Positions 1-64,000 of a stretch of 64,000 nucleotides of DNA are shown in pieces (within the stretch, counting starts at the first letter, position 1; the number at the start of each line of letters is the position of its first letter). The stretch spans positions 545,330 to 609,329 of the forward strand of contig JAECRG010000001.1 of NCBI GenBank assembly GCA_015999875.1, written 5' to 3'. The position numbers and the translations under genes were made by a program. A model generated the notes under the pieces. That model made no database searches. It was not told the origin of the DNA and worked only from the letters and a program-made list of their open reading frames with translations. The DNA comes from Candidatus Saccharimonadota bacterium (GTDB taxonomy: Bacteria > Patescibacteriota > Saccharimonadia > Saccharimonadales > Saccharimonadaceae).

Positions 1-1332
1 GGTAGTCCACCTGGCCATGTACACATCGCCCGCCCACCAACACATACCAGCCACTAGCATCACAAGCGAGACTACTACGAAGATTCGCTCTACTTGCACC
101 CCCTCCTGATCTTCATTTGGGCGAACGCGTAGCAAGCTGTAGCCCGCCTGCAGTAGCGCCAACACCAGCATCCACACACCGAACTGTACTTGCTGACCGC
201 TACTTGTCATCACATCAGTTACATCTAATGCAACGATGATTAACGTGATATGTGCGAGTACTCGCACAACCGCTTCGCACATGCGTTCACGTTTCTCAAG
301 CCATACCACCAAGTAATGCGCTGTTGCTATGCCATACAGAACCTCGTACATAAACAAATCCATACTAGATCCAGTGAGTAAACTAGCTACCAGTGCAATG
401 GGTGTGGTAATCTGCCCAGTTTTTTCGATAGGCTTCGCAAAAATACGTGGCAACGCAGTTGGCCAAAGGATATGCAGGCTGTTGCATAGTAGCGATACCC
501 CTATCATCACGATAAAGTACCAGACAATCGACAGACTCAGAGTTGACACCGCAGATAACGCAAGAGAAAGTACAAACGCCATCGTAAGATACGAGACAAG
601 CTCACTCTGGAGACGAGTAGCGGCGACCGCGTAGGCAAGTAGTCCTACGATCGAAGTAATAAGCCACGCAACTTCACCAGAGAAACCACCGAGCGATGTG
701 AGCGCGAAGCCGATAAACGGCAAAATAGCGAGACCCGTACCAACAAATGCCGTAGCCGCTGGTCGTAGTCGCTGCGAATTACTATATAGCGCCATACCAC
801 TGATATAGAACGCTAGAGTAACGAAGATAAGTGAAAACAGTTTTACTCCTGCTGGCATAACAAGCGTAACAAACAGTGCGGCGGCGGCTACAATCAGAAA
901 GCTCGCTACATAGAGCAGGATATTGAGATTTTGGAGGGTTTCTTTTTCTTTACGTGCAGCTATATCCTCAGTAGAAAGCACTGGCTGTGGAGCGACCGCC
1001 TCTGTATATATAGCTCGTGGTATCTCCATGGGCTCATCGTCGTACTCATCAGTACCCTCGGGTATGATGCCGAGTTCTTCGCAACGCGGCATTGCTGCAT
1101 TGCCTGCACTGTCGGCGACAACACCATTACCTTCATCAACCAGTTGACGGAGCCTGTGTTTACTCACCTCATCACTACGAAGCAACTCCGAAACCTTATT
1201 GCCAAAAGCCCGATAGCCGTCCCAGTAACCCTGACCGTATGAGTTGGCGCTCTGATCATTTTTGTTGCTCGATCGCGCACTACGCCAAAGTGCGAAAAAT
1301 ACTATTGCCAGAAAAAACCAAAAAAAACTCAT
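1..1332 (-). CDS. Large multi-pass membrane protein, 3' end cut by window edge
   Basis: The reading frame is open from an ATG at 1332 to the first base of the window (444 codons, no stop), so the C-terminus is missing. The start is supported by a GAGGGG ribosome-binding sequence just upstream. Residues 1-15 form a first hydrophobic helix, followed by an acidic, soluble stretch to about residue 135, then a long series of hydrophobic helices (at least eight) that continues to the edge. I do not recognise the family; there are no catalytic motifs that I can see. It is divergently arranged with the small gene at 1457. It could be a transporter-like or polymerase-like envelope protein, but this is not supported by a motif. 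Confidence 0.75.
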   Translation of the reverse strand, partial: MSFFWFFLAIVFFALWRSARSSNKNDQSANSYGQGYWDGYRAFGNKVSELLRSDEVSKHRLRQLVDEGNGVVADSAGNAAMPRCEELGIIPEGTDEYDDEPMEIPRAIYTEAVAPQPVLSTEDIAARKEKETLQNLNILLYVASFLIVAAAALFVTLVMPAGVKLFSLIFVTLAFYISGMALYSNSQRLRPAATAFVGTGLAILPFIGFALTSLGGFSGEVAWLITSIVGLLAYAVAATRLQSELVSYLTMAFVLSLALSAVSTLSLSIVWYFIVMIGVSLLCNSLHILWPTALPRIFAKPIEKTGQITTPIALVASLLTGSSMDLFMYEVLYGIATAHYLVVWLEKRERMCEAVVRVLAHITLIIVALDVTDVMTSSGQQVQFGVWMLVLALLQAGYSLLRVRPNEDQEGVQVERIFVVVSLVMLVAGMCWWAGDVYMARWTT

Positions 1333-1456
1333 CTCATCCCCTCGTTTCGTTTACGCTTATCATAGCGCATTTTCAGGGAAATACCTAGGCAATACCTCGA
1401 TCGATTTGACCACACGGTATTTGCTATCATTGCAGATATATTCTAGTATAAGAAGT

Positions 1457-1690
1457 ATGGGATTTTTCAATGATTTAGGCAGTTTTCTGAACGAAGTACA
1501 GCAAGTGACAAATGAAGTTGATGGCTTCAAACAGGAGGTTGGCTCAACAATCAAAACCACTGTCACAGATATCGCCACTCAGGCCAGCGCCGTGCGCGAC
1601 GATGTAACTACACATGTGTCTGACGTGACGCAAACTGTTCAGTCTGCAAAAGACGACATCGCAAAAGAGCTCTCAGAGAGTGCTCAGTAA
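1457..1690 (+). CDS. Small amphipathic coiled-coil protein (77 aa)
   Basis: A 77-residue protein rich in Val, Thr, Asp and Gln with almost no hydrophobic core, of the kind seen in apolipoprotein-like or YtxH-like stress proteins. The start used is the ATG at 1457; the longer frame upstream has no support and runs antisense through the promoter region of the preceding gene. From about residue 20 on, hydrophobic residues recur every three to four positions, which suggests one long amphipathic helix. It has no signal peptide. The function is unknown. The similar residue bias of the YtxH-like protein at 14255 is noted but may be convergence. Confidence 0.6.
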   Translation: MGFFNDLGSFLNEVQQVTNEVDGFKQEVGSTIKTTVTDIATQASAVRDDVTTHVSDVTQTVQSAKDDIAKELSESAQ

Positions 1691-1702
1691 TCTAGCGACT
1701 AG

Positions 1703-1789
1703 CTAGTTATCATTTTTTTGTGGCAAAACGAGTCGTGCAATAAGTACTGCGAGAAATGCACACGCAATAATCAAGATGAAATATCTCAT
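1703..1789 (-). CDS. 28-residue single-span membrane peptide, coupled to upstream gene
   Basis: The ATG at 1789 overlaps the TGA stop of the 1786-1995 gene in an ATGA arrangement, so translation would be coupled. The peptide begins MRYFILIIACAFLAVLIARL and ends with a short polar tail (PQKNDN), i.e. one transmembrane helix of about 18 residues with a C-terminal hydrophilic tail. It is too short for automatic gene callers. There is no family that I can name. The coupling and the clean membrane profile support it; its size is the reason for the moderate confidence. Confidence 0.4.
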   Translation of the reverse strand: MRYFILIIACAFLAVLIARLVLPQKNDN

Positions 1790-1995
1790 TGATCGTTTTT
1801 AGCGCCGCCATATGGCATACTGCCGTAGCCGTTTGCAACCGTCTGTGAGCTTTGGCGTGAACCAACAACATTAAACGTACGAAGCAATGTGCCGATACCC
1901 GTGACGGCAACGATAGCAACTATCGAAAACCGTAAGAACTCTGAACGATCCATTTCCTTGTTGAGTACTGTACTAATACCTTGTTTGATTGCCAT
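1786..1995 (-). CDS. Small membrane protein with Tat-signal-like segment, next to tatC
   Basis: A 69-residue protein with one hydrophobic segment (about residues 20-38) preceded by the segment MDRSEFLRF, which resembles the Tat signal pattern (R-R-x-F-L-K) except that the second Arg is Ser. The C-terminal half is Gly/Ser/Tyr-rich and polar. An internal ATG (residue 15) could be the true start; the first ATG at 1995 has an AAAGAGGAAAC sequence just upstream. It lies downstream of tatA-tatC on the same strand, 70 bases after the tatC stop, so it may share its transcript. A role as Tat substrate or accessory subunit is inference only. Confidence 0.6.
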   Translation of the reverse strand: MAIKQGISTVLNKEMDRSEFLRFSIVAIVAVTGIGTLLRTFNVVGSRQSSQTVANGYGSMPYGGAKNDQ

Positions 1996-2064
1996 GTTTC
2001 CTCTTTGTTTGTGTGATCAGTAGTATGTATTCAGATTACCATAACCATTATAAGTGTCAATGCT

Positions 2065-3216
2065 CTATGGCGCGATAAAGCCGTCGGTAGAGCGAACACG
2101 GCGAGATAACTGCATTGATTGCAAACTTGCGGCGCGAGCTGCAGCCTTGTCGACGGGGCGACCACCTGGCACTACGAGAGGCCTGGCGGGAGATTCAAGA
2201 GTTTTATTTTTGACCACAAATCCGTCAATCGGGCGACGCGGTTTCTTAGCTACTTCTATCACTTTTGGTACCGGTTGTTTCGATTGAGTGATGTTCGCGC
2301 TAGAGGTTGGCCGCTGCGGCTGAGTAACCACCGTGGCAGCGAGTGTCGCTCTCTCTTCTACAAGCTCCGCTGGTACGTCCACCATGGCCGAAGCAGGGTG
2401 AGACTTCGGAGCTCGAGTCTTTGTCCGTCGGAGTGCAGCCTTGTGCCGCATAGCTACTGCGACTACTCCCAACTGATACATGACGATAATGGGTACCGCA
2501 ATAATAAGCTGATTTACAACATCTGGCGTCGGGGTGATGATAGCTGCAGCGATAAAAGATCCAACTATAACAAACCGCTGCGAGGCCCATAGTGAGCCCG
2601 GAGGAAACGGCTTCACATAGTCAAAGATATAGAGCAGCAGCGGTAACTGAAACAGTGCAGCAAGTCCCACCATATATGCAACAACAAAGTTAAGGTACGA
2701 CTCTGCTGTGAGATTTGGTGTGACCGCTTCTCCTGCAAACGTCGATAAAAATTCTATTGCTGCCGGTACCGCCACAAAATACCCAAACAATACACCACTT
2801 GCTGCGAGCAAGATAGATGTGAAAATAATGCCCGCCACCAAGCGACGAGAAGTTTTGCCAAGGACTGGCTGCAGGAAACGATAGATATGATAGATAACAA
2901 CAGGAATAGTCAGCAGTGCACCAAAATAGAGACATACGGTAAATATGAAGCTAAAGCCTCCACCAGGCGTAAGATACACTAATTTTTCACCATGGAGGGG
3001 TGCAATAACAATACTTACAAGAAAATCATGGTACTGGAAACCGACGGCCGAGCCGATAATCAATGTCAAGGCTACCCAGACGATACGACTGCGCAGTTCA
3101 TAGATATGCTCTAAAAACGTCTGCTTGTCGCTACCTACCAACTCGGCAGTACTACGACTGCTTTGTTTTGGTGTCGTCTGATTTTTGGTCTTTTTTGCTC
3201 GTCGTTTTATCATCAC
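2065..3216 (-). CDS. tatC: Sec-independent protein translocase TatC with long C-terminal tail
   Basis: TatC is the core membrane receptor that recognises twin-arginine signal peptides and, with TatA, exports folded proteins. Residues 34-44 hold the conserved N-terminal motif FLEHIYELRSR. Six hydrophobic segments follow (about 45-63, 88-110, 125-150, 174-200, 213-228, 236-256), with the family's TPTPD-type loop near residue 228. TatC proteins are usually near 250 residues; here a further 127-residue Arg/Pro/Ser-rich cytoplasmic tail follows, with two related short motifs (RPIDGFVV and RSTDGFIAP), the second at the very end. The gene overlaps the end of tatA by 65 bases out of frame, so both are probably translated from one mRNA. 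No tatB is seen. Confidence 0.95.
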   Translation of the reverse strand: MMIKRRAKKTKNQTTPKQSSRSTAELVGSDKQTFLEHIYELRSRIVWVALTLIIGSAVGFQYHDFLVSIVIAPLHGEKLVYLTPGGGFSFIFTVCLYFGALLTIPVVIYHIYRFLQPVLGKTSRRLVAGIIFTSILLAASGVLFGYFVAVPAAIEFLSTFAGEAVTPNLTAESYLNFVVAYMVGLAALFQLPLLLYIFDYVKPFPPGSLWASQRFVIVGSFIAAAIITPTPDVVNQLIIAVPIIVMYQLGVVAVAMRHKAALRRTKTRAPKSHPASAMVDVPAELVEERATLAATVVTQPQRPTSSANITQSKQPVPKVIEVAKKPRRPIDGFVVKNKTLESPARPLVVPGGRPVDKAAARAASLQSMQLSRRVRSTDGFIAP

Positions 3217-3346
3217 TCATCCCTTTGCGCAATTCTTTCATCGAATCACCGACACTGCGAGCGAGTTCAGGCAATTTACGTCCTCCGAAAAGCAGCAAGA
3301 TCACTAGAAATATGATAATTAATTCTGGGGTACCGAGTCCGAACAT
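3152..3346 (-). CDS. tatA: Twin-arginine translocase subunit TatA
   Basis: A 64-residue TatA/TatE protein, which oligomerises to form the Tat pore. It starts MFGLGTPELIIIFLVILLLF: a short periplasm-side N-terminus with the conserved Glu (residue 8), one transmembrane helix (8-21), the hinge FGGRKLPELARSVG, an amphipathic helix, and a Lys/Asp-rich tail. An ATG at 3346 has a GAGGAAAC ribosome-binding site just upstream. It precedes and overlaps tatC. The lack of a separate TatB fits the TatA-TatC minimal systems of Gram-positive bacteria, where TatA takes both roles (family knowledge). Confidence 0.93.
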   Translation of the reverse strand: MFGLGTPELIIIFLVILLLFGGRKLPELARSVGDSMKELRKGMSDDKTTSKKDQKSDDTKTKQS

Positions 3347-3431
3347 TGTTTCCTCACTTATACTAAAAGTCTTGCTTTCATAGTATCTTGATTATGGTAA
3401 GATAGCAAGAGGATTAGGATACGCAAACCAC

Positions 3432-3701
3432 ATGCAACATTATACATATTTCGCACAAACTGCAACTTATAACTGCCAAACAGCGCCAGACAGCAGCTAT
3501 GGAGCTGGCGCCTACAGCACCTGCGCAGCAGACACCGAAACAACTGAACAGGCTAGCTACCCAGGCGCGCCAAATACAGGCGACTTCTACGGGTTTGTCA
3601 CATCAGGGTCGTTTAGTATACTTTTGCCACTCGCTGTTGCAGTTGTCCTTGCAGCTGTCGCCACTATCGTAGTAGCGCGCAAAAAGACCCACAAACAATA
3701 A
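3432..3701 (+). CDS. Small exported/anchored protein with APNTG sorting-like motif
   Basis: An 89-residue protein. The N-terminal 50 residues are polar and rich in Tyr, Thr, Ala and Cys (three Cys). Then come the sequence GAPNTGDF (about residues 46-53), a hydrophobic stretch of about 24 residues and the basic end ARKKTHKQ. That order (xPxTG-like motif, membrane helix, positive tail) is the layout of a sortase substrate, but here no cleavable N-terminal signal is apparent. It could also be a plain tail-anchored membrane protein. A terminator hairpin follows directly. It is divergent from tatA-tatC. Confidence 0.65.
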   Translation: MQHYTYFAQTATYNCQTAPDSSYGAGAYSTCAADTETTEQASYPGAPNTGDFYGFVTSGSFSILLPLAVAVVLAAVATIVVARKKTHKQ

Positions 3702-3717
3702 AAATGCTCACTTAACC

Positions 3718-3745
3718 AAAACAGCCTACGTAGATAGGCTGTTTT
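3718..3745 (+). terminator. Intrinsic terminator after the APNTG protein
   Basis: Inverted repeat AAAACAGCCTA / TAGGCTGTTTT with a six-base loop and a T-rich end, 16 bases after the stop at 3701. The A-tract on the other arm lets it work for the minus-strand gene at 3774 too. Confidence 0.8.
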
Positions 3746-3773
3746 CTACAGTAAGACACGCAAGGGCTATGAA

Positions 3774-4208
3774 TTATTCGCCACGGACATTGCCACCGAA
3801 CAAGAAATTACCCCATTGGCTAATGTTGCTTGGCTTCGGAGACTCTGCGGGCTGAGCCAAACCACTGACAGCAGAATCGGCAACGTCAGATGAGTTCGCG
3901 GGGAGCACAAGTACTTTTTCGCCCGGATCACCGTAGCCGAGACGCTCTCGCACGGCAAGCTTCTTATATTCTTCACTTTGTAAATAGCGCTGCTCATACT
4001 CGAGTGTCTTTGTCTCTAAGTCAGTCAACTCTGCCGTGCGTGCTTTATCTTCAACGACCTTACGAAGCTCATAGTTTTTCTGCATGGCCTGTACTGAACC
4101 CCAGATAAACCACATAATAGCAACTGCGACCAACGTAACCGTGATCACTTCGCGCGTAGGATAGCGATAGCGTAGATGATAGATAAACCGGCGGATTTTT
4201 GTATTCAT
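3774..4208 (-). CDS. Septum formation initiator, FtsB/DivIC-like
   Basis: A 144-residue bitopic protein of the FtsB/DivIC family, which with FtsL and FtsQ/DivIB bridges the cell-division complex. There is a basic N-terminus, one transmembrane helix (about residues 20-40), a short coiled coil (about 42-90, Glu/Lys/Leu-rich, with ELRKVVEDKARTAELTDLE-type heptads), then the family's signature segment YKKLAVRERLGYGDPGEKV (about 88-106), and a low-complexity Ser/Pro/Ala tail. Its function in cell division is from the family. It is next to a tRNA gene and is not in an evident division operon. Confidence 0.85.
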   Translation of the reverse strand: MNTKIRRFIYHLRYRYPTREVITVTLVAVAIMWFIWGSVQAMQKNYELRKVVEDKARTAELTDLETKTLEYEQRYLQSEEYKKLAVRERLGYGDPGEKVLVLPANSSDVADSAVSGLAQPAESPKPSNISQWGNFLFGGNVRGE

Positions 4209-4271
4209 AAGTGTTTCTAGAGTTAATTATAGCCTAAACCGGACGTCTGCGCTATAATATACGAAAGCTGT

Positions 4272-4347
4272 GGGGCTGTAGCTCATCGGTTAGAGCAGGC
4301 GGCTCATAACCACTTGGTAGTAGGTTCGATTCCTACCAGCCCCACCA
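4272..4347 (+). tRNA. tRNA with CAU anticodon (Met or Ile2)
   Basis: A full cloverleaf of 76 bases: acceptor GGGGCTG/CAGCCCC, D-stem GCTC/GAGC, anticodon loop CTCATAA (anticodon CAT), T-arm GTAGG-TTCGATT-CCTAC, discriminator A and encoded CCA. The 1-72 pair is intact, so it is not an initiator tRNA. The anticodon stem GGCGG/CCACT holds a C29-A41 mismatch and a G27-T43 wobble. The AGGCGGCTCATAACC-type arm and the TGGTA variable loop look more like lysidine-modified tRNA-Ile2 than elongator tRNA-Met; sequence reading alone does not settle it. Confidence 0.93.
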
Positions 4348-4382
4348 CGAAAATACCAGGCCTTTAGCGCCTGGTATTTTCG
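4348..4382. terminator. Bidirectional terminator after the tRNA
   Basis: Long inverted repeat CGAAAATACCAGGC / GCCTGGTATTTTCG beginning right after the tRNA's CCA. Stem of 14 bp with A-rich and T-rich flanks on the two arms, so it may serve the tRNA and the minus-strand gene at 4402. Confidence 0.8.
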
Positions 4383-4401
4383 TAGTGAAGAGTGGTGTGG
4401 A

Positions 4402-4821
4402 TTAAATAGCCCCTGTCTTCCCGTGAAGTTCTACGTCACGCTTGTCAATTAGCTCGTTTACGCGCTGTCTTTTTTCCTCAGAACTTAAAGTAGGATCACG
4501 TTGCACACTAATTACACTACGACTCAGCTCCAAACCACGACGATTCGTCTCCATCTGCTCAGGAGACAGCGATTCCGGCTCCACGTTCCAATGAGGATCT
4601 AGACCGCTATCGCCATCAGCATATGGCAATCTATTTCGATAGTGACGCCTACTACGAGGTGCGGCTACACTAATCTCTGCTGCGCGCTGGCCTAAGTATC
4701 CAGTACCCGTCACTTTTGCTTCCGCAACCTCGTGTGCCCACCCTGCGCCATCTTCAAGCGCACGAACCCGTGGGTTTTCGTCTGGATCGCTAGTCAATGA
4801 TATGAATCGATCGCCATTCAT
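4402..4821 (-). CDS. Hypothetical charged protein (139 aa)
   Basis: A soluble, charged, probably cytoplasmic protein that I do not recognise. The N-terminal third has an Asp/Glu-rich stretch; the middle is Arg-rich (PRSRRHYRNRLPYADGDSG); the C-terminal 50 residues look helical, with the segment SSEEKRQRVNELIDKRDVEL. It lies alone between two terminators and so forms its own transcription unit. There are no motifs that indicate function. Confidence 0.65.
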   Translation of the reverse strand: MNGDRFISLTSDPDENPRVRALEDGAGWAHEVAEAKVTGTGYLGQRAAEISVAAPRSRRHYRNRLPYADGDSGLDPHWNVEPESLSPEQMETNRRGLELSRSVISVQRDPTLSSEEKRQRVNELIDKRDVELHGKTGAI

Positions 4822-4880
4822 ATCTATATTATATCATACTTAAGCTTATAAATCAATAATAGCCCTTGTCACAACCAAAA

Positions 4881-4904
4881 ACCCCTACCGCGGGAGGTAG
4901 GGGT
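4881..4904. terminator. Hairpin between genes 4402 and 4966
   Basis: Inverted repeat ACCCCTACC / GGTAGGGGT with a six-base loop. The strand downstream of the 4966 gene (minus) shows a run GGTTTTTGG after the stem, consistent with an intrinsic terminator for that gene. Confidence 0.65.
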
Positions 4905-4965
4905 AATGTTTGGCACCTGTTTGTTTTGCTATTACTATAGCACCACAGCAGGCGTAAGCACAAGC

Positions 4966-5175
4966 TTAATCTTTTTTCTTAGAAACAGTGAGGAATCCAT
5001 TGCGTGGATTTTCCTTCACGATGCGATCTTCTGGAAGATCTACTGGCTCACCTTTTTCGTTCTTTTCCTTCTTTGCGAAGAAATAGATAGTTTGCGTTTT
5101 ACCGCCACGGAGAGTTACATCTGACTTGTGCAGGTAATATGTAACGCCCTTTGAGTTTGTGTGACTATAAGCCAT
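4966..5175 (-). CDS. Small conserved-looking basic protein (69 aa)
   Basis: A 69-residue soluble protein with the pattern YYLHKSDVTLRGGKTQTIYFF followed by a Lys/Glu-rich stretch and the end NPRNGFLTVSKKKD. Two short beta-strand-like segments and many basic residues suggest a small nucleic-acid or ribosome-associated protein, but this is inference. It has a very strong ribosome-binding site (AGGAGGTACC before ATG at 5175). From memory, small proteins with the HKSDVTLRGG core recur in Saccharibacteria and related CPR; a profile search would confirm this. Confidence 0.75.
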   Translation of the reverse strand: MAYSHTNSKGVTYYLHKSDVTLRGGKTQTIYFFAKKEKNEKGEPVDLPEDRIVKENPRNGFLTVSKKKD

Positions 5176-5247
5176 AAGAATGGTACCTCCTATTTAGAAC
5201 ATCTTACATAAGTAAGGGTATCTCTAGTGGGTCTCTGTTGTCAACAC

Positions 5248-5877
5248 TTATACGTCCTGGTACTTTCTCTTGAGGAGCAATCTGAGTATGACAAGGGTCA
5301 GCAGTCGACCTATAATCACTAGCACAATCACTATGCAGCCAAGGATAGCAAACCCGGCAAAATCTGGCGACCAGAGAGGCGGCGCAAACACAAATCGATA
5401 CTTATCTTTATCGGGCATCTTGACCTGAGACACGGGGTCGCCACCAGGGGAGTACTTGGCATATTCACGCGCAAAACACTCTACATATGCCTGACTATAG
5501 CCGGAAAACTGCGGCTTACATATCGCGTCAACTTTTTGATTGATCACTTCCCCGCTTTCACTGCTCTGGGCAGCCTGCTGTATGAGTGCCGCTCTATCTC
5601 GTTCATACTGTGATGCTAAATATACATCGTTCTGGCCAGTGTTCATGTGGAGGCTCACGTGATGCTGTAAATCGAGCACTCTATTGCGCGTCACTTCACC
5701 ATTACCCTGCTCGTCAGCAACCATCACTGCATCCCGGCGCTGAACCATACCGACGTTGTTGAGTCGAAGAAACGTAGCAGAAATAAATACCATCAAAATC
5801 AGCAAAATCAGCAATTGCCAGGTTTTAACTTTCTGGAGATTTTTTATCGTTCGTCGAACTGCGCGCTTCTGTGCCAC
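5248..5877 (-). CDS. Two-span membrane protein, unknown function
   Basis: 209 residues. A basic N-terminus is followed by a transmembrane helix (about 20-38), a polar extracytoplasmic domain of about 125 residues with a Cys pair (in KPQFSGYSQAYVEC-type context), and a second helix near the C-terminus (about 175-197) with a basic end (LLKRKYQDV). There is no known domain that I can name. It is on the same strand as the MFS gene upstream and 40 bases from it, so co-transcription is possible. Confidence 0.7.
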   Translation of the reverse strand: MAQKRAVRRTIKNLQKVKTWQLLILLILMVFISATFLRLNNVGMVQRRDAVMVADEQGNGEVTRNRVLDLQHHVSLHMNTGQNDVYLASQYERDRAALIQQAAQSSESGEVINQKVDAICKPQFSGYSQAYVECFAREYAKYSPGGDPVSQVKMPDKDKYRFVFAPPLWSPDFAGFAILGCIVIVLVIIGRLLTLVILRLLLKRKYQDV

Positions 5878-5917
5878 TCTAGAGTTCCCACCTTTATTCT
5901 CTGCTTAGTATACCAAA

Positions 5918-7141
5918 CTACACACCGCGTCGATAGAGCGGGAAGCGAGCTGTCATGATAAGAAATGCCGTCAAGCCTGCAACGAAGAATGTTGCACCTA
6001 GTGCGACCTGTGCATTTGTAGTGACAGCTAGTGCAGTAAACATCACTAGGCTAATAAACACACCGCCCAAGTTCATAGCTAGCTCAATCATCAAAAGATA
6101 GACTATACGGTGCCCAGTACGGTCTGCGAGATCAAACATACCTCGCATAAACGCCATCGCGTACCCTGCTGCGGCCGTCTCGTTGACGACATTTGTAAGT
6201 ACCGCGGATATAGGTGTCATCACAAAAGGACGCAACATATGCGTGAATGCTTTTGCAATTGTAGTATAGTGCAGCAGTTCCCTGCCTTTATTGCGGTCGA
6301 TAATTACTCCGTACATGTGTGAGACAAACAAACCTACGAATACCGTAATTGCAGACAGAGCACCGATTTGCGCGTAGACTTCATCGCCCGCTCCCGCGAA
6401 TACGACAACTGCCAAAAAGAGTGGCCAAATAACCATAACAGTGGTATTGTCGACACCTATCGCAAGCTCGGCGCAGATACTTCGCCACGTCTGACGCCAC
6501 GGAAAACCACGAAAATCAAGCTTCTGTCCAAGCATTACTGGCTCTGCTGTGCGCAATAATGGCAATGCCGCAAATATCAGTAGCACTGCCGCAACCCAAA
6601 GTGTGACTTGTGGGCTTACGAGCCAGGCAATTAATCCTCCGATGAGTGGGCTAATGCCAGCTGCGATCTTGTCAATGATATTCATATAGCCAATCTCTTT
6701 ACCGGCGTGTTCATCGTGTTTAACCTTTGAGAAATCCACCAGATGCGCAATGCCGTAAAGTGTCATGGAAGTACCTTGGCATATCGTATAGGCTGCCAGT
6801 GCCCAAATACCTATGTCGTCTAGAAATGAAAACGCGATGAGAGAGGGTATACTCACAATATTGGCAATTAACATAGAATGTTTTGGGCCAATTCTAGCAA
6901 CCAGCGAGGCACTTGGCCACGACACAAGCGCTTTAAAGGCAAAGTACATTGCATAATAGCCTGCTATAAAATGAAGCGGGTATCCGTTTTTGAGCATATA
7001 GATTGCTACAAATGTCGCAATCATAGCATTTCCCGTCATGCGAAGCATACGAGCCGTATACAGCTCGGCGATTTCACCAAAAGTAGCATAGCGCCAGAAG
7101 TGCCGACGCAGCAATAGACGGTGAATTGCGGATTGAATCAT
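5918..7141 (-). CDS. Major facilitator superfamily transporter
   Basis: 407 residues with about 12 hydrophobic helices in two halves joined by a cytoplasmic loop; typical MFS length. It begins with a basic segment (about 25 residues) before the first helix. The substrate is unknown; the helix 2-3 loop has a divergent motif A (SLVARIGPKHSMLI, compare G-x-x-x-D-R-x-G-R/K). The MFS assignment rests on topology and this loop. It is divergent from the MurC gene with only about 70 bases between their starts. Confidence 0.8.
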   Translation of the reverse strand: MIQSAIHRLLLRRHFWRYATFGEIAELYTARMLRMTGNAMIATFVAIYMLKNGYPLHFIAGYYAMYFAFKALVSWPSASLVARIGPKHSMLIANIVSIPSLIAFSFLDDIGIWALAAYTICQGTSMTLYGIAHLVDFSKVKHDEHAGKEIGYMNIIDKIAAGISPLIGGLIAWLVSPQVTLWVAAVLLIFAALPLLRTAEPVMLGQKLDFRGFPWRQTWRSICAELAIGVDNTTVMVIWPLFLAVVVFAGAGDEVYAQIGALSAITVFVGLFVSHMYGVIIDRNKGRELLHYTTIAKAFTHMLRPFVMTPISAVLTNVVNETAAAGYAMAFMRGMFDLADRTGHRIVYLLMIELAMNLGGVFISLVMFTALAVTTNAQVALGATFFVAGLTAFLIMTARFPLYRRGV

Positions 7142-7204
7142 GTTTGTGTTGCCCTATACCCTATTCTGCCTCTATTACACCACAGTGTATGACCAGTACG
7201 CAAG

Positions 7205-7213
7205 TGGTATACT
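7205..7213 (+). promoter_or_regulatory. Extended -10 promoter for murC
   Basis: TGGTATACT gives an extended -10 (TGnTATACT). Transcription would begin near 7220, i.e. between the two candidate ATG codons (7215 and 7224), which would make the message leaderless from 7224. No good -35 is visible. Confidence 0.45.
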
Positions 7214-7214
7214 A

Positions 7215-8486
7215 ATGAATGATATGAATATATACTTTTCCGGCATCGGCGGCGTAGGGCTCGGGCCCCTTGCGCAGATGGCTATTGACGCTGGACATAC
7301 TGTCGTGGGCTCAGATCTCGTTGATGGGCTCACTACGCAGGAGCTTGCGTCACAAAATGTATCGGTGCACATAGGCGCGCAGGACGGTCAATATCTACAG
7401 ACCGCGCACAGTCGATCACCTATCGATTGGTTTGTCTATACAGCAGCTCTCGCAGACGCCCATCCTGAACTTGTTGCAGCTCGAGAGTTAGGAATTCACA
7501 CTACCAAGCGAGATGGCTTACTCGCAAAAATCATCGAGGACAGCGGGCAAAAACTCATCGCTGTAGCTGGCACTCACGGCAAAACCACTACTACAGGCAT
7601 GCTAGTGTGGGCGTTTGAGCAACTTGGCATACCCGCAAGCTATAGCGTCGGTAGTCAGCTTGGATTCGGACCAAGTGGCAAATTTGATCCGGCCGCCAAC
7701 TACTTCATCTATGAGTGCGACGAATTCGATCGCAACTTTCTCAAATTTCACCCTTTCTTGAGTATTGTAGTGTCAATTGATTATGACCATCCAGACACCT
7801 ATCCTTCCGAAGAAGACTACAAGGCAGCGTTCAGACAATTTCTTCATCAGTCCAAAGCAACGATACTCTGGCAACAAGATGCCAACTACGTTAGCACTCG
7901 CGAGGCGTCGGCCTGGAGTCTACAGCCTGATGAGATAGTTGATCTTGCAATACCTGGCGAACACAATCGACGGAACGCGACCCTAGTTCTCAAAACTCTC
8001 GAGCGACTTAAGCTTGGTGAGAATTTAGCAAATCGTGATGCAGTCAGTAGCTTTCCCGGTACAAAGCGACGTTTCGAAAAACTAGCCGACAATATTTACA
8101 GCGACTACGGTCACCACCCTGCCGAAATTACCGCCACGCTACAGATGGCACGCGAACTCTGCGACCACGTCGTACTTGTATATCAGCCACACCAAAACAT
8201 TCGTCAACATGAATTACAGGAGCAGTACACAGACAAAGTATTCAAAGATGCAAGCGAAGTCTACTGGCTACCGACATACCTTACTCGGGAAGATCCAGAT
8301 CTAGGCATACTCACCCCAGAGCAGCTCACCAAAAATATATCCGAGCGACCTCTGCACATCACGGAACTCGACGATGCTCTATGGAGAACCATCTCCGCAC
8401 ATCGTGATGTCGGACATTTAGTGTTGTGTATGGGGGCAGGTTCAATCGATGGATGGTTACGAAAAAGAATATCCTCTGCTTTATAA
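7215..8486 (+). CDS. murC: UDP-N-acetylmuramate-alanine ligase-like Mur ligase
   Basis: A Mur ligase that adds the first amino acid to UDP-MurNAc in cytoplasmic peptidoglycan synthesis (MurC), or a close relative such as Mpl. It starts with the dinucleotide-type motif FSGIGGVGLGPLA, then the P-loop GTHGKTTTTGM (about residue 120) and the MurC-type signature YSDYGHHPAEI in the third domain. It is 423 residues from the ATG at 7215; MurC is usually 450-480. The frame extends upstream to 7140 but that part is hydrophobic, has no ribosome-binding site and overlaps the divergent gene, so 7215 or 7224 is preferred. The substrate choice (Ala against tripeptide) cannot be read from sequence alone. Confidence 0.85.
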   Translation: MNDMNIYFSGIGGVGLGPLAQMAIDAGHTVVGSDLVDGLTTQELASQNVSVHIGAQDGQYLQTAHSRSPIDWFVYTAALADAHPELVAARELGIHTTKRDGLLAKIIEDSGQKLIAVAGTHGKTTTTGMLVWAFEQLGIPASYSVGSQLGFGPSGKFDPAANYFIYECDEFDRNFLKFHPFLSIVVSIDYDHPDTYPSEEDYKAAFRQFLHQSKATILWQQDANYVSTREASAWSLQPDEIVDLAIPGEHNRRNATLVLKTLERLKLGENLANRDAVSSFPGTKRRFEKLADNIYSDYGHHPAEITATLQMARELCDHVVLVYQPHQNIRQHELQEQYTDKVFKDASEVYWLPTYLTREDPDLGILTPEQLTKNISERPLHITELDDALWRTISAHRDVGHLVLCMGAGSIDGWLRKRISSAL

Positions 8487-9146
8487 TTCAGTAGTATATT
8501 CATCAAAGAAGAAGTCATCACCGAAGAAACTCCGCGACACAATCTCTTCAACCGCAGGAGCCAACTCATAATTGCGTAGCTTGAGCGGCGCGCACCAACG
8601 AATCGCGTCTGTCTCCGGATAACTATCTAGCTCGAAACGACAGATATGCACGAGTGTGGATGAAAGAATTTCACCACCAACCAGCACTCGTATATATGCG
8701 TCGCCTACATGTCGAGGAGCTACTTCAAGTGTAAGCTTTTCATATGCTTCGCGTGCTGCGCCAGCCACGATCGACTCGTCGTCGATATGCACTTTTCCGT
8801 AGGGAAGTGTCCAGGTATCAATATATGGCTGCTTTGTACGTTTTTGTAGCAATACATTTCCATAACCATCCTGTATAAGCAGCATAGTAATTATCTTGGG
8901 CTGGCGACGCACAAAAAGCTTATCAGCATTGACACGGTCGACATAGCTCAAACCTAGCGGAGACAAAGTGTAGCCACTTTCAAGCTTTTCGACAAACTTG
9001 TTTTTCTGTAAAAGTTTCAAATGGTAGCTAAATAAATTTGTGTCAATACGCGGTGGGCGCAAGTCGCGAAAACGTACTATTTTGCTATGCAGCAGTACGG
9101 ATAGGATATGTTTTTGTATATGATGTGATACTTCTTGCTCAAACAT
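8481..9146 (-). CDS. Nudix-fold protein with N-terminal winged-helix-like domain
   Basis: 221 residues. Residues 1-70 look like a DNA-binding winged helix (LRPPRIDTNLFSYHLKLL followed by FVEKLESGYTLSPLG, typical of a helix-turn-helix plus wing). The rest has the Nudix fold: the box region is GKVHIDDESIVAGAAREAYE, where the family pattern is GX5EX7REUXEEXGU. Here the spacing is one longer and the REUXEE part reads REAYEK, so two metal-binding Glu are uncertain. It may thus be a ligand-sensing transcription factor of the NrtR type rather than a hydrolase (inference). Its 3' end overlaps the end of murC by six bases (convergent). Confidence 0.75.
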   Translation of the reverse strand: MFEQEVSHHIQKHILSVLLHSKIVRFRDLRPPRIDTNLFSYHLKLLQKNKFVEKLESGYTLSPLGLSYVDRVNADKLFVRRQPKIITMLLIQDGYGNVLLQKRTKQPYIDTWTLPYGKVHIDDESIVAGAAREAYEKLTLEVAPRHVGDAYIRVLVGGEILSSTLVHICRFELDSYPETDAIRWCAPLKLRNYELAPAVEEIVSRSFFGDDFFFDEYTTEL

Positions 9147-9239
9147 ATTTGACTCAAATTATACTTTCTAGATATCACCACTATAACGCGATATGATCAA
9201 TATGTCATCTGTTAGATAATAACCTAGGAGTGATATAAA

Positions 9240-10397
9240 ATGACAGAAAAGCTCAATAGTAATAACAATTTTGATCAAATATACAATGAAACCGAAAAAA
9301 CCTACCGTCCGCGTAATAAACAGCTTCTCGAGCGATTTCGAAGTGAGGCTGGCAAGCAAATCACACAGCCATACCTGAGCGACCCATCGGAGCAATTTAG
9401 CTTACGACTACGCCATACTACAAAGCCTGATGGCAACGTGAAGCTAGAGGCCACACTCAAATCTGCCGGTGAAATAGTTACCGACGGCAAATCACGCACT
9501 GAGTACCCTGGAGGTATCACACAGGAACGTTTTGATTATTATACGGCAAGCACACTGCCGACCGTGCGAAAGCGTAGAGTTAGTCCACTTGATGCCATCG
9601 ACATTGATTTTTTCGAAAGTGGAGATGTGCATGTTGAAAGCGAAGATCCTTTGGCCTGGAATAGATTTCTCGATCACTCCGATCTACATGCAAATGAGTT
9701 TGAGGATGTGACTGGTCTCGTACCAGACAACGAGCTACTTGCTCACATTAATTACCGACGGAGCCATGGAGGCCGAAGCGCATTTACACCATATCGTCCT
9801 TTTGATACAGATATCGCACTCGAATCCATCCTCCCCTACGCAAAAAGCTCGATTCAACTATCGCGCACGGCTACACCAATCATACGTGTGTACGGGCGTT
9901 CGGGCTCCGGTAAATCACACTGTCTCGACATACTGCGAGAAAAGCTGGCTACACACGGAGTAGACTCAGCAGTACTCTCTACCGACGACTATAACCGTGG
10001 CATAAAAGCACTCACCGAGATGAACGGCGGTAATCATCCGACAGACTTCGACACAAGTGAGGTATATGATCTTGATGCGGCACGTACCGATCTACTACAC
10101 CTGCTCGATGGCAGTGTCATACAAAAACGCACTATCGACTACGCGACGAGTGAACCTGTTTTTATTGGTGAGCTAGCCCCTCCGCAACATAGTGGCGTGC
10201 TTTTTGTCGAAGGCATCTGGGCAAGACACAGCAAGTTTGATCTCGCCGATCTGACTTTTGATGTAGGCACGCCTATCGCGACCTCTATAGGTCAGCGAAT
10301 CACCCGAGACCTCGTCGCTCGACCAGAGTTTGCAGATCCTTCAAGCAATCTACAATACTACCTCGAACATGCCGAGCCAGCATACCGATCTACTTAG
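9240..10397 (+). CDS. P-loop kinase, uridine kinase/phosphoribulokinase-like, with N-terminal extension
   Basis: 385 residues. The C-terminal 170 residues form a nucleoside-kinase-like P-loop domain: Walker A GRSGSGKS (about residue 220), the acidic STDDYNRG motif, FDTSEVYDLDAARTDLL (equivalent to the PxAFD segment), VEGIWA (Walker B-like) and the RITRDL basic helix. The N-terminal 190 residues are acidic and unrecognised (possibly a CYTH/phosphate-binding-like or regulatory domain; TLKSAGE and YPGGITQERFDYY do not give a firm match). There is an AGGAG ribosome-binding site 8 bases before the ATG. Substrate unknown. Confidence 0.75.
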   Translation: MTEKLNSNNNFDQIYNETEKTYRPRNKQLLERFRSEAGKQITQPYLSDPSEQFSLRLRHTTKPDGNVKLEATLKSAGEIVTDGKSRTEYPGGITQERFDYYTASTLPTVRKRRVSPLDAIDIDFFESGDVHVESEDPLAWNRFLDHSDLHANEFEDVTGLVPDNELLAHINYRRSHGGRSAFTPYRPFDTDIALESILPYAKSSIQLSRTATPIIRVYGRSGSGKSHCLDILREKLATHGVDSAVLSTDDYNRGIKALTEMNGGNHPTDFDTSEVYDLDAARTDLLHLLDGSVIQKRTIDYATSEPVFIGELAPPQHSGVLFVEGIWARHSKFDLADLTFDVGTPIATSIGQRITRDLVARPEFADPSSNLQYYLEHAEPAYRST

Positions 10398-10945
10398 ATC
10401 TTGACCGGTAGGCTAGTTGAAAAAAGCTTCGTCGAAACAGGCCGCCACTCGTCGCTAAACTGATCGAATATTGCTAGACATAACTGCCGCGTATCGTTCC
10501 AGATATCAGCATCACTTAAACCGACAATGCCGTCGCGAGTAAGCCAACGAATCTCTTCCGACTCGCCCTCAGCAACCTCTCTGCGCGGGTGTGTGTCTGC
10601 GATAAATATAAAGCCCTGATCTGTATGATAATGCCCCGGTACAACCTCATGCGTTTGCACGACAAAGGGTTGTGGATGCACTACCACATGTTCAAGCGCT
10701 GCAACACGCACTACGGGCTGTAGTATTTCCAACTCATCCAGCGCATAACCGGATTCTTCTGCGAGCTCATGCGCAAGCGCGCTCCATGGTGTCTCGTCGA
10801 GTTCAATATGCCCGCCCACCGGCAGTAGCATGCCAAGTTTTTTATGTTTGTGAAGCATTACGTATATGTCGTCACCATCACGGCGAAGCATATACGCAGA
10901 TACCGTCTGGTCGATTTGACCAGGCTTGTCATGAATATGTCCCAT
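10394..10945 (-). CDS. Nudix hydrolase
   Basis: 183 residues with a nearly canonical Nudix box: GGHIELDETPWSALAHELAEES, matching GX5EX7REUXEEXGU except that the first Arg is His. The catalytic Glu residues of the EEXGY end are kept, so a metal-dependent pyrophosphohydrolase on a nucleoside-diphosphate derivative is likely. The start MGHIHDKPGQ has GAGGTAAC upstream. The gene ends tail to tail with the kinase at 9240-10397, with a four-base overlap. Confidence 0.9.
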   Translation of the reverse strand: MGHIHDKPGQIDQTVSAYMLRRDGDDIYVMLHKHKKLGMLLPVGGHIELDETPWSALAHELAEESGYALDELEILQPVVRVAALEHVVVHPQPFVVQTHEVVPGHYHTDQGFIFIADTHPRREVAEGESEEIRWLTRDGIVGLSDADIWNDTRQLCLAIFDQFSDEWRPVSTKLFSTSLPVKI

Positions 10946-11023
10946 TTTTGTTACCTCATCTACTCTCTCACAAGTAGAATTTGTTTGTATTATATGTTTG
11001 CAAATCTATACTATCATATATTG

Positions 11024-11665
11024 CTAGCGCTTGCGAACTCTCACGAAATTTGTCACTAGACCTTCGCTTAGCCAGCGTTGCTCATAGGTAGTTTGGATTT
11101 TGTACTCATCCGGTAGATCAGACTCATGCAGGTCAAAACTAAGCTCATCGACATACCACTCTTTTTGCACAAATTGCTCTAAGCTCCAATGAAAAAAATT
11201 ACAGTTGTCATGCTTAAGATGCAATGCACCTTCGGGACGCAACAACTCACCGTACCGTGCCAAAAAAGTAGGGTGTGTGAGCCTTCGGCCCGCTGAACGT
11301 TCCCGAGGAAACGGATCAGGGAATGTCACCCAGATAGCCATAAGTGACGCGGAAGTAAAGAGCTCAAGCACCTGATCTGCGCGTGCGCGAATGAATTGTA
11401 CATTCGTGAGACCTCGGGCCGCAGCCTCATACGCGCCTTTTTGCAGACGATCGCCTTTTACATCAAGTGCTACGAACTGCCTCTCAGGGTAACGCTCCGC
11501 CAGCTCAACACTAAACAGTCCATTGCCAGCTCCGATTTCCACAATATCTACGGGTTGTTTGCGCCACTCGTCAAACTCAAAACATAGCGGTGAGTTTGCA
11601 AATTGAGCAAACTTATATTTTTTACGCTTACGCGTAATAATGAAGTCGTTTGGGTCTAGCATCAT
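11024..11665 (-). CDS. trmB: tRNA (guanine-N7-)-methyltransferase
   Basis: 213 residues. SAM-dependent enzyme that makes m7G46 in the tRNA variable loop. It has the SAM-binding loop EIGAGNGLFS (about residues 42-51), the acidic end of strand 2 (LDVKGDRL), and the TrmB signature VTFPDPFPRERSAGRRL with the catalytic Asp in FPDPF, followed by the KHDN and late Thr/Glu segment. The ATG at 11665 overlaps the stop of the preceding gene (ATGA), so it is the second gene of a coupled pair with 11662-12024. Family length is 200-240. Confidence 0.92.
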   Translation of the reverse strand: MMLDPNDFIITRKRKKYKFAQFANSPLCFEFDEWRKQPVDIVEIGAGNGLFSVELAERYPERQFVALDVKGDRLQKGAYEAAARGLTNVQFIRARADQVLELFTSASLMAIWVTFPDPFPRERSAGRRLTHPTFLARYGELLRPEGALHLKHDNCNFFHWSLEQFVQKEWYVDELSFDLHESDLPDEYKIQTTYEQRWLSEGLVTNFVRVRKR

Positions 11666-12024
11666 TCAACCTTGATGCCGAGTCGGCCATCTTCTAGCGG
11701 TGTCGAATCAAACCCATTAATGTCTTTTTGTATATCTGCCTGCTGTTTTTTATAAAGCTCGTCGAATTGGTCAAAGGCTTTCTGATCTAATTTTCCGGCT
11801 GCATTAAAACCATCATATCGCTTAGCTTGCTGCGCACGTATACGCTCCTCTTGTAGACCAGGAAGGCTTAGGTCCAGCTGCGCTGCGCCGCTCATGTTAT
11901 AGAGATACATACTCATTAGCACAAGTATAAGCGACACGAGTACCGCGCCCGTGATAAGTGCAACAAACGGCTTTTTACTGTGCAGTTTCTTAACTAGGAC
12001 TGGTTCGGGTTCACTAGTTTGCAT
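11662..12024 (-). CDS. Small bitopic membrane protein
   Basis: 120 residues: a short cytoplasmic N-terminus, one transmembrane helix (about 20-43), then a charged helical extracytoplasmic region rich in Gln, Lys and Asp, ending DGRLGIKVE. It has no family that I recognise. It is located between a secreted protein (12014-12589; overlaps by 11 bases) and trmB (overlaps by 4 bases), so the three are one operon. Confidence 0.65.
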   Translation of the reverse strand: MQTSEPEPVLVKKLHSKKPFVALITGAVLVSLILVLMSMYLYNMSGAAQLDLSLPGLQEERIRAQQAKRYDGFNAAGKLDQKAFDQFDELYKKQQADIQKDINGFDSTPLEDGRLGIKVE

Positions 12025-12589
12025 CGTTGGCTCGCTTTTCTTCTTCTACTGAAATCGTCTTCCTAAAATCTTTGTACGCTTCGTGATATTGCGTCATCAG
12101 ATCATCGAGTGCTTTGACGTCACCATACACAGTAGCCCTAAGCTCTTTTGTGGTCTGTAAATTGACATAGTAGGTTTGCATCTGCGATTGACAGTCGGCC
12201 TTAATGAGAGTTACTAATGCTTCATCGTATTTCGTGTAGTCACTACGGAACTTTTGAAGTGACTTCTCGAAATCCGCAGCAATCTTGATCAACCCCCCAC
12301 CATCAAGCTTGTTTTCGACGATACGCGAATTGAGCCTGCCCATCAGGTTCGTAGACGCATTGTCGTACCCTTGACCCAGTGTCACACGTGCAAGCTTATC
12401 TCGCCTATGCACATCATTGAGCTTAAACTTAACCTCTAGGCAGTCCATAGTGACGAGGCTGTAGAGAGAAGAGTCATCTGGCTTAAGCTGTCCCTGCTCT
12501 GAAGATACCGCATGCGAAACAGGCGCAGCAACAAGCGATGCTACGATAAAAACGATAAGCGCAGCCATCGTGGATAACGTTCGATACAT
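12014..12589 (-). CDS. Exported helical protein, unknown
   Basis: 191 residues with a clear Sec signal peptide (residues 1-27, hydrophobic core LIVFIVASLVAA, cleavage after HA in VSHA). The mature part is helical and charged with two Cys (one in MDCLEVKF, one in KADCQSQM), which could form a disulfide outside the cell. It ends with an acidic/basic helix. Function is unknown. It overlaps the membrane protein gene downstream; together they may form an envelope complex (inference). Confidence 0.7.
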   Translation of the reverse strand: MYRTLSTMAALIVFIVASLVAAPVSHAVSSEQGQLKPDDSSLYSLVTMDCLEVKFKLNDVHRRDKLARVTLGQGYDNASTNLMGRLNSRIVENKLDGGGLIKIAADFEKSLQKFRSDYTKYDEALVTLIKADCQSQMQTYYVNLQTTKELRATVYGDVKALDDLMTQYHEAYKDFRKTISVEEEKRANDAN

Positions 12590-12614
12590 ATTACTATATT
12601 ATCCCGGACTAGCG

Positions 12615-13418
12615 CTACTTAGTCAAACAAACCGACTGCTTACTCTGCTCTATTAGCCCCTCTTTAAGTAGCTGTTCATAGGCTGTTTCAAATCGACCAT
12701 CGTGTGTATCTGCAGCTTCTTGTAAAGCACTGAGAGTAATTTGCCCAGCAGTAAGTACGCGTAGTATATAACCTCGTACCTCACGCACACTACCCGTAAG
12801 TGGAGTCTGCTTGCGGTAGTGTTTACTGGCAGCGTTGTTTCTCACACCTGTTCGCTTGAGCCACGAACCATAATCCATGAGTGCCCAATAGAACTCCCTT
12901 GGATGTTCGGTGTCAATCGTAGCCGCTAGCTTCTCGAGTATACTGTTGTCGGCTACATCCGTGCGACCTGCGAAGAAGTGGTGCAGGTAGACTGTTCGGA
13001 CATTTGTCTCTATGTAGAGAACCGGCTGATTGTAGACATATGCCAGGAGTGCTCCTGCGGTGTTTTTGCCAACCCCGGGAAGCTTCACGAGCTCCTCATA
13101 GGTAGCAGGTAACTCTGCGGTATGTTCTGCTACTATTGTTTTTGCGGCGTCATGAAGAAATTTTGCACGGCGATTGTAGCCAAGACCACTCCACAGCGTC
13201 AGCACGTCAGCAAGTGACGAGGCGGCCAGTGTCTGGAAATCCGGGAAACGTAAAATAAAGGCTTCAAACTTTGGTAGAACTCGATCGACCTGTGTCTGCT
13301 GAAGCATAATCTCGCTGACCAGTACGTAATAGCCATGAGTATCACGACGCCACGGCATGTCGCGATATAGCTCAAGCCCTTTTTCATTGAGTATTGTTAT
13401 GAATTCTGGATCTTTCAC
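12615..13418 (-). CDS. mutY: MutY-like adenine DNA glycosylase without iron-sulfur cluster
   Basis: 267 residues of the HhH-GPD superfamily. MutY removes adenine paired with 8-oxoguanine. The catalytic Glu is at residue 36 in SEIMLQQTQV and the helix-hairpin-helix is LPGVGKNTAGALLAYVY (113-129). The aspartate of the LDGNV-type motif is replaced by Glu (residue 137 in YIETNV). After MDYGSWLKRTG the four cysteines that hold the [4Fe-4S] cluster are absent (only one Cys, near the end), and there is no C-terminal Nudix-like domain. Clusterless MutY proteins are known in other groups. The sequence shows a competent glycosylase fold, but the A:8-oxoG activity needs testing. Confidence 0.85.
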   Translation of the reverse strand: MKDPEFITILNEKGLELYRDMPWRRDTHGYYVLVSEIMLQQTQVDRVLPKFEAFILRFPDFQTLAASSLADVLTLWSGLGYNRRAKFLHDAAKTIVAEHTAELPATYEELVKLPGVGKNTAGALLAYVYNQPVLYIETNVRTVYLHHFFAGRTDVADNSILEKLAATIDTEHPREFYWALMDYGSWLKRTGVRNNAASKHYRKQTPLTGSVREVRGYILRVLTAGQITLSALQEAADTHDGRFETAYEQLLKEGLIEQSKQSVCLTK

Positions 13419-13447
13419 TACTCCTTAGTATACAACAGGGGGTGCAC

Positions 13448-14149
13448 CTAATCAGTAAGGGTGTCGAGCTCGTCGATCATCTCTTCGGTACGCGCGCATT
13501 GCTCACCCGCCAGGGTTTCACTTGTTGCTAGATTGGCCTGAGAAAATGCAATCCCCTCAAGCTTCTCAAGTTTTTTACCGTTTTCATCAACACTTGTGTA
13601 GACAGAAAAATTTGAATCTATGCCATAGGTGATAGGGCCCAATGTATCAACATCAGCTATCGCCTGCTCGGCTGTTTTCTTTTTCGTCTCATCAACTGCC
13701 GTCACAATACCGCGAGCAACATGTCTATCGGTATTAAGCTCAACATCATAGCTATAAATAGTAGTGTTCGCGACTTCTTTGCTACTTACTGCAACTCGAG
13801 ATTTTCCGTCGGAAGATACATAAAGTGTCGCCATCGCTGTCTCTCGTGGTGTAGTCTGCTCGATCAGTTGCGCTGTAGCAAGCTGTGCAAGCTTGTAAGT
13901 ACAGCTAGTAAGCTGCTCATATGAATTGTGAGTTTCAGCCTTCGGTGTTGTTGACTCGACTGTTGGTGTAGAAGACTCGGTTGTTGGAGTAGGTGTCGTC
14001 TCGATAGGTGGCGTAGTGGTCTCTGTCGTTACACTTGTTTGCTGTTCGGGAATAGCATGACCATCTACTTGCGTTTCACACGCTGTAGCTGCAAATATTG
14101 CGCCGGCAGCAGCAACGCCTGCACCAAATTCTATGAATTTTCTTTTCAT
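13448..14149 (-). CDS. Exported lipoprotein
   Basis: 233 residues. A basic N-terminus and a hydrophobic segment end in the lipobox-like AATAC with Cys at residue 24, which predicts lipid attachment to the membrane. A Thr/Pro/Glu linker (about 30-75) is followed by a compact globular domain of about 150 residues with two further Cys (in LTSCTYKLA and GEQCARTE), probably disulfide-linked. I do not recognise the domain. It forms its own unit between mutY and the YtxH-like gene. Confidence 0.75.
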   Translation of the reverse strand: MKRKFIEFGAGVAAAGAIFAATACETQVDGHAIPEQQTSVTTETTTPPIETTPTPTTESSTPTVESTTPKAETHNSYEQLTSCTYKLAQLATAQLIEQTTPRETAMATLYVSSDGKSRVAVSSKEVANTTIYSYDVELNTDRHVARGIVTAVDETKKKTAEQAIADVDTLGPITYGIDSNFSVYTSVDENGKKLEKLEGIAFSQANLATSETLAGEQCARTEEMIDELDTLTD

Positions 14150-14254
14150 CTAAATAATCCTTGCATAATATTATATATAACTATATCATAAATACTAATA
14201 AAAAGCAATAGCGGCCCAAAGGGACCGCCATAATTTGCGTCAAATATATGACGA

Positions 14255-14629
14255 TTAGCGTAGCTTGTTGACACTTTCGCTTACGTCCTTAGTTGTCTTG
14301 GTAGCAGTGTCTGCTGCACGGCCGAGACTTCGCTTGGCCTGAGCCCCAATAGTTGTCGCTTCTTTGCTAATGCGAGAAGCCGAGGTAGAGGCTTTTTTGC
14401 TAAAATCTGCCGCTTCATCAGAAATTTGCGTCACACCTTTTTTGACCTTTTCAGTACTTTCATCAAGCACTTCTTTAGCTTGTTCTTTTTTAGCGGCTGC
14501 TTTTTGTTCGAGCTCGTCTTTTTTGACCTGTAGATCTTTTCGAGTCTCTTCACCACTCTTTGGTGCAAAAAGCACGCCTGCCACATAGCCAGCTGCTGCA
14601 GCTGCGACGACACCTAGTAATTTCTTCAT
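14255..14629 (-). CDS. YtxH-domain protein
   Basis: 124 residues: an N-terminal hydrophobic helix of about 20 residues (AAAAAGYVAGVLFAPKSGEETR), the hallmark start of YtxH/general-stress proteins, then a Lys/Glu/Ala-rich amphipathic helix with repeated 11-residue periodicity, similar to LEA-like proteins. YtxH proteins are linked to stress and envelope integrity; the exact role is not known. There is a strong AAGGAGG-type ribosome-binding site. It is directly followed upstream by the 14656 gene, likely in one transcript. Confidence 0.85.
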   Translation of the reverse strand: MKKLLGVVAAAAAGYVAGVLFAPKSGEETRKDLQVKKDELEQKAAAKKEQAKEVLDESTEKVKKGVTQISDEAADFSKKASTSASRISKEATTIGAQAKRSLGRAADTATKTTKDVSESVNKLR

Positions 14630-14655
14630 AGCAAGTCCTCCTTGTCTTTAATTAG

Positions 14656-14874
14656 TTATTTGCGAAATGCACGCATCGCTGCCGAGAACACTGTTGTCGG
14701 CGAAAGCCATGCAGTAGCCGATGATAGGTTGTCCGTAATTTGACGCGCATCCTCAGCAACTTTATTAATTTTGTTGAGCACTAGCACAACCAAGATAATG
14801 AGTACAATCAGTACAAGCGTCAGTATAGTCACCAGTATTGTCAGTAGCACGATAGCAAGTTCGATTTGATCCAT
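14656..14874 (-). CDS. Small membrane protein upstream of YtxH gene
   Basis: 72 residues with one very long hydrophobic segment (about residues 5-34, Leu/Ile/Val only) and a polar, helical tail (KINKVAEDARQITDNL). This resembles DUF948-type proteins that accompany YtxH proteins in Firmicutes. It is 26 bases from the YtxH gene and on the same strand, so a functional pair is likely. Confidence 0.75.
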   Translation of the reverse strand: MDQIELAIVLLTILVTILTLVLIVLIILVVLVLNKINKVAEDARQITDNLSSATAWLSPTTVFSAAMRAFRK

Positions 14875-14928
14875 AACGGCTCCTTAAGTTATATATCTAT
14901 CGTAGCACAAACAGTGCTCACTCGTCGA

Positions 14929-15879
14929 TTACCGCGGTGTTCTTTTGCGGCGAAGCTTCATTTCCTCGTCAGGCGTCTCTACCTCGATCTGGATATGATG
15001 CACTAGCGGAATCTTCTTGTGAATACGTCGCTTGATAGTGTCGACAATCTTTTCCACTTCATCTGTCGTAAAGTCATCCTGCAGATGTACTTCCATGACC
15101 ACAAATAACTTCGATGAACCCACATACATCGTCAGAAGATCCAGTATGGCGTTGACACCTTTTACACCCAATGCTTCGTGTTTAAGTTGCTCGAGAATCT
15201 TGACATCGACTCCCCTGCCAACGATTAAATCACGAATATCTCGCATCAACATAACTGCGGCGATCATCATCGTGAAGCCGATTAAGATGCTTCCCACACC
15301 ATCAAACTGCGCAAGTCCCGTCAGCTGATATACACCAAGTGCGAGTAGCCCCAAGATAGTAGCTGTAGTACCGAGAAAATCAATCGCAAACGTAGCCTTC
15401 GTCTCAATCAAACTTGAGTTTACCAGGTAGCGCCACCAATGATCCCCTTGCTCGCTCCCCTCATGGTGTAGCCGCTTGAGACTGAGGGAAAATGCATAGC
15501 CGTTTGTCACGAGGCCAAAAAGCAACATCGCAAACGCAACCCACACGTATTCTACTTCCGAAGGATAGAGTACTTGCTGATAGCCAAAGTACAGTGACAT
15601 AGCTCCGGTGCCCGCAAACATGATAATACTGGCGATAAGCACCCAGAAAAATATTTCCCTGCCATAGCCAAACTGGAACCGTGCGTCTGCTTTGCGTTTG
15701 GAGCGTTTGACACCCACAAACAAAAGTCCACCTGTCACGAGATCCGATAGACCCTGTAAGGCCTGTGAAAGCATCACCGTCGAGCCAGTCAGAAGTGCGA
15801 CGAGAAGATTCAACACCACATCCGACACACTGACAAGTGCCGACGTTGCAACTACCCGAACATCAGAGAGTTTTGCCAT
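14929..15879 (-). CDS. Cation diffusion facilitator (CDF) family transporter
   Basis: 316 residues. CDF proteins export Zn2+, Mn2+ or Fe2+ using proton exchange. The first helices contain ALQGLSDLV, where the usual metal-site HSLxD has Gln in place of His but the Asp is kept; the fifth helix has FAIDFLGTT with the partner Asp. A C-terminal cytoplasmic ferredoxin-like domain (about 215-300) follows with the family's VxxILDLLTMYVG and HIQIEVETP segments. The loss of the His makes the metal specificity uncertain and points to Mn or a non-Zn substrate (inference). Family lengths are 290-330. Confidence 0.9.
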   Translation of the reverse strand: MAKLSDVRVVATSALVSVSDVVLNLLVALLTGSTVMLSQALQGLSDLVTGGLLFVGVKRSKRKADARFQFGYGREIFFWVLIASIIMFAGTGAMSLYFGYQQVLYPSEVEYVWVAFAMLLFGLVTNGYAFSLSLKRLHHEGSEQGDHWWRYLVNSSLIETKATFAIDFLGTTATILGLLALGVYQLTGLAQFDGVGSILIGFTMMIAAVMLMRDIRDLIVGRGVDVKILEQLKHEALGVKGVNAILDLLTMYVGSSKLFVVMEVHLQDDFTTDEVEKIVDTIKRRIHKKIPLVHHIQIEVETPDEEMKLRRKRTPR

Positions 15880-15903
15880 TAGCTTAATTGTAGCAGACTA
15901 GCG

Positions 15904-16623
15904 TCAAAATTCTGCCACAAGTGCTTTGTGGTCAGACACTACGTCATCAAGTACTGTAAATGATTTCTCTTCTATACCACGCGTCAGTATGAAATCGCAA
16001 GCTTCTGTCTTGGTAGTGAGATAGTTGCGGGTTGTTTGAATTTCATACTCCTTGGTAAGATTTTTGAGCAAACCATCGAAAACACACATTGACTCACTTT
16101 GGCTAGTTAAATTGAAGTCTCCTGTTAATATCACCGGCTCTTTCAGCGACCGTATGTAGTGTGCGATTTGGCGACATGCTTTGACTGTTTCTTCGCTACC
16201 CAGCTTATGGGCACCGACATGATACCCGTGAGTAGTGAGTACATGCACGAGCCCGTGAGGCGTGTCTATCTGACAATGCGCCACGTTCCGAGCAGCATTG
16301 TATGGAATTTCCTGGACAAAGTCTGCTTGAAATTCGCCAGCCGTCCAAAACTCAGACGAGCTAAGGATTGGGAATTTCGACAAAATCATATTGCCACGTT
16401 GCGCCGTACTAGCCATGAATCGAAATTGCACAAGTGGACTATAGTAACTATAAGTAAACGGATACACCTGCAATATTTCCTGAATACTACCAAGTAGCTT
16501 ATGAGTAGACTCTGCGCTTAGTACTTCTTGCAAACACACAATATCAGGCTGCTCACGCTCAAATAGCTGCGCAATTGCGGGAGCTAAGTGACACGACCAA
16601 GTGTTGAGTTGTATAACTTTCAT
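15904..16623 (-). CDS. Endonuclease/exonuclease/phosphatase-family protein
   Basis: 239 residues, a compact EEP-fold hydrolase. The motifs are in order: QLNTWS (Asn ligand), CLQEVLS (metal Glu), the central His in THGYHVG, GDFNLTS (Asp/Asn pair), CDFILTRG and SDHKALVAEF (catalytic Asp-His) at the end. All the expected metal and catalytic residues are present, so it is probably active. There is no signal peptide, so it acts in the cytoplasm. The substrate (DNA, phospholipid or phosphoinositide-like) is not evident from sequence. Confidence 0.88.
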   Translation of the reverse strand: MKVIQLNTWSCHLAPAIAQLFEREQPDIVCLQEVLSAESTHKLLGSIQEILQVYPFTYSYYSPLVQFRFMASTAQRGNMILSKFPILSSSEFWTAGEFQADFVQEIPYNAARNVAHCQIDTPHGLVHVLTTHGYHVGAHKLGSEETVKACRQIAHYIRSLKEPVILTGDFNLTSQSESMCVFDGLLKNLTKEYEIQTTRNYLTTKTEACDFILTRGIEEKSFTVLDDVVSDHKALVAEF

Positions 16624-16668
16624 AGGTATTCATAATACCCCGCTTATTTGAAGTGGTCTACTCTATTT

Positions 16669-17451
16669 TTATTCGAGTTCTTTGGACAGCACGTATTTGG
16701 TCATTGCTTCAGCAAAACCGTCTTGTTCAAGCGAACCGACGATATAGTCTGCTTCTGCTTTGAGTGCGGCCGTAGCGTTGCCCATAGCCACTTTGACTCG
16801 CGCATTTTGAAACAGTGGTACATCGTTGTTACCGTCACCAATTGCGAGTGTATGCTCTTTTGGTATGCCGACGATTTCTCGGAGTGCTTCTACTCCATGA
16901 AACTTGTTGGCAAGCTCGTGTGTAATCTGAATTGCTGGGCAAGATTCACTGGTTTCAGGATGTGATCCTATACCAGAAAAGACTTGAATACCTTTCATGT
17001 CGTCGAGCTCTGCCACTGCCAGCTTGATTTGGTCTATCGTCTCCGCTACTGCGAATACACAGGGTGCATCTTCATGGATTTGATCTAGGTTGAGCTCATT
17101 GAGGGGTTGCATTTCATAACTCGATGATAGATATGCTTCTGAGCAGTATTTTTTTAGCACATTTGTAATTTGTCGCGTAGTCTGCACATCTAACCACTGT
17201 TTCCATAAGATCTCTGCGCTCACCGCATCGACGATAGTAGCACCACCATCTAAGACACATGGACCTTCGATACCAAGTGCAGTAAGTACACCTTTTGCGT
17301 GAATATATGCCCGGCCTGTCACCACGGCAATCTCGATACCACGCCGCTCCACATCTATGACAGCCTGCCTGACCACACTAGACACTTCGTTTTGCATGTG
17401 CGGAGCGAGCGTATCATCCATATCGCTCAAGACTAATTTAATTTCGGACAT
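16669..17451 (-). CDS. HAD-superfamily (Cof-type) phosphatase
   Basis: 260 residues. Motif I is SDMDDTLAP with nucleophile Asp and acid/base Asp; motif II is VTGRA; motif III/IV is LAIGDGNNDVPLF. The insertion between motifs II and III (about residues 80-180) is of the Cof/C2B cap type. These enzymes act on sugar phosphates or small phosphorylated metabolites in the cytoplasm. It ends shortly after the aspS stop, with only 2 bases between, suggesting one transcript with aspS. Confidence 0.9.
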   Translation of the reverse strand: MSEIKLVLSDMDDTLAPHMQNEVSSVVRQAVIDVERRGIEIAVVTGRAYIHAKGVLTALGIEGPCVLDGGATIVDAVSAEILWKQWLDVQTTRQITNVLKKYCSEAYLSSSYEMQPLNELNLDQIHEDAPCVFAVAETIDQIKLAVAELDDMKGIQVFSGIGSHPETSESCPAIQITHELANKFHGVEALREIVGIPKEHTLAIGDGNNDVPLFQNARVKVAMGNATAALKAEADYIVGSLEQDGFAEAMTKYVLSKELE

Positions 17452-17453
17452 TG

Positions 17454-19229
17454 CTACTGCTCAATAACTTTCAGCGATAGCTCGTCGAGTTGTGCCTGCT
17501 CGATAGTGCTCGGTGAACTCATCATCGTGTCAACACCTGAACCGTTTTTTGGAAATGCGACAACTTCACGTATGTTGTTTTCACCGACAAGTACCATAAA
17601 GATTCTGTCGATGCCAAACGCACAGCCAGCATGTGGCGGCGCACCAAATTTGAAAGCGTTGATCATAGCACCAAACTTTGCGTCTACATATTCGTGGTCG
17701 TACCCAAGTAGTCCAAAGGCTTCGTACATCACCTCTGGGTTGTGATTTCGCACAGCGCCAGAGCAAATTTCATAACCATTCATGACCATGTCATACTGAT
17801 CCGCTACAACAGCAAGTTTCTTCTCGTCGGTATCAGCAGCACGCAACGCTTCGACACCACCACGTGGCATGCTAAATGGGTTGTGACCAAAGTCTACTTT
17901 CTTTGCGCCTGCATCATACTCATAAAAAGGAAAGTCGACAATCCAGGCAAGCGCAACTTTCGTAGGATCTTTGAGTTCGAAATGATCCGCAAATTCGCTA
18001 CGCAGGCGACCAAGTACTTTGTTGACCGTAGCTTTGCCGTCTGTACCGAAGAATACTGCGTCGCCGTCCTGTGCACCAAGCTTTTGCTTGATAGCAACGA
18101 GCTCATCACTCGTCAAAAACTTAGCAATAGGAGAAACAGATTCACCGTTTTCGTATTTGATATACGCCAGACCACCCGCGCCTTCTTGCTTGGCAATCGT
18201 AGTGTAATTGTCGATCTGCTTGCGGCTCAAAGTTGCACCATTTTTGACGCAAATCGCCTTCACGACACCACCTGTCTCAAGTGTCGATTTGAACACACCG
18301 AACTCAGTAGTACGTAGATCGTCAGACAAATCGATAAGCTCCATGTCGAAGCGCAAGTCTGGCTTGTCTGAACCATAGCGATCCATCGCTTCTTGATACG
18401 GAATGCGCGGTACTTCTTCACTCACAAGTGTTTTACCGCCAAAGCTTGTAGCAAGCCGTTTAATAAGTGGCTCCATGGTACTGCGCACCACTTCGCCGTC
18501 TTCTACAAACGCCATCTCAAGGTCGAGCTGGTAAAAGTCTCCATACAGACGATCCGCACGCGGGTCTTCATCGCGGAAGCATGTAGCGATCTGATAATAG
18601 CGAGAGATACCACCGACCATCAGGAGTTGCTTGAACTGCTGCGGTGCCTGTGGAAGTGCGTAGAAACTGCCTGGATGCACACGACTTGGTACCAAGAAGT
18701 CTCGTGCTCCTTCCGGGCTTGAATTTGCCAAGATCGGTGTCGTTACCTCTGTAAAGTCATGTTCGTACATATAACTTCGCAGTACCTTGTAGTACTCAGA
18801 GCGCTTGCGTAGGGTAGTCTGCATCGACGGTCGGCGTAAATCCAGATAGCGATATTTGAGACGCAGCTCTTCGTTTGACTGCTGACCTTCGTCACGAGTC
18901 GCCACGGGTAGTGGCTCAGATTTGTTGAGTACTTCGAGAGAATCAACAACAATCTCGATACCGCCGGTAACAATATTTGGATTTTTGAGTCCCTCATCAC
19001 GATCTTTTACGGTACCACTCACGCGCAGTACATACTCATCCCGTACATGTTCGGCCAGACCAAATGCCTCTGCACGGTCTGGATTAATCACGAGCTGCAC
19101 CACGCCAGTGTGATCACGTAAATCGATAAAAATAAGTCCACCGTGGTCGCGACGGCTGTTTACCCAACCGCTAACACTAATTGTCTGTCTTGTTTGTGTC
19201 GGTGTATCAATTGCTACTGTTCGTTGCAT
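17454..19229 (-). CDS. aspS: Aspartyl-tRNA synthetase
   Basis: 591 residues, class II synthetase that charges tRNA-Asp. N-terminal OB anticodon-binding domain (WVNSRRDHGGLIFIDLRD, about 20-37), class II motif 2 (FRDEDPRADR, about 213-222), the bacterial GAD insertion domain (about 285-410), the HNPFSMP segment and motif 3 (AFGIDRIFMVL) near the end. The start at 19229 (MQRTVAI) is preferred to the longer frame at 19256 because AAGGAAG lies 6-7 bases upstream. Discriminating versus non-discriminating charging cannot be decided here; no gatCAB gene is in view. It has an unusual leader (see 19304-19351). Confidence 0.95.
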   Translation of the reverse strand: MQRTVAIDTPTQTRQTISVSGWVNSRRDHGGLIFIDLRDHTGVVQLVINPDRAEAFGLAEHVRDEYVLRVSGTVKDRDEGLKNPNIVTGGIEIVVDSLEVLNKSEPLPVATRDEGQQSNEELRLKYRYLDLRRPSMQTTLRKRSEYYKVLRSYMYEHDFTEVTTPILANSSPEGARDFLVPSRVHPGSFYALPQAPQQFKQLLMVGGISRYYQIATCFRDEDPRADRLYGDFYQLDLEMAFVEDGEVVRSTMEPLIKRLATSFGGKTLVSEEVPRIPYQEAMDRYGSDKPDLRFDMELIDLSDDLRTTEFGVFKSTLETGGVVKAICVKNGATLSRKQIDNYTTIAKQEGAGGLAYIKYENGESVSPIAKFLTSDELVAIKQKLGAQDGDAVFFGTDGKATVNKVLGRLRSEFADHFELKDPTKVALAWIVDFPFYEYDAGAKKVDFGHNPFSMPRGGVEALRAADTDEKKLAVVADQYDMVMNGYEICSGAVRNHNPEVMYEAFGLLGYDHEYVDAKFGAMINAFKFGAPPHAGCAFGIDRIFMVLVGENNIREVVAFPKNGSGVDTMMSSPSTIEQAQLDELSLKVIEQ

Positions 19230-19286
19230 ATATTCTTCCTTGAGATTTGCTATCACTAGTATATTTCGGCTGGTAGAGGGTCACTC

Positions 19287-19311
19287 GCAAATAGCACGCC
19301 AGGCTATTTGC
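19287..19311 (-). other. Hairpin in aspS leader
   Basis: Inverted repeat GCAAATAG / CTATTTGC with a nine-base loop, 58 bases upstream of the aspS start. There is no T-run after it on the minus strand, so it is not a normal terminator. The first arm contains the stop codon of the 15-codon leader frame. This may be a regulatory hairpin. Confidence 0.45.
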
Positions 19312-19351
19312 CGACCCAATCATCACTATTCTGATTACCAAACCATGTCAT
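19304..19351 (-). CDS. Possible 15-residue leader peptide upstream of aspS
   Basis: A short frame MTWFGNQNSDDWVGK begins 4 bases after the likely transcription start (extended -10 at 19362-19370) and ends in the arm of a hairpin. It has two adjacent Asp codons (GAT GAT), which would suit attenuation of aspS by Asp-tRNA supply. There are also two Asn codons. The frame is very short and could be by chance, so confidence is low. Confidence 0.3.
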   Translation of the reverse strand: MTWFGNQNSDDWVGK

Positions 19352-19361
19352 CTTGAGGTAT

Positions 19362-19370
19362 ATTTTACCA
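19362..19370 (-). promoter_or_regulatory. Extended -10 promoter for aspS leader
   Basis: Minus-strand TGGTAAAAT (TGn followed by TAAAAT) lies between the stop of the upstream gene (19388) and aspS. The predicted start near 19355 is a few bases from the leader-frame ATG at 19351. No clear -35 element. Confidence 0.4.
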
Positions 19371-19387
19371 TTTATAACAGATATGCG

Positions 19388-20422
19388 CTAGACGTCGGTG
19401 TGCTTCGGAGGATGGTTGTTGCCACGTGGATTACGCGCAGCAACCGCTCGCAAATCGTCATGCGTATCAAACTCATCGACAATCTTGCGCCCTAGTAACG
19501 CCTCGATCGCGTCTTCGAGTGTGAGTATACCGACTGTCTCGCGATATTCGTTGACTACTACGAATAAATGGTGATGTGTCCGCAAAAACGCTGCGAGCGC
19601 GTGATCGAGCGTTTGGTTTTCTTTGATGTAGTACACAGGAGTTGTCATCAAGCTTGATGCTTTATGGGTCTTCTTATCTTGAAGCTGCAAGAGGTTATGA
19701 ATATAGAGCACACCCACTACGTGGTCTACGTCACCGTCCACTACAGGAAAACGACTATGGCCTGTTTTGTGAAGCTCATCGAGCATTAGCGGACCAAGTA
19801 AATCTTCTTGCTGCACGACATCCATTACACTACGCGGAGTCATGACGGACTCTACCGTGATAGTAGAAAACTTGAGTCCGTGTCGAATTAGTTGCTGTTC
19901 CTCACGGCTGAGAATCGTGGGCAAATGTTCGATTGTATGAACAAGTTCCTCACGAGACGCAATATATGCTTCGTCTCGTACATCTCGCGGCACACTACGG
20001 AAAAACTTGAATATACCATGATGCTGCGTAATAAAAGTGAGCGTCGGACGCTCGATACGCTCATACAAATGCTGGCTCGTCTCGTGGATCGGTGGCACGC
20101 GCGCAAGTGGCCCATAGAGCAGTACACCCGCCACAGCGATGAACGAACCAAACAGCCAGCCAAATGTGGTGAGCGCAAGCAGAATAAATACGACGAGCAC
20201 CAGTGCGCCGAGGACTTTGAGGATGCCAGCCACATCATCTGCTGTCTCTTCGCGCTGCACGTCGCGAGCTACTTCTGTGTCGCCTGCTTTTACCCGCCGA
20301 GTGCGTTCGTAGACACTATAGCGAGAGCGCAGGGGCACGACACTTGCCAGCACCACTACAAGTCCGTAGAGAAACATTGTTAAAATCGCTAGAAACGTTA
20401 GCATAGTAGAGCTATTGTACAC
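19388..20422 (-). CDS. CNNM/CBS-domain membrane protein (CorC/HlyC-like)
   Basis: 344 residues. Two hydrophobic segments at the N-terminus (about 7-30 and 68-105) form a shortened CNNM-like membrane part (the usual DUF21 has three to four helices). Then come the linker with ILSREEQQLIRHGLKFSTITVESVMTPRSVMDVV, which is the typical start of CorC/HlyC CBS pairs, and two CBS repeats (about 180-305) ending in EYRETVGILTLEDAIEALLGRKIVDEFD. These proteins are linked to Mg2+/Co2+ efflux. The CorC_HlyC transporter-associated domain at the C-terminus is missing. Start is GTG at 20422 or ATG at 20404. Confidence 0.85.
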   Translation of the reverse strand: MYNSSTMLTFLAILTMFLYGLVVVLASVVPLRSRYSVYERTRRVKAGDTEVARDVQREETADDVAGILKVLGALVLVVFILLALTTFGWLFGSFIAVAGVLLYGPLARVPPIHETSQHLYERIERPTLTFITQHHGIFKFFRSVPRDVRDEAYIASREELVHTIEHLPTILSREEQQLIRHGLKFSTITVESVMTPRSVMDVVQQEDLLGPLMLDELHKTGHSRFPVVDGDVDHVVGVLYIHNLLQLQDKKTHKASSLMTTPVYYIKENQTLDHALAAFLRTHHHLFVVVNEYRETVGILTLEDAIEALLGRKIVDEFDTHDDLRAVAARNPRGNNHPPKHTDV

Positions 20423-20428
20423 TCTCAG

Positions 20429-20458
20429 TTGCCCCTACGCCAAGATCTGTACTATACT
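20429..20458 (+). promoter_or_regulatory. Promoter for DsbA-like gene
   Basis: TTGCCC, 18 bases, TATACT. Predicted start near 20465, 28 bases ahead of the ATG at 20493. An AAGGAG lies at 20472-20477 (15 bases from the ATG), with a weaker AGAG nearer the start. Confidence 0.6.
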
Positions 20459-20492
20459 AGTTAAAGTAACATAAGGAGTTTAAAGAGAAACT

Positions 20493-21179
20493 ATGGACAA
20501 ACGTACCTGGATAATCTTTGGTGTCGCCGTGATCGCTATACTAGCTGGCCTGATCGCATTTTCACGCCAAAGTTCCGTCAACGTCGATGGTGTCAATCAC
20601 AGCACCGTTCGCACTACAGGAGATGAAAACTCAACAATTGCCGATCAAATCTTTGGTAAAAAAGATAGCAAAGTTACGCTTATTGAATATGGAGACTTCC
20701 AGTGCCCAGGCTGCGGAACATTCCACAGCAACTTTGCACCCGTCATGGACGAATACAAAGACAAAATCACTTTTGTATTTCGCAACTTCCCTATCACACA
20801 GATTCATCCAAATGCACGCGTAGCCGCGGCAAGTGCCGAAGCAGCTGGCCTGCAGGGAAAATACTGGGAAATGTGGAATATCCTCTACGGCAAACAGAAC
20901 GAGTGGAGTAGTCTCGGCGCTAATGTGCGAGACGCACAGTTTGAGAAGTACGCCATGCAACTTGGCCTCGACGTCACAAAGTTCAAAGAAGATGTCGCCA
21001 GTGACAAAGTTGCCAAGAAGATCAACTTCGATCAGTCACTTGGTAAAAACAATGGGGTAACCGGTACTCCGTCATTGTTCCTCAACGGAGCAACTCTCGC
21101 AACCGATAAATATAGTTCTACGGACACTATCCGCAACACGCTTGATGCTGCGCTCAAAGAAGCTGGCATAGAGAAGTAA
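20493..21179 (+). CDS. DsbA-like membrane-anchored thiol oxidoreductase
   Basis: 228 residues. An N-terminal transmembrane/signal segment (about 6-26) without a clear cleavage site, then a thioredoxin-fold DsbA domain with the active site FQCPGCGTFH (CPGC, about residue 70) and the cis-Pro segment GVTGTPSLFLNG (about 187-198). The helical insertion between them is typical of DsbA/BdbD. It probably oxidises or isomerises disulfides in exported proteins. That fits the many Cys-paired exported proteins in this window. It has its own promoter and a terminator. Confidence 0.9.
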   Translation: MDKRTWIIFGVAVIAILAGLIAFSRQSSVNVDGVNHSTVRTTGDENSTIADQIFGKKDSKVTLIEYGDFQCPGCGTFHSNFAPVMDEYKDKITFVFRNFPITQIHPNARVAAASAEAAGLQGKYWEMWNILYGKQNEWSSLGANVRDAQFEKYAMQLGLDVTKFKEDVASDKVAKKINFDQSLGKNNGVTGTPSLFLNGATLATDKYSSTDTIRNTLDAALKEAGIEK

Positions 21180-21197
21180 TAGTTTCTCTCTACATAG

Positions 21198-21230
21198 AAA
21201 CAACCCCCTCGTAATGAGGGGGTTGTTTTT
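21198..21230 (+). terminator. Intrinsic terminator after DsbA-like gene
   Basis: AAACAACCCCCTC / GAGGGGGTTGTTTTT with a five-base loop and a T5 end, about 20 bases after the stop. Very strong. Confidence 0.9.
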
Positions 21231-21239
21231 GGCCCACGC

Positions 21240-21386
21240 CTAGTGTGCGATGTATACCTGCCACTCGGCAGGCTCTACAATCACTGCGACCTTTTTGCTC
21301 CTAGAAGCAGCATAGTCGACCTTAATCGGCATGTGTGATCTCCTTGTTAAATGCAGCTCCGCGTATTCGACCTTTAGGTTTGCCAT
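21240..21386 (-). CDS. Very small basic protein (48 or 30 aa) with strong promoter
   Basis: A frame of 48 codons runs from ATG 21386 to TAG at 21240. An internal ATG at 21332, in frame, has a strong AAGGAG seven bases upstream and gives 30 residues (MPIKVDYAASRSKKVAVIVE, then PAEWQVYIAH). The two N-termini look alike (MANLKVEYAE and MPIKVDYAA), which suggests that a short duplication made a second start. A consensus promoter (21426-21454) drives it, so it is expressed. No family recognised. The longer start has only weak ribosome-binding support. Confidence 0.5.
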   Translation of the reverse strand: MANLKVEYAELHLTRRSHMPIKVDYAASRSKKVAVIVEPAEWQVYIAH

Positions 21387-21425
21387 AAAGTTTTCTGTGT
21401 GTGTTTGACGCGGAACACAAAAGTA

Positions 21426-21454
21426 ATAATAGCAAGGTCTGACTTTTATGTCAA
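21426..21454 (-). promoter_or_regulatory. Consensus sigma-70-type promoter for the small protein
   Basis: Minus strand TTGACA, 17 bases, TATTAT: a nearly perfect vegetative promoter, predicted start about 21419, leader of 33 bases to ATG 21386 or 87 bases to ATG 21332. Confidence 0.75.
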
Positions 21455-21526
21455 CAAACCAGACAGTGCTACTGCTTATTTACCATAGTACAGTACTACC
21501 TACAGGAGCACAAGCGTGTTTATAGC

Positions 21527-21560
21527 AAAACCTCCTCGCGACTTACTGCGAGGAGGTTTT
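21527..21560 (-). terminator. Terminator after MFS exporter
   Basis: AAAACCTCCTCGC / GCGAGGAGGTTTT with an eight-base loop, 21 bases after the stop of the 21581 gene; T-run on both sides. Confidence 0.85.
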
Positions 21561-21580
21561 GAGTATGTACACCTGTCTGT

Positions 21581-23269
21581 TTATGCGACGCCGGGAGACT
21601 GATCCGGATCAGCACTCCGGAGCGGTTTCTCCTTGACCATAAACACGAGCACTGCGGCAATCAACATCATCATGGCTGATATACGGAAGATGTGCTGCAG
21701 ACTGTCGCTAAACGCATGCGTCACCCTGTAGGCAAACTCATTCTGCGACTTCTCAAACTGTTCACGAGCTTGTTGCTGGACTGCCTCAGGCAGCTTGGCA
21801 ATACTTTCGTTGAATCCATCGGTAATCTTCTGCTTCGTATCGGGCATATTGATATTGAGTAGTGTATCGGAGCTTTCGAGGCTACCAAACTTCTGCACCA
21901 CCTCACTCTGCGCAAGCTTCTTTACGTAGGCGTCGTTTTGTATGCCCACAAGTCCGTTTGCCAAGCCTGCTGTCAACATCGCACCAAACACCGCTACACC
22001 TATAGTAGAGCCGAGACTACGGAAGAGCTGACTTGAGCTCGTAGCAACACCAAGGTCTCGCTGAGCAAATTCGTTCTGTACTGCCAAGTTCATCACCGGC
22101 ATCACTACACCTAGACCCGCACCGAGGAATACCATCAGAACTGCTTCATACGTATAACTACTTTCTGGTGTGAGAGTAGAGAGACCAAATACCATGGCCG
22201 TGGCGACTACGATACCCACTTGCATGAATATCTTGTAACGACCAGTACGCGAGATGATTTGTCCCGAAGTAATCGAGGTGAACATGAGACCTCCAATCAT
22301 CGGAAGCAGCATCAAGCCAGACTCTGTCGGCGTTGCACCAAATACTTGCTGATTGAACTGCGTAAGATACAGGATTGACCCCATAAACGCAGCGCCGAAG
22401 AGCGTCGCGATACCCATGATCAGTACAAAATTGCGATTCTCAAAGAAACGAAGTGGCAAGATCGGTTCACGTGATTTTCGCTCCACCCATATGAATGCTG
22501 CAGTTGCTACGGCAACGATTGTACCCATGATGACACGGAGCCATTCTACCGTCATACCTGTTGCACTGAGCAAATCGGCAAATATCTTGTCAGTATTGTC
22601 GACAGCCAACACCAAAGTACCAAGTGCCACCGTAAGCAGAGCTGCGCCAAGATAGTCGATAACAGGCTTTTTGTCATGGCGAAGCAACGGACAAAACACA
22701 GCGATCAGCACAAAGGCAACGATCGCAATCGGCACGTTGATATAGAACGCCCAGCGCCAGTCAGTCGTAAGACCGAAAACAGTGTTACTATCTGTCAACC
22801 AACCACCTAGCAGTGGACCGACGACCGAGCTCAGCCCGAAGACGGCACCGAAAAGCCCTTGCCATTTACCTCGTTCACGAGCGGCAAATAAGTCACCGAT
22901 GATAGTAAAGGCGTTTGCAGTGATGATACCGCCCCCGATACCCTGCACTGCACGCCACAAGATTAGCTGGTTTACGTCACCAGCAAGGCCACTCATAAGC
23001 GATGCACCAGCGAAGATACCCACACCGATGAGTAGCATGATCTTACGACCGTATAGGTCAGACAGCTTACCTGCGATTGGCACCGTAATAGTGGTTGTCA
23101 GCAGATACGCCGTGACTATCCAGCTCAATGAGCTAAACGCGTTGAACTCTTCGACGATACGCCCAAGCGCCGTCGATATAATCGTCTGATCTAGGGCTAC
23201 CAAAAAGAGGCTAGCCATCACACTGAGCATGATTATTAATTTATTACGTAGCGGAAGATGATGATTCAT
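21581..23269 (-). CDS. DHA2-type (14-helix) MFS drug exporter
   Basis: 562 residues, about 14 transmembrane helices, typical of the EmrB/QacA (DHA2) group. Helix 1 has LVALDQTIISTALGRI, a DHA2 hallmark (D-x-T-[IV]-[VI]-x-x-A-L), motif A is GKLSDLYGRKIM, and motif C lies in helix 5 (GLSSVVGPLLGGWL). An extracytoplasmic loop of about 90 residues sits between the last two helices. It probably pumps out hydrophobic toxins with proton antiport. The start ATG overlaps the stop of the AbrB-type regulator gene by one base, so the regulator and pump form a unit. Confidence 0.93.
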   Translation of the reverse strand: MNHHLPLRNKLIIMLSVMASLFLVALDQTIISTALGRIVEEFNAFSSLSWIVTAYLLTTTITVPIAGKLSDLYGRKIMLLIGVGIFAGASLMSGLAGDVNQLILWRAVQGIGGGIITANAFTIIGDLFAARERGKWQGLFGAVFGLSSVVGPLLGGWLTDSNTVFGLTTDWRWAFYINVPIAIVAFVLIAVFCPLLRHDKKPVIDYLGAALLTVALGTLVLAVDNTDKIFADLLSATGMTVEWLRVIMGTIVAVATAAFIWVERKSREPILPLRFFENRNFVLIMGIATLFGAAFMGSILYLTQFNQQVFGATPTESGLMLLPMIGGLMFTSITSGQIISRTGRYKIFMQVGIVVATAMVFGLSTLTPESSYTYEAVLMVFLGAGLGVVMPVMNLAVQNEFAQRDLGVATSSSQLFRSLGSTIGVAVFGAMLTAGLANGLVGIQNDAYVKKLAQSEVVQKFGSLESSDTLLNINMPDTKQKITDGFNESIAKLPEAVQQQAREQFEKSQNEFAYRVTHAFSDSLQHIFRISAMMMLIAAVLVFMVKEKPLRSADPDQSPGVA

Positions 23270-23505
23270 TACTTCTCATCCTTCCGTAGAATCTGCTGGA
23301 ATGATTCTACGTTGTCGACCATCTTGTTCAAAAGCTGAGCAAGCTGATCCTCTTTGATAAATCCAATCCAACCGGCTTTTTCTGAGCCGAGTACATAGAG
23401 TTTATCTCCTTCATTTATCGCGAGTGCTTCTCGCGCTGCGGCTGGTATAACCACCTGGCCTTTGGTTCCGACTGTTGCGGTTCCGTAAAGTTTTTTGTCG
23501 TGCAT
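23269..23505 (-). CDS. AbrB/MazE/SpoVT-type transcription regulator
   Basis: 78 residues from the ATG at 23505, which is preferred over the in-frame GTG at 23511 because AAAGGAG precedes it by five bases. The swapped-hairpin DNA-binding domain is GTATVGTKGQVVIPAAAREALAINEGDKLYV (about residues 8-38), the AbrB signature with K-G-Q-V-x-I-P. The rest is a helix that may be for dimerisation. It leads a two-gene operon with the exporter, and the promoter contains a palindrome, so repression of its own operon is likely (inference). Confidence 0.9.
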   Translation of the reverse strand: MHDKKLYGTATVGTKGQVVIPAAAREALAINEGDKLYVLGSEKAGWIGFIKEDQLAQLLNKMVDNVESFQQILRKDEK

Positions 23506-23518
23506 ACACACTCCTTTC

Positions 23519-23554
23519 GTATACAGTATACAAAAAGTATGAAAAGTATGTCAA
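23519..23554 (-). promoter_or_regulatory. Promoter and palindromic operator of the AbrB-exporter operon
   Basis: Minus strand TTGACA (23549-23554), 18 bases, TATACT (23525-23530). The -10 lies inside GTATACAGTATAC (23519-23531), a palindrome with six-base arms around one base, and GTAT repeats recur at about 10-base spacing in the spacer. This is the pattern expected of an AbrB-type autoregulatory operator. Confidence 0.6.
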
Positions 23555-23566
23555 GTCCGATAAATA

Positions 23567-23596
23567 ATATACCCCGCTACAATGAGCGGGGTATAT
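23567..23596 (-). terminator. Hairpin terminator after GlsB-like gene
   Basis: ATATACCCCGCT / AGCGGGGTATAT around a six-base loop, 19 bases after the stop at 23615, followed by a T-rich stretch on the minus strand. Confidence 0.7.
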
Positions 23597-23614
23597 GTTG
23601 GGATTACGATGATA

Positions 23615-23881
23615 CTACGCTGTCTTAGCGCTGCCTCCGCGCACCAACTTCACTATCCAGATCAATACGATCGAGCCAAGTAGTGCGATCAAGAAGCTTT
23701 GAATATTAAACCCACTAATGTCCGCACCGAGGAACATACTTGTCAGCCATCCACCGATAAACGCACCGATGATGCCAACAACTATGTTGAGCAACAACCC
23801 CATCTGCTTATCTGTTTTCATAATGAGCGACGCCACCCATCCTGCTAAGCCGCCTAGTACTATCCAACCTATGATTCCCAT
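23615..23881 (-). CDS. GlsB/YeaQ/YmgE-family stress membrane protein
   Basis: 88 residues with three hydrophobic helices: [20 protein letters not shown] (conserved start), a central [15 protein letters not shown] helix and a third one before a basic end. This fits the transglycosylase-associated/GlsB family, known for envelope stress in Gram-positive and Gram-negative bacteria. No catalytic residues. It has AAAGGAGG as ribosome-binding site before ATG 23881. Confidence 0.92.
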
Positions 23882-23957
23882 AAAGACCTCCTTTGGTTGT
23901 TATTTGTACTTACCATTATACACCTTTGCAGCCAGTGAGTCGAACTACGACCACCCA

Positions 23958-24917
23958 CTAACGAGTTGTCGAGAGGCTAGTTTTGCCTTCAAGTCGCGCG
24001 TTGATGTGCCCTCCGATGAGAAGCGCCAACGCGCTGAGATTAAACCACACCATCAGCACAACAATACCGGCAAAAAGTGTATATGATTCGCTAAAAGTAG
24101 CAAAATACCGAGTATAGAGAAATAGTCCACTCGTTGCCAATAGCCACAACGCGGTAGCAATAGTCGCACCCCAGCTTGCCCAGCGCCATTTAGCTCGTGG
24201 ACGATCTGGACCATAGCGATACAGTGCAGCAAACCCCCAGCTCACCATAACAAGAAGCAGTGGCCAACGAACAATTCCGACTAACTCCACGAGACTCGCA
24301 GGTACGCCCCATCCTATCATGTAGTCATCGATGATCAGTAGCAGTGCGATACATACGGCGTACACGAGTGCCAGTACAAGCACGACTATACTCACGCCGC
24401 GTAGCTTCACGATATTGCGCGTTTCTTTGACCCCGTAGGCCACATTGAGCGAGCGCAAGGTATTCTCCACTGCAGCAGAGGCACCAAATAGCGCGATGCC
24501 AATAGCGATGATAGCAACGACGAAATTACCGCCGGACTTGCCCGACTGGGCTTCAAGTTGAGCTGTTATGAGACCGGCGATATCTTGCGGTAAATACGCA
24601 TTGAGCTCGCGCACTACTGTTGCCACCTGCGCCTCGGGAATTATAATCGAGGATATGGCAAATGTAGCGGCAAAAAGTGGAAAAAAAGCCAACGCAGCAA
24701 AGTACGCAATTCCGGCAGCGAGCGTCATAGTGTTTCCTGTGTTCATATCGCCGAACACCTCACGTACCACAGAGCGATGACTCGTCCACGGCAAATGTAG
24801 CGGACTTTGTGCAGCGATTCGCTTTTCTCGCCTGCTGCGCAGTTTAAACAACGTAAAAAATGCTCCGAGCGCACCAACTGTACCTGCAACTACACCAGCG
24901 TATTTTTTGCGATTCAT
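23958..24917 (-). CDS. YihY/BrkB-family membrane protein
   Basis: 319 residues with about six transmembrane helices. The N-terminal segment has the family motif TMTLAAGIAYFAALAFFPLFAA (about 60-82), and the mid-part DIAGLITAQLEAQ. Formerly annotated as RNase BN, but this family is a membrane protein of unknown function linked to virulence factor BrkB. Basic N-terminus with an extra helix (about 10-25). Ordinary family length. Confidence 0.92.
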   Translation of the reverse strand: MNRKKYAGVVAGTVGALGAFFTLFKLRSRREKRIAAQSPLHLPWTSHRSVVREVFGDMNTGNTMTLAAGIAYFAALAFFPLFAATFAISSIIIPEAQVATVVRELNAYLPQDIAGLITAQLEAQSGKSGGNFVVAIIAIGIALFGASAAVENTLRSLNVAYGVKETRNIVKLRGVSIVVLVLALVYAVCIALLLIIDDYMIGWGVPASLVELVGIVRWPLLLVMVSWGFAALYRYGPDRPRAKWRWASWGATIATALWLLATSGLFLYTRYFATFSESYTLFAGIVVLMVWFNLSALALLIGGHINARLEGKTSLSTTR

Positions 24918-24966
24918 TGTAGCTTAGATTGTAGCACTATGCGTCTATTCGGGATATCCCCGCCCG

Positions 24967-25887
24967 CTATCGTTTGCGTAGAAAATATGTGCCGAGAGAC
25001 AACGCGATCAGCAAACTGAAACCAAGTATCAACCAAAACATATATGGTGCGTTTTCATCACCCGGTAGATCAACATTCATACCATACAGCCCCGCAAACA
25101 TAGTCGGAATAGTAAATGTCAGCGTGATAACTGTAAGTAAACGAATTGTCTCGTTTAAGCGCGTGTCCATGACAGCACGATATGAGTCACGCAGGTTGGT
25201 AATAGTACGAAGTAAGCTTTTACAGCGAGCGATCAGCTGTTCGAAATCAATCGAGAGATCCTCAACCTGATCACGGTCATCTTCGTGTAGCTGGAGTAGA
25301 TTCTTGCCACCGATAATTTTTTCGAGTGCTGTGTTGGTAGGCTGAAGCGCGTCCAAATAATCATTGAGTTTGCGCTCATAGGCAGTCATAGTCGCGATAT
25401 CTCGAGCCTTGAGGGTGTGGACACTGCTGGTAGTGGCGCGCATCTGGCGGTTGATAGTAGCAATGCGTGTCTGATACTGCCGTGCAATAGCGTCAAGCAT
25501 GTGCATAAAAAGTTTGGTCTGCTGTGTAGTAGGTGCCAGTGTGCGGTCGATAAACGGTTGCCACATACGACCCAGACTGTCACGACTGACCGTCACGACG
25601 TATTTATCGCTGAGTGCAAATAAGATCGGTGTCGTGTAATCGTTGAATTCGTCATCTGTGTCGGGCAGACGAGTGATGAAGTATGTCCAGCCATCTTCTA
25701 GTTCGACACGAGGTATTTCGTGTGGATCAAGTGCATCGGCGAGTATATCGGCGTCAACACCAAGCGTTACTAGCTCTTGTTTTTCGTCGTCGTTTGGTCG
25801 CTCAGAGCGAACCCAGCTACCTGGCTGCAATTCATCGTGCTGCTTGATAGCCGGCCGATAATGTGTAGAGCGAAGATAAGAGATCAT
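24967..25887 (-). CDS. corA: CorA-like magnesium transport protein
   Basis: 306 residues. The soluble N-terminal domain (about 1-240) is an alpha-beta funnel with the long helix region; two transmembrane helices at the C-terminus (about 245-265 and 280-300) hold the signature YGMN at the end of the first, the Mg2+ selectivity motif, followed by the short acidic loop DLPGDENAPY. It probably forms a pentamer in the cytoplasmic membrane to take up Mg2+ or Co2+. Family length is about 310-320. Confidence 0.95.
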   Translation of the reverse strand: MISYLRSTHYRPAIKQHDELQPGSWVRSERPNDDEKQELVTLGVDADILADALDPHEIPRVELEDGWTYFITRLPDTDDEFNDYTTPILFALSDKYVVTVSRDSLGRMWQPFIDRTLAPTTQQTKLFMHMLDAIARQYQTRIATINRQMRATTSSVHTLKARDIATMTAYERKLNDYLDALQPTNTALEKIIGGKNLLQLHEDDRDQVEDLSIDFEQLIARCKSLLRTITNLRDSYRAVMDTRLNETIRLLTVITLTFTIPTMFAGLYGMNVDLPGDENAPYMFWLILGFSLLIALSLGTYFLRKR

Positions 25888-25963
25888 AGCTCACCCACCT
25901 CTCGTATTAGTTGCTATATGTTCTTATAGCTACTTTATCATATTTATAAGTTATATGCAAGCT

Positions 25964-26542
25964 TTAGACGTATAGAATACCCAGCGAGGCCTCAACCTTG
26001 AACTGTTTCACCTCGTGAGTGCGACGCCAATCCTCTACTGCTTTTGCGGCACCCGGTAGCGCTTCATTGGCATAGTCATCTACAACTATGATCGCACCCG
26101 GCGATAGACGCGGCCAGATAAGGCGCAGCGGATCAAGTATAGAATCGTAATAATCTCCATCGAGGAATGCAAATGAGATCTCCGTAGGTACCTGATCAGG
26201 CGTGACATCGCTAAACCAGCCTTTGGTAATAATAGGCATCGGCACATTAGCTTGCTTGAGATTGCGAATTAACTCTTTTTTAGTCGCCAGGAGCTCGCCT
26301 GTTTTGAACTGTTCACCTGCAGGACTCACGTCTTCGCTACGCTTGTCTGGCAGTCCTGCAAATGAATCATAGAGATAGAGCTTCTTGTCGGTTGTCTGCA
26401 GCGCATGTGCCAGATACACACTTGTCGTACCCACATAGCAACCAAACTCCACCACGTCACCAGTCACGTCACCTGTAAGCGCAAGTTCACGTAACACAAC
26501 CTGTACTTCGCGTTCACTAACTTGATCGGAGAGGAGTTTCAT
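25964..26542 (-). CDS. SAM-dependent methyltransferase, TylF/MycF-like
   Basis: 192 residues. Rossmann methyltransferase fold with motif I DVVEFGCYVGTTSVYLA (about 30-46), the strand-2 acidic end LYLYDSFAGLPD (about 57-68), and FLDGDYYDSILDPLRLIWPRL (about 128-148) with VVDDYANEALPGAAKAV. These match the TylF family (macrocin O-methyltransferase-like), which methylate sugars or small metabolites with a divalent metal. Substrate unknown; shorter than typical TylF (about 250), lacking the N-terminal helical part. Confidence 0.85.
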   Translation of the reverse strand: MKLLSDQVSEREVQVVLRELALTGDVTGDVVEFGCYVGTTSVYLAHALQTTDKKLYLYDSFAGLPDKRSEDVSPAGEQFKTGELLATKKELIRNLKQANVPMPIITKGWFSDVTPDQVPTEISFAFLDGDYYDSILDPLRLIWPRLSPGAIIVVDDYANEALPGAAKAVEDWRRTHEVKQFKVEASLGILYV

Positions 26543-26586
26543 CGCTCTCTATTGTACAGCACTGGCCGCACCGATGTAATTGACCG

Positions 26587-27954
26587 CTATAGCTTCAATT
26601 CTTTGTGAGCTTTGTCGAGAATCGTGAACAATACTTCGTATTCATTTGGCGGCATGTCTTTTGTCTTCGTAGTATTGATGAATTTGTAGAGGTATACTAC
26701 GTTATCTGCTACTTCTATAGACACACCCGGATCTGTATCGTACAGGTATGCCATAAATCCTGGGTTAAGTAATTCAAACGTAGCCAGTCTGTCGGCATTT
26801 GTCGCGGACACTTCGTAACGGGTATGGAAATCTGGCCATTCTAGCGTGTGACTCTGATAGTCTTTTGGTGGTTTGGGCGGCCTCCACTGTGACCAAAAAC
26901 CGGTTTTACGTCGTATGAGTATTCCACCGTATGATTTCGGTAGATTGATTTGTCCAACCAAGATATTGTAGCCGTCTGTCGGAGTGTAGGTGTAGAGCTG
27001 CATCAAATGCTCGCCGTACACACCCACCACATGGTTGTTGATGTCGCTTTTGCCGAATCGTCCACCGCGAAACAGCACGCCGTGATTTGGCAGAAAAAGC
27101 CAGCCCATATCGAGTGAGTAGTGAAAGTCATGGCTATGGGCGAACATCTCAATCTGCTTGTTTTGTGAGGAAATGTTGGCTGTTGCCTGGTCTATTCTGT
27201 CGAGAAGCCACGAAGAATCTCGCCGCACAAATGTCCAGTACTCTATAAACGAATTTTTGTCGCTAAACAACATTGCATCGGTGCGCGTGTCGCGCAGCGT
27301 ATCGTTTGCCTGCGCTTCGAACGCCACCTGAAACCAGTCTTCAATGTCGTCGCTACTATCATGCATCGCCACTATCATGGCTTCTTTAATGTAAATATTT
27401 GCCATAGTGTTACTCCGGCCCATCTCGCGAAGTGTACGCAACATCAGTGCACTGTGCAGCAGCTGTCGACGCGAAGTATAGCGCTGCATGGCCGAGACGT
27501 CGAAGTTTGACCAATCCAGCTGATACGAGGTAAAGGTTGCTTTGGCATATTCAAGTAGTTGATCATGCTGCCACGCACTGTCGCGACTTTCGGCAGCCTC
27601 TACTAGCTTCTTGGTTTTTTGAGCACGCTGTTTGAGCTTGTCCCAGGTACTGAAAAAAGCCGCATACCAACCAGACCAGATACCTATAATGATAAGTACC
27701 ATAAAGAACCAACCGCCGTGCAATACGGCTGCAAATCCTAATAATACGCACGACATGACGATAGCACTCGTACAGCTCACGACAAGCTCTGCGCGGCGCG
27801 GTAGTAGTTTTTTGACAAGCTTGCCCAAGTAGTAGCTGGGGAAATAGCCAAGCATAGCTATAAGTTCACCGCCACCACCGGAGGAGCTACCACCACTCCC
27901 TCCGCCACCTGCGCGGGCAAAAACTGACAAGATATCCGAAGTAAAATCAAACAT
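26587..27954 (-). CDS. Tim44-like-domain membrane protein
   Basis: 455 residues. A Gly/Ser-rich N-terminus (about 15-30), two hydrophobic helices (about 55-95), then a Tim44-like domain (about 120-265: LLEYAKATFTSYQLDWSNFD and MYIKEAMIVAMHDSSDD-like region, alpha-beta cone fold). A beta-rich C-terminal region (270-440) follows. The Tim44-like domain often lies near the membrane in bacteria and binds lipid or protein. Role unknown. Gly-rich N-terminus plus helices is similar to the TPM/Rtt-like group (inference). Confidence 0.7.
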   Translation of the reverse strand: MFDFTSDILSVFARAGGGGSGGSSSGGGGELIAMLGYFPSYYLGKLVKKLLPRRAELVVSCTSAIVMSCVLLGFAAVLHGGWFFMVLIIIGIWSGWYAAFFSTWDKLKQRAQKTKKLVEAAESRDSAWQHDQLLEYAKATFTSYQLDWSNFDVSAMQRYTSRRQLLHSALMLRTLREMGRSNTMANIYIKEAMIVAMHDSSDDIEDWFQVAFEAQANDTLRDTRTDAMLFSDKNSFIEYWTFVRRDSSWLLDRIDQATANISSQNKQIEMFAHSHDFHYSLDMGWLFLPNHGVLFRGGRFGKSDINNHVVGVYGEHLMQLYTYTPTDGYNILVGQINLPKSYGGILIRRKTGFWSQWRPPKPPKDYQSHTLEWPDFHTRYEVSATNADRLATFELLNPGFMAYLYDTDPGVSIEVADNVVYLYKFINTTKTKDMPPNEYEVLFTILDKAHKELKL

Positions 27955-28031
27955 ATGTGAACGTGTGCTGTATTACGTTGTTTGTATATTCTCGAAGCTC
28001 AATCTATCGCTTCGAGATGACTGTAGATTGG

Positions 28032-29033
28032 CTAGTTACGGCCGCGATTGACACTCGCGCCTGGTTTGCGATTTTTGCTCTTGCGCACGATCAGCCAAAT
28101 TACTAGTCCGATGACGACGAGCAGCACTACAAGACCTACGATCGCCAAGATGATATAGAGCTGTGGAATCACCCAGAATGATTTAGTGACTTCGATAGTC
28201 TGATTTTTGGTGCCGTAAGTAAATGTAGCAGCTACTTCGTACTTACCAAATTTACCGATGTTTTCAAGAGGCACATCCCAGCGACGAGCGCTATCTGGCA
28301 AGATCATCTCACGAGGAGTCTTCTCGTTGAAATCAGTTTCCTGAATCACTTTGCCGTCTTTTTTGACAGAAACTTTGCCAAACGGCGCTAGCTGAATACC
28401 GCTCTGGCTTGTGAAGCGGAAAGAAGCCTGCAAGTTATCTGGTGTCATGAAGTAGGTCTTACCTTGACCGTTTTGTTGGATGTCGAAATCTGTGAGCGTG
28501 AGCTTTTGCGTCACTTCACCGGGAATAGTCGCGAGGATAATCGACGCTACGCTGGCACTTAGGTTAACTTGCCCGCCGCCATCCGGATTGGTAGGAGCAA
28601 AGCGCACTGCACCGAAGTACCCACCTGGTTTTGCGTCACGAGGCGCATTGAGAGTAACCTCTACAACCTTTGTGCCCTCTGCGGGAATAGTGAAGTCCGC
28701 CAGTGGCGCCATGAAGCGCTTGAGACTGTGTGACTTGGCAAACTCATCAGCTTCAAGAATAAGAGCCGGAGTACCTCGCTCGTCACCAGATACGAAATCG
28801 TTTGCGACGGGTCGCACGCTGATCTCTTCTTTCGTGAGGTTTGTCACGACAGTCTTGATTGTCTTGCTCTCGCCTGGCTTGAGTTCGATGTCGCTGCGGA
28901 CAGGAGATACCTTGAGAGTGTTTGCGGTCGCAGCATGCGCATGCTGCGAATAAAGCGCGGTCGCAAACACAGCCAGTACTGCCGCGGCGACAATAGTTAT
29001 AATTACCCGTACATTAATTTGAGTTCGTTGCAT
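28032..29033 (-). CDS. DUF916-like membrane-anchored Ig-fold protein, copy A
   Basis: 333 residues from the ATG at 29033; the longer frame to 29156 is not used since it hides the signal peptide (residues 10-33, cleavage after HAHA). Two Ig-like domains follow: the first (about 37-160, start NTLKVSPVRSDIELKPGES) resembles DUF916/WxL-interacting-protein peptidoglycan-binding domains; the second covers about 170-285. A transmembrane helix (about 293-318) and a basic tail (KSKNRKPG) anchor it. It is a paralog of the 31415 gene (shared SVASIILATIPGEV-like stretch). A chaperone or anchor role for the neighbouring exported proteins is inferred from the WxL gene pairs of Firmicutes. Confidence 0.8.
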   Translation of the reverse strand: MQRTQINVRVIITIVAAAVLAVFATALYSQHAHAATANTLKVSPVRSDIELKPGESKTIKTVVTNLTKEEISVRPVANDFVSGDERGTPALILEADEFAKSHSLKRFMAPLADFTIPAEGTKVVEVTLNAPRDAKPGGYFGAVRFAPTNPDGGGQVNLSASVASIILATIPGEVTQKLTLTDFDIQQNGQGKTYFMTPDNLQASFRFTSQSGIQLAPFGKVSVKKDGKVIQETDFNEKTPREMILPDSARRWDVPLENIGKFGKYEVAATFTYGTKNQTIEVTKSFWVIPQLYIILAIVGLVVLLVVIGLVIWLIVRKSKNRKPGASVNRGRN

Positions 29034-29113
29034 CAACACACCTTTTGTTTCCCATTTAGCAAATTCTCTTCTAGCATAACAGATATGCTTATGTTTGCCT
29101 ACAGCTTGATAAA

Positions 29114-29140
29114 ATACACCCTCACGATGTGAGGGTGTAT
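29114..29140 (-). terminator. Terminator after exported protein 1
   Basis: ATACACCCTCAC / GTGAGGGTGTAT with a three-base loop and a TTTTAT end on the minus strand, about 20 bases after the stop at 29162. Separates it from the DUF916-like copy A downstream. Confidence 0.85.
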
Positions 29141-29161
29141 GAAATCTGTCATTCAAGCTGA

Positions 29162-30313
29162 CTAGAAAGTACCAGTAGCAATCAGACTTAGGTCTGCAGA
29201 ATAACTACCTGCAATCGTGTTATTATCAGCTTTTGCACCGAAAATAAGTTTCATATTCTTGTATAAAGCAGGTGCTCCATTGGTATTAAGAATACTGTCG
29301 CCGTATACGCTCGTTACACCAGTTAAGTCACCGTCAATATAGTTCATACGGAAGTTACTTGTGTTGTAATTTGTGTTCGCAGCCTGAAATGCTCCCTCAG
29401 AAACAGCTGGGGTGTCTGTACCAGCAGCAAGTTTCACACCGAAAAGTCCGCCTGGAGTTACGGCAGTCACGTCTGCAAGTAGAGATGGCTTGATACCACA
29501 GCCCTCTTCGTTATCTGCAGCACCAGCACGGACAAGCCCGCCACACTCAATCGCGTTGCTCTTGAGTCGAACTACAGCACCGCCCACGGCATTTGTAGAG
29601 ATCTGGGTGAATATATCACCCTCGCTCACTTCATCAGACTGGAGGGCCTTGATGCCATTGCCGATATCTTTACCTAGCTGCAGAGTTGGTGCTGCCAAAG
29701 AAGTAGTGTCGCACTCGTCAGGAATTGCTGCACCAGCTATACAAAACGAAAGTGTTTCAAGTACATCACCAGATACAGAAATACCATCGGTAATAGCAAA
29801 AGCTACTCCACCGCGATCTACAGGAGTACCAATAACCGTACCACTGTCATAGCCTTCTGCTGCCGCAGCGTCGACATACGTAAGGACACGCGCATACACC
29901 GTACCCGCGTCCGTTGGGTTTGTTATGTTAGCAAAGTTAATATTCACTGGCGTACCGGCTGTTATCGCCTTCGTGACGTTGAGACGACTTGCGGTTGTCT
30001 CGCCCGCTACGATTGTGCCATCGCTAGTTGTAGCTGTTGCCACATTGAGTCCGCCTGGAGCTGCACAGGTTACTCCGATAAGTGGGCTATCTGAACAAAA
30101 ATCAATTACAATTGCGCCTGCATTCGCCACCGGAGTGAAAGTTAGGCCATAGCTTACATTTGCAGCTGTTTTTGTTGAGCTACTAAGCTCAAGCGAGCGC
30201 TCTTCGATAGTCGCAGCCGAAGCCAACATCGGCACAAACACCGAAAAAGCCACAAGCAACGCTGCAACGATATAGCGCGATTTATCACTAATAATTCTAA
30301 AGGTAGTATTCAT
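29162..30313 (-). CDS. Exported beta-rich surface protein 1 (FGxxL family)
   Basis: 383 residues from the ATG at 30313 (GAGGAAG seven bases upstream; GTG at 30319 is less likely). A signal peptide (about 13-33, SAA|T) is followed by IEERSLELSSS, the same opening as in the proteins at 32537 and 33726. It has paired Cys (IDFCSDS, GVTCAAP; CIAGAAIPDEC), a GLFGVKLAAGT motif related to the FGINL motif of its paralogs, and a C-terminal strand ending SLIATGTF. No membrane anchor. It is probably secreted and assembled at the cell surface. The family has no name that I know. Confidence 0.75.
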   Translation of the reverse strand: MNTTFRIISDKSRYIVAALLVAFSVFVPMLASAATIEERSLELSSSTKTAANVSYGLTFTPVANAGAIVIDFCSDSPLIGVTCAAPGGLNVATATTSDGTIVAGETTASRLNVTKAITAGTPVNINFANITNPTDAGTVYARVLTYVDAAAAEGYDSGTVIGTPVDRGGVAFAITDGISVSGDVLETLSFCIAGAAIPDECDTTSLAAPTLQLGKDIGNGIKALQSDEVSEGDIFTQISTNAVGGAVVRLKSNAIECGGLVRAGAADNEEGCGIKPSLLADVTAVTPGGLFGVKLAAGTDTPAVSEGAFQAANTNYNTSNFRMNYIDGDLTGVTSVYGDSILNTNGAPALYKNMKLIFGAKADNNTIAGSYSADLSLIATGTF

Positions 30314-30432
30314 ACCCACTCTTCCTCACATCCCTCTTTTTTAAGTTATTTATTTTGTCCAGGAACGTCCTCATTGTAACACGCTCATGCTTAGACATGT
30401 CAAGAAGTTTATAGATTAGTTATCCACATATA

Positions 30433-31365
30433 TTATTTCTTTTTGACATTGTCGCGCTCTTTGAAAAGCTTGTGACGAATAGACACCAGCTGACTACGTC
30501 GCCCAAGCCAGTATGATGGGATGAGTAGTGCAAATGCGAGTATCGTAGGCAGCCATAATATCTTTGTCTGCACTACAGGCTTCGTTTCATCAGTAGCCTG
30601 CTGCTGCGTGCTGCCGTCTACTTGCCCACTCGATACTGCTACTAGTTGCAAAAATGCCGTGACACCGTTTACGTCTGTCACTGTAACATTTATCAGGTAG
30701 ATGCCAGCTTTTTTATAAATGTGCGAGATATCTATCACGCCAGCAAGTGCGACGCTCTTGAGCTCTGGCTTAGTGCCATCACCCCAGTCGATACTAAATG
30801 CATACGGGCCGGTGCCACCAGAGAGTTGCAACGGCCACGTCAACGCCTCACCTGCAGGTGCAGAGCGGCGACCATAGGAGCTGGTAAGCGTAATAAGTTC
30901 ACCGAACGCCGTGAAGTTGGTAGCGTTATAGGTGACGGTGATAATGTTTGAAACAGGTCCCGGCTGACCGAGATCGTCATATACGATCGCACTAATCTGA
31001 TTTGTACCCGCGAAGAGACTAATCTGAAGACTGAAGCTACCGCCCGCGCACATGACAGCGCCTACCATGACATTGTTGTTGTAAATCTGCACCAGCAAAC
31101 CTGTCGGGCAGATACCGCTCACCGTGATAGGCGACGTCGACGTAGAGCTGTTGCCGGGGGTAGTGATGGTTGCACCCTGCGTAGGTGGGGCTTGTGTCTT
31201 AGTGGCCTGCAAACCATACGAACCAGGCTTAGGGTTCGGAACCGGAATTGGTGTCAAAGCACTTGCCTGTTGCACCCCCCACACTAGCACAAACAGCGCC
31301 AGGAGACACGACCCGATAACGATCGAGCGTGTCCACTGTGCGCTGAGTTTGATAGTATGTACCAT
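30433..31365 (-). CDS. Membrane-anchored Ig/PKD-domain surface protein
   Basis: 310 residues. A signal peptide (about 14-36), a Pro/Thr-rich linker, an Ig-like domain (about 66-150, with a Cys pair in ICPTG and VMCAG), then a PKD domain with the typical FSIDWGDGT (about 195-203) and YLINVTVTDVNG, one transmembrane helix (about 270-288) and a basic tail. PKD folds serve protein-protein or carbohydrate contacts at the cell surface. It lies between the DUF916-like copy B and exported protein 1 in the same direction; a scaffold role is inferred. Confidence 0.8.
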   Translation of the reverse strand: MVHTIKLSAQWTRSIVIGSCLLALFVLVWGVQQASALTPIPVPNPKPGSYGLQATKTQAPPTQGATITTPGNSSTSTSPITVSGICPTGLLVQIYNNNVMVGAVMCAGGSFSLQISLFAGTNQISAIVYDDLGQPGPVSNIITVTYNATNFTAFGELITLTSSYGRRSAPAGEALTWPLQLSGGTGPYAFSIDWGDGTKPELKSVALAGVIDISHIYKKAGIYLINVTVTDVNGVTAFLQLVAVSSGQVDGSTQQQATDETKPVVQTKILWLPTILAFALLIPSYWLGRRSQLVSIRHKLFKERDNVKKK

Positions 31366-31414
31366 GCTTGTGCTTATTGTAGCGCGAGAGCGCGAAGTTC
31401 AAAAGTTTTTCGTG

Positions 31415-32464
31415 TTATTTTCTGTGGCTTAATTTCTTGCTCTTGCCAAACTTATTGCGCGCTGAGCTGTATGCTCGGTAGCCGAAGAAGCCGATGACAA
31501 TAAGCGCAAGGATCAGAACTATGATTGCCCATACTGGGAAGTAAATAAACCAGCTAGAGCTCTGTATATCTTGAGTTCGGTTGCCATTCTGGCCGTAGAA
31601 AAGATTAAGGTCAAGTTTATAGAAGCCCGGCCAAAGATCAGAATTGGCACATGCGGATGATTGTGTGCGGCTGCCCTGAAACTCTACTTCAGATGACTCA
31701 AGTTTGAAACATGCAGCGTATGTACGCGTCTGACCGATCAAGGCAAGCGATTGACTAGGGTTAACATCTTGAATAACTCGCTCTTTACCAAACAGCGGCT
31801 TGACAGTAATACTACCGACCGGAGCTTCGGTAACATTACCATTGTTCTTGAGGGTATATGCAACATTTTTTGGGTTCTCTGCCGTGAAATACACATAGCT
31901 AGCAGGCTTCTTACCTTCAACTGGCAAATATGCACCAAATTTCTCAAGCTTGAGCTCTTCTTTCACTTCACCTGGAATATTTACAAAAGCAAGTGTTACA
32001 CCAGATGCGCTCAGACCGACATTACCCTCTTCGGGAGTACCCGAAGAATAGACAATAGCGCTATAGTAGCTACCAGCACCATGGTTGGCAGGTATCGCTA
32101 CGTTCATATCGATAGTAGTACTCTGCTTTGGAGCAACAGAAACTGTTTTCGGAACGGTCAAAAATGGCTTGAGCGACCATGTCGTTTGAGGTGCATCTTC
32201 TGCAAGCATTAGCTTGGGCGTACCGCCCTCGTCAGTGTATGTAAAATCCACTACACGAAGAGTTAAATCTAGCTTTTCAGCCTCGTCTAGATTGCGTATG
32301 ACTAATGTATCTTTAACTGACTTGCCGGGCTCTACTGTATAGCTTTTCTTAGGTGTAATACTAAGTGCCGCAGACGTAGCGGCAGAGGCCTGTTGTACGG
32401 GCAGTAGCGTTACACCTAACACGACCGCGCACGCGGTCAATAAAATGCTTTTCAAGCGTTTCAT
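31415..32464 (-). CDS. DUF916-like membrane-anchored Ig-fold protein, copy B
   Basis: 349 residues with a signal peptide (about 5-28, cleavage after ASA), the DUF916-like domain (about 33-155, ALSITPKKSYTVEPGKS), the shared NIPGEVKEELKLEKF stretch (compare TIPGEVTQKLTLTDF in copy A), a second Ig-like domain with one Cys pair, a transmembrane helix (about 305-328) and a Lys/Arg-rich tail. Copies A and B share the same order of parts. It is between the PKD protein and exported protein 2. Confidence 0.8.
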   Translation of the reverse strand: MKRLKSILLTACAVVLGVTLLPVQQASAATSAALSITPKKSYTVEPGKSVKDTLVIRNLDEAEKLDLTLRVVDFTYTDEGGTPKLMLAEDAPQTTWSLKPFLTVPKTVSVAPKQSTTIDMNVAIPANHGAGSYYSAIVYSSGTPEEGNVGLSASGVTLAFVNIPGEVKEELKLEKFGAYLPVEGKKPASYVYFTAENPKNVAYTLKNNGNVTEAPVGSITVKPLFGKERVIQDVNPSQSLALIGQTRTYAACFKLESSEVEFQGSRTQSSACANSDLWPGFYKLDLNLFYGQNGNRTQDIQSSSWFIYFPVWAIIVLILALIVIGFFGYRAYSSARNKFGKSKKLSHRK

Positions 32465-32536
32465 GTGTTTATTGTTCCCTCACATTTACTTTTTAAATAT
32501 AAGCGTATTGTACCATTAGCACTACTCGAAGGCAAT

Positions 32537-33631
32537 CTAAAAACGGCCGCTTGCGACGTAGTTGATAGATGTGGTGTAAATGCCTGGTCGCAAGCTTGGG
32601 CTCGAATTAAGAATGTAACTTACTGTAAACTTTTTCATAAGACTGACATTTGGTGAATACGCAATCACATCACCAGATACATATTTGTATCTGTTTGGCT
32701 GACTGTAATCGGCATTCGCAACGGCATTCGCCCACTCACCCTCTGGGTTCTTACCGACGGCAGGCGACGCATTTTGCACCAAGTTTATACCGAATTGATT
32801 CGTACCAGGCCTACTCTCGGTGGGCGATGTAAGTCCGTTAATTACACTCGCACCTGCCGCAGGAGGACCCCCATTTGCAGTAATCGCAAATCCTCCGGAT
32901 GCGTTCGTGCCCACCGCCATCTGCGATTGTGCAAGTAGCGTGTCTTGCGGACTCAGATCGCCCATGTCAGTGTAATAATTATCATTCGTCTCTCCGCAGT
33001 TATACTCCACTTCTTCTGCCAGGCAGAATATAAGCATTGGTGGCACCTGTGTTTGCAGGATCACACCAGATTGAATCTGGCCGCGCACCGAGCCAAAGTC
33101 TACCTGCGGACCTGAGGCGTCTGTCGTGGTGTGACTACGTAGCCGAATTGAAAAAGCAGGTTCCGTGGCAGTAGGATTTCTAATATTCGTAAACGTATAC
33201 GATGACATTGCATCGGTAATAGGTGCTGACAAGCGCGAGAGAACGAGATGATTCGGTGAGCGTACAGATATAGCAAAACCGGTCTCGCCAAGCTGATCAT
33301 TTAACACAGCACCAGACACGTCTAAGCCGGCTGGTGGCACACATGGATGGTAAGGTATAGGGTCGTTACAAAAAAGCATGTCTACCGAACCCACGGCTTG
33401 CGGGCTCATGTAGCGAAAAGAGACTGTGTAGTCTGTAGTGACGCCTGGTTCGTTGTTGCGAATATAGAGACTGCGCTCCTGAAAGCGCATATCAGCAGAC
33501 GCCGGAAACACAAACACAAAAAGAGCCAACACAAGTGCAAATAACTCAAGCCATGGATACATCCACGGATATATGTGCACATGAAACCGAAACAACTTAT
33601 GCTGCATGCATATCATTGTACTAGATACCAC
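32537..33631 (-). CDS. Exported beta-rich surface protein 2 (FGxxL family)
   Basis: 364 residues from a GTG start at 33631 (ATGs at 33616 and 33607 are equally possible). A long signal peptide (hydrophobic LELFALVLALFVFVF, cleavage after ASA) is followed by FQERSLYIRNNEPG, aligned with the paralogs. It has four Cys in two pairs (DMLFCND/HPCVPP and IFCLAEEVEYNCG). The core motif is GTNQFGINLVQNASPAVG, and it ends TTSINYVASGRF. No anchor. It starts a unit with copy B. Function unknown; see the family finding. Confidence 0.75.
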   Translation of the reverse strand: MVSSTMICMQHKLFRFHVHIYPWMYPWLELFALVLALFVFVFPASADMRFQERSLYIRNNEPGVTTDYTVSFRYMSPQAVGSVDMLFCNDPIPYHPCVPPAGLDVSGAVLNDQLGETGFAISVRSPNHLVLSRLSAPITDAMSSYTFTNIRNPTATEPAFSIRLRSHTTTDASGPQVDFGSVRGQIQSGVILQTQVPPMLIFCLAEEVEYNCGETNDNYYTDMGDLSPQDTLLAQSQMAVGTNASGGFAITANGGPPAAGASVINGLTSPTESRPGTNQFGINLVQNASPAVGKNPEGEWANAVANADYSQPNRYKYVSGDVIAYSPNVSLMKKFTVSYILNSSPSLRPGIYTTSINYVASGRF

Positions 33632-33654
33632 TCACAAAGCGTAGCAGAATACAA

Positions 33655-33682
33655 AACAACCGACCTCTAGGGGTCGGTTGTT
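33655..33682 (-). terminator. Terminator after exported protein 3
   Basis: AACAACCGACC / GGTCGGTTGTT around a short TCTAGG-type loop, with T-rich flank on the minus strand; follows the stop at 33726. Confidence 0.8.
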
Positions 33683-33725
33683 ATACTCTACTGCACTATG
33701 CAGCTCTTACTACGTAAGGCTATAT

Positions 33726-35264
33726 CTAGTACTGTGGAGCTGCAAGATAGTTAATCTTGGTTGTGTATACACCAGCTGGGGTATCCGCAGCGATGTTACC
33801 TACGTAGCGCATCTTAGCTGTTGCGCAAGATAGGACGCCATCGGTATTCTGTGCAATTTGCGCAGGAACCTGCATGCTGTCTTCGTCGAAAGCAAATTCA
33901 GCATCGATTGTTTCACCCTGAACACCTTGACCGATATTACCACTTCCGCCAGCGTATGAAGCAGTCTTTACGAGTGGATCTATCGAAGGAAGAGAGTACG
34001 GGCTATCTGCAACCGCAACCTCAGCCAAGAAAGATGAAGACACTTCACTTTGCATCTCTGCATCATCTACAAATCCTAGGCCAAACTGTTCTGTACCTGG
34101 ATTACTCAATGTAGCTGTTGGATCAAGTGGGCGAATGAAGTCGCCTACTGTGTTGCGCAGTGTATCACCTGAATAATACACAGTTGCACCGCCAGATGAG
34201 TTAGAGCTTAGTCGCCAATATGAATTAACGTCCCATGCTCGACCTGTTTCAAGTGAGTACTCAGCATTTGGGTTACCTAGATTCAGTCGATTGGCATCAA
34301 CAACCTGTATTGGGTCGCAAGTACCGTTACGAACCGATCCACCAGGACCATCAAGCACATCAGTGTCACGGTTGTGCACGCCTACAGAGAAAGCCATGGT
34401 TTCCAATACCTTTGTAGTAATGTGAATTGAATCGGTCATGACATTCGCTACAGTCACACCACCGTCGATTACTGTGTGGTCAGTTTGAACGTTTGGAGTA
34501 GGGTCGTTATGTGTACCAATTAGACTAGTGTCGCTACTATAAGTATTGATCTTCACGAAAAACGCATCACTACCAGGGTTGGTAATGTATGTTGTTTCTG
34601 ATGGACGGAAGATGATCTGAACAAGTTGTCCGTTGTTGATAGTACCGCCATCTTCGTTGACAAGTGTCGCATAGTTATCTTTACCGGATAGGTTGCCGCT
34701 GTGATCATCATCTTCCAGATTATCTGTTGCAAGCGTCCATCCTGTTGAGGTAGCATTGTTAATTCGCACTTCGTATGTACCAGCAGTAGTTCCCTCATTC
34801 CAAGTACCGACGAAGTTAAAGTCACTTCGCTTGTTCGCATGTGCGTTACCAGGACCTTCGTTCGCTTCACGTGCCGTAGGTAGATCGTCACGGGCATCAC
34901 CGGTGTTGTTACCTGGTGACTGGCAATAGCCAGCTGCTTGTGTACAGTATTGGAGCGAGAAGCCCTTTACCTCTGCGGTGCTACTTACCTTGAAGGTGAA
35001 TGTTTCACCAGTCTTACGACCGTTTGGCCCTGAGCCAGCCGGAGCATAGTTTTGAAGTGCGGCATTTGGCGCGTCATATGAGTTGCCTGAACCGTCCATA
35101 TCCTGCCAACCAGGTGCAGACGAACTCAGAAGCAAAGAACGCTCCGTAAGTGGGTTCAATGCGTCCGCGAAAACCGGTGCCGTAGGTACTATCGCTGCTG
35201 CAAAAACAGCAACTGCCGCACCAAGCGCCGACCCGCGTCGGACGATCGACTTGAGTGTATACAT
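33726..35264 (-). CDS. Exported beta-rich surface protein 3 (FGxxL family)
   Basis: 512 residues from the ATG at 35264 (AAGGAG ten bases upstream; the longer frame to 35336 has no support). A basic signal peptide (about 8-34) is cleaved near VFADA. The mature protein opens LTERSLLLSSSAPG, then an N-terminal beta domain with Cys in FSLQYCTQAAGYCQS, a long Asn/Asp/Gly/Thr-rich mid-part and a C-terminal domain with GTEQFGLGFVDD and the end TTKINYLAAPQY. It is the largest paralog. A strong promoter lies upstream and a terminator after it, so it is expressed alone and probably at a high level. Confidence 0.8.
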   Translation of the reverse strand: MYTLKSIVRRGSALGAAVAVFAAAIVPTAPVFADALNPLTERSLLLSSSAPGWQDMDGSGNSYDAPNAALQNYAPAGSGPNGRKTGETFTFKVSSTAEVKGFSLQYCTQAAGYCQSPGNNTGDARDDLPTAREANEGPGNAHANKRSDFNFVGTWNEGTTAGTYEVRINNATSTGWTLATDNLEDDDHSGNLSGKDNYATLVNEDGGTINNGQLVQIIFRPSETTYITNPGSDAFFVKINTYSSDTSLIGTHNDPTPNVQTDHTVIDGGVTVANVMTDSIHITTKVLETMAFSVGVHNRDTDVLDGPGGSVRNGTCDPIQVVDANRLNLGNPNAEYSLETGRAWDVNSYWRLSSNSSGGATVYYSGDTLRNTVGDFIRPLDPTATLSNPGTEQFGLGFVDDAEMQSEVSSSFLAEVAVADSPYSLPSIDPLVKTASYAGGSGNIGQGVQGETIDAEFAFDEDSMQVPAQIAQNTDGVLSCATAKMRYVGNIAADTPAGVYTTKINYLAAPQY

Positions 35265-35326
35265 GTAGATGTATCTCCTTGTGTTTGTTTTAATATGTGG
35301 TGGCCCTTTTAAGGGGGTACACGCGC

Positions 35327-35356
35327 ATTTTATCATTAGCGGTATGGTCGGCGCAA
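35327..35356 (-). promoter_or_regulatory. Promoter for exported protein 3
   Basis: Minus strand TTGCGC, 18 bases, TAAAAT with TGA before the -10 (extended -10). Predicted start near 35320, leader of about 55 bases containing a small CCCTT/AAGGG hairpin ahead of the AAGGAG site. Confidence 0.6.
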
Positions 35357-35421
35357 GAGATTTCTACAACAATCCTTATACGCAGCACACCCCTTGTTGT
35401 GTACAACCTGTGCATAACTCA

Positions 35422-36171
35422 CTAAAAGATAGGGATCACAACTGCCGAGAAATCGCCCGAGAAGTGACCTGCTGGTGTTTTGTTTGAAACATTGATGATC
35501 ATGCTGACTGTATAGTCTGTGCGGCCAGACTCTTTGGTACTACTTGCCACTACATCACCACTATTGAACTTAAAGAGATTTGGCGTGCGATAGGCTGGCT
35601 CAGCCTCACCGAAACTTAGAGCGGTAGAGGGTACTTGCACTGGGCTTGCTCCGACGTTTGGCGTGCTGTTTGCGGCAAGATTGATACCAAACTGCTCAGT
35701 GCCGGGTTGCGATGCTGTCGGCACAGCTGGAGCATGGAGTGTGTGATCGCCATATTTGGGTGGGTCACCGACGATCTGGAGCTGATAGCCATTACTTAGG
35801 TAGCTACGAACTTTGATACCCATCGTTTTCGTGGCTGTCTTGTTTGTCTCGAGGGTACCTAGGTTTGACTCGCCTGGCTCCACTATCACTTCAAGAGTGG
35901 GTTCTTCTGGCGTGAGGCTGCCAAAATTAGCAGAGATATTGTCGCTAGCGCTCTGACCTACCGCCATATCACCGATAGTGGCCTTGGCACAATACTGCCC
36001 CGAACATGCCTCCTCTGCTGAGCTGCTCCCAAATGTACTTTCGGTCATCTGATAATTTGGTGACTCGGACACTGCAGATGTCGCGAATACCTCATGAGCT
36101 GTGCCGCCCACAGCAAACGCCACCAAAAGCAGCACTGCCGGTACACCTCTCCATGATAGTCGTGTTCGCAT
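35422..36171 (-). CDS. Exported beta-rich surface protein 4 (FGxxL family)
   Basis: 249 residues. Signal peptide about 1-30. The mature part has one Cys pair (EEACSGQYCAKA), an Ig-like section with EPGESNLGTLETNKTA, and the shared C-terminal domain: NGYQLQIVGDPP, GTEQFGINLAANSTPNVGASP, then the end DFSAVVIPIF. It is a shorter paralog of the proteins at 29162, 32537 and 33726, carrying mainly the C-terminal domain, which argues that this domain is the conserved functional unit. It is the first gene of the minus-strand cluster, divergent from the 36275 gene. Confidence 0.75.
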   Translation of the reverse strand: MRTRLSWRGVPAVLLLVAFAVGGTAHEVFATSAVSESPNYQMTESTFGSSSAEEACSGQYCAKATIGDMAVGQSASDNISANFGSLTPEEPTLEVIVEPGESNLGTLETNKTATKTMGIKVRSYLSNGYQLQIVGDPPKYGDHTLHAPAVPTASQPGTEQFGINLAANSTPNVGASPVQVPSTALSFGEAEPAYRTPNLFKFNSGDVVASSTKESGRTDYTVSMIINVSNKTPAGHFSGDFSAVVIPIF

Positions 36172-36274
36172 AAGCTTTTTTCATTATCCCCTACAAGCGT
36201 CGAAAACTCAACTAGCACGGGGGTGACAAGTATGATAATCTAGACGTAAGCATAATCACATAAAAATACACGAC

Positions 36275-37300
36275 ATGGAACCAGATAAAAACACTAGTGC
36301 GCCCGCTGGGGACGACAAGCCAAAAGACGATCAGCAGGCTCCTGCTGACGCACTAAGTCGCACGCCTGAGGACCTCGAAGAAGAGCAGGTCGCGCAAAAA
36401 GCCGCGTCTGGTGACACCTCCCTAGAACCTACAGAAAAAAAGGTCTCGCCTATCAAGCGCTTCTTGCGCCGTATCAATGTGTATTTTTTGATGTTCCTCC
36501 TACTACTGGTAATAGTGGGTGTCATCTCTACTGTAGACTATCTCAACAACCAAAAAGCATCCGTCGCGCCAGCTGAGCCAGATATCGCAAGTCAGAAGCT
36601 CACGGAAGACGCGCTCAAACAACTTGCCAATACCGATGCATCCGTAGGAAGTGCTTCGCAGACATTGACTATACAGGGCAACGCAGTAATCGAAGGCCAG
36701 ACACTCATGCGTGGCAATCTCAACGTAGCCGGCAATTTCCAAAGTGGTGGCCGCATACAAGGTCCAAGCTTGACCATATCGGGCGAAAGCAATCTGGGTG
36801 CAACACAGATCAACAGCCTGCAAGTCGCGACAAACGCCGCAGTACAAGGCAGCACCACACTGCGAGATCTCAGTGTAGCTGGATCTGCAACTTTTTCTGG
36901 ACCCGTAACCGCTTCACAACTCACAGTATCTCGTCTCGTCCTAAGTGGTAACTCTGTGATAGAAATACCAAATCATCTTAGTTTCACTGGTGCTCCAGTG
37001 GGCAGAGGTGCTACAGGACCAGCGCTCGGTGGTGGCGGCTCAGCATCCGTGAGTGGCTCCGACGCAGCAGGAACCGTCAACATCAACACTGGCAACGGGC
37101 CTAGCGCAGGCTGCTTCGTACGTATCAATTTCAGCCAAGCCTACACCACCCAGCCGCGAGTAATCGTCAGCCCTATCGGCCCTGGCGCAGGCCTCTCCTC
37201 GTACTATGTAGACCGCAACAACAGCGGATTCAGCATCTGTGCAGCATCTCCTCCACCTGGCAACCAGGCGTTTGGATTTGATTACTTCGTCACTGGCTAA
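36275..37300 (+). CDS. Bitopic membrane protein with bactofilin/tail-fibre-like extracellular domain
   Basis: 341 residues. A charged, disordered cytoplasmic N-terminus (about 1-65, Asp/Glu/Lys/Ala-rich), one transmembrane helix (about 70-90), a helical linker, then a beta-helix-like stretch (about 130-235) of short repeats such as NAVIEGQTLMRGNLNVAG and SNLGATQINSLQVAT, the kind found in bactofilins and phage tail spikes. A C-terminal domain (about 265-341) with a Cys pair (GCFVRINFSQ, SICAASP) and an aromatic end resembles a receptor-binding tip. It faces the F1-like operon tail to tail (overlap of four bases with 37297). Confidence 0.75.
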   Translation: MEPDKNTSAPAGDDKPKDDQQAPADALSRTPEDLEEEQVAQKAASGDTSLEPTEKKVSPIKRFLRRINVYFLMFLLLLVIVGVISTVDYLNNQKASVAPAEPDIASQKLTEDALKQLANTDASVGSASQTLTIQGNAVIEGQTLMRGNLNVAGNFQSGGRIQGPSLTISGESNLGATQINSLQVATNAAVQGSTTLRDLSVAGSATFSGPVTASQLTVSRLVLSGNSVIEIPNHLSFTGAPVGRGATGPALGGGGSASVSGSDAAGTVNINTGNGPSAGCFVRINFSQAYTTQPRVIVSPIGPGAGLSSYYVDRNNSGFSICAASPPPGNQAFGFDYFVTG

Positions 37301-37607
37301 ACGTCCATAAAGATAACGGCACGATTGGCTTTTACGTGCATAAGCGCACGATGAATCTTGATCGTCTTTTCACCCTCTGGCGCTTTGACCACAAGATTGC
37401 AGGGCACAAGCATACAGAGAAAATTGTGATGCTTGGGCAGAATGTCAAAAGGGCCAGTGTCGTTTGTAGCACTGACGCTATACGCATTACCTTCATAGTA
37501 CACCTTAAACGGTGCGTATACTTTGACCTCCATAGTAGGCTTGCCGCCATGGCTTTTTGCTTGCTCCGGCTCGCTAGTAGGCACTGGCTGTACTACTTCG
37601 CCTGCCA

Positions 37608-37608
<1 letters not shown>
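37297..37608 (-). CDS. atpC: F1-ATPase epsilon-like subunit, short form
   Basis: 103 residues. A disordered N-terminus of about 25 residues is followed by an epsilon-type beta-sandwich: MEVKVYAPFKVYYEGNAYSV, the loop TGPFDILPKHHNFLCML that matches the G-x-x-x-I-L-P-x-H segment of epsilon subunits, and the end HRALMHVKANRAVIFMDV. The C-terminal helical hairpin (inhibitory in normal epsilon, about 50 residues) is absent. Start is GTG at 37608 overlapping the beta stop; an in-frame ATG at 37533 begins exactly at the domain and is an alternative. Last gene of the F1-like operon. Confidence 0.8.
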
Positions 37609-39951
<2,343 letters not shown>

Positions 39952-39955
<4 letters not shown>

Positions 39956-41535
39956 TTGGACTTCTCCTCTTTTGCTGCGTTTTCTGCGTCAGATTTGGCT
40001 TGTGAGTTTGCTTCTGCGGCCGCCTCGTTTTCGGCCTCCTCAGTTGCACGTTGCTTTTCGGCTTCAGCTTTTGCCGCTTTTTCGATTGCCGCCTTCTTGA
40101 CTTCATCGACCGTCATGACCTCAGATTTGAGCGCAGCAGAAAGCTCATCAAAGTTACCGTTCATGTCTTTATCTTCTTGTAACTTTTCTGCATAGCCATG
40201 TACTTTTTCTTTCAAAGCAGCTACGTCGATGATTTCTTCCGGGCTGCTATCTAGCACGATGCTCATGATAAACTGCTGCTCTGCGAAGCTATAGATTTCA
40301 CCAATACCCTGGTTCATAAGCTTAAAAAGCACCTTACCTTTGTCGTAATCGGACTGCGCCTGCGGACTAAGCTCGGTACCGAAATGAGCGTACTCTTCAG
40401 CTGTGCGATACCCGGACAGTGTGCGGTTGAGCTGATCTGCCAGCCCTTTTTGACGTTTGTTTTGTCCAACGCCACCCACGCGGGTCACCGAAAGACCCGT
40501 GCTCACAGCTGGACGCATCGTATCTTTAAATATCTGGCCGTCCAAAATCCACTGGCCGTCCGTAATAGACATGATGTTGGTAGGTAAGTAGGCAGTGATG
40601 TCGCCACCTGGCGCATACACTATAGGCAAAAGTGTCTGGCTTGCATGATTTACCTCTGTCTTTCCTCCACGCTCCAGCAAGCTCGAGTGCGTATAAAACA
40701 TGTCACCTGGATACGAGTCACGGCCCGGAGAAACGCCGGCGATGAGTGATATTTCACGATAGGCCTGAGCGTGAGCTGTGAGATCGTCGTATATCATGAG
40801 CGTGTCCATGTTGAGCTTCTGCCAGAAATACTCCCCGTGTGCCGCCCCCACATAGGGCACTAAATAGGTCAAGATAAGTGACTCAAACGAGTTTGATACG
40901 ATAACAATTGCTTTTTTGAGTGCACCGTTTTTTTCCAAGTTATTAACAAGTTCCGCGACGTCACGCTGACGTTTGGCAATAAGCACGTACACGACGGTGA
41001 TATCGGTGTTCTTCTGATTGATTGCGACCTGTGCCGCAAGCGCAGTCTTGCCCACCTTGCTGTCGCCAAGCATAGCCATACGCTGCCCTCTGGCAAGTGA
41101 ATACTCGAGATCTAGGATTGTCACACCTGTCTCTACGGGCGTATCTAGTAGCTCACGCTCGTAGAGGGCAGGTGCTTTATGAAATACGTCCCACTCTTGG
41201 TCGGGCTCAATAGGGCCTTTGCCATCGATCGGTTCACCAAACACGTTGATAACGCGACCCACGAAGTTTTTGCCGACCGGCGTCATAATATCGCGCTTTT
41301 CGATAACGCAGACCTTGCCTACATGCAGTGGAGAGGGATCAAGCTTCATCACCACTACATGATCATCGAGCACTTCGTGCACATAGCCACGCGTATCATT
41401 ATCAAATCGCACTGTCGCATGCACATTGGCCGGCTGCAAGCCCCTGACGCTCACCATAAAAGAATCAATACCGATAATCTCGCCGACAGGGTTGCCGTCG
41501 CTGACTAGCTTTTCAAATATTTTTCCGTCAGCCAC
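39952..41535 (-). CDS. atpA: F1-like ATPase alpha subunit with charged tail
   Basis: 527 residues. It has the alpha-type nucleotide site, but the P-loop is GDSKVGKT (157-164) rather than GDRQTGKT. The Arg finger segment is kept (VTRVGGVGQN), as is the alpha-type SYPGDMFY. After the C-terminal helical domain comes a tail of about 50 residues of Ala/Glu/Lys/Gln heptads (from about 478), likely a long exposed helix. Usual alpha is about 500-510. It overlaps delta by eight bases and gamma by four bases. It is clearly an alpha, not beta, but far from the respiratory type. Confidence 0.92.
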
Positions 41536-42046
41536 GATATGCCTCCAGCTCTTTGATCAGCACATCATGACTACCGGCAAGCTTCGCCTTCAAACTAAAA
41601 TCATGCACATGATTTGGCGTGCGAAGATGTACTCCCGCTACAAGTCCAGGCTGCAGACCAACTGAGATGACCGCCTGAGGATGCACTGAAGTGCGAAGCC
41701 ATTGCACAAGCTGTTGCAAGCTTTCTATATCTGCACTCACAGCAAATGTCATATGAACGATAGGTACTTTATCCTTGAGCGCCCGTAGCTGCTTAATCAA
41801 ACTTGTACGGCCCTTGCTATCGTTTGCTGTGAGCTTGTTTTGAATCAAAAAATCCCTAAGCGTCTCCGAAAGTACGGGCACGAATGTAGCCTCAGTAGCA
41901 CCGACTGTTTTGGCTCGCACATTTGCTGCGTTGAGATCGTTGTCGAGTTGCTCCATTTCCGTAACCATGCGCGACACGTCAAGCTTGCTCACCAAACTAG
42001 GGGGCAGAATAAATTCACTATAGCTCTTTGCAGATGACTCGTTCAT
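41528..42046 (-). CDS. atpH: F1-like ATPase delta-like (OSCP) subunit
   Basis: 172 residues, family length about 175-180. An N-terminal helical part is followed by the delta/OSCP-type end: VHMTFAVSADIESLQQLVQWL, then the strand AVISVGLQPGLVAGVHLRTP, which stands for the usual V-D-x-x-L-I-G-G-x-x-I segment, and DFSLKAKLAGSHDVLIKEL. Similarity is weak but position between the coiled-coil gene and alpha is that of atpH. It would link the peripheral stalk to the top of alpha3beta3. Its ends overlap both neighbours. Confidence 0.7.
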   Translation of the reverse strand: MNESSAKSYSEFILPPSLVSKLDVSRMVTEMEQLDNDLNAANVRAKTVGATEATFVPVLSETLRDFLIQNKLTANDSKGRTSLIKQLRALKDKVPIVHMTFAVSADIESLQQLVQWLRTSVHPQAVISVGLQPGLVAGVHLRTPNHVHDFSLKAKLAGSHDVLIKELEAYRG

Positions 42047-42855
42047 AGCTTCATGTCATCCACAATTGTTGCTTTATTTGCTTCGAGCTGCTTGATGATA
42101 GATGGCAATTGTGATTTGAGATCGAACTGATCACCGATTGCACCCAGTAGATAGTGTTCGACGATCTGTGCCATATTTTGCTCAAATGCCGTCACGAGCA
42201 TCTGTTGCTGATTTACTACGTTCTGCTGGAATGAGCTGCTAAGCTGTTCTTGTTGCTCTTGGAGTGTTGTAATACTGCGATTAAGCCACTCGAGTGCCGC
42301 ATCTTGCGACTGCTTCATATCGGTAAGTTGTGATTTGTTTTGCTCGAATAATTCGCCCATCTGCGTGTCTTGGCGGGCGACACTTTTCTGGAGTGCATTA
42401 CCCAGATTGCGGTGCTGCTCTTCGAGAGTTTGCACTGTGCGATCCATCGATTTAGTAGCTTCTGCTTGCGTAGCTTTGATGGCATTGCTACTATGTTCGA
42501 ATTGTTCTTCAAGGGTCGCGCTAAACGACGCGTTCTGCTTCTGAAGTGATTCTACGCTCGCGTTGATAGATTCGAGTGCCGCAGCTTGCGCCACACGGAT
42601 AGATTTAGCGTTTTCGGCAATTTGCTCGTCGATACGTTTTGTGATGTATGCTCGTAAATCAGCATTGATCGACGAGATAGATCCAGACAGATCTTCTTCA
42701 AACTTGGCCGTCTGTTGCTGGATGATATCGTCAAAATGGGCTCGCCCACGTTCGTTGAGCTCTTGGAAGTATCCATCAAAAAAATGCTGGATGCCTTCAG
42801 TCACCTCGTCATCTGGGAGCTGAGGCGCCGACTGCTTGTTTTGGAATAATCCCAT
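42043..42855 (-). CDS. Soluble coiled-coil protein in the place of Fo subunit b
   Basis: 270 residues, helical over almost its whole length (about 15-265), with heptads rich in Gln, Glu, Ala and Leu, and aromatic start FFDGYFQELN. It has no transmembrane helix, unlike subunit b of Fo, which always has one at the N-terminus. It begins MGLFQNKQSAPQLPDDE. The gene sits where atpF normally lies and overlaps the delta-like gene by four bases. So it probably forms a peripheral stalk or a cytoplasmic filament between the F1 head and the membrane protein at 42883 (inference from order and structure). Confidence 0.75.
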   Translation of the reverse strand: MGLFQNKQSAPQLPDDEVTEGIQHFFDGYFQELNERGRAHFDDIIQQQTAKFEEDLSGSISSINADLRAYITKRIDEQIAENAKSIRVAQAAALESINASVESLQKQNASFSATLEEQFEHSSNAIKATQAEATKSMDRTVQTLEEQHRNLGNALQKSVARQDTQMGELFEQNKSQLTDMKQSQDAALEWLNRSITTLQEQQEQLSSSFQQNVVNQQQMLVTAFEQNMAQIVEHYLLGAIGDQFDLKSQLPSIIKQLEANKATIVDDMKL

Positions 42856-42882
42856 TTTAGTTCCCCACCCTATTATTTTTCA

Positions 42883-43728
42883 TCATAGCTTTAGTAGTAA
42901 ATATACCGCAAACAGCCCTACAATTACAATTAGCAGGCTTGTCAGGATGACTTCGAGGAGCGCACGGAAGATTGACTTTTTGGACATCGGATTGCGCCCT
43001 ATCGAGATCACACCGCTACGCACACCCGCATAGAGCACGGCGATAGCAGCGATCAAGCTCACAGCAGTGATACCCATACTCAAATAGATTCGGATTGGAC
43101 TAACTTCTTTTTCGGCAATCTGATCACCGATTCGCTGCAAAAAGTCTGGCACGTTTGCTTTGGTGCTCTTTTTTTCTACTGGATTGTTGCGGATATCGAT
43201 CGTGACAGGTACGAGCCCGAGCTGCACTGTTTTTGTTTCTTTGCCCGAAGTGTCTTTGAGGCTTGTCGTGCCGAATATCACACCTTTGCCATCAAATGAG
43301 GCTTGAGCTCGGCCGTACACCGTCTTGTCTGTCTCACTCGCTTTCATCGCCACGCCGTCGACAGACGAAAGTGTCACGTAATCACCCGACTGAATTGCTC
43401 CACCTTGAGTGCTCACTAGAGTGCTATAGCTTCCCGTCGTAGCCACATACGCCTCGTTTTCAAGCCCTTCGTTTGTAATACGAAGTGAGAGTTGCCCCGG
43501 GTCGATCACAACACCGAACATGTTTTTGATTTCTGTCTGCGAAACGGCTTTGACTTTTGCAGTGTCTTTGTCGGCAAGCTGCACGATAGTACCGGTGTTG
43601 AGAGGGGCAGTGGCTGAGTAACCCCGAATGCCATCCCCACCATAAGAGACGGCGTACACAGGAAGCGCAACAAACAGTGCCGCCCCTAGGACAACTGCCA
43701 GACTCACACTACGCCGTGCTATGTTCAC
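42883..43728 (-). CDS. Membrane protein with exported beta domain, in the place of Fo a/c
   Basis: 281 residues from a GTG at 43728 (AGGAG 11 bases upstream); the longer frame to 43785 overlaps the promoter. A signal/anchor segment (about 7-26, LAVVLGAALFVALPVYA) precedes an exported domain of about 180 residues (SYGGDGIRGYSATAPLN to VEKKSTKAN) with the pattern IQSGDYVTLSSVDGVAMKA, similar to beta-clip domains in phage tail or surface proteins. Two transmembrane helices follow (about 205-230 and 258-280) with a basic loop NPMSKKSIFR between. It lacks the conserved Arg (a) or Asp/Glu (c) ion sites that I would expect in Fo. First gene of the operon. Confidence 0.7.
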   Translation of the reverse strand: MNIARRSVSLAVVLGAALFVALPVYAVSYGGDGIRGYSATAPLNTGTIVQLADKDTAKVKAVSQTEIKNMFGVVIDPGQLSLRITNEGLENEAYVATTGSYSTLVSTQGGAIQSGDYVTLSSVDGVAMKASETDKTVYGRAQASFDGKGVIFGTTSLKDTSGKETKTVQLGLVPVTIDIRNNPVEKKSTKANVPDFLQRIGDQIAEKEVSPIRIYLSMGITAVSLIAAIAVLYAGVRSGVISIGRNPMSKKSIFRALLEVILTSLLIVIVGLFAVYLLLKL

Positions 43729-43773
43729 GCTTGCCGATTCTCCTGCCGATATCTGTGTTTTATGCTTGAGGTT

Positions 43774-43779
43774 ATTATA
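43774..43779 (-). promoter_or_regulatory. -10 box of the F1-like operon
   Basis: Perfect TATAAT on the minus strand. Transcription would begin near 43767, 39 bases before the GTG start at 43728. No clear -35. Confidence 0.5.
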
Positions 43780-43894
43780 CACCAAAACCTCTCATCATGC
43801 TGCCTACAGAAATCAGCCCACAAAACCGCTATTTTTTGACTACATTACCAGTGGCCAAAAGCGCTTTTGCGCACTGTCGAAAATGAGACGCTTA

Positions 43895-43903
43895 TGCTAC
43901 AAT
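43895..43903 (+). promoter_or_regulatory. Extended -10 promoter of the giant surface protein
   Basis: TGCTACAAT (TGn then TACAAT) with a weak TGTCGA at -35 spacing of 17. Start near 43910, giving a leader of about 82 bases with the hairpin at 43919-44002. Confidence 0.5.
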
Positions 43904-43918
43904 AAACGCAGCTTTTGA

Positions 43919-44002
43919 TGGCACCACACATCTAGGCTAAATAAACACTTTTATATCAAAAAACAGATATAGAAAGCAAACAATCATTTAGATGTGGTGC
44001 CA
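43919..44002 (+). repeat. Inverted repeat in the leader of the giant surface gene
   Basis: Arms TGGCACCACACATCTA (43919-43934) and TAGATGTGGTGCCA (43989-44002) pair over 14 bp with a two-base bulge (CA), around a 54-base A/T-rich loop. The second arm contains the ATG at 43992. In RNA this hairpin could hide that start codon, and the second possible ATG at 44031 would stay free. Confidence 0.65.
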
Positions 44003-47000
44003 CCTCCCCACTGGTTTTAAACGACGTACGATGCTGCACTATGTAGCACTTGCTTCACTATTTATTGCGTTTTTCACAACGCTATTCTTAGCTAGTACCA
44101 CTCACGCTGCGCCCGGCATCAACCAAACCCTCAGCTTCCAAGGACGCCTACTCAACTCTAGTGGTGGCGTCGTACCCGACGGTCACTACAACTTGCAATT
44201 TAAGATTTATCAAGACGGCACCGGTACAGCCAGTAACAACCCCGGCGGGACACTCAAATGGACCGAAACATACATCAACAACAACGGAACCAATGGTGTT
44301 CTGGTTAAAAACGGCCTCTTCTCCGTCAATCTTGGCTCAGTAACTCCATTCGGCGCCAGTGTAGACTGGAACCAAGATACTATCTGGCTTTCTATGAACG
44401 TGGCAGGGTCAGCTCCGGCATGCACCACCTATGGCACCACTCCATGTGCAGCAGATGGCGAAATGCTCCCTATGAAGCGCATGACAGCCACACCATTTGC
44501 CATCAACTCCGCACAGCTCGGCGGCAAAACAGCCGACAACTTCATACAGCTTTCACAAGGTGTCCAAGAAGATGCAGCCAGTGGCGCGGCAAGTATTAAC
44601 ATCAACAAGACCGGCACTGGGGGTGAGTTCCTCAAATTACAAGGTAATAACGAAAACATGCTAGTCATCAATAGTGGTGGAGATATCCAATTTGGTAATC
44701 AGGCAAATCACTACATCAACATAGCATCAGCAGATGCCGACACGCACGGAAATAATATCGTTATTGTGAGTGGCACAGGCGGCAGTGGAGCTGGCAGCAA
44801 TGGAGGTGATACGGTTGTACTAGGTGGAGAGGGCGGCGGAACAAATGGTACTGGCGGATCCGTATTTCTACAAGGGGGCAACGGTACCGGAAATGCAGAC
44901 GACGGAAGTGTCTACATAGGGACCGCAAACAATGCAACCGTCGAAATTGGCAACTCGGCTCTAGCTAGTGGCACCCAGACAGTCAAAATAGGCGCCAACA
45001 ATGCTGGCGGCACAACTAACATCACGATCGGCGCTGGATCCGGGGCTTCTGGCGGTAACACTCGAATACAGTCAAAAGAGAATACGACTATCGCCACCGA
45101 TGGTGTAGACCGAGCAACATTCGATAACGAAGGCACCCTAACCCTTGGTAACGGCGTTTCAAGCAACACTCCTACCGACTTCAAGATACAAGGTACTGCA
45201 AGTTCAGCTGGTGGCGTACGTGGTGGCGACCTGACAGTACAAGGTGGCAACGCAACCACCGGCAACACCGATGGCGGCAATCTTCATCTTAGTGGCGGAA
45301 CAGCGTCAGGTACTGGTAGCGCCGGCCTAGTGGTTATCAATACACCAACATATGCCATGGCCTCTTCGCAAACCTCGGCGACCAGTACAAATGTCACACA
45401 AGCAAACATCGATTCGTTTGGCGTCATCACACTCGACGCAAGTGCGCCAAACGTCAGCTACACCCTGGGTGCTCCGTCACTAGGTGCTGGTGCTGGGGGT
45501 CGAATCATCTACGTCACTGCAGCGAACAGCTCGCAAGATTTTATACTCCGCGCAAATGTTGGTGCTGGTGCAGGAGCCGAACAAAACGTACCAATGAAGC
45601 AAAATACTACTGCAACGATGGTGTGGACAGGCAGCCTCTGGACTGTGGCTGGTTCGGCAAGTGGTGGCGGATTGCAGTCAACATACAACAATACCGTACA
45701 AGCCACTGGAGAAGCCGATATCGTAACATCCAATACACCTAGTGGTAATGGCCTTGTTATTCGTGACAGTGCGACCAACCCCACTAGCAACACAGTGTTG
45801 TCCGTACAATCTTCATCATCTGCACCGATACTCTCAGCGAGCGGCGCAACAGCTAATGAGCTCGCCTCTAACCCTGGCGCAGAAACAGCAGGTGGATCTG
45901 CAAGCACATTCCCGGCGAATACATGGTCAAACCGCGGTATCGATGCAGGAGGACCAGGCTTGTGGGACGCTGCGGTCACGCGGCATACTACTGCCGGCAA
46001 CAATATCCAAAGCGGAAATGCTTCAGTGAAGGTAACTACCGAAAATGGCTGGACAGGTGCGTCAAATAAACTCACTACAGCGCTCACACCCGGCGTCTCC
46101 TATAATGTATCCATGAAAGTTCGCGCCGACAGCACTCCATTCTCTCACCTGAGCGTGTACCTATTCCCTATAGGCGAGGAAGATAACGACGACTGGGTGC
46201 TCTGTACAGAGTCGATTGCCGTCACTTCAAGTGCATGGACAAATGTAAACTGCACGTTCCAGGCACCAGCGACCGTGACTAGCCAAAATAAGATATTCGT
46301 TACAAGTCAAGACGACATGGGGACATTCTATATCGATGACTTCTCGGTGGCCCGTACAACACAGACAGCCAATGTACGAGTTGGTAGCGGCGACGTAGGC
46401 GAAGAAGACTCGACCCTCTTTACGCTCGATAAAAGTGCAACTCGACCAACAGATGGCAACGACCCCGCATTGCTCGGCAGTATGTATTACGACACGACAC
46501 TCGGCAAAGTCCAGTGTTTCGAAGCTGAAGGCTGGGGCGACTGCGGCACGCCACCAGATACCTTCATCACACTAAGTCCAGAATTTGCAGGCGGAATCGT
46601 AACGGGCAGTGGCACTGGTACTATGACTACAGATATGTGCTCCGATCAACTAAATGTCAATGACGGTAGCTCAGCTCAACCGACTGTCTGCGGCGTCAAG
46701 GAAACCTACAACTATTACAAGTGGACTACAACGTCAGAATCCAACCAATACAAGGTTATCTATGTAAACTACCAACTACCTCAAAACTTTAAACAATTCA
46801 TCTCAGGCTCCACGTCAGTAATGGGACGAACCGACAGCACAAGTTCGACAGCTGCGTACCAATTCTACCGCAACGACCCTGTAGATGGGCTAATCGCCTG
46901 CAGCGTAGAACAGCCACTTTCAAACGGCGCCCAGACACTCTGGCAAAAAGGCACTCCTGGTGGTGTAGCTGATCCAGCAACTTGTGGATTTGAAGCTGGA

Positions 47001-47090
47001 GATACACTTGTCGCCAAGATTGTACTCGGATCCAGAAGCAACGCAAACTCCTATATCAGCAATCTCAGCTTTGCACACAGTATCAAGTAG
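43992..47090 (+). CDS. Giant exported tail-fibre-like protein with carbohydrate-binding-like domain
   Basis: 1032 residues (ATG 43992, or 44031 just before the signal peptide LFIAFFTTLFLASTTHA). Domains in order: a beta domain starting INQTLSFQGRLLNSSGG (about 43-160), typical of exported fibre N-termini; the adaptor segment LGGKTADNFIQL (about 172-183) as in phage tail fibres; a Gly/Asn/Thr-rich beta-helix of short repeats (about 210-450); a beta domain; a jelly-roll domain like family 4/9/22 carbohydrate-binding modules (about 625-780: NPGAETAGG to FYIDDFSVA); and a C-terminal domain (about 850-1032). No membrane anchor. Probably a surface adhesin of a host-bound cell (inference). Confidence 0.8.
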   Translation: MWCHLPTGFKRRTMLHYVALASLFIAFFTTLFLASTTHAAPGINQTLSFQGRLLNSSGGVVPDGHYNLQFKIYQDGTGTASNNPGGTLKWTETYINNNGTNGVLVKNGLFSVNLGSVTPFGASVDWNQDTIWLSMNVAGSAPACTTYGTTPCAADGEMLPMKRMTATPFAINSAQLGGKTADNFIQLSQGVQEDAASGAASININKTGTGGEFLKLQGNNENMLVINSGGDIQFGNQANHYINIASADADTHGNNIVIVSGTGGSGAGSNGGDTVVLGGEGGGTNGTGGSVFLQGGNGTGNADDGSVYIGTANNATVEIGNSALASGTQTVKIGANNAGGTTNITIGAGSGASGGNTRIQSKENTTIATDGVDRATFDNEGTLTLGNGVSSNTPTDFKIQGTASSAGGVRGGDLTVQGGNATTGNTDGGNLHLSGGTASGTGSAGLVVINTPTYAMASSQTSATSTNVTQANIDSFGVITLDASAPNVSYTLGAPSLGAGAGGRIIYVTAANSSQDFILRANVGAGAGAEQNVPMKQNTTATMVWTGSLWTVAGSASGGGLQSTYNNTVQATGEADIVTSNTPSGNGLVIRDSATNPTSNTVLSVQSSSSAPILSASGATANELASNPGAETAGGSASTFPANTWSNRGIDAGGPGLWDAAVTRHTTAGNNIQSGNASVKVTTENGWTGASNKLTTALTPGVSYNVSMKVRADSTPFSHLSVYLFPIGEEDNDDWVLCTESIAVTSSAWTNVNCTFQAPATVTSQNKIFVTSQDDMGTFYIDDFSVARTTQTANVRVGSGDVGEEDSTLFTLDKSATRPTDGNDPALLGSMYYDTTLGKVQCFEAEGWGDCGTPPDTFITLSPEFAGGIVTGSGTGTMTTDMCSDQLNVNDGSSAQPTVCGVKETYNYYKWTTTSESNQYKVIYVNYQLPQNFKQFISGSTSVMGRTDSTSSTAAYQFYRNDPVDGLIACSVEQPLSNGAQTLWQKGTPGGVADPATCGFEAGDTLVAKIVLGSRSNANSYISNLSFAHSIK

Positions 47091-47156
47091 CACTACTGGG
47101 GAGTATCTCTGTTATGCTAAACTATATAAAGTAGCCGAGCAGGTGTTCCTGCTAGC

Positions 47157-47867
47157 ATGCTAACAGTACGAATAAATAGGATACACGTGGAGTTCAAAAG
47201 AACCAGTAGGCGTAGCCAGAAAAATACGACTTTACACCCCGCCCCAAGTACTGGCGGTACTATCTCGCCTGCCTCCAAAAAGCCTACCAATACCGCAAAA
47301 AGTATCAATATTCGCATAGATATGCGAAATGTGCGTCTCCCCTCTAAGAAATCTGTGAAACATGTCATGACGAGCAAGCGGCTTATCATAGCTGCAGCAC
47401 TAATTGCCACGATAGCCATAGGTGGCACAGTAGCCTATCACTACTTTTTCGCAGATTCTGCCACAATCAATCCAGAGACGAAACCACTCGACAAACTTAA
47501 ATACCAGACGGTCACCCCAGAAGGTAAGTCGGCTCATCAGCTTGGTGGCTGGCAACGGGTGAGTCCTCCCGATGGCACACCTGTATTTGCCTACACAGAC
47601 GAAATTGATGGCGTACGTATCAGTGTGAGCCAGCAGCCGTTACCCGAAAAGTTTTTTGAAAGTACCGATAGCCAACTTGACGAGCTTGCCAAAAGCTTCA
47701 ATACCACCAACGAAATTGCGGCAAACGGCGTCAAAGTATACATGGGGACTTCTTCCAAAGGACCCCAGTCTGTTATCTTTATCAAAAACGGTCTTCTTAT
47801 CTTGATCAAGTCTCAAAGTAAGATAGATGACGCATCCTGGGCTCGCTACGCAGAATCACTAAAATAA
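47157..47867 (+). CDS. Bitopic membrane protein downstream of the giant surface gene
   Basis: 236 residues. A long basic cytoplasmic N-terminus (about 1-75, Arg/Lys/Ser/Thr-rich), a transmembrane helix (about 78-100), and an extracytoplasmic domain (about 110-236) with KYQTVTPEGKSAHQLGGWQRVSPPDGTPVFAY, a small alpha-beta fold resembling DUF4367/DUF4245-like envelope domains. An AGCAGG/CCTGCT hairpin lies just before the start (47138-47154), so another downstream ATG is possible. Follows the giant protein after 67 bases and ends in a strong terminator. Confidence 0.65.
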   Translation: MLTVRINRIHVEFKRTSRRSQKNTTLHPAPSTGGTISPASKKPTNTAKSINIRIDMRNVRLPSKKSVKHVMTSKRLIIAAALIATIAIGGTVAYHYFFADSATINPETKPLDKLKYQTVTPEGKSAHQLGGWQRVSPPDGTPVFAYTDEIDGVRISVSQQPLPEKFFESTDSQLDELAKSFNTTNEIAANGVKVYMGTSSKGPQSVIFIKNGLLILIKSQSKIDDASWARYAESLK

Positions 47868-47900
47868 TAACAACCCCCGTACGAACAGGGGTTGTTATTT
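47866..47900. terminator. Bidirectional terminator between convergent genes
   Basis: AATAACAACCCC / GGGGTTGTTATTT with a ten-base loop, starting in the stop codon of the 47157 gene; also serves the minus-strand gene at 47912. Confidence 0.85.
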
Positions 47901-47911
47901 ATCTTTGTGGT

Positions 47912-48523
47912 CTACTTTGACCCTTTGTGTTGATCTATAGACTGAGCAACTTTTCCGTCTGTCTTGAGGTTTTCATAGAAAAGCACTTGATCTTTACTAA
48001 TGATCATTTCGTCTTCAGGTCCATGAATCTCATCACCAAGTTTGATCAGCTGTACGTTGCTTTGATCGGTAGAAGCTTGTTGAGGATTATTTGCATCTTC
48101 ACCTTCTGCTGCTGTCTGCTGATTGTTTTGCAAGTAGTAGATGTCTGTCAGTTTCATATAATCGCCGCCGGCTAGCTGAAGCTTACCGAAGTAAACTTGG
48201 CCGTTTGTAAAGAAAACTGCCTGATATTTGCTCGTGTCGATAGTGTTTACTGCAGCACCTCGCGTACTTGACCATGCAAACCAACCACCCACGCCAAGCA
48301 CAATCACAACAACAGCTATAACAAGTGGCCATAGGAGACGCTTAAGCAGACTTTTCTCTTCTTTGATGTTCTGCCGAGGAGAAGATGTTGCACGATGCGA
48401 AGAAGCAGCCCTAGGTTCGGGTTGTACTGCCTGTGATTCCTCTGCCTGCCGGTGTGTCGGTGCCGATGTACTCACAGTTCTCCTGTCGGTCGGCCGTGAC
48501 CCGCGAAATGGTCCCACATCCAT
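47912..48523 (-). CDS. Bitopic membrane protein, unknown function
   Basis: 203 residues. A disordered cytoplasmic N-terminus (Arg/Ser/Thr/Pro-rich, about 1-60), a transmembrane helix (about 65-85), then a small external domain with TSKYQAVFFTNGQVYFGKL and a Tyr/Leu-rich stretch. The segment QVYFGKLQLAGGDYMKLTDIYYL resembles small beta-barrel domains seen in CPR membrane proteins. No clear family, but its composition is typical of Saccharibacteria envelope proteins. Confidence 0.7.
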   Translation of the reverse strand: MDVGPFRGSRPTDRRTVSTSAPTHRQAEESQAVQPEPRAASSHRATSSPRQNIKEEKSLLKRLLWPLVIAVVVIVLGVGGWFAWSSTRGAAVNTIDTSKYQAVFFTNGQVYFGKLQLAGGDYMKLTDIYYLQNNQQTAAEGEDANNPQQASTDQSNVQLIKLGDEIHGPEDEMIISKDQVLFYENLKTDGKVAQSIDQHKGSK

Positions 48524-48707
48524 GCTAAATTATTTCTCCCGTTAGCTTTACCTGCACTATTGCCTACCATAATAGCATAAGAGAGTTACGTATTTCAATT
48601 CAGTTACATGCTCCAAGCAAGGTCCGGCTTGTCAACAGAGAAAAACAGGATTCTTTTGGCCGAAATATCCTTCGCATACTCCGCCGAGAAACACAATAAC
48701 AGAATAC

Positions 48708-48742
48708 CCTTGTCGACAAGGTACTACGCGCATGGCTATAAT
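48708..48742 (+). promoter_or_regulatory. Promoter with overlapping 14-bp palindrome
   Basis: TCGACA (48713-48718), 18 bases, TATAAT (48737-48742). The -35 lies within the perfect palindrome CCTTGTCGACAAGG (48708-48721), a likely operator. The start codon ATG at 48750 is seven bases after the -10, so the mRNA would be leaderless. Confidence 0.6.
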
Positions 48743-48749
48743 AAGCACC

Positions 48750-48962
48750 ATGCAAAATACAAAATCCCAATACTTAGAGCTAGCGACACCTGTTATTGTG
48801 ATACTTACCATGGCAACGATATTAATCATTCCAGGCTGGTTTGAAATTGTCTCACAGTGGCTGAGTAGATCGATAGAAAACAAACTTTACTGGATCGGTG
48901 CAAGTGGCGCATTATCCTTTTGGGTGATACGCAAATTTAACGACATAAAAAACGACGAGTAG
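48750..48962 (+). CDS. Small two-span membrane protein, leaderless
   Basis: 70 residues from ATG 48750 (the ATG at 48732 lies inside the promoter). Two hydrophobic helices (about 11-33 and 45-60) with a short amphipathic link and the end RKFNDIKNDE. It has no ribosome-binding site, in line with the promoter position. Resembles small toxin-like or phage-holin-like peptides in size and topology only; function unknown. Confidence 0.6.
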   Translation: MQNTKSQYLELATPVIVILTMATILIIPGWFEIVSQWLSRSIENKLYWIGASGALSFWVIRKFNDIKNDE

Positions 48963-48967
48963 TACGA

Positions 48968-49498
48968 CTATAGCATCATGACGACATTTTGCCACACGAG
49001 ACCATTATCATCTTCGTAGGTATCACCATCTTTCATAAAGCCAAGTGATTCGTTTAGCCGTGCTACCGTAGTGTTGGCAGAAAGATGACGTGAGTAAATA
49101 GCATCAGCCTTTAATGTACTCCTAATATGCTCGATTACCGATTGCATGACCGCTCGACCAATACCTTTCCCTCGATAATCAGGGTTGCCAATCATAATAT
49201 GAATACTGGGCGATTTGACGCCATGATTCTCAAAACGCTCGATCCACACCACACCAATAGTATTCTCTTCAACGACTATAACTCGGGTAATCTGCTTGCC
49301 GGCTTTCTCCAGTTCGAGAAAATCTTGCATAATTTTGCGCTCACCTTTAATCGTAGACTCTTCTATGTCATCCTCAGTATTCCCCATACTAAGTAGCGTC
49401 TGCCTGCCTTCTGATCGACTAAACCAAGCTAGCGCAAATGTCGCATCGCGATCCACGTCTGGTGGCAACAATTTAATATCTTCTCGAACTGATCTCAT
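48968..49498 (-). CDS. GNAT-family N-acetyltransferase
   Basis: 176 residues from ATG 49498. GNAT fold: ending helix-strand parts with the acetyl-CoA pyrophosphate loop NPDYRGKGIGRAVMQSVIEH (about 118-137; motif R/Q-x-x-G-x-G/A), SIHIMIG and the C-terminal SLGFMKDGDTY. These enzymes transfer acetyl groups to amines of proteins, ribosomal proteins or antibiotics; the acceptor is unknown. The upstream -10 (49506-49511) is seven bases before the ATG, so the start at 49498 is favoured over 49546. Confidence 0.85.
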   Translation of the reverse strand: MRSVREDIKLLPPDVDRDATFALAWFSRSEGRQTLLSMGNTEDDIEESTIKGERKIMQDFLELEKAGKQITRVIVVEENTIGVVWIERFENHGVKSPSIHIMIGNPDYRGKGIGRAVMQSVIEHIRSTLKADAIYSRHLSANTTVARLNESLGFMKDGDTYEDDNGLVWQNVVMML

Positions 49499-49853
49499 GT
49501 CTATAATTATAACATCACCCCTGTTTTGGGTTTTAATCCTTGACATTAAAAGGTGCTTTAGCTTGAATTGCTTTCCGATAGTTCACTTGAAAGCTCAAAG
49601 ATTCTATCGAAGTAATTGTCGCGCCGTATTAGAGATTAACCAAGGAGCGGCAGCACTGTCCTGTGCAAACAACTGCAATCGAAACAGTTCTTGCGTCATA
49701 CACGCACTGGATACGTTTTTCTTTCCATATCTTGGAATGAATATACAAGCAGCGTACCTATCAAATTAACAATTTAAACCAACGCTTGAATTAGTGAGAT
49801 ATTGACATATAATTATTAATATTGCGATACATTTTAGCTAACATGAAAGAAAT
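49499..49853. other. Intergenic region, no gene seen
   Basis: It contains the leaderless promoter of the GNAT gene (minus-strand TATAAT at 49506-49511) at its left end and an A/T-rich stretch with TTGACA (about 49800) in front of the MFS gene. In between I see no reading frame with a good start or composition. It marks the change to A/T-rich sequence, so the left edge of the accessory island is probably near here. I see no copy of the tRNA-Asn 3' end. Confidence 0.5.
49506..49511 (-). promoter_or_regulatory. -10 box giving a leaderless GNAT mRNA
   Basis: Minus-strand TATAAT followed by TATAGAC and then ATG at 49498, exactly the distance to a transcription start on the A of ATG. No ribosome-binding site exists for this start. 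Confidence 0.55.
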
Positions 49854-50984
49854 ATGAAATATTATATAAAAATAGCATTACAACATCTTGCGATGGGACT
49901 TGTTATTCCAATTGCCATTATATGGAAGTTACAAAATGGACTATCTGTTAGTGATGCTATTTTAACAGAGTCGCTTATCTTATTAGTAACTGCTCTTGCT
50001 GATTTGCCAGCTGGATTTATCGCAAATATTATTAACAACCGCCGCTCGCTACTAATAGGCGCACTACTTCATCTGATCGGGATGATTCTATTAGTTATAG
50101 GTGGATCGCTAATTGTATTTATTATTGCCGCGATTATTACAGGCATCGCATGGGCGTTTGTTTCCGGGGCTGATGAAGCATATTTACACGATGACTTTAT
50201 TGAGGATGCAAAAACTTATAAAAAAAGTTTTTCGACCACAACAATTGTCGACGAAGTATCAACAATTATCGGAATGGTTCTCGCTAGCCTATTCATTTAT
50301 TTAGGCTTCAGTTTGAAGGCATTGTTTATATTCTCATCGGCAATCTTAGCAGCTCATCTTATTTACACCTTTTTTGTATTGCCAAAAAGTAAAACATTGT
50401 CCGTTGCAAATGGTGGTAGATACTTCCCCGCATTCTCGCTATCTCTCTTTAAAAATAAGGAACTAATCTCCTTAATTCCTTTGATGCTAGCTTTTGCTGT
50501 CATATATGAGGCCGCGAGGCCGTTATGGCAACCCCACATGCAAGCAATCGGTATCGATATCGCAAATTTTGGAATACTGTTTGCGCTATTGAAACTAGCC
50601 TCAATTGGAGGTTCTATTCTCTCGCGGGTACGAGACTTTAATATACGTGACTTACTTATTGTTTTTGCTTTTATGCTCAGTTCACTACTACTATTCGGTA
50701 GTTCATCGAAAGTGATTAGTATCGTTGCACTCTGTGCATACCTATTTACTGAAAACTATTTTAGAGTTTATATGTCAACACTTATGAATAAACATATCCG
50801 CCATAATCGGGCAGCAATTCTATCAATTACAAGTGTTATTCGTAATGCTGCCGGCGCACTTATTATTGCTGGCGTGGGGATACTCTCTGGTCTATCGATA
50901 ATGATTGCGTTGACATGTTTAGTCATCGTTAAAATACCCGCAATCATTTATGTACTCAGATCAATGAGCCAAAAAGGCATCTAA
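49854..50984 (+). CDS. Major facilitator superfamily transporter in the island
   Basis: 376 residues with 10-12 hydrophobic helices. The helix 2-3 loop LPAGFIANIINNRRSLLIG is a motif A-like sequence (G-F-x-x-x-x-x-N-R-R), and GADEAYLHDDF near residue 103 resembles the segment in TetA/YfcJ-like MFS (S-G-x-x-E-A-x-x-x-D). Codon use is much more A/T-rich than in the MFS genes at 5918 and 21581. It may give resistance or export for the island. Substrate unknown. Confidence 0.85.
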   Translation: MKYYIKIALQHLAMGLVIPIAIIWKLQNGLSVSDAILTESLILLVTALADLPAGFIANIINNRRSLLIGALLHLIGMILLVIGGSLIVFIIAAIITGIAWAFVSGADEAYLHDDFIEDAKTYKKSFSTTTIVDEVSTIIGMVLASLFIYLGFSLKALFIFSSAILAAHLIYTFFVLPKSKTLSVANGGRYFPAFSLSLFKNKELISLIPLMLAFAVIYEAARPLWQPHMQAIGIDIANFGILFALLKLASIGGSILSRVRDFNIRDLLIVFAFMLSSLLLFGSSSKVISIVALCAYLFTENYFRVYMSTLMNKHIRHNRAAILSITSVIRNAAGALIIAGVGILSGLSIMIALTCLVIVKIPAIIYVLRSMSQKGI

Positions 50985-51041
50985 GCAACACTTTAACAGT
51001 CTCGAGCGAGTAATTTAGAGTATGTTGAAACTATAAAAAAG

Positions 51042-51710
51042 CTATTCTTTGATTCGAACGCTTTTCAAAATCTCACGAGCCTGTTCAATTTCTCTTGTCA
51101 CATCCATTTGTTTTGCGTCATCAGCTATCCAACAATCTTTTGCGGCATTCGCTAACAAAAAGTATTCATTATTTAACGTTATATATGCACCGCCATGTTT
51201 ACTAATTGCATCTTGATTTACTAGTTGCATCGCAGGGCTTACTGAAGCTTCTAAATTACTTTTACTTTCGACAAGCGATACGGCATTCTGTCCAACTGAA
51301 AAGTCTGCAATCTTATTAGGGTTGCTGAGTGGCTGTGATCTGAACGGCCAATCACCCTGCATTTCATTGAAAGTCACACAGATGTTGCTAGCCGATGTCG
51401 AACCCTTGCCGTCGACAATAGAGGGTTTGCGGCTGTACAGTACCATTATTGTAGCTTTACTGTCTTCTCTTGATATCTGTTGCTTAGTAGGCTCTTCGAA
51501 AGACCAACTACTGGGATAGTCAAAGGTTAATCCGCTACCCGATATAGAAGTATAGGTCTTAAGTTCTGTTTCGTCATTTGAATTAGGCACCCTACTTGCA
51601 TGATCTTGCTTCGTAAAATTATTAATGAAGACCAACGATAAGACGGCACTCAGGATTAGAACAAGCGCAATTACAATATATGTATAAGCAAAGCCATTGT
51701 GTTTTTGCAT
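51042..51710 (-). CDS. Membrane-anchored exported protein, unknown
   Basis: 222 residues from the ATG at 51710 (12 codons shorter than the longest frame). One N-terminal transmembrane or signal helix (about 7-28), then a polar domain of about 190 residues with GLTFDYPSSWSFEEP, a phrase of PsbP/DUF1795-like lipoprotein domains (Y-P-x-x-W), two Cys (SNICVTF, AAKDCWIA) and a helical end. Its role is unknown; the fold guess is weak. Confidence 0.65.
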   Translation of the reverse strand: MQKHNGFAYTYIVIALVLILSAVLSLVFINNFTKQDHASRVPNSNDETELKTYTSISGSGLTFDYPSSWSFEEPTKQQISREDSKATIMVLYSRKPSIVDGKGSTSASNICVTFNEMQGDWPFRSQPLSNPNKIADFSVGQNAVSLVESKSNLEASVSPAMQLVNQDAISKHGGAYITLNNEYFLLANAAKDCWIADDAKQMDVTREIEQAREILKSVRIKE

Positions 51711-51968
51711 ATGCTTTATAGTGTATATCATTTTTATCTTAAGCATAAAAAGTAAGTATAAAAGTCTCTAAACTAACAGAGTTAAGGTGCTCTAGAATCA
51801 AGAAACTAACAAAGGCAAAAAGACCAGTCTAGGAAACTGATCTTGAACTTTTTGAGTGTCTATCTTGGCTCTCGCTAATGGACGTACTTCGAAACATGAA
51901 GACTATACCCACTATCAATACGGTTGAGAATTTACAAACGAACTATAGCTGGGGTAAAGTATAAATAT

Positions 51969-52406
51969 ATGAATGACAGAATTGCGCATATTAAGAAGTA
52001 TGGCTGGCCGAGAAATAGCTCGACCTCTCAAGGCGGCGGGCTTTCCACATCGCAATATGGAGGAATGTCGACGTCTCAATATGGAGGCGCTTCAACATCT
52101 CAATATGGAGGTATGTCTAGTTCTCAATATGGAGGAATGTCGACATCGCAATATGGTGGCCTATCTACTTCGCAATATGGCGGTTTATCTACTTCGCAAT
52201 ATGGCGGTTTATCTACTTCACAGTACGGAGGTCTTTCCACGGCACAGTACGGAGGTCTGTCTACCTCTCAAGGTGGAGGACTATCAACATCATCTAGCAA
52301 TGTCTATCACAGCAACATCCCCCCTAGGCCAATTTATCTTGAAGAGCTGAAAAAGCGCGGTTATCTTGCAGAGTATGAACTATTAAAACGTGCTTGGAAT
52401 CTTTAG
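51969..52406 (+). CDS. Octapeptide-repeat protein (STSQYGG repeats)
   Basis: 145 residues from ATG 51969 (a TTG start at 51924 is possible but unsupported). N-terminal MNDRIAHIKKYGWPRN, then 11 units of eight residues, consensus LSTSQYGG (first and last units have QGGG), a short spacer, and the C-terminal NIPPRPIYLEELKKRGYLAEYELLKRAWNL-like helix, given here in parts: PPRPIYLEELKKRG, YLAEYELLKRAW. The repeats are low-complexity Gly/Ser/Gln/Tyr, like prion-like or elastin-like linkers. No signal peptide. The conserved ends suggest folded modules joined by a flexible linker. Function unknown. Confidence 0.7.
   Translation: MNDRIAHIKKYGWPRNSSTSQGGGLSTSQYGGMSTSQYGGASTSQYGGMSSSQYGGMSTSQYGGLSTSQYGGLSTSQYGGLSTSQYGGLSTAQYGGLSTSQGGGLSTSSSNVYHSNIPPRPIYLEELKKRGYLAEYELLKRAWNL
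52017..52280 (+). repeat. Tandem 24-base repeats inside the octapeptide-repeat gene
   Basis: Eleven in-frame copies of 24 bases, consensus near TCTACTTCGCAATATGGCGGTT, with mostly third-position differences; three adjacent copies (about 52150-52220) are almost identical, suggesting recent expansion. Confidence 0.9.
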
Positions 52407-52429
52407 ATAATCTCTCTGTGATCACCGTG

Positions 52430-52564
52430 CTATGCGAGAAGCTCCGCATATTCCATCTTCCACTCCTCAAGTGAACCGTCTTTATAATCAGAAATTGTCA
52501 TTCTAAGATAACTCTCTAGCTCAGAATACTCTGTTTCTATCTCGCCGTATATCTCTAGAGCTTC
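52430..52564 (-). pseudogene. In-frame continuation of the HEPN-like gene after a TAA
   Basis: Directly after the TAA at 52565-52567 the same frame stays open for 44 codons (EALEIYGEIETEYSELE and so on, to TAG at 52430). It is helical, Glu-rich and of the same style as the end of the HEPN-like protein. It looks like the cut-off C-terminus of that protein. The stop may be a mutation or a sequencing error, or it may be read through. Confidence 0.5.
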
Positions 52565-52990
52565 TTAGCATTTATTTTTTATGTCATCTAAATTTTCTTT
52601 TAGAGTAATTTTATGAACAAGCTGTATCCTACGTATGTTTAGCTGCTTACATAAATCAACTAATTTTGTATCTTCATGAGGTAATGACTGAAGCTCATGG
52701 AGTAACCTGCCAAAAGTCATCTGCGAATCATCCAACGATCCATATTCAATCTTCATCGGGAATACAGACAACTGGTTGAACATTCTTGCCAATTTTATTA
52801 TATTTTTGACCATGTCTTCTGCTATTTGCTGATAGATCAGAAAAGCAGCCAAATAGCCTTCTAGGGTTTGTTTTTGGAAAGCTTCCGATGCGGAACTGTC
52901 TAATATTTGAAGAAAGTCAGGCCTTCTAAATTCAGCCCATTTAGATGGATCTTCTAGGGTGAGGATCAAATTACTATGATAGTTGTTCAT
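52565..52990 (-). CDS. HEPN-like protein, fourth gene of the ABC system
   Basis: 141 residues from the ATG at 52990, which overlaps the end of the ATPase gene by 17 bases (longer start at 53131 lies inside the ATPase gene). All-helical. The pattern near the end, NIRRIQLVHKI, holds R-x4-H (R-I-Q-L-V-H), the active-site motif of HEPN ribonucleases. EGYLAAFLIYQQIAEDMVKNI forms a first helix like that of HEPN folds. It may be the RNase effector or a regulator of the neighbouring system. The frame continues after its stop (see 52430-52564), so it may be truncated. Confidence 0.6.
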   Translation of the reverse strand: MNNYHSNLILTLEDPSKWAEFRRPDFLQILDSSASEAFQKQTLEGYLAAFLIYQQIAEDMVKNIIKLARMFNQLSVFPMKIEYGSLDDSQMTFGRLLHELQSLPHEDTKLVDLCKQLNIRRIQLVHKITLKENLDDIKNKC

Positions 52991-55661
52991 ATATTCTCGT
53001 AGGGAAGAATAGTTCCTGTACCTTAATAGACATGACATCTCTTTCGTCGAGTGAAAACTTATAGGCCATGTAATCTGCATGAATTTCGTCATGAGTAGAC
53101 AGCAATAATTGATAGTGTGGCCCAAAATCACTTCTTAAAAGTTCAATGAGTGAGTACACATTTAGGGCATCTAATTCTTGAACTGGATCATCAATTGCCA
53201 GAAATCTGAGCGAGGCGCTTCCATATACTTTATTTATTGCTAACGAAAAGGCCATAGAAACTACAGCAAGCTGACCCGAGCTAAGTTGATGCACTAGATC
53301 ATGATCCGATCCGCCACCAGCCGAAAAACGTATAGAAGATGTCGACTGACTAGGGGTATCAATAAAGGCTCCGTACCCTTGTGAATAGTTCTGGAGTATT
53401 CTCGCTGAATAAATATGGAATGGGATTTTTATAGCATCTGTCATCGTATTCTTGTAATCATTAATGGCAGATCTGTAGGAAGTTCTAAGGTTGCCGACCT
53501 TGGTACGAATTACTTTAATTTTCTTGCGCCTACCATCGAGTAATTCATAGATGATATTCTTTTTTTGATTATATTTGAAGTTTACATAATCAATTTTTGG
53601 TTCTAGTTTAGGCGATATCAACTCAATGTTTTCCGCTTTTTCAAAGAATACATCTTTAAAAAAGTTATCATCAGCTCCACCAAGCTTTTCTTCATCGATT
53701 TCAATGTTTGCTGCTAGATCTGATAGACTATTCGACAACTTCTCTTCGTCGTTCATAAGTTTCTCGTAAGTACCCATGCTCGACCACGAAAAACTGTTTA
53801 CAAACTCCTGTTCCAAGACATTGAAGCCATTTCCAAAATTATAACCCTTGAGTTCACTAAGCTTTTCAAAGACTTTGAAATCATAGAATATAGTATTGCT
53901 TACTTCAGACTTTATATTTTGTTCACTTGCGTCAAGCTCAGTTTGAGTTTTGAAATTAGTCCATATATGAGTCTTTGCGTCTACAAACACAGATTCAAGC
54001 CTGCGTGTGAATGCTTCGAAATCTTCATGACTAACGCTTCCTCTAAGATTTTCTAACTTCTTGTAAAATTTGTATCCTCGCTCATTTTGGGCTACATAGG
54101 CTTTAAGATTAGTTTCAACAGATGCAATATAATCATCGTCTATTTCCCGATTCAGCTTAGCGATAACCTCCGTTTGATTTTTGCTTAAATCGTTAAGGCT
54201 ATTGTCCTTTTTAGTAATGCTGTTTTGCAAATCTTCATATTGGCTCCAGTCGTAACCACATAACGGGCATTCAGAGTCTTTGAGATGAGCATGACTCTTT
54301 GTTCTTTCGAATAATCTTGTAAGTTTTCGCCTGATCTCATCCATTGATGTCAGCATTTCTGAACTTTGGTTAAGCATTCTTTTACCCTGCTCTAGTCGCT
54401 CTAGTAAATTAGTTCCTTCTTTCTTTTTCTCTATTGTTAAGAGGTTATTGTCATCAATCCGCATTATTGCTTTTAGCTTCGCTTCGGTTGTTACATTTTC
54501 AAGAGCTAAATAATTTTGGGCAGTATTGTACGATTTGGCACTTTTATTCAATCTGTTAAATTCTGCATCTCCTAAAAAGTTTTGGAGGATATAGTACTGA
54601 ATAATTGATGTCTCGTTTATCCAAGACAAAAGAGTGTGTTCGTCGGCTATTTTTCTATAGGTATCCTCTTCTAAGAGGTTTTTTAATATCAAGTAATGCT
54701 GGAAGTTTACGTTTCTGGATAGTCCACTTAGTGTTTTTTTACGTAAATTATCTTGATAAACCTTAACATCGAAAATATCCGTGAATTGTTTGATTCTTCG
54801 GATATAATCTATCGTATTTCGGTAGTTTGCATCGATTGTCTTAGGGCTATCTTTCCCGAACGGATCTTCTTCGTCAAATTCAAAATTCGTAGATGTAAAG
54901 ACGCGCTCGTAAATCAAGGCATTATTAACTGAAATTTTTTGTTCAACGTTTAGGTTTTCAATTTCAGTATCTAGTGCGGACTCAGCCTTCTTTAGCTGAT
55001 CTAAAGTCTTAGCAAGTTCATCCACCTCTTTCGACTGATCTTGTGAATTATACAAAAAATCCAGCTCATCCCTGCGTTTAGTTTCACTTAGCTCTAAATA
55101 GAAAGTATTCTCATCCTGTTGCATATACCCAAAGAGTTTGTATATGTCTTTGATTTTGAGCGTACTATTTTCTCCAAAAATAAAATGTCTTATTTTTTCT
55201 TCGTAATTTTCGTCAGGCTTATGAACTAAACTGAAACTATCATCATCAAACTCATCTTCGCTTAATATATACGTAGGTAATTTTTCAAGAGAATCTATGA
55301 CTTTGTATTTTTTTGTACGAGAATCTAGACCATCAAAATTGCCATCGTGGTTAAATGGCAAGTATTTCACTATAGTAATACGTTCATTTTTTTCGTTCTC
55401 TATAAGTAACTTTAATTTGACATCCTTATTAGGACTATTCCTGTAAAATGCATCCGAGTAGTCTTTAGAGTCGTTAGTAACTTTTGCCTTATCGATAATA
55501 CGTTTAATTGAACCAGTTACACAAAGCTCAATTGCGTCGAATATTGTGGTTTTGCCAAATCCGTTTGGTCCTCTCAAAATCACTAAAGACTGTGAAAAAT
55601 CGATTGTTTTACTGTTCTTGACACCTTTAAAATTTTCGATGTAAAGTTTTAGTATTCTCAT
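52974..55661 (-). CDS. Rad50/SMC-like ATPase of an ABC-three-component system
   Basis: 895 residues from the ATG at 55661, which overlaps the TAA of the previous gene; the longer frame at 55694 is not needed. N-terminal ILRGPNGFGKTTIFDAIEL (Walker A, about 24-42), two coiled-coil arms, a zinc-hook-like CPLCGYDW near residue 470, then the C-terminal ATPase lobe with signature LSSGQLAVVSMAF, Walker B FLAIDDPVQELDAL and the STHDE switch. All ATP-site parts are present. ABC-3C systems (Krishnan, Burroughs, Iyer and Aravind) use such an ATPase with two partner proteins, which are here the genes just upstream. Confidence 0.9.
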   Translation of the reverse strand: MRILKLYIENFKGVKNSKTIDFSQSLVILRGPNGFGKTTIFDAIELCVTGSIKRIIDKAKVTNDSKDYSDAFYRNSPNKDVKLKLLIENEKNERITIVKYLPFNHDGNFDGLDSRTKKYKVIDSLEKLPTYILSEDEFDDDSFSLVHKPDENYEEKIRHFIFGENSTLKIKDIYKLFGYMQQDENTFYLELSETKRRDELDFLYNSQDQSKEVDELAKTLDQLKKAESALDTEIENLNVEQKISVNNALIYERVFTSTNFEFDEEDPFGKDSPKTIDANYRNTIDYIRRIKQFTDIFDVKVYQDNLRKKTLSGLSRNVNFQHYLILKNLLEEDTYRKIADEHTLLSWINETSIIQYYILQNFLGDAEFNRLNKSAKSYNTAQNYLALENVTTEAKLKAIMRIDDNNLLTIEKKKEGTNLLERLEQGKRMLNQSSEMLTSMDEIRRKLTRLFERTKSHAHLKDSECPLCGYDWSQYEDLQNSITKKDNSLNDLSKNQTEVIAKLNREIDDDYIASVETNLKAYVAQNERGYKFYKKLENLRGSVSHEDFEAFTRRLESVFVDAKTHIWTNFKTQTELDASEQNIKSEVSNTIFYDFKVFEKLSELKGYNFGNGFNVLEQEFVNSFSWSSMGTYEKLMNDEEKLSNSLSDLAANIEIDEEKLGGADDNFFKDVFFEKAENIELISPKLEPKIDYVNFKYNQKKNIIYELLDGRRKKIKVIRTKVGNLRTSYRSAINDYKNTMTDAIKIPFHIYSARILQNYSQGYGAFIDTPSQSTSSIRFSAGGGSDHDLVHQLSSGQLAVVSMAFSLAINKVYGSASLRFLAIDDPVQELDALNVYSLIELLRSDFGPHYQLLLSTHDEIHADYMAYKFSLDERDVMSIKVQELFFPTRIYEQLS

Positions 55662-56362
55662 TATTTTTTCACTCCTAACGTTCTGTCTAACCAATCGTCA
55701 AGATCATTCTTTTCTAAAGATATAGCTTTCGACAAAAAGTCCTCTCGGTCGGAAAATATTTCACCCGCTATCCCAATACTTTGATTCTTCAAATGATCGT
55801 AGCTGTTTTTCGTCATCAGAGTATCTATAAGTTCCGTTATGGTCTGAAGTCTGTCTTTATTTTCTAGCATCTTCAAAAATGGCAATTTGATAAAAATCTG
55901 TATAGCAGCTCTGTATTCATAGTCTTCATTGCTTACTGCGTTCTCTTGATATTTATCAAATCTAGCTTTATTAAAAATGATTTGAGTTAAATCGTCGTAT
56001 GATACCTTTTTAAGTTCTTCGAGTATTGCTCCTTCTGCGACTATCACATACTTACGCATACCAAACGGATCTTCTTCAACTGCATAAATCTTATTAAGAA
56101 GTTCTTCACTTAAGCTATGGCTGTTTGATTTAAGCAGTATAACCAAAGCGCTATTCTTTGTTATTGCTGGATTATGCTCTTGGTAACCAAAATATAAATT
56201 AATAATAGACTCAGTGAGCGCCGATTCTTCGTAATTTAAAAAGTCTGCTTCTTCATATTCTCCGACAAAATAGAACTGTGAGGATGAATGCTTATACACA
56301 CTTACAATATCTGTATTATCAATTTTTGAAAAACCATGCACCTTAAAAAGATCTTCTAACAT
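55661..56362 (-). CDS. Middle component of the ABC-three-component system
   Basis: 233 residues, all-helical to mixed fold, no known catalytic motif. The start MLEDLFKVHGFSKI at 56362 overlaps the stop of the nuclease gene; its own stop overlaps the ATPase start. Position between the C-terminal-domain protein and the ATPase, with similar size (about 200 residues), is that of the middle component (MC) of ABC-3C systems. Sequence match to a defined MC family cannot be judged by eye. Confidence 0.65.
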   Translation of the reverse strand: MLEDLFKVHGFSKIDNTDIVSVYKHSSSQFYFVGEYEEADFLNYEESALTESIINLYFGYQEHNPAITKNSALVILLKSNSHSLSEELLNKIYAVEEDPFGMRKYVIVAEGAILEELKKVSYDDLTQIIFNKARFDKYQENAVSNEDYEYRAAIQIFIKLPFLKMLENKDRLQTITELIDTLMTKNSYDHLKNQSIGIAGEIFSDREDFLSKAISLEKNDLDDWLDRTLGVKK

Positions 56363-57601
56363 TTACTTACCATTAACCCTATTCATACTATCAATCGCAT
56401 CGCTTACATTAATCAAACGTGAACCCGAATAACCCATTATGTGCTCTAGTCCATTCGGGGCCTCTGGATACTTTCGGATTGTCACACCGGCCAACTCCAG
56501 TAAATCGCCATCAATTGATTCATTGATGATTGATGATTTTTCAAACAGTAGTCGTTTGGAATCGCTATTATAATTATTAATTATACCCTTAGCGACATCC
56601 TCTTTATTTTTAGGCGTATTGGATCGATTAATCGTTGTAGGTATAAAGTATTGACCATTAACATTAAAAAATGAACCTTCAAAATTATAATCATGAGAGC
56701 ATTTTATAAGAGATTCTAGAAATACATCTTTAAAGCCATAGATATTGATACTGTTACCATACCTAACAAAATTAATCTCAGGATGTATAAAGCTCAAGAA
56801 GTCTATTAAGCCCGTATACGATAACTTAGAAACTAACTTCATGAGATTATGCATCTTTTGAAACTCTTTCAAATCAATAAGGGGGTCTCCGCCAAGATGA
56901 TCGTCCCAAATATTTGATAGTGCGTTTTTCAAACGTGCCCCATCTGACAATGCAACTATATTATCGGCGGAAGAATTGTGAATATAATACTTAAGCTGAG
57001 CCAGACTCATTCTTGCAGGCTGTATCTTTCCATCGCCAACCAGACTGTCGTGAGATTCATTGATTAAAGCCGAAACCTGATGTAATAAAAAGTATGCAAT
57101 ATTTTCGGCATATTCGTTCCCGATTCCGGGGCGTATTTTAATAATCTCATTTCTGCAATGTATAAATATTTGGTCATTTGCTAATTCACAATATTTATCT
57201 CCATTTGGATACTCATAAAGCACCACCTTGTTATCGTTTGTCTTGAAGTCGGTAACCTCAACAGCGGTATGCAAATATCTTTGGTCTTCTGGTGTGTCTT
57301 CAATTTCAAATTCAGCTATTGCGGACTTATAGGCTGACATGAAGTGACTAGTGCTAGTACTTTTGGCTTTGATTTGATGCTTTGAAACAATCCCAGATTT
57401 ATTTGCAACAGCAACATCTTCAGACACTTCATATTCAAAGTACCAGTCGTTCAATTCATCTTCTGTTAGGCTATAATGATCCATCAAAGAACGTAGGCCT
57501 ATTAACAGGCCTACTTTGCCCTGATACGAAAAACCATTCCACTTATCAGAAGCGTTTCTTATACTTTTAACAACTTTTTGATTCGTCTCAGTTTCAATCA
57601 T
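56363..57601 (-). CDS. Nuclease-like ABC-three-component protein (N-terminal Cap4/DUF4297-like)
   Basis: 412 residues. The N-terminus has KWNGFSYQGKVGLLIGLRSLM (about 20-40), the opening of DUF4297/Cap4-type dsDNA endonucleases, then the active-site-like acid and Lys: SEDVAVANKSGIVSKHQIKAKS (split here as SEDVAV at about 58-63 and KHQIKAKS at about 73-80), fitting a PD-(D/E)xK nuclease (D-x-n-Q-x-K). The C-terminal part (about 200-412) is the ABC-3C C-terminal-type domain. It is the first gene of the operon and the likely DNA-cutting effector (inference). Confidence 0.75.
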   Translation of the reverse strand: MIETETNQKVVKSIRNASDKWNGFSYQGKVGLLIGLRSLMDHYSLTEDELNDWYFEYEVSEDVAVANKSGIVSKHQIKAKSTSTSHFMSAYKSAIAEFEIEDTPEDQRYLHTAVEVTDFKTNDNKVVLYEYPNGDKYCELANDQIFIHCRNEIIKIRPGIGNEYAENIAYFLLHQVSALINESHDSLVGDGKIQPARMSLAQLKYYIHNSSADNIVALSDGARLKNALSNIWDDHLGGDPLIDLKEFQKMHNLMKLVSKLSYTGLIDFLSFIHPEINFVRYGNSINIYGFKDVFLESLIKCSHDYNFEGSFFNVNGQYFIPTTINRSNTPKNKEDVAKGIINNYNSDSKRLLFEKSSIINESIDGDLLELAGVTIRKYPEAPNGLEHIMGYSGSRLINVSDAIDSMNRVNGK

Positions 57602-57681
57602 ATTGTTTCCTACTGAGATTATACTTTGGGAATAGCGTTATTGCCTAATACTAACCAATTCGAGAAGTAAACTTTTGTAGA

Positions 57682-58230
57682 TCACAGGCTAAGCTCCTTT
57701 TTAAAGTATTCTTCTACGTCTTGCTCTGAAAACACGTAATCGTTAAAAGCAATCGACATCCTTACATAAGCAGGCTCGAATGAACCAAGGTCTTGTGTTG
57801 AAGGCGGGCTATCAGCTGAGCCGAACAAGATATTCCACAGACCATTATTAGAACTCTCTATTTCGCTATGGTACTTTACTGCGTCATCATAGGCACTCTG
57901 GTACTCATCAACCGTTTTCTGGCACTTCAGTTTAACCGTATCCATAAACGACGCCTCGATTTCATCCAGACGATCACTTGTTATTGAATCGTTATTGAAA
58001 TTCTCACCCTTAATCTCGAGCCTGATATCACCAATCAGTGAGGTACCGTAGTTAATTGAGTTGTAACACCTAGCGTAAGATTCTTTGGACTTTGCTAGAT
58101 ACGCAGTTTGAATCATAAGTTTGTTTGCGGTTTCTGGGTTGGATTCACCAGTTACGTAAAAGGAAATTGCACCGACCACTAATCCTGCTAATATAATTGA
58201 CCCAAGTATTATTGCTATTCGTTTGAACAT
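57682..58230 (-). CDS. Membrane-anchored helical protein, unknown
   Basis: 182 residues from ATG 58230; the longer frame at 58416 adds Cys-rich, unlikely sequence. One transmembrane helix (about 5-27), then a helical soluble domain with two Cys (ESYARCYNSINYG, VKLKCQKTVDEY), Asp/Glu-rich toward the end. It lies 80 bases upstream of the nuclease gene on the same strand, so it may belong to the system, but the gap and a different style make this uncertain. Confidence 0.6.
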   Translation of the reverse strand: MFKRIAIILGSIILAGLVVGAISFYVTGESNPETANKLMIQTAYLAKSKESYARCYNSINYGTSLIGDIRLEIKGENFNNDSITSDRLDEIEASFMDTVKLKCQKTVDEYQSAYDDAVKYHSEIESSNNGLWNILFGSADSPPSTQDLGSFEPAYVRMSIAFNDYVFSEQDVEEYFKKELSL

Positions 58231-58596
58231 ATCCCAACTTTCTGCGGGGACAAAAAAGGACACCCGCTCTAGGTGTCTAAACCAGCAGAAGAGATTTGCG
58301 TCCCTAACTGTTTTGTCGAGTGGGTGCCCATTTATAGACACAAATACTCGACACATTCTGAGATGTATCACTTCAACTGGTTTAGACTTTATAATCATAG
58401 CACATCTTTTAAACAACCACCTCTGTTAATACTCCTATAACTTGCTTAGCCTCCATGCCTGCGCATGACATACCCCCCCTACTGGACAAACATAGAAACA
58501 ATCACACCCTACCTTCCCTTTCATACTTCACTACTCTGTACTTGATGCTCACACAAAATTTTCAAAAAAAATAATAAACACTTACAATTGAGCTAG
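58231..58596. other. Intergenic region with two hairpins
   Basis: It holds GACACC/GGTGTC (about 58259-58277) and TGTCGAGT/ACTCGACA (58314-58321 and 58346-58353), and a long A/T-rich section before the 58597 gene. I see no gene. The -10 TACAAT at 58583-58588 is eight bases from the ATG of the next gene, so that gene may be leaderless. Confidence 0.5.
58583..58588 (+). promoter_or_regulatory. -10 box just before gene 58597
   Basis: TACAAT followed by eight bases and ATG. No ribosome-binding site. Consistent with a leaderless mRNA, as for 48750 and 49498. Confidence 0.4.
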
Positions 58597-58989
58597 ATGA
58601 AAAAGCTTGATGCAGATGAATACGACTACGAAGACCTTGATGACGTAGAAATGGAACTTACTATATTTGGTGGTCATGTATTTATAGACACTGTCCTTGA
58701 TAGATTCGAGATAAACGAAATAGCATTAAGAATGGATGGCAATCCGAGGTTAGTTATGGAGTACCTTATTCAAGATCGTCCAGGTGAAATAGTAAGTATT
58801 GATGAGATCAGATCCGAGGGCAAGATCCCAACTTCTCAGAACCTACAACAACTCATCAGAAAAATAGGATTTAGGGGTTATACTCGTGATACTTTTATTC
58901 CAGTATTTGAGAAGGATAAATTAAAGGTTTTGAGCAAAATTAGGCTTTCAATAGCAGATGCTCGGCTCATTATAAATGAGCTTTCTTAG
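58597..58989 (+). CDS. Unknown protein, possible winged-helix regulator
   Basis: 130 residues. An acidic start (MKKLDADEYDYEDLDDVEME), a beta section, then a helix-turn-helix-like section: EIVSIDEIRSEGKIPTSQNLQQLIRKIGFRG, with a C-terminal wing-like TRDTFIPVFEKDKLKVL. The EIRSEG...NLQQLIRKIGF pattern resembles the DNA-binding domain of response-regulator (OmpR-type) winged helices: the recognition helix NLQQLIRKI with the GF. A transcription role for the island is possible. Not certain. Confidence 0.55.
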   Translation: MKKLDADEYDYEDLDDVEMELTIFGGHVFIDTVLDRFEINEIALRMDGNPRLVMEYLIQDRPGEIVSIDEIRSEGKIPTSQNLQQLIRKIGFRGYTRDTFIPVFEKDKLKVLSKIRLSIADARLIINELS

Positions 58990-59086
58990 GATTATTCGGA
59001 TTTATTTCTAATTTAAAGCGATAGTTAAAAGTTTCTATACAAATCCGCTCACTCTTTTCTAGATAGATAAATACTATTCTATGTCT

Positions 59087-59392
59087 ATGAAAAGCGTAAA
59101 CGATATCTTCAATGACAGTGAAAGGTTTAAAAAACCATTTGATATCAATGACATTGAAAAGAGAGATCCATTCTACATTGATAAGACTGCAGATTGGTTA
59201 GTTGGCAAGCTAGGCTCCGAAGCTAGCAGAGAATATTACTGCAAAGTAGCACGGCACATTCCTCGCCCATACTTGGATAATTTAGTGACCATAGCTATCG
59301 AAAAAGGAAGACACCCGGCGAAACTTTTCAATTTCATGGCAGAAAAAAGAATGCGTCAGATCGGGGTTGATAAGAATGATTCCGAAAAATAA
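59087..59392 (+). CDS. Small unknown protein, island
   Basis: About 101 residues (ATG 59087, or 59081 with two more residues). A helical, charged protein: KSVNDIFNDSERFKKPFDIND, then the helix WLVGKLGSEASREYYCKVARHIPRPYLDNLV and the end MAEKRMRQIGVDKND. It resembles plasmid or phage auxiliary proteins with DUF-like helix bundles, and could be a recombination directionality or copy-control factor, but there is no motif. It overlaps the 59376 frame. Confidence 0.55.
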   Translation: MKSVNDIFNDSERFKKPFDINDIEKRDPFYIDKTADWLVGKLGSEASREYYCKVARHIPRPYLDNLVTIAIEKGRHPAKLFNFMAEKRMRQIGVDKNDSEK

Positions 59393-59468
59393 AAATGACC
59401 CAGAAACAATCGAAGCATTGCGAAAGCTATTTTCATTACTAATAGAAATTGAAGCCGGCATTGATTGA
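59376..59468 (+). CDS. 30-residue peptide overlapping the end of the 59087 gene
   Basis: MIPKNKNDPETIEALRKLFS, then LLIEIEAGID and TGA. The ATG at 59376 lies 17 bases before the stop of the previous gene in another frame. It is a helical amphipathic peptide. The overlap suits coupled translation, but chance is possible. Confidence 0.35.
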   Translation: MIPKNKNDPETIEALRKLFSLLIEIEAGID

Positions 59469-59535
59469 GATGTATAATGAAAGGGCTTCCTCATTCCAAT
59501 CACATTCTTTTGCAAATATTTTATTTTCTGCTCTT

Positions 59536-59601
59536 AATGGGCGGTTGTGCCAGAAAAACATCTGCAAAGATTGTTGGAATGGGAAGCCACAACCGTCCAT
59601 T
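59536..59601 (+). other. Long hairpin upstream of the recombinase
   Basis: Arms AATGGGCGGTTGTG (59536-59549) and CACAACCGTCCATT (59588-59601) pair over 14 positions; the only DNA mismatch is a G-U pair in RNA. The loop is 38 bases. It ends four bases before the TAGGAG ribosome-binding site of the recombinase (start 59618). It could regulate its translation, or be an attachment or binding site. Confidence 0.55.
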
Positions 59602-59617
59602 TTAAGTAGGAGAAAAT

Positions 59618-61084
59618 ATGAAAGCATTTCTATTGGCACGTGTATCTACAGATGATCAGAAAGATGCACTACCCGCGCAAAGTTACCGTCTTATAGAATA
59701 CGCAAAACGTATGTCCTATGATCATGAACTATTTGAAATAAAAGAGAGTGCATACAAAGAAACTCGAAATGACTTTGGCGCAGTAGTCGATAAAATCAAA
59801 GCCAGTACCGAAAAGGTTATTGTTGTATTTGATAAAATTGACCGCTATACTCGCGATTCAAGTTCCGAACAGGTTCGAATACTACAGAATTTATACCGTA
59901 CAGATAAAATTGAACTACACTTCCCCTCTGATAATTTGTATATTTACCAAAATTCACCCGCTACTGATCTACTCCGGCTCGGAATGGGTATCGTGGTGGC
60001 TCAATATTACTCTGATGCAATCAGCGATAACGTAAAGCGTAAGATCGAGCAAAAACTACGTGACGGTGAGTGGATCGGCAAAGCACCGGTCGGCTATAAA
60101 AATACCGTTACCGTACAGGGAAAGAAATGGGTTGAAATAGACGCATTTAAAGCAGATGTTATTCGTAGGACGTTTCAGGAATACGCGACAGGTAACACTT
60201 CCCTTCGCATTCTGAGTAAGAAGTGGCTTGATGAATACGGAATAAAAGCCGGTTCAAGTAAGATCGAGCAAGTTTTAAAGAATCCCTTCTATTACGGCGA
60301 AAAGAGAATTAAAGGCAAGCTCTATCCTCACAAATATGATGCAGTTATTTCTAAAGACTTGTTCGATCAAGTTGATGCAGTTAGAAATGGCTACAAAGTA
60401 ACTCAACACCGATGGGGCGGACTTCCCTATCCATTCAGAGGTTTGATCAACTGCGCTGAATGCGGGTGCCGAATTACCTTCGAAAAGAAGAAGGGTATAT
60501 ATGTATATGGTCACTGCACCCAGTCAAAAGGGAAACATAACGCCAAGTATGTAAATGAGGATGTGATAGCCACCAAGCTAGCAAAATTGTTCCAGGACAT
60601 AAGAATACCTGAAGATGCATTTGAAGAGCTCAGCACAGGCTTACGTGCAGCCCACGAAGACAAGAAACGAATGAGAGACACTACGTTGCGGACTATAGAT
60701 ACTGAAATAGAGAAGTACCAGACGCGCATTGAAAAGGTTTACGAAGATTATCTTGATGAGAAGATTCCAGAACAGCTGTACAAGCGTAAGTTTGAAGAAT
60801 ACAAGAAAAATCAGAAATCGTTACAGAACAAGCGATTAAATATCGAACAAGTCGAAGATGAATATTACGGAACGGTATCTCATCTGTTAAGACTTGCCAG
60901 AGATGCCCCTGCTCTATTTTCTAAGGCAAATAATGAACAAAAACGATCAATGATCAATTTAGTACTTTCGAACTTACAGCTAGACGGTGATCAACTGAGG
61001 TGGGAATACAAAAAGCCATTCGATACGATGGCTTTTTGTCATGAAATGAATTCTTGGCTCCGGCGACTGGGCTCGAACCAGTGA
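59618..61084 (+). CDS. Large serine recombinase (integrase)
   Basis: 488 residues. N-terminal resolvase domain with the catalytic Ser in LLARVSTDDQKDALPAQ (Ser 10), IVVFDKIDRYTRD and the recombinase domain with KIEQKLRDGEWIGKAPVGYKN (about 145-165), a zinc ribbon INCAECGCRI ... YVYGHC, and a coiled-coil (about 370-430). All parts of serine integrases are present. The ribosome-binding site TAGGAG is seven bases upstream. The reading frame ends in the tRNA-Asn gene (last ten codons SWLRRLGSNQ), so the end is probably host sequence at the junction. Confidence 0.93.
   Translation: MKAFLLARVSTDDQKDALPAQSYRLIEYAKRMSYDHELFEIKESAYKETRNDFGAVVDKIKASTEKVIVVFDKIDRYTRDSSSEQVRILQNLYRTDKIELHFPSDNLYIYQNSPATDLLRLGMGIVVAQYYSDAISDNVKRKIEQKLRDGEWIGKAPVGYKNTVTVQGKKWVEIDAFKADVIRRTFQEYATGNTSLRILSKKWLDEYGIKAGSSKIEQVLKNPFYYGEKRIKGKLYPHKYDAVISKDLFDQVDAVRNGYKVTQHRWGGLPYPFRGLINCAECGCRITFEKKKGIYVYGHCTQSKGKHNAKYVNEDVIATKLAKLFQDIRIPEDAFEELSTGLRAAHEDKKRMRDTTLRTIDTEIEKYQTRIEKVYEDYLDEKIPEQLYKRKFEEYKKNQKSLQNKRLNIEQVEDEYYGTVSHLLRLARDAPALFSKANNEQKRSMINLVLSNLQLDGDQLRWEYKKPFDTMAFCHEMNSWLRRLGSNQ
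61011..61036. terminator. Terminator-like hairpin at the recombinase 3' end and tRNA-Asn
   Basis: AAAAGCCAT / ATGGCTTTT around an eight-base loop, with T-run on both strands. On the plus strand it lies within the last codons of the recombinase frame; on the minus strand it follows the tRNA-Asn gene by 19 bases, as a normal tRNA terminator would. Confidence 0.75.
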
Positions 61085-61129
61085 CCTATTGGTTAACAGC
61101 CAACCGCTCTACCACTGAGCTACGCCGGA
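61055..61129 (-). tRNA. tRNA-Asn (GUU)
   Basis: Full cloverleaf on the minus strand: acceptor TCCGGCG/CGCCGGA, D-stem GCTC/GAGC, anticodon stem GTTGG/CCAAT with loop CTGTTAA (anticodon GTT), T-arm ACTGG-TTCGAGC-CCAGT, discriminator G and encoded CCA. Its 3' half is overlapped by the end of the recombinase frame, marking the likely attachment site. Confidence 0.95.
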
Positions 61130-61170
61130 ATACTTGTTGTATTATACCTGTCAGTCTAGAGGTAGTCAAG

Positions 61171-63222
61171 CTAGCTACGAAGATCTTGTTTTTGCTTGCG
61201 CAAAACGTCGATAGCCTTGATAAGTTTTGAGGTTGTTTTGGCACCATCTGAATCCTGTGTCATGATTGATACTACATATTGACCAGTGGTAATCACTACT
61301 GCTGCTTCATTGTAGTTTGCACCCGATGCCCCACCTAGTACACGAGAATTTGAAGCTGCGCCTTTGATGCCATCGCGCAAACTAATATCGCTCAGAGGGC
61401 TCATCAGTTTTTCGCGCTGCTTAATAGGTAGTCCTTCGCCAGAATTGAGCTTCTCGGTAAAAAGCGCCATGTCATTTGCCGTCGTGACAGTCACCGCTCC
61501 TCTAAAATCAGTCCCGGTCAAACCAATCTCAGCTAAACGTGTCTGGACAGTTGCATTGCCAATTTTACCTAGTAGACCTGCTATGCAATCCTGGTTTTGG
61601 TCGCTAATAGCCGCCTCCATACATTCGAGGTATGACAGATTGCCGTAGACCTGGTCGGTAGGCTGGATTGCACCGTCTTCTATGCCTTTTTGTGCCACAT
61701 ACGCAAGATAAATTCCTTCGATGCCCGCAGCTGGCAAACGCTCATTTTCATTGACTGCGCCAGACAAGAGTGGTCGCTTGCCCGAGAGCTCTCTCATGGC
61801 GATACCTATTTTGCCTGGGTTGTCTTGTGCAAACTGCTGTATCAGTGCGCGATACCCTGCGTCGCTCGGAGTGTATTTGCGAGCATACTGTACTGTCGCA
61901 GGTACTGGTCCGACGATAACTTCCGCCCTACTAGCCCGTGCATTTACATACGGATCTACACTGGCGATTGTCTTGGTGATATCTACAAGCACTCCAGGTG
62001 TACCCTCGGTTCGTGCGGTCTCAGTGAAGTCTGTCGTCGACACCTTAGTAACGCCTGGTTTTTTCTCAACTTTTGCTGCAATACCGCTTGTTTCAAGGTA
62101 GCGCTTCACACGATCTGGCTCGATGACATAGAGTAGCCGCGGCGGAGGAGTTGGCGTGCCGTCGTTTTTGTCTTCTGGTGTATAGGCTTTAAAAGACAGC
62201 CAGCCTTTTACGGTCGCCGCACGAACCTGTGTGGTCTCACCTGCAGCCTGCAGGGGCATGTCATTTTTGAGATTGTTGTTAAGCTCATCTCCAAGTTGCT
62301 GTGCGATTTCATTTGTCAGTGGCGCAGCTACCGACTTGATGTTTGTCTTGACCTTGAAGCCGCTTGCATATGTAGTCTTGCCGACTGCCTCTTTAAATTC
62401 AGTTAGGTTACACTTTCCGCCAGCCTCTGCAGATATGACGCTGAAGCGATCATCATCAAGCTTGAGCGAGGCATTTTTGGGCGGAATCACACAGTCCTGG
62501 CCAAGATTTTTGAGTGCATACGTGTCGAGAGTGGCCTTGTCGTAGTTGTATACCGGCTCACCTACACCCGAAAGACTCGATGCCCACCAGTAGGAAGTCG
62601 GTACAAACCGCAGTGCAAACGGATATGATGCATTTGCCAGGCGTGTCGTATTGTCCACCTGGATACCCAGCTCACTCGCTGTTGGGGTTTTGTAAGGCAC
62701 TGTTGCATCACCAAAAAACAAATTTACCTTGAGCTTGCCATAGGCTTCATTTAGCTTAGCGACAGCCTCGTCACGATCCATACCACCTACCTTAATACCA
62801 TCTACCGCCAGACCTGGCGCAAGACTATTCATAGGGTACAAAACCTGCCACAAGATATTTCCAATAAGAACCAGAGCAAGGAGCGCACCGATCGGCACAT
62901 ACCAGTGACCCTTCAACCACTCCGCAAAACGTACAGCAGCAGGTGCTTTTCCATAGACACGAGGCCGCGGCGGAGGAGTACTACTCGCACCTGGGTACGC
63001 AGACATGTCGTGAGGTTGCGGCACCTGGGGTGCCTGCGGATAGGCAGGCTGCTGTGGGGTAGCCCACTGATTCTGAGGCTGTTGATACGGCTGCGGAGAA
63101 GGCATAGCGCTAGCCTGCGGATAGGTCGACTCACCACTATACGGAGGTTGCTGTAAAGGCGCAGCACTTGGTGCTGGTGTAGGAGCGGGCGTCTGCGGCT
63201 GATATTGTGAGTTTTGATCCAT
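61171..63222 (-). CDS. PG-binding membrane protein with degenerate class A beta-lactamase-fold domain
   Basis: 683 residues. A Pro/Gln/Ala-rich cytoplasmic tail (about 1-95), a transmembrane helix (about 110-132), two YoaR/PG_binding_4-like domains (about 140-270 and 300-400; VDGIKVGGMDRDEAVAKL is the typical start), and a C-terminal serine-hydrolase fold (about 450-670). In that fold the active Ser-x-x-Lys is replaced (PAAGIEGIYLAYV in place of ASTIKLYIAY-like), SDN reads SDQ (AISDQNQDC) and the KTG strand reads GGASG. So catalysis looks lost and a binding or scaffold role for cell wall is more likely. Two Cys (ECMEAA, QDCIAG) could bridge. Confidence 0.82.
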   Translation of the reverse strand: MDQNSQYQPQTPAPTPAPSAAPLQQPPYSGESTYPQASAMPSPQPYQQPQNQWATPQQPAYPQAPQVPQPHDMSAYPGASSTPPPRPRVYGKAPAAVRFAEWLKGHWYVPIGALLALVLIGNILWQVLYPMNSLAPGLAVDGIKVGGMDRDEAVAKLNEAYGKLKVNLFFGDATVPYKTPTASELGIQVDNTTRLANASYPFALRFVPTSYWWASSLSGVGEPVYNYDKATLDTYALKNLGQDCVIPPKNASLKLDDDRFSVISAEAGGKCNLTEFKEAVGKTTYASGFKVKTNIKSVAAPLTNEIAQQLGDELNNNLKNDMPLQAAGETTQVRAATVKGWLSFKAYTPEDKNDGTPTPPPRLLYVIEPDRVKRYLETSGIAAKVEKKPGVTKVSTTDFTETARTEGTPGVLVDITKTIASVDPYVNARASRAEVIVGPVPATVQYARKYTPSDAGYRALIQQFAQDNPGKIGIAMRELSGKRPLLSGAVNENERLPAAGIEGIYLAYVAQKGIEDGAIQPTDQVYGNLSYLECMEAAISDQNQDCIAGLLGKIGNATVQTRLAEIGLTGTDFRGAVTVTTANDMALFTEKLNSGEGLPIKQREKLMSPLSDISLRDGIKGAASNSRVLGGASGANYNEAAVVITTGQYVVSIMTQDSDGAKTTSKLIKAIDVLRKQKQDLRS

Positions 63223-63270
63223 AAATAGTTATGCTTATCATAACAGTTATTCACGGTATTTTGAAGATAT

Positions 63271-63648
63271 TTATAGCGTGATGTCGAATAGCGCCGCAAC
63301 CCTATCGATAGACTCGATCGCCCGTACTGCTTCTGCCGAATTAACACCTTCGAATTGATGTCGACGCGTCTTGAGTTCCTGCGCAAGCCATTGTTCTCGA
63401 GTTTGGTGTCGATCCAGCTGCTTCACCACTGCAAGCGAGCGGGCTGAGGTGCTTGTTTTTTCTAAATACCCTCTTGCGATCAGGCCATCAACGTGCGCAG
63501 CAACTGTCGAGACAGATTTATACTCTAGCGCACGCATAACCTCACGGTAGCTCGGACCATACCCGTTGCCTTTGATAAACCCGTCAATAAAATTAAGCAG
63601 CTCTTTTTGCTTTTTTGTGGCTCTTTCGTTTTGTAGGGGTTTTTCCAT
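63271..63648 (-). CDS. LexA-type DNA-binding domain protein without peptidase
   Basis: 125 residues. The N-terminal 70 residues match the winged helix of LexA: KKQKELLNFIDGFIKGNGYGPSYREVM, then SVSTVAAHVDGLIARGYLEK (recognition helix and following helix). LexA normally continues with an S24 peptidase domain carrying Ser and Lys; this protein ends in a helical tail instead (QLDRHQTREQWLAQELKTRR...). So it cannot self-cleave and may be a permanent repressor or answer to another signal. Not a frame shift as far as I see. Confidence 0.8.
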   Translation of the reverse strand: MEKPLQNERATKKQKELLNFIDGFIKGNGYGPSYREVMRALEYKSVSTVAAHVDGLIARGYLEKTSTSARSLAVVKQLDRHQTREQWLAQELKTRRHQFEGVNSAEAVRAIESIDRVAALFDITL

Positions 63649-64000
63649 GTGTCTTGATGATATCAGAGGAGCCGAGTGCGAGTCCAGCTAGCCCCCACCA
63701 GTAGAGACTTATTGTGTCATCCGCCCACACTGGCTGCAAGAGGCCGATGAGTACAAGCCCCACCCCAGCCGCACACAAGCCAAATGCCAGCCAATCTGCT
63801 TTTCGCGCGCGCCACAAGCCAATCAGCACCACTGCAAGCAACAAAAGTTGCAGCCCCAGGCCTAGCCAACCAGATTCATGAGCCATAAATAAATACTGAT
63901 TTTCGACAATAACCGGCGTATCAGATAATAGCGATGCTGATCCGGTGCTGCCTATACCATTGCCAAACGGCTCATTGGCGGCTGTCTCGACACCATACTG
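63593..64000 (-). CDS. O-antigen ligase-like membrane protein, 5' end cut by window edge
   Basis: The frame is open from the window edge to the stop at 63593 (135 residues visible). It begins inside the family-typical segment NEPFGNGIGSTGSASLL and ENQYLFMAHESGWLGLGLQ (as in the ExGxxGLxL motif of Wzy/WaaL polymerases and ligases), followed by three transmembrane helices and a basic Lys/Arg end. It is a C-terminal part of an O-antigen ligase/polymerase homolog of the membrane. It overlaps the LexA-like gene downstream by 56 bases. Confidence 0.8.
   Translation of the reverse strand, partial: QYGVETAANEPFGNGIGSTGSASLLSDTPVIVENQYLFMAHESGWLGLGLQLLLLAVVLIGLWRARKADWLAFGLCAAGVGLVLIGLLQPVWADDTISLYWWGLAGLALGSSDIIKTHGKTPTKRKSHKKAKRAA

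Follow-up and report, generated by a model that had tools for sequence, protein, structure and literature searches.

Host attachment by Saccharibacteria and other Patescibacteria is an open question, for which the focus so far has been on type IV pili. The described systems closest to the locus reported here are the WxL clusters of Bacillota, chaperone-usher pili, TasA filaments and archaeal threads, and the Pam pilus of CPR bacteria. For WxL clusters, insertion of an unstructured hairpin of the DUF916 domain into the WxL domain as a strand has been predicted with AlphaFold (PMC10599100). In archaic chaperones, a cleft binds the carboxylate of the pilin's C-terminal Phe (PMC4654587). In a monoderm, strands intercalate to form TasA filaments, for which TapA is the chaperone/nucleator (PMC10151520), and archaeal threads use donor-strand complementation through an assembly pathway that is not established (PMC9715654). 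The Pam pilus has recently been named in NCBIfam, and its name rests on NCBI's models because no published description of it was found in the open-access literature.

We analyzed a stretch of 64,000 nucleotides from a Candidatus Saccharimonadota bacterium (the window), in which four exported proteins had been singled out from the DNA letters alone as a family with no described counterpart, whose members might complete each other's fold by donor-strand assembly or WxL-type binding. The interval concerned (positions 28032-36171) is well supported as a saccharibacterial Pam pilus operon, in the order pamT - pilin - pilin - W2 - pamR - pilin - W1 (Table 1), because the NCBIfam models for PamT, PamR and the Pam pilin C domain match. 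The kind of pilus is already named; what is added here is its constant pairing with membrane proteins of the WxLIP/PapD type, W1 and W2.

The operon and its four exported proteins

The open reading frames at 29162, 32537, 33726 and 35422, which encode subunits A, B, C and D, are all present on the minus strand, and they form one family, as the original prediction held. Pairwise BLASTP gave E-values of 5e-18 for B and D, 4e-11 for A and B (over nearly the full length), 5e-4 for A and C and 1e-3 for C and D, with the A-D pair alone being weak. A profile of the C-terminal region, run with 170-240 residues, recovered exactly these four proteins in the 1.04 Mb genome. With the same profile, more than 70 further members came up in 27 of 60 relatives, mostly as runs of two to five, and E-values of the family profile reach 1e-58 in relatives.

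The shared features that had been listed for the family were borne out to different degrees. The proteins end as claimed in GTF, GRF, PQY and PIF (B in GRF and C in PQY), and F or Y is the last residue in 196 of the 199 family ORFs from 66 loci. Signal-type N-termini without an anchor are found by hydropathy in most members. The start ERSLxLSS, claimed for three of the four, occurs without change in A (ERSLELSS) and in C (ERSLLLSS), while B reads ERSLYIRN; it is the first strand of the N-terminal domain in A, B and C, a domain that D lacks. The Cys pair of the N-terminal domain is common to A, B and C, that of the C-terminal domain is confined to A and B, and the pair of D is of a different kind. 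QFGINL, from the proposed motif GTxQFGINL, is exact in B and D and varied in C (QFGLGF) and A (LFGVKL).

The claim that no described family has this set falls, because the proteins match the profiles of a known pilin family (NF058581, NF058579, NF058578), the outcome that the prediction itself had named as counting against it. The models come from NCBIfam release 20.0 (June 2026). Subunit D matched NF058579 (CPR_pilus_PamT) at 6e-94 and 314 bits (cut-off 240), and the protein at 30433 matched NF058578 (PamR) at 2e-114 and 381 bits (cut-off 300) and the PKD model of Pfam (PF00801) at 1.6e-5. Against NF058581 (CPR_Pam_pilin_C, cut-off 55), D scored 163.8 bits, B 153.4 (4e-45), C 64.1 (1.5e-17) and A 28.6 (1e-6), the last being below the cut-off. 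Pfam gave a convincing match for none of the four exported proteins. The adjacent NCBIfam numbers NF058577 and NF058580, considered as more Pam models, proved unrelated.

Table 1. Positions in the window of the operon, of the domains discussed and of the divergent neighbor.
Feature	Position	Strand	Description
pamT (subunit D, 249 aa)	35422..36171	minus	signal peptide and single pilin C-type domain; NF058579
Subunit C, 536 aa	33726..35336	minus	N-terminal domain and Pam pilin C domain; NF058581
Subunit B, 364 aa	32537..33631	minus	two-domain Pam pilin; NF058581
N-terminal Ig-like domain of B	33062..33493	minus	AF2 residues 1-144; ERSL strand and first Cys pair
C-terminal pilin domain of B	32540..33049	minus	NQFGINL motif, aromatic C-terminus
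W2, 349 aa	31415..32464	minus	WxLIP/chaperone-like; two Ig-like domains between a signal peptide and a C-terminal TM helix with basic tail
Candidate donor strand: F-G hairpin in domain 1 of W2	31976..32074	minus	model residues 102-134
PamR, 310 aa	30433..31365	minus	signal peptide, Ig/PKD domains, C-terminal TM; NF058578
Subunit A, 385 aa	29162..30319	minus	divergent two-domain pilin; NF058581 below cut-off and BLASTP to B
W1, partner of A, a membrane protein like W2 (WxLIP/chaperone-like)	28032..29156	minus	PF06030 3e-6; true start likely the ATG at 29033
Gene for a bactofilin-like membrane protein, divergent from pamT	36275..37300	plus	PF04519 4e-5, below cut-off

The AF2 model of subunit B (pLDDT 94.8) has two domains. 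Matches in the PDB for the N-terminal domain were YcnI (Z 10.2), BslA (Z 8.7) and the pilins SpaD (Z 8.4) and EbpB (Z 8.0). The C-terminal domain matched the cryo-EM entry TLP-1a (9ikj) with Z 8.2 over 133 residues and the pilin domain of CfaE, a strand-complemented pilin, with Z 7.2 over 120 residues, moderate values in the range of 7-8 that the structure-search tool grades as common. DSSP assigns seven strands to this domain in the model, and the domain may therefore be complete alone, which would speak against strand donation.

A sequence relationship between the pilin C-terminal domain and the WxL domain was not detectable in profile-profile comparison (P 0.13), and PF13731 (WxL) had zero matches in the genome at E 10. 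WxL homology had appeared with 24 sequences (P 0.0037) and was dropped when 182 sequences gave the value above. WxL was absent among the PDB matches listed for the B model, a list which the N-terminal domain dominates and which therefore excludes nothing. A PDB sequence search with the pilin profiles returned antibody matches only, by chance.

W1 and W2 and their pairing with pilin genes

W1 and W2 are remote homologues of the WxL-interacting protein (WxLIP) of Firmicutes. Against PF06030 (WxLIP_PGBD), W1 scored 27.7 bits (3e-6), just above the cut-off of 27.3, and W2 20.9 bits (4e-4), below it; the model was matched at E 0.01 or better by 66 of 82 members of the W family. No NCBIfam model matched either protein. 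Profile-profile comparison of W with Firmicutes WxLIP gave P 9e-15, spanning both Ig domains. The AF2 model of W2 (pLDDT 93) contains two Ig-like domains and a C-terminal helix, and its top PDB matches were the WxLIP of E. faecium (9i1y), alone and WxL-bound (Z 14.4 and 14.3). Next, among other PapD-like domains, came the chaperones CfaA (10.6), CupB2 (10.5) and CsuC (10.1), in alignments of 187-199 residues. The WxLIP motif NQIDKxxxYFDLK was not found near the N-terminus of W, where the W profile reads LxISPxRxxxxI.

A C-terminal TM helix is present by hydropathy in 86 of 89 W members and is followed by a short basic tail in the examples displayed. By the positive-inside rule, helix and tail argue for anchoring in the producer cell's own membrane. 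In contrast, insertion into the host membrane has been proposed for WxLIP (PMC10599100).

The pairing of W with pilins was followed through 66 Saccharibacteria loci (65 and the window), where the genes mostly run pamT - pilin(s) - W - pamR. Pilin, W and PamR occur together in 62 of the 66, the cluster opens with pamT in most relatives, and the extra pilin - W pair is found in the window's own clade. In all 85 testable cases, that is, W genes with a cluster gene upstream, a pilin gene lies directly 5' of W, with a median gap of 58 nt. The adjacency holds across the phylum. For example, in 20 loci chosen around pilin matches in other Patescibacteria, where W genes were detected with a profile built from Saccharibacteria only, a W gene lies directly 3' of the pilin gene in 18, and one of the two exceptions is at a contig end. 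The Pam pilin domain was found at 1e-4 in 95 of 380 sampled genomes of the phylum (27 above the cut-off) and in none of 14 control genomes. A complete operon is present in TM7i (L065), which we take to be a cultured strain. A Pfam match to SCPU at the locus of a related genome (E 3.5) was set aside.

Two more loci in the window's genome show the pairing as well, with a W gene beside small secreted proteins that have a similar strand at their end. L120 (G000:C2, about 90-92 kb) encodes three secreted proteins in tandem, all about 200 aa long, whose pilin-like C-terminal strand ends in TYTATTN; a 303-aa W-type membrane protein comes after them. At L121:6328-7741, near dnaK, a third W-type gene (290 aa) adjoins the gene of a 185-aa secreted protein on the opposite strand.

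The bactofilin-like gene has a relative in 49 of the 65 other loci, nearly always divergent and typically separated from the first pilin gene by about 100 bp. Its product has one N-terminal TM segment and is a candidate additional component of the Pam system. Other genes of the window were noted in passing. ATP synthase genes (37297-42046) adjoin the Pam cluster, a neighborhood kept in about 40 other Saccharibacteria loci. An exported glycine-rich protein of 1032 aa (43992-47090) weakly matches models of adhesive fibre and biofilm proteins, and a small protein (51924-52406) consists of STSQYGG-type repeats.

Proposed assembly and alternative readings

We consider it fairly probable that the operon builds a pilus without an usher, in which Ig-like subunits are held by the membrane-tethered chaperone W through strand donation. 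The four family members would be fibre subunits built of Ig-like domains, which, as their signal peptides imply, would cross the membrane unfolded via Sec. W1 and W2, two-domain proteins of the WxLIP/PapD type whose C-terminal helix tethers them to the membrane of the cell itself, would each catch, at the translocon exit, the product of the pilin gene directly 5' of their own. Domain 1 of W would use its F-G hairpin strand to complete the pilin's C-terminal Ig-like domain, and W would also seat the pilin's aromatic C-terminus. W might then release the pilin by strand exchange into the fibre as it grows, or might remain as the fibre's membrane anchor. The fibre may have an adhesive role in episymbiosis.

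The candidate donor strand was located from conservation and from the W2 model. Conservation across the W family is highest in the F strand and the F-G hairpin, with the top 12-residue windows starting at positions 94-103. In V120-x-L122-x-A124-x-126, the four named positions are hydrophobic in 100, 95, 78 and 73% of the family, and the residues between them are polar or small. Residues 113-124 of W2 have no secondary structure in the monomer model, which leaves V-x-L-x-A-x-V largely unpaired. A hairpin that is conserved, alternating and unpaired looks like a donor strand, and we regard it as a putative one for the pilin. The aromatic C-terminus of nearly all pilins fits, by analogy, a seat like the cleft of archaic chaperones, so the C-terminus may be placed in a cleft of W. 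R218 and Y253 are invariant in the W family and recall the residues with which chaperones of the usher pathway anchor the subunit carboxylate (Arg in domain 1, Tyr and Arg in domain 2), and Arg109 is present in 52 of 60 members that are not of the W2 type and absent from W2-type proteins. The alignment of W with EcpB was not significant and did not superpose R218 and Y253 on the EcpB anchor residues, and a transfer of those residues to W is not supported.

The idea of donor-strand or WxL-type binding thus fared unevenly. It gains from W1 and W2, which went unmentioned when it was first put forward and which are remote WxLIP homologues near the chaperone fold encoded in the interval itself. It loses in that the pilin C-terminal domain has no WxL sequence link, and strand donation keeps its conditional standing. 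The constant pilin-W pairing nevertheless turns what was a guess into a testable mechanism.

W could also be a fibre anchor and no chaperone. A related reading, unlikely in our judgment, takes W as the membrane anchor of a wall-bound, WxL-like adhesin platform, to which the pilin-like proteins bind stably without forming a long fibre. W is nearest to WxLIP in both fold and sequence, its TM anchor is all but constant (86/89), and the layout mirrors WxL clusters, with a small one-domain protein, larger ones sharing its C-terminal domain, and WxLIP (PMC10599100). However, NCBIfam curators named the family a pilus subunit, the C-terminal domain lacks a sequence link to WxL, and the genome lacks a WxL match. 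In addition, the WxL proteins that were fetched have no free aromatic C-terminus; they end soon after the second W-x-L motif, in Pro-rich tails.

It is improbable that the subunits assemble by themselves through donor-strand exchange, in the style of the TasA filaments and archaeal threads described above, with W serving, for example, in wall attachment or quality control. Those systems provide the precedent, but here each W gene goes with a pilin gene, and in the window's own clade the additional pilin is accompanied by an additional W. Finally, that the four are secreted Ig-like proteins of a generic kind, unrelated to each other and with motifs alike by composition, is refuted and scarcely credible, since, for all the wide recurrence of Ig-like domains and the moderate Z values of the pilin domains, the B-D and A-B BLASTP matches, the profile E-values and the conserved operon order oppose it.

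If the chaperone reading of W is correct, a pilus with its own membrane-tied chaperone would be a further phylum-wide surface system with a testable assembly mechanism. Saccharibacteria are expected to be monoderm, and the operon with its W pair suggests how a fibre could be built without an outer membrane.

Comparison with known systems

The locus resembles TasA/TapA of Bacillus subtilis and the archaeal threads (Saci_0406) in that cells lacking an outer-membrane usher carry Ig-like subunits. It differs in that no WxLIP-type protein is described in those systems and in that their subunits have another architecture.

Chaperone-usher pili (CsuC/CsuA/B, EcpB/EcpA, CfaA/CfaE) share the two-Ig-domain fold of the chaperone, a chaperone gene beside the pilin gene, and a pilin with an aromatic last residue (Phe152 of CsuA/B). 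However, W is membrane-anchored and has no significant sequence similarity to their chaperones, and inspection of the window genes found no usher among them.

With the WxL clusters and WxLIP (DUF916-DUF3324) of Bacillota, the likeness extends to sequence. Both domains of W are homologous to those of WxLIP, the C-terminal TM helix is shared, subunit genes adjoin the WxLIP gene, and small and large proteins have a common C-terminal domain. The differences are the lack of W-x-L motifs or a WxL match, the free aromatic C-terminus, the presence of PamR, and the other phylum.

The Pam pilus of CPR bacteria is the closest, as PamT, PamR and two two-domain pilins above the curated cut-off are encoded here in one operon. 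Subunit A is below the cut-off, and the W proteins have no NCBIfam model. If the proposed assembly holds, it would link three systems that have been studied separately: WxL clusters, chaperone-usher pili and Pam pili. We suggest, tentatively and with more doubt than for the locus itself, that Patescibacteria build usher-less pili with a membrane-tethered WxLIP/PapD-type chaperone, by strand donation to each pilin's Ig fold and then strand exchange, and that WxL-WxLIP binding in Bacillota and the chaperone-usher pathway of diderms are two branches of one subunit-chaperone principle.
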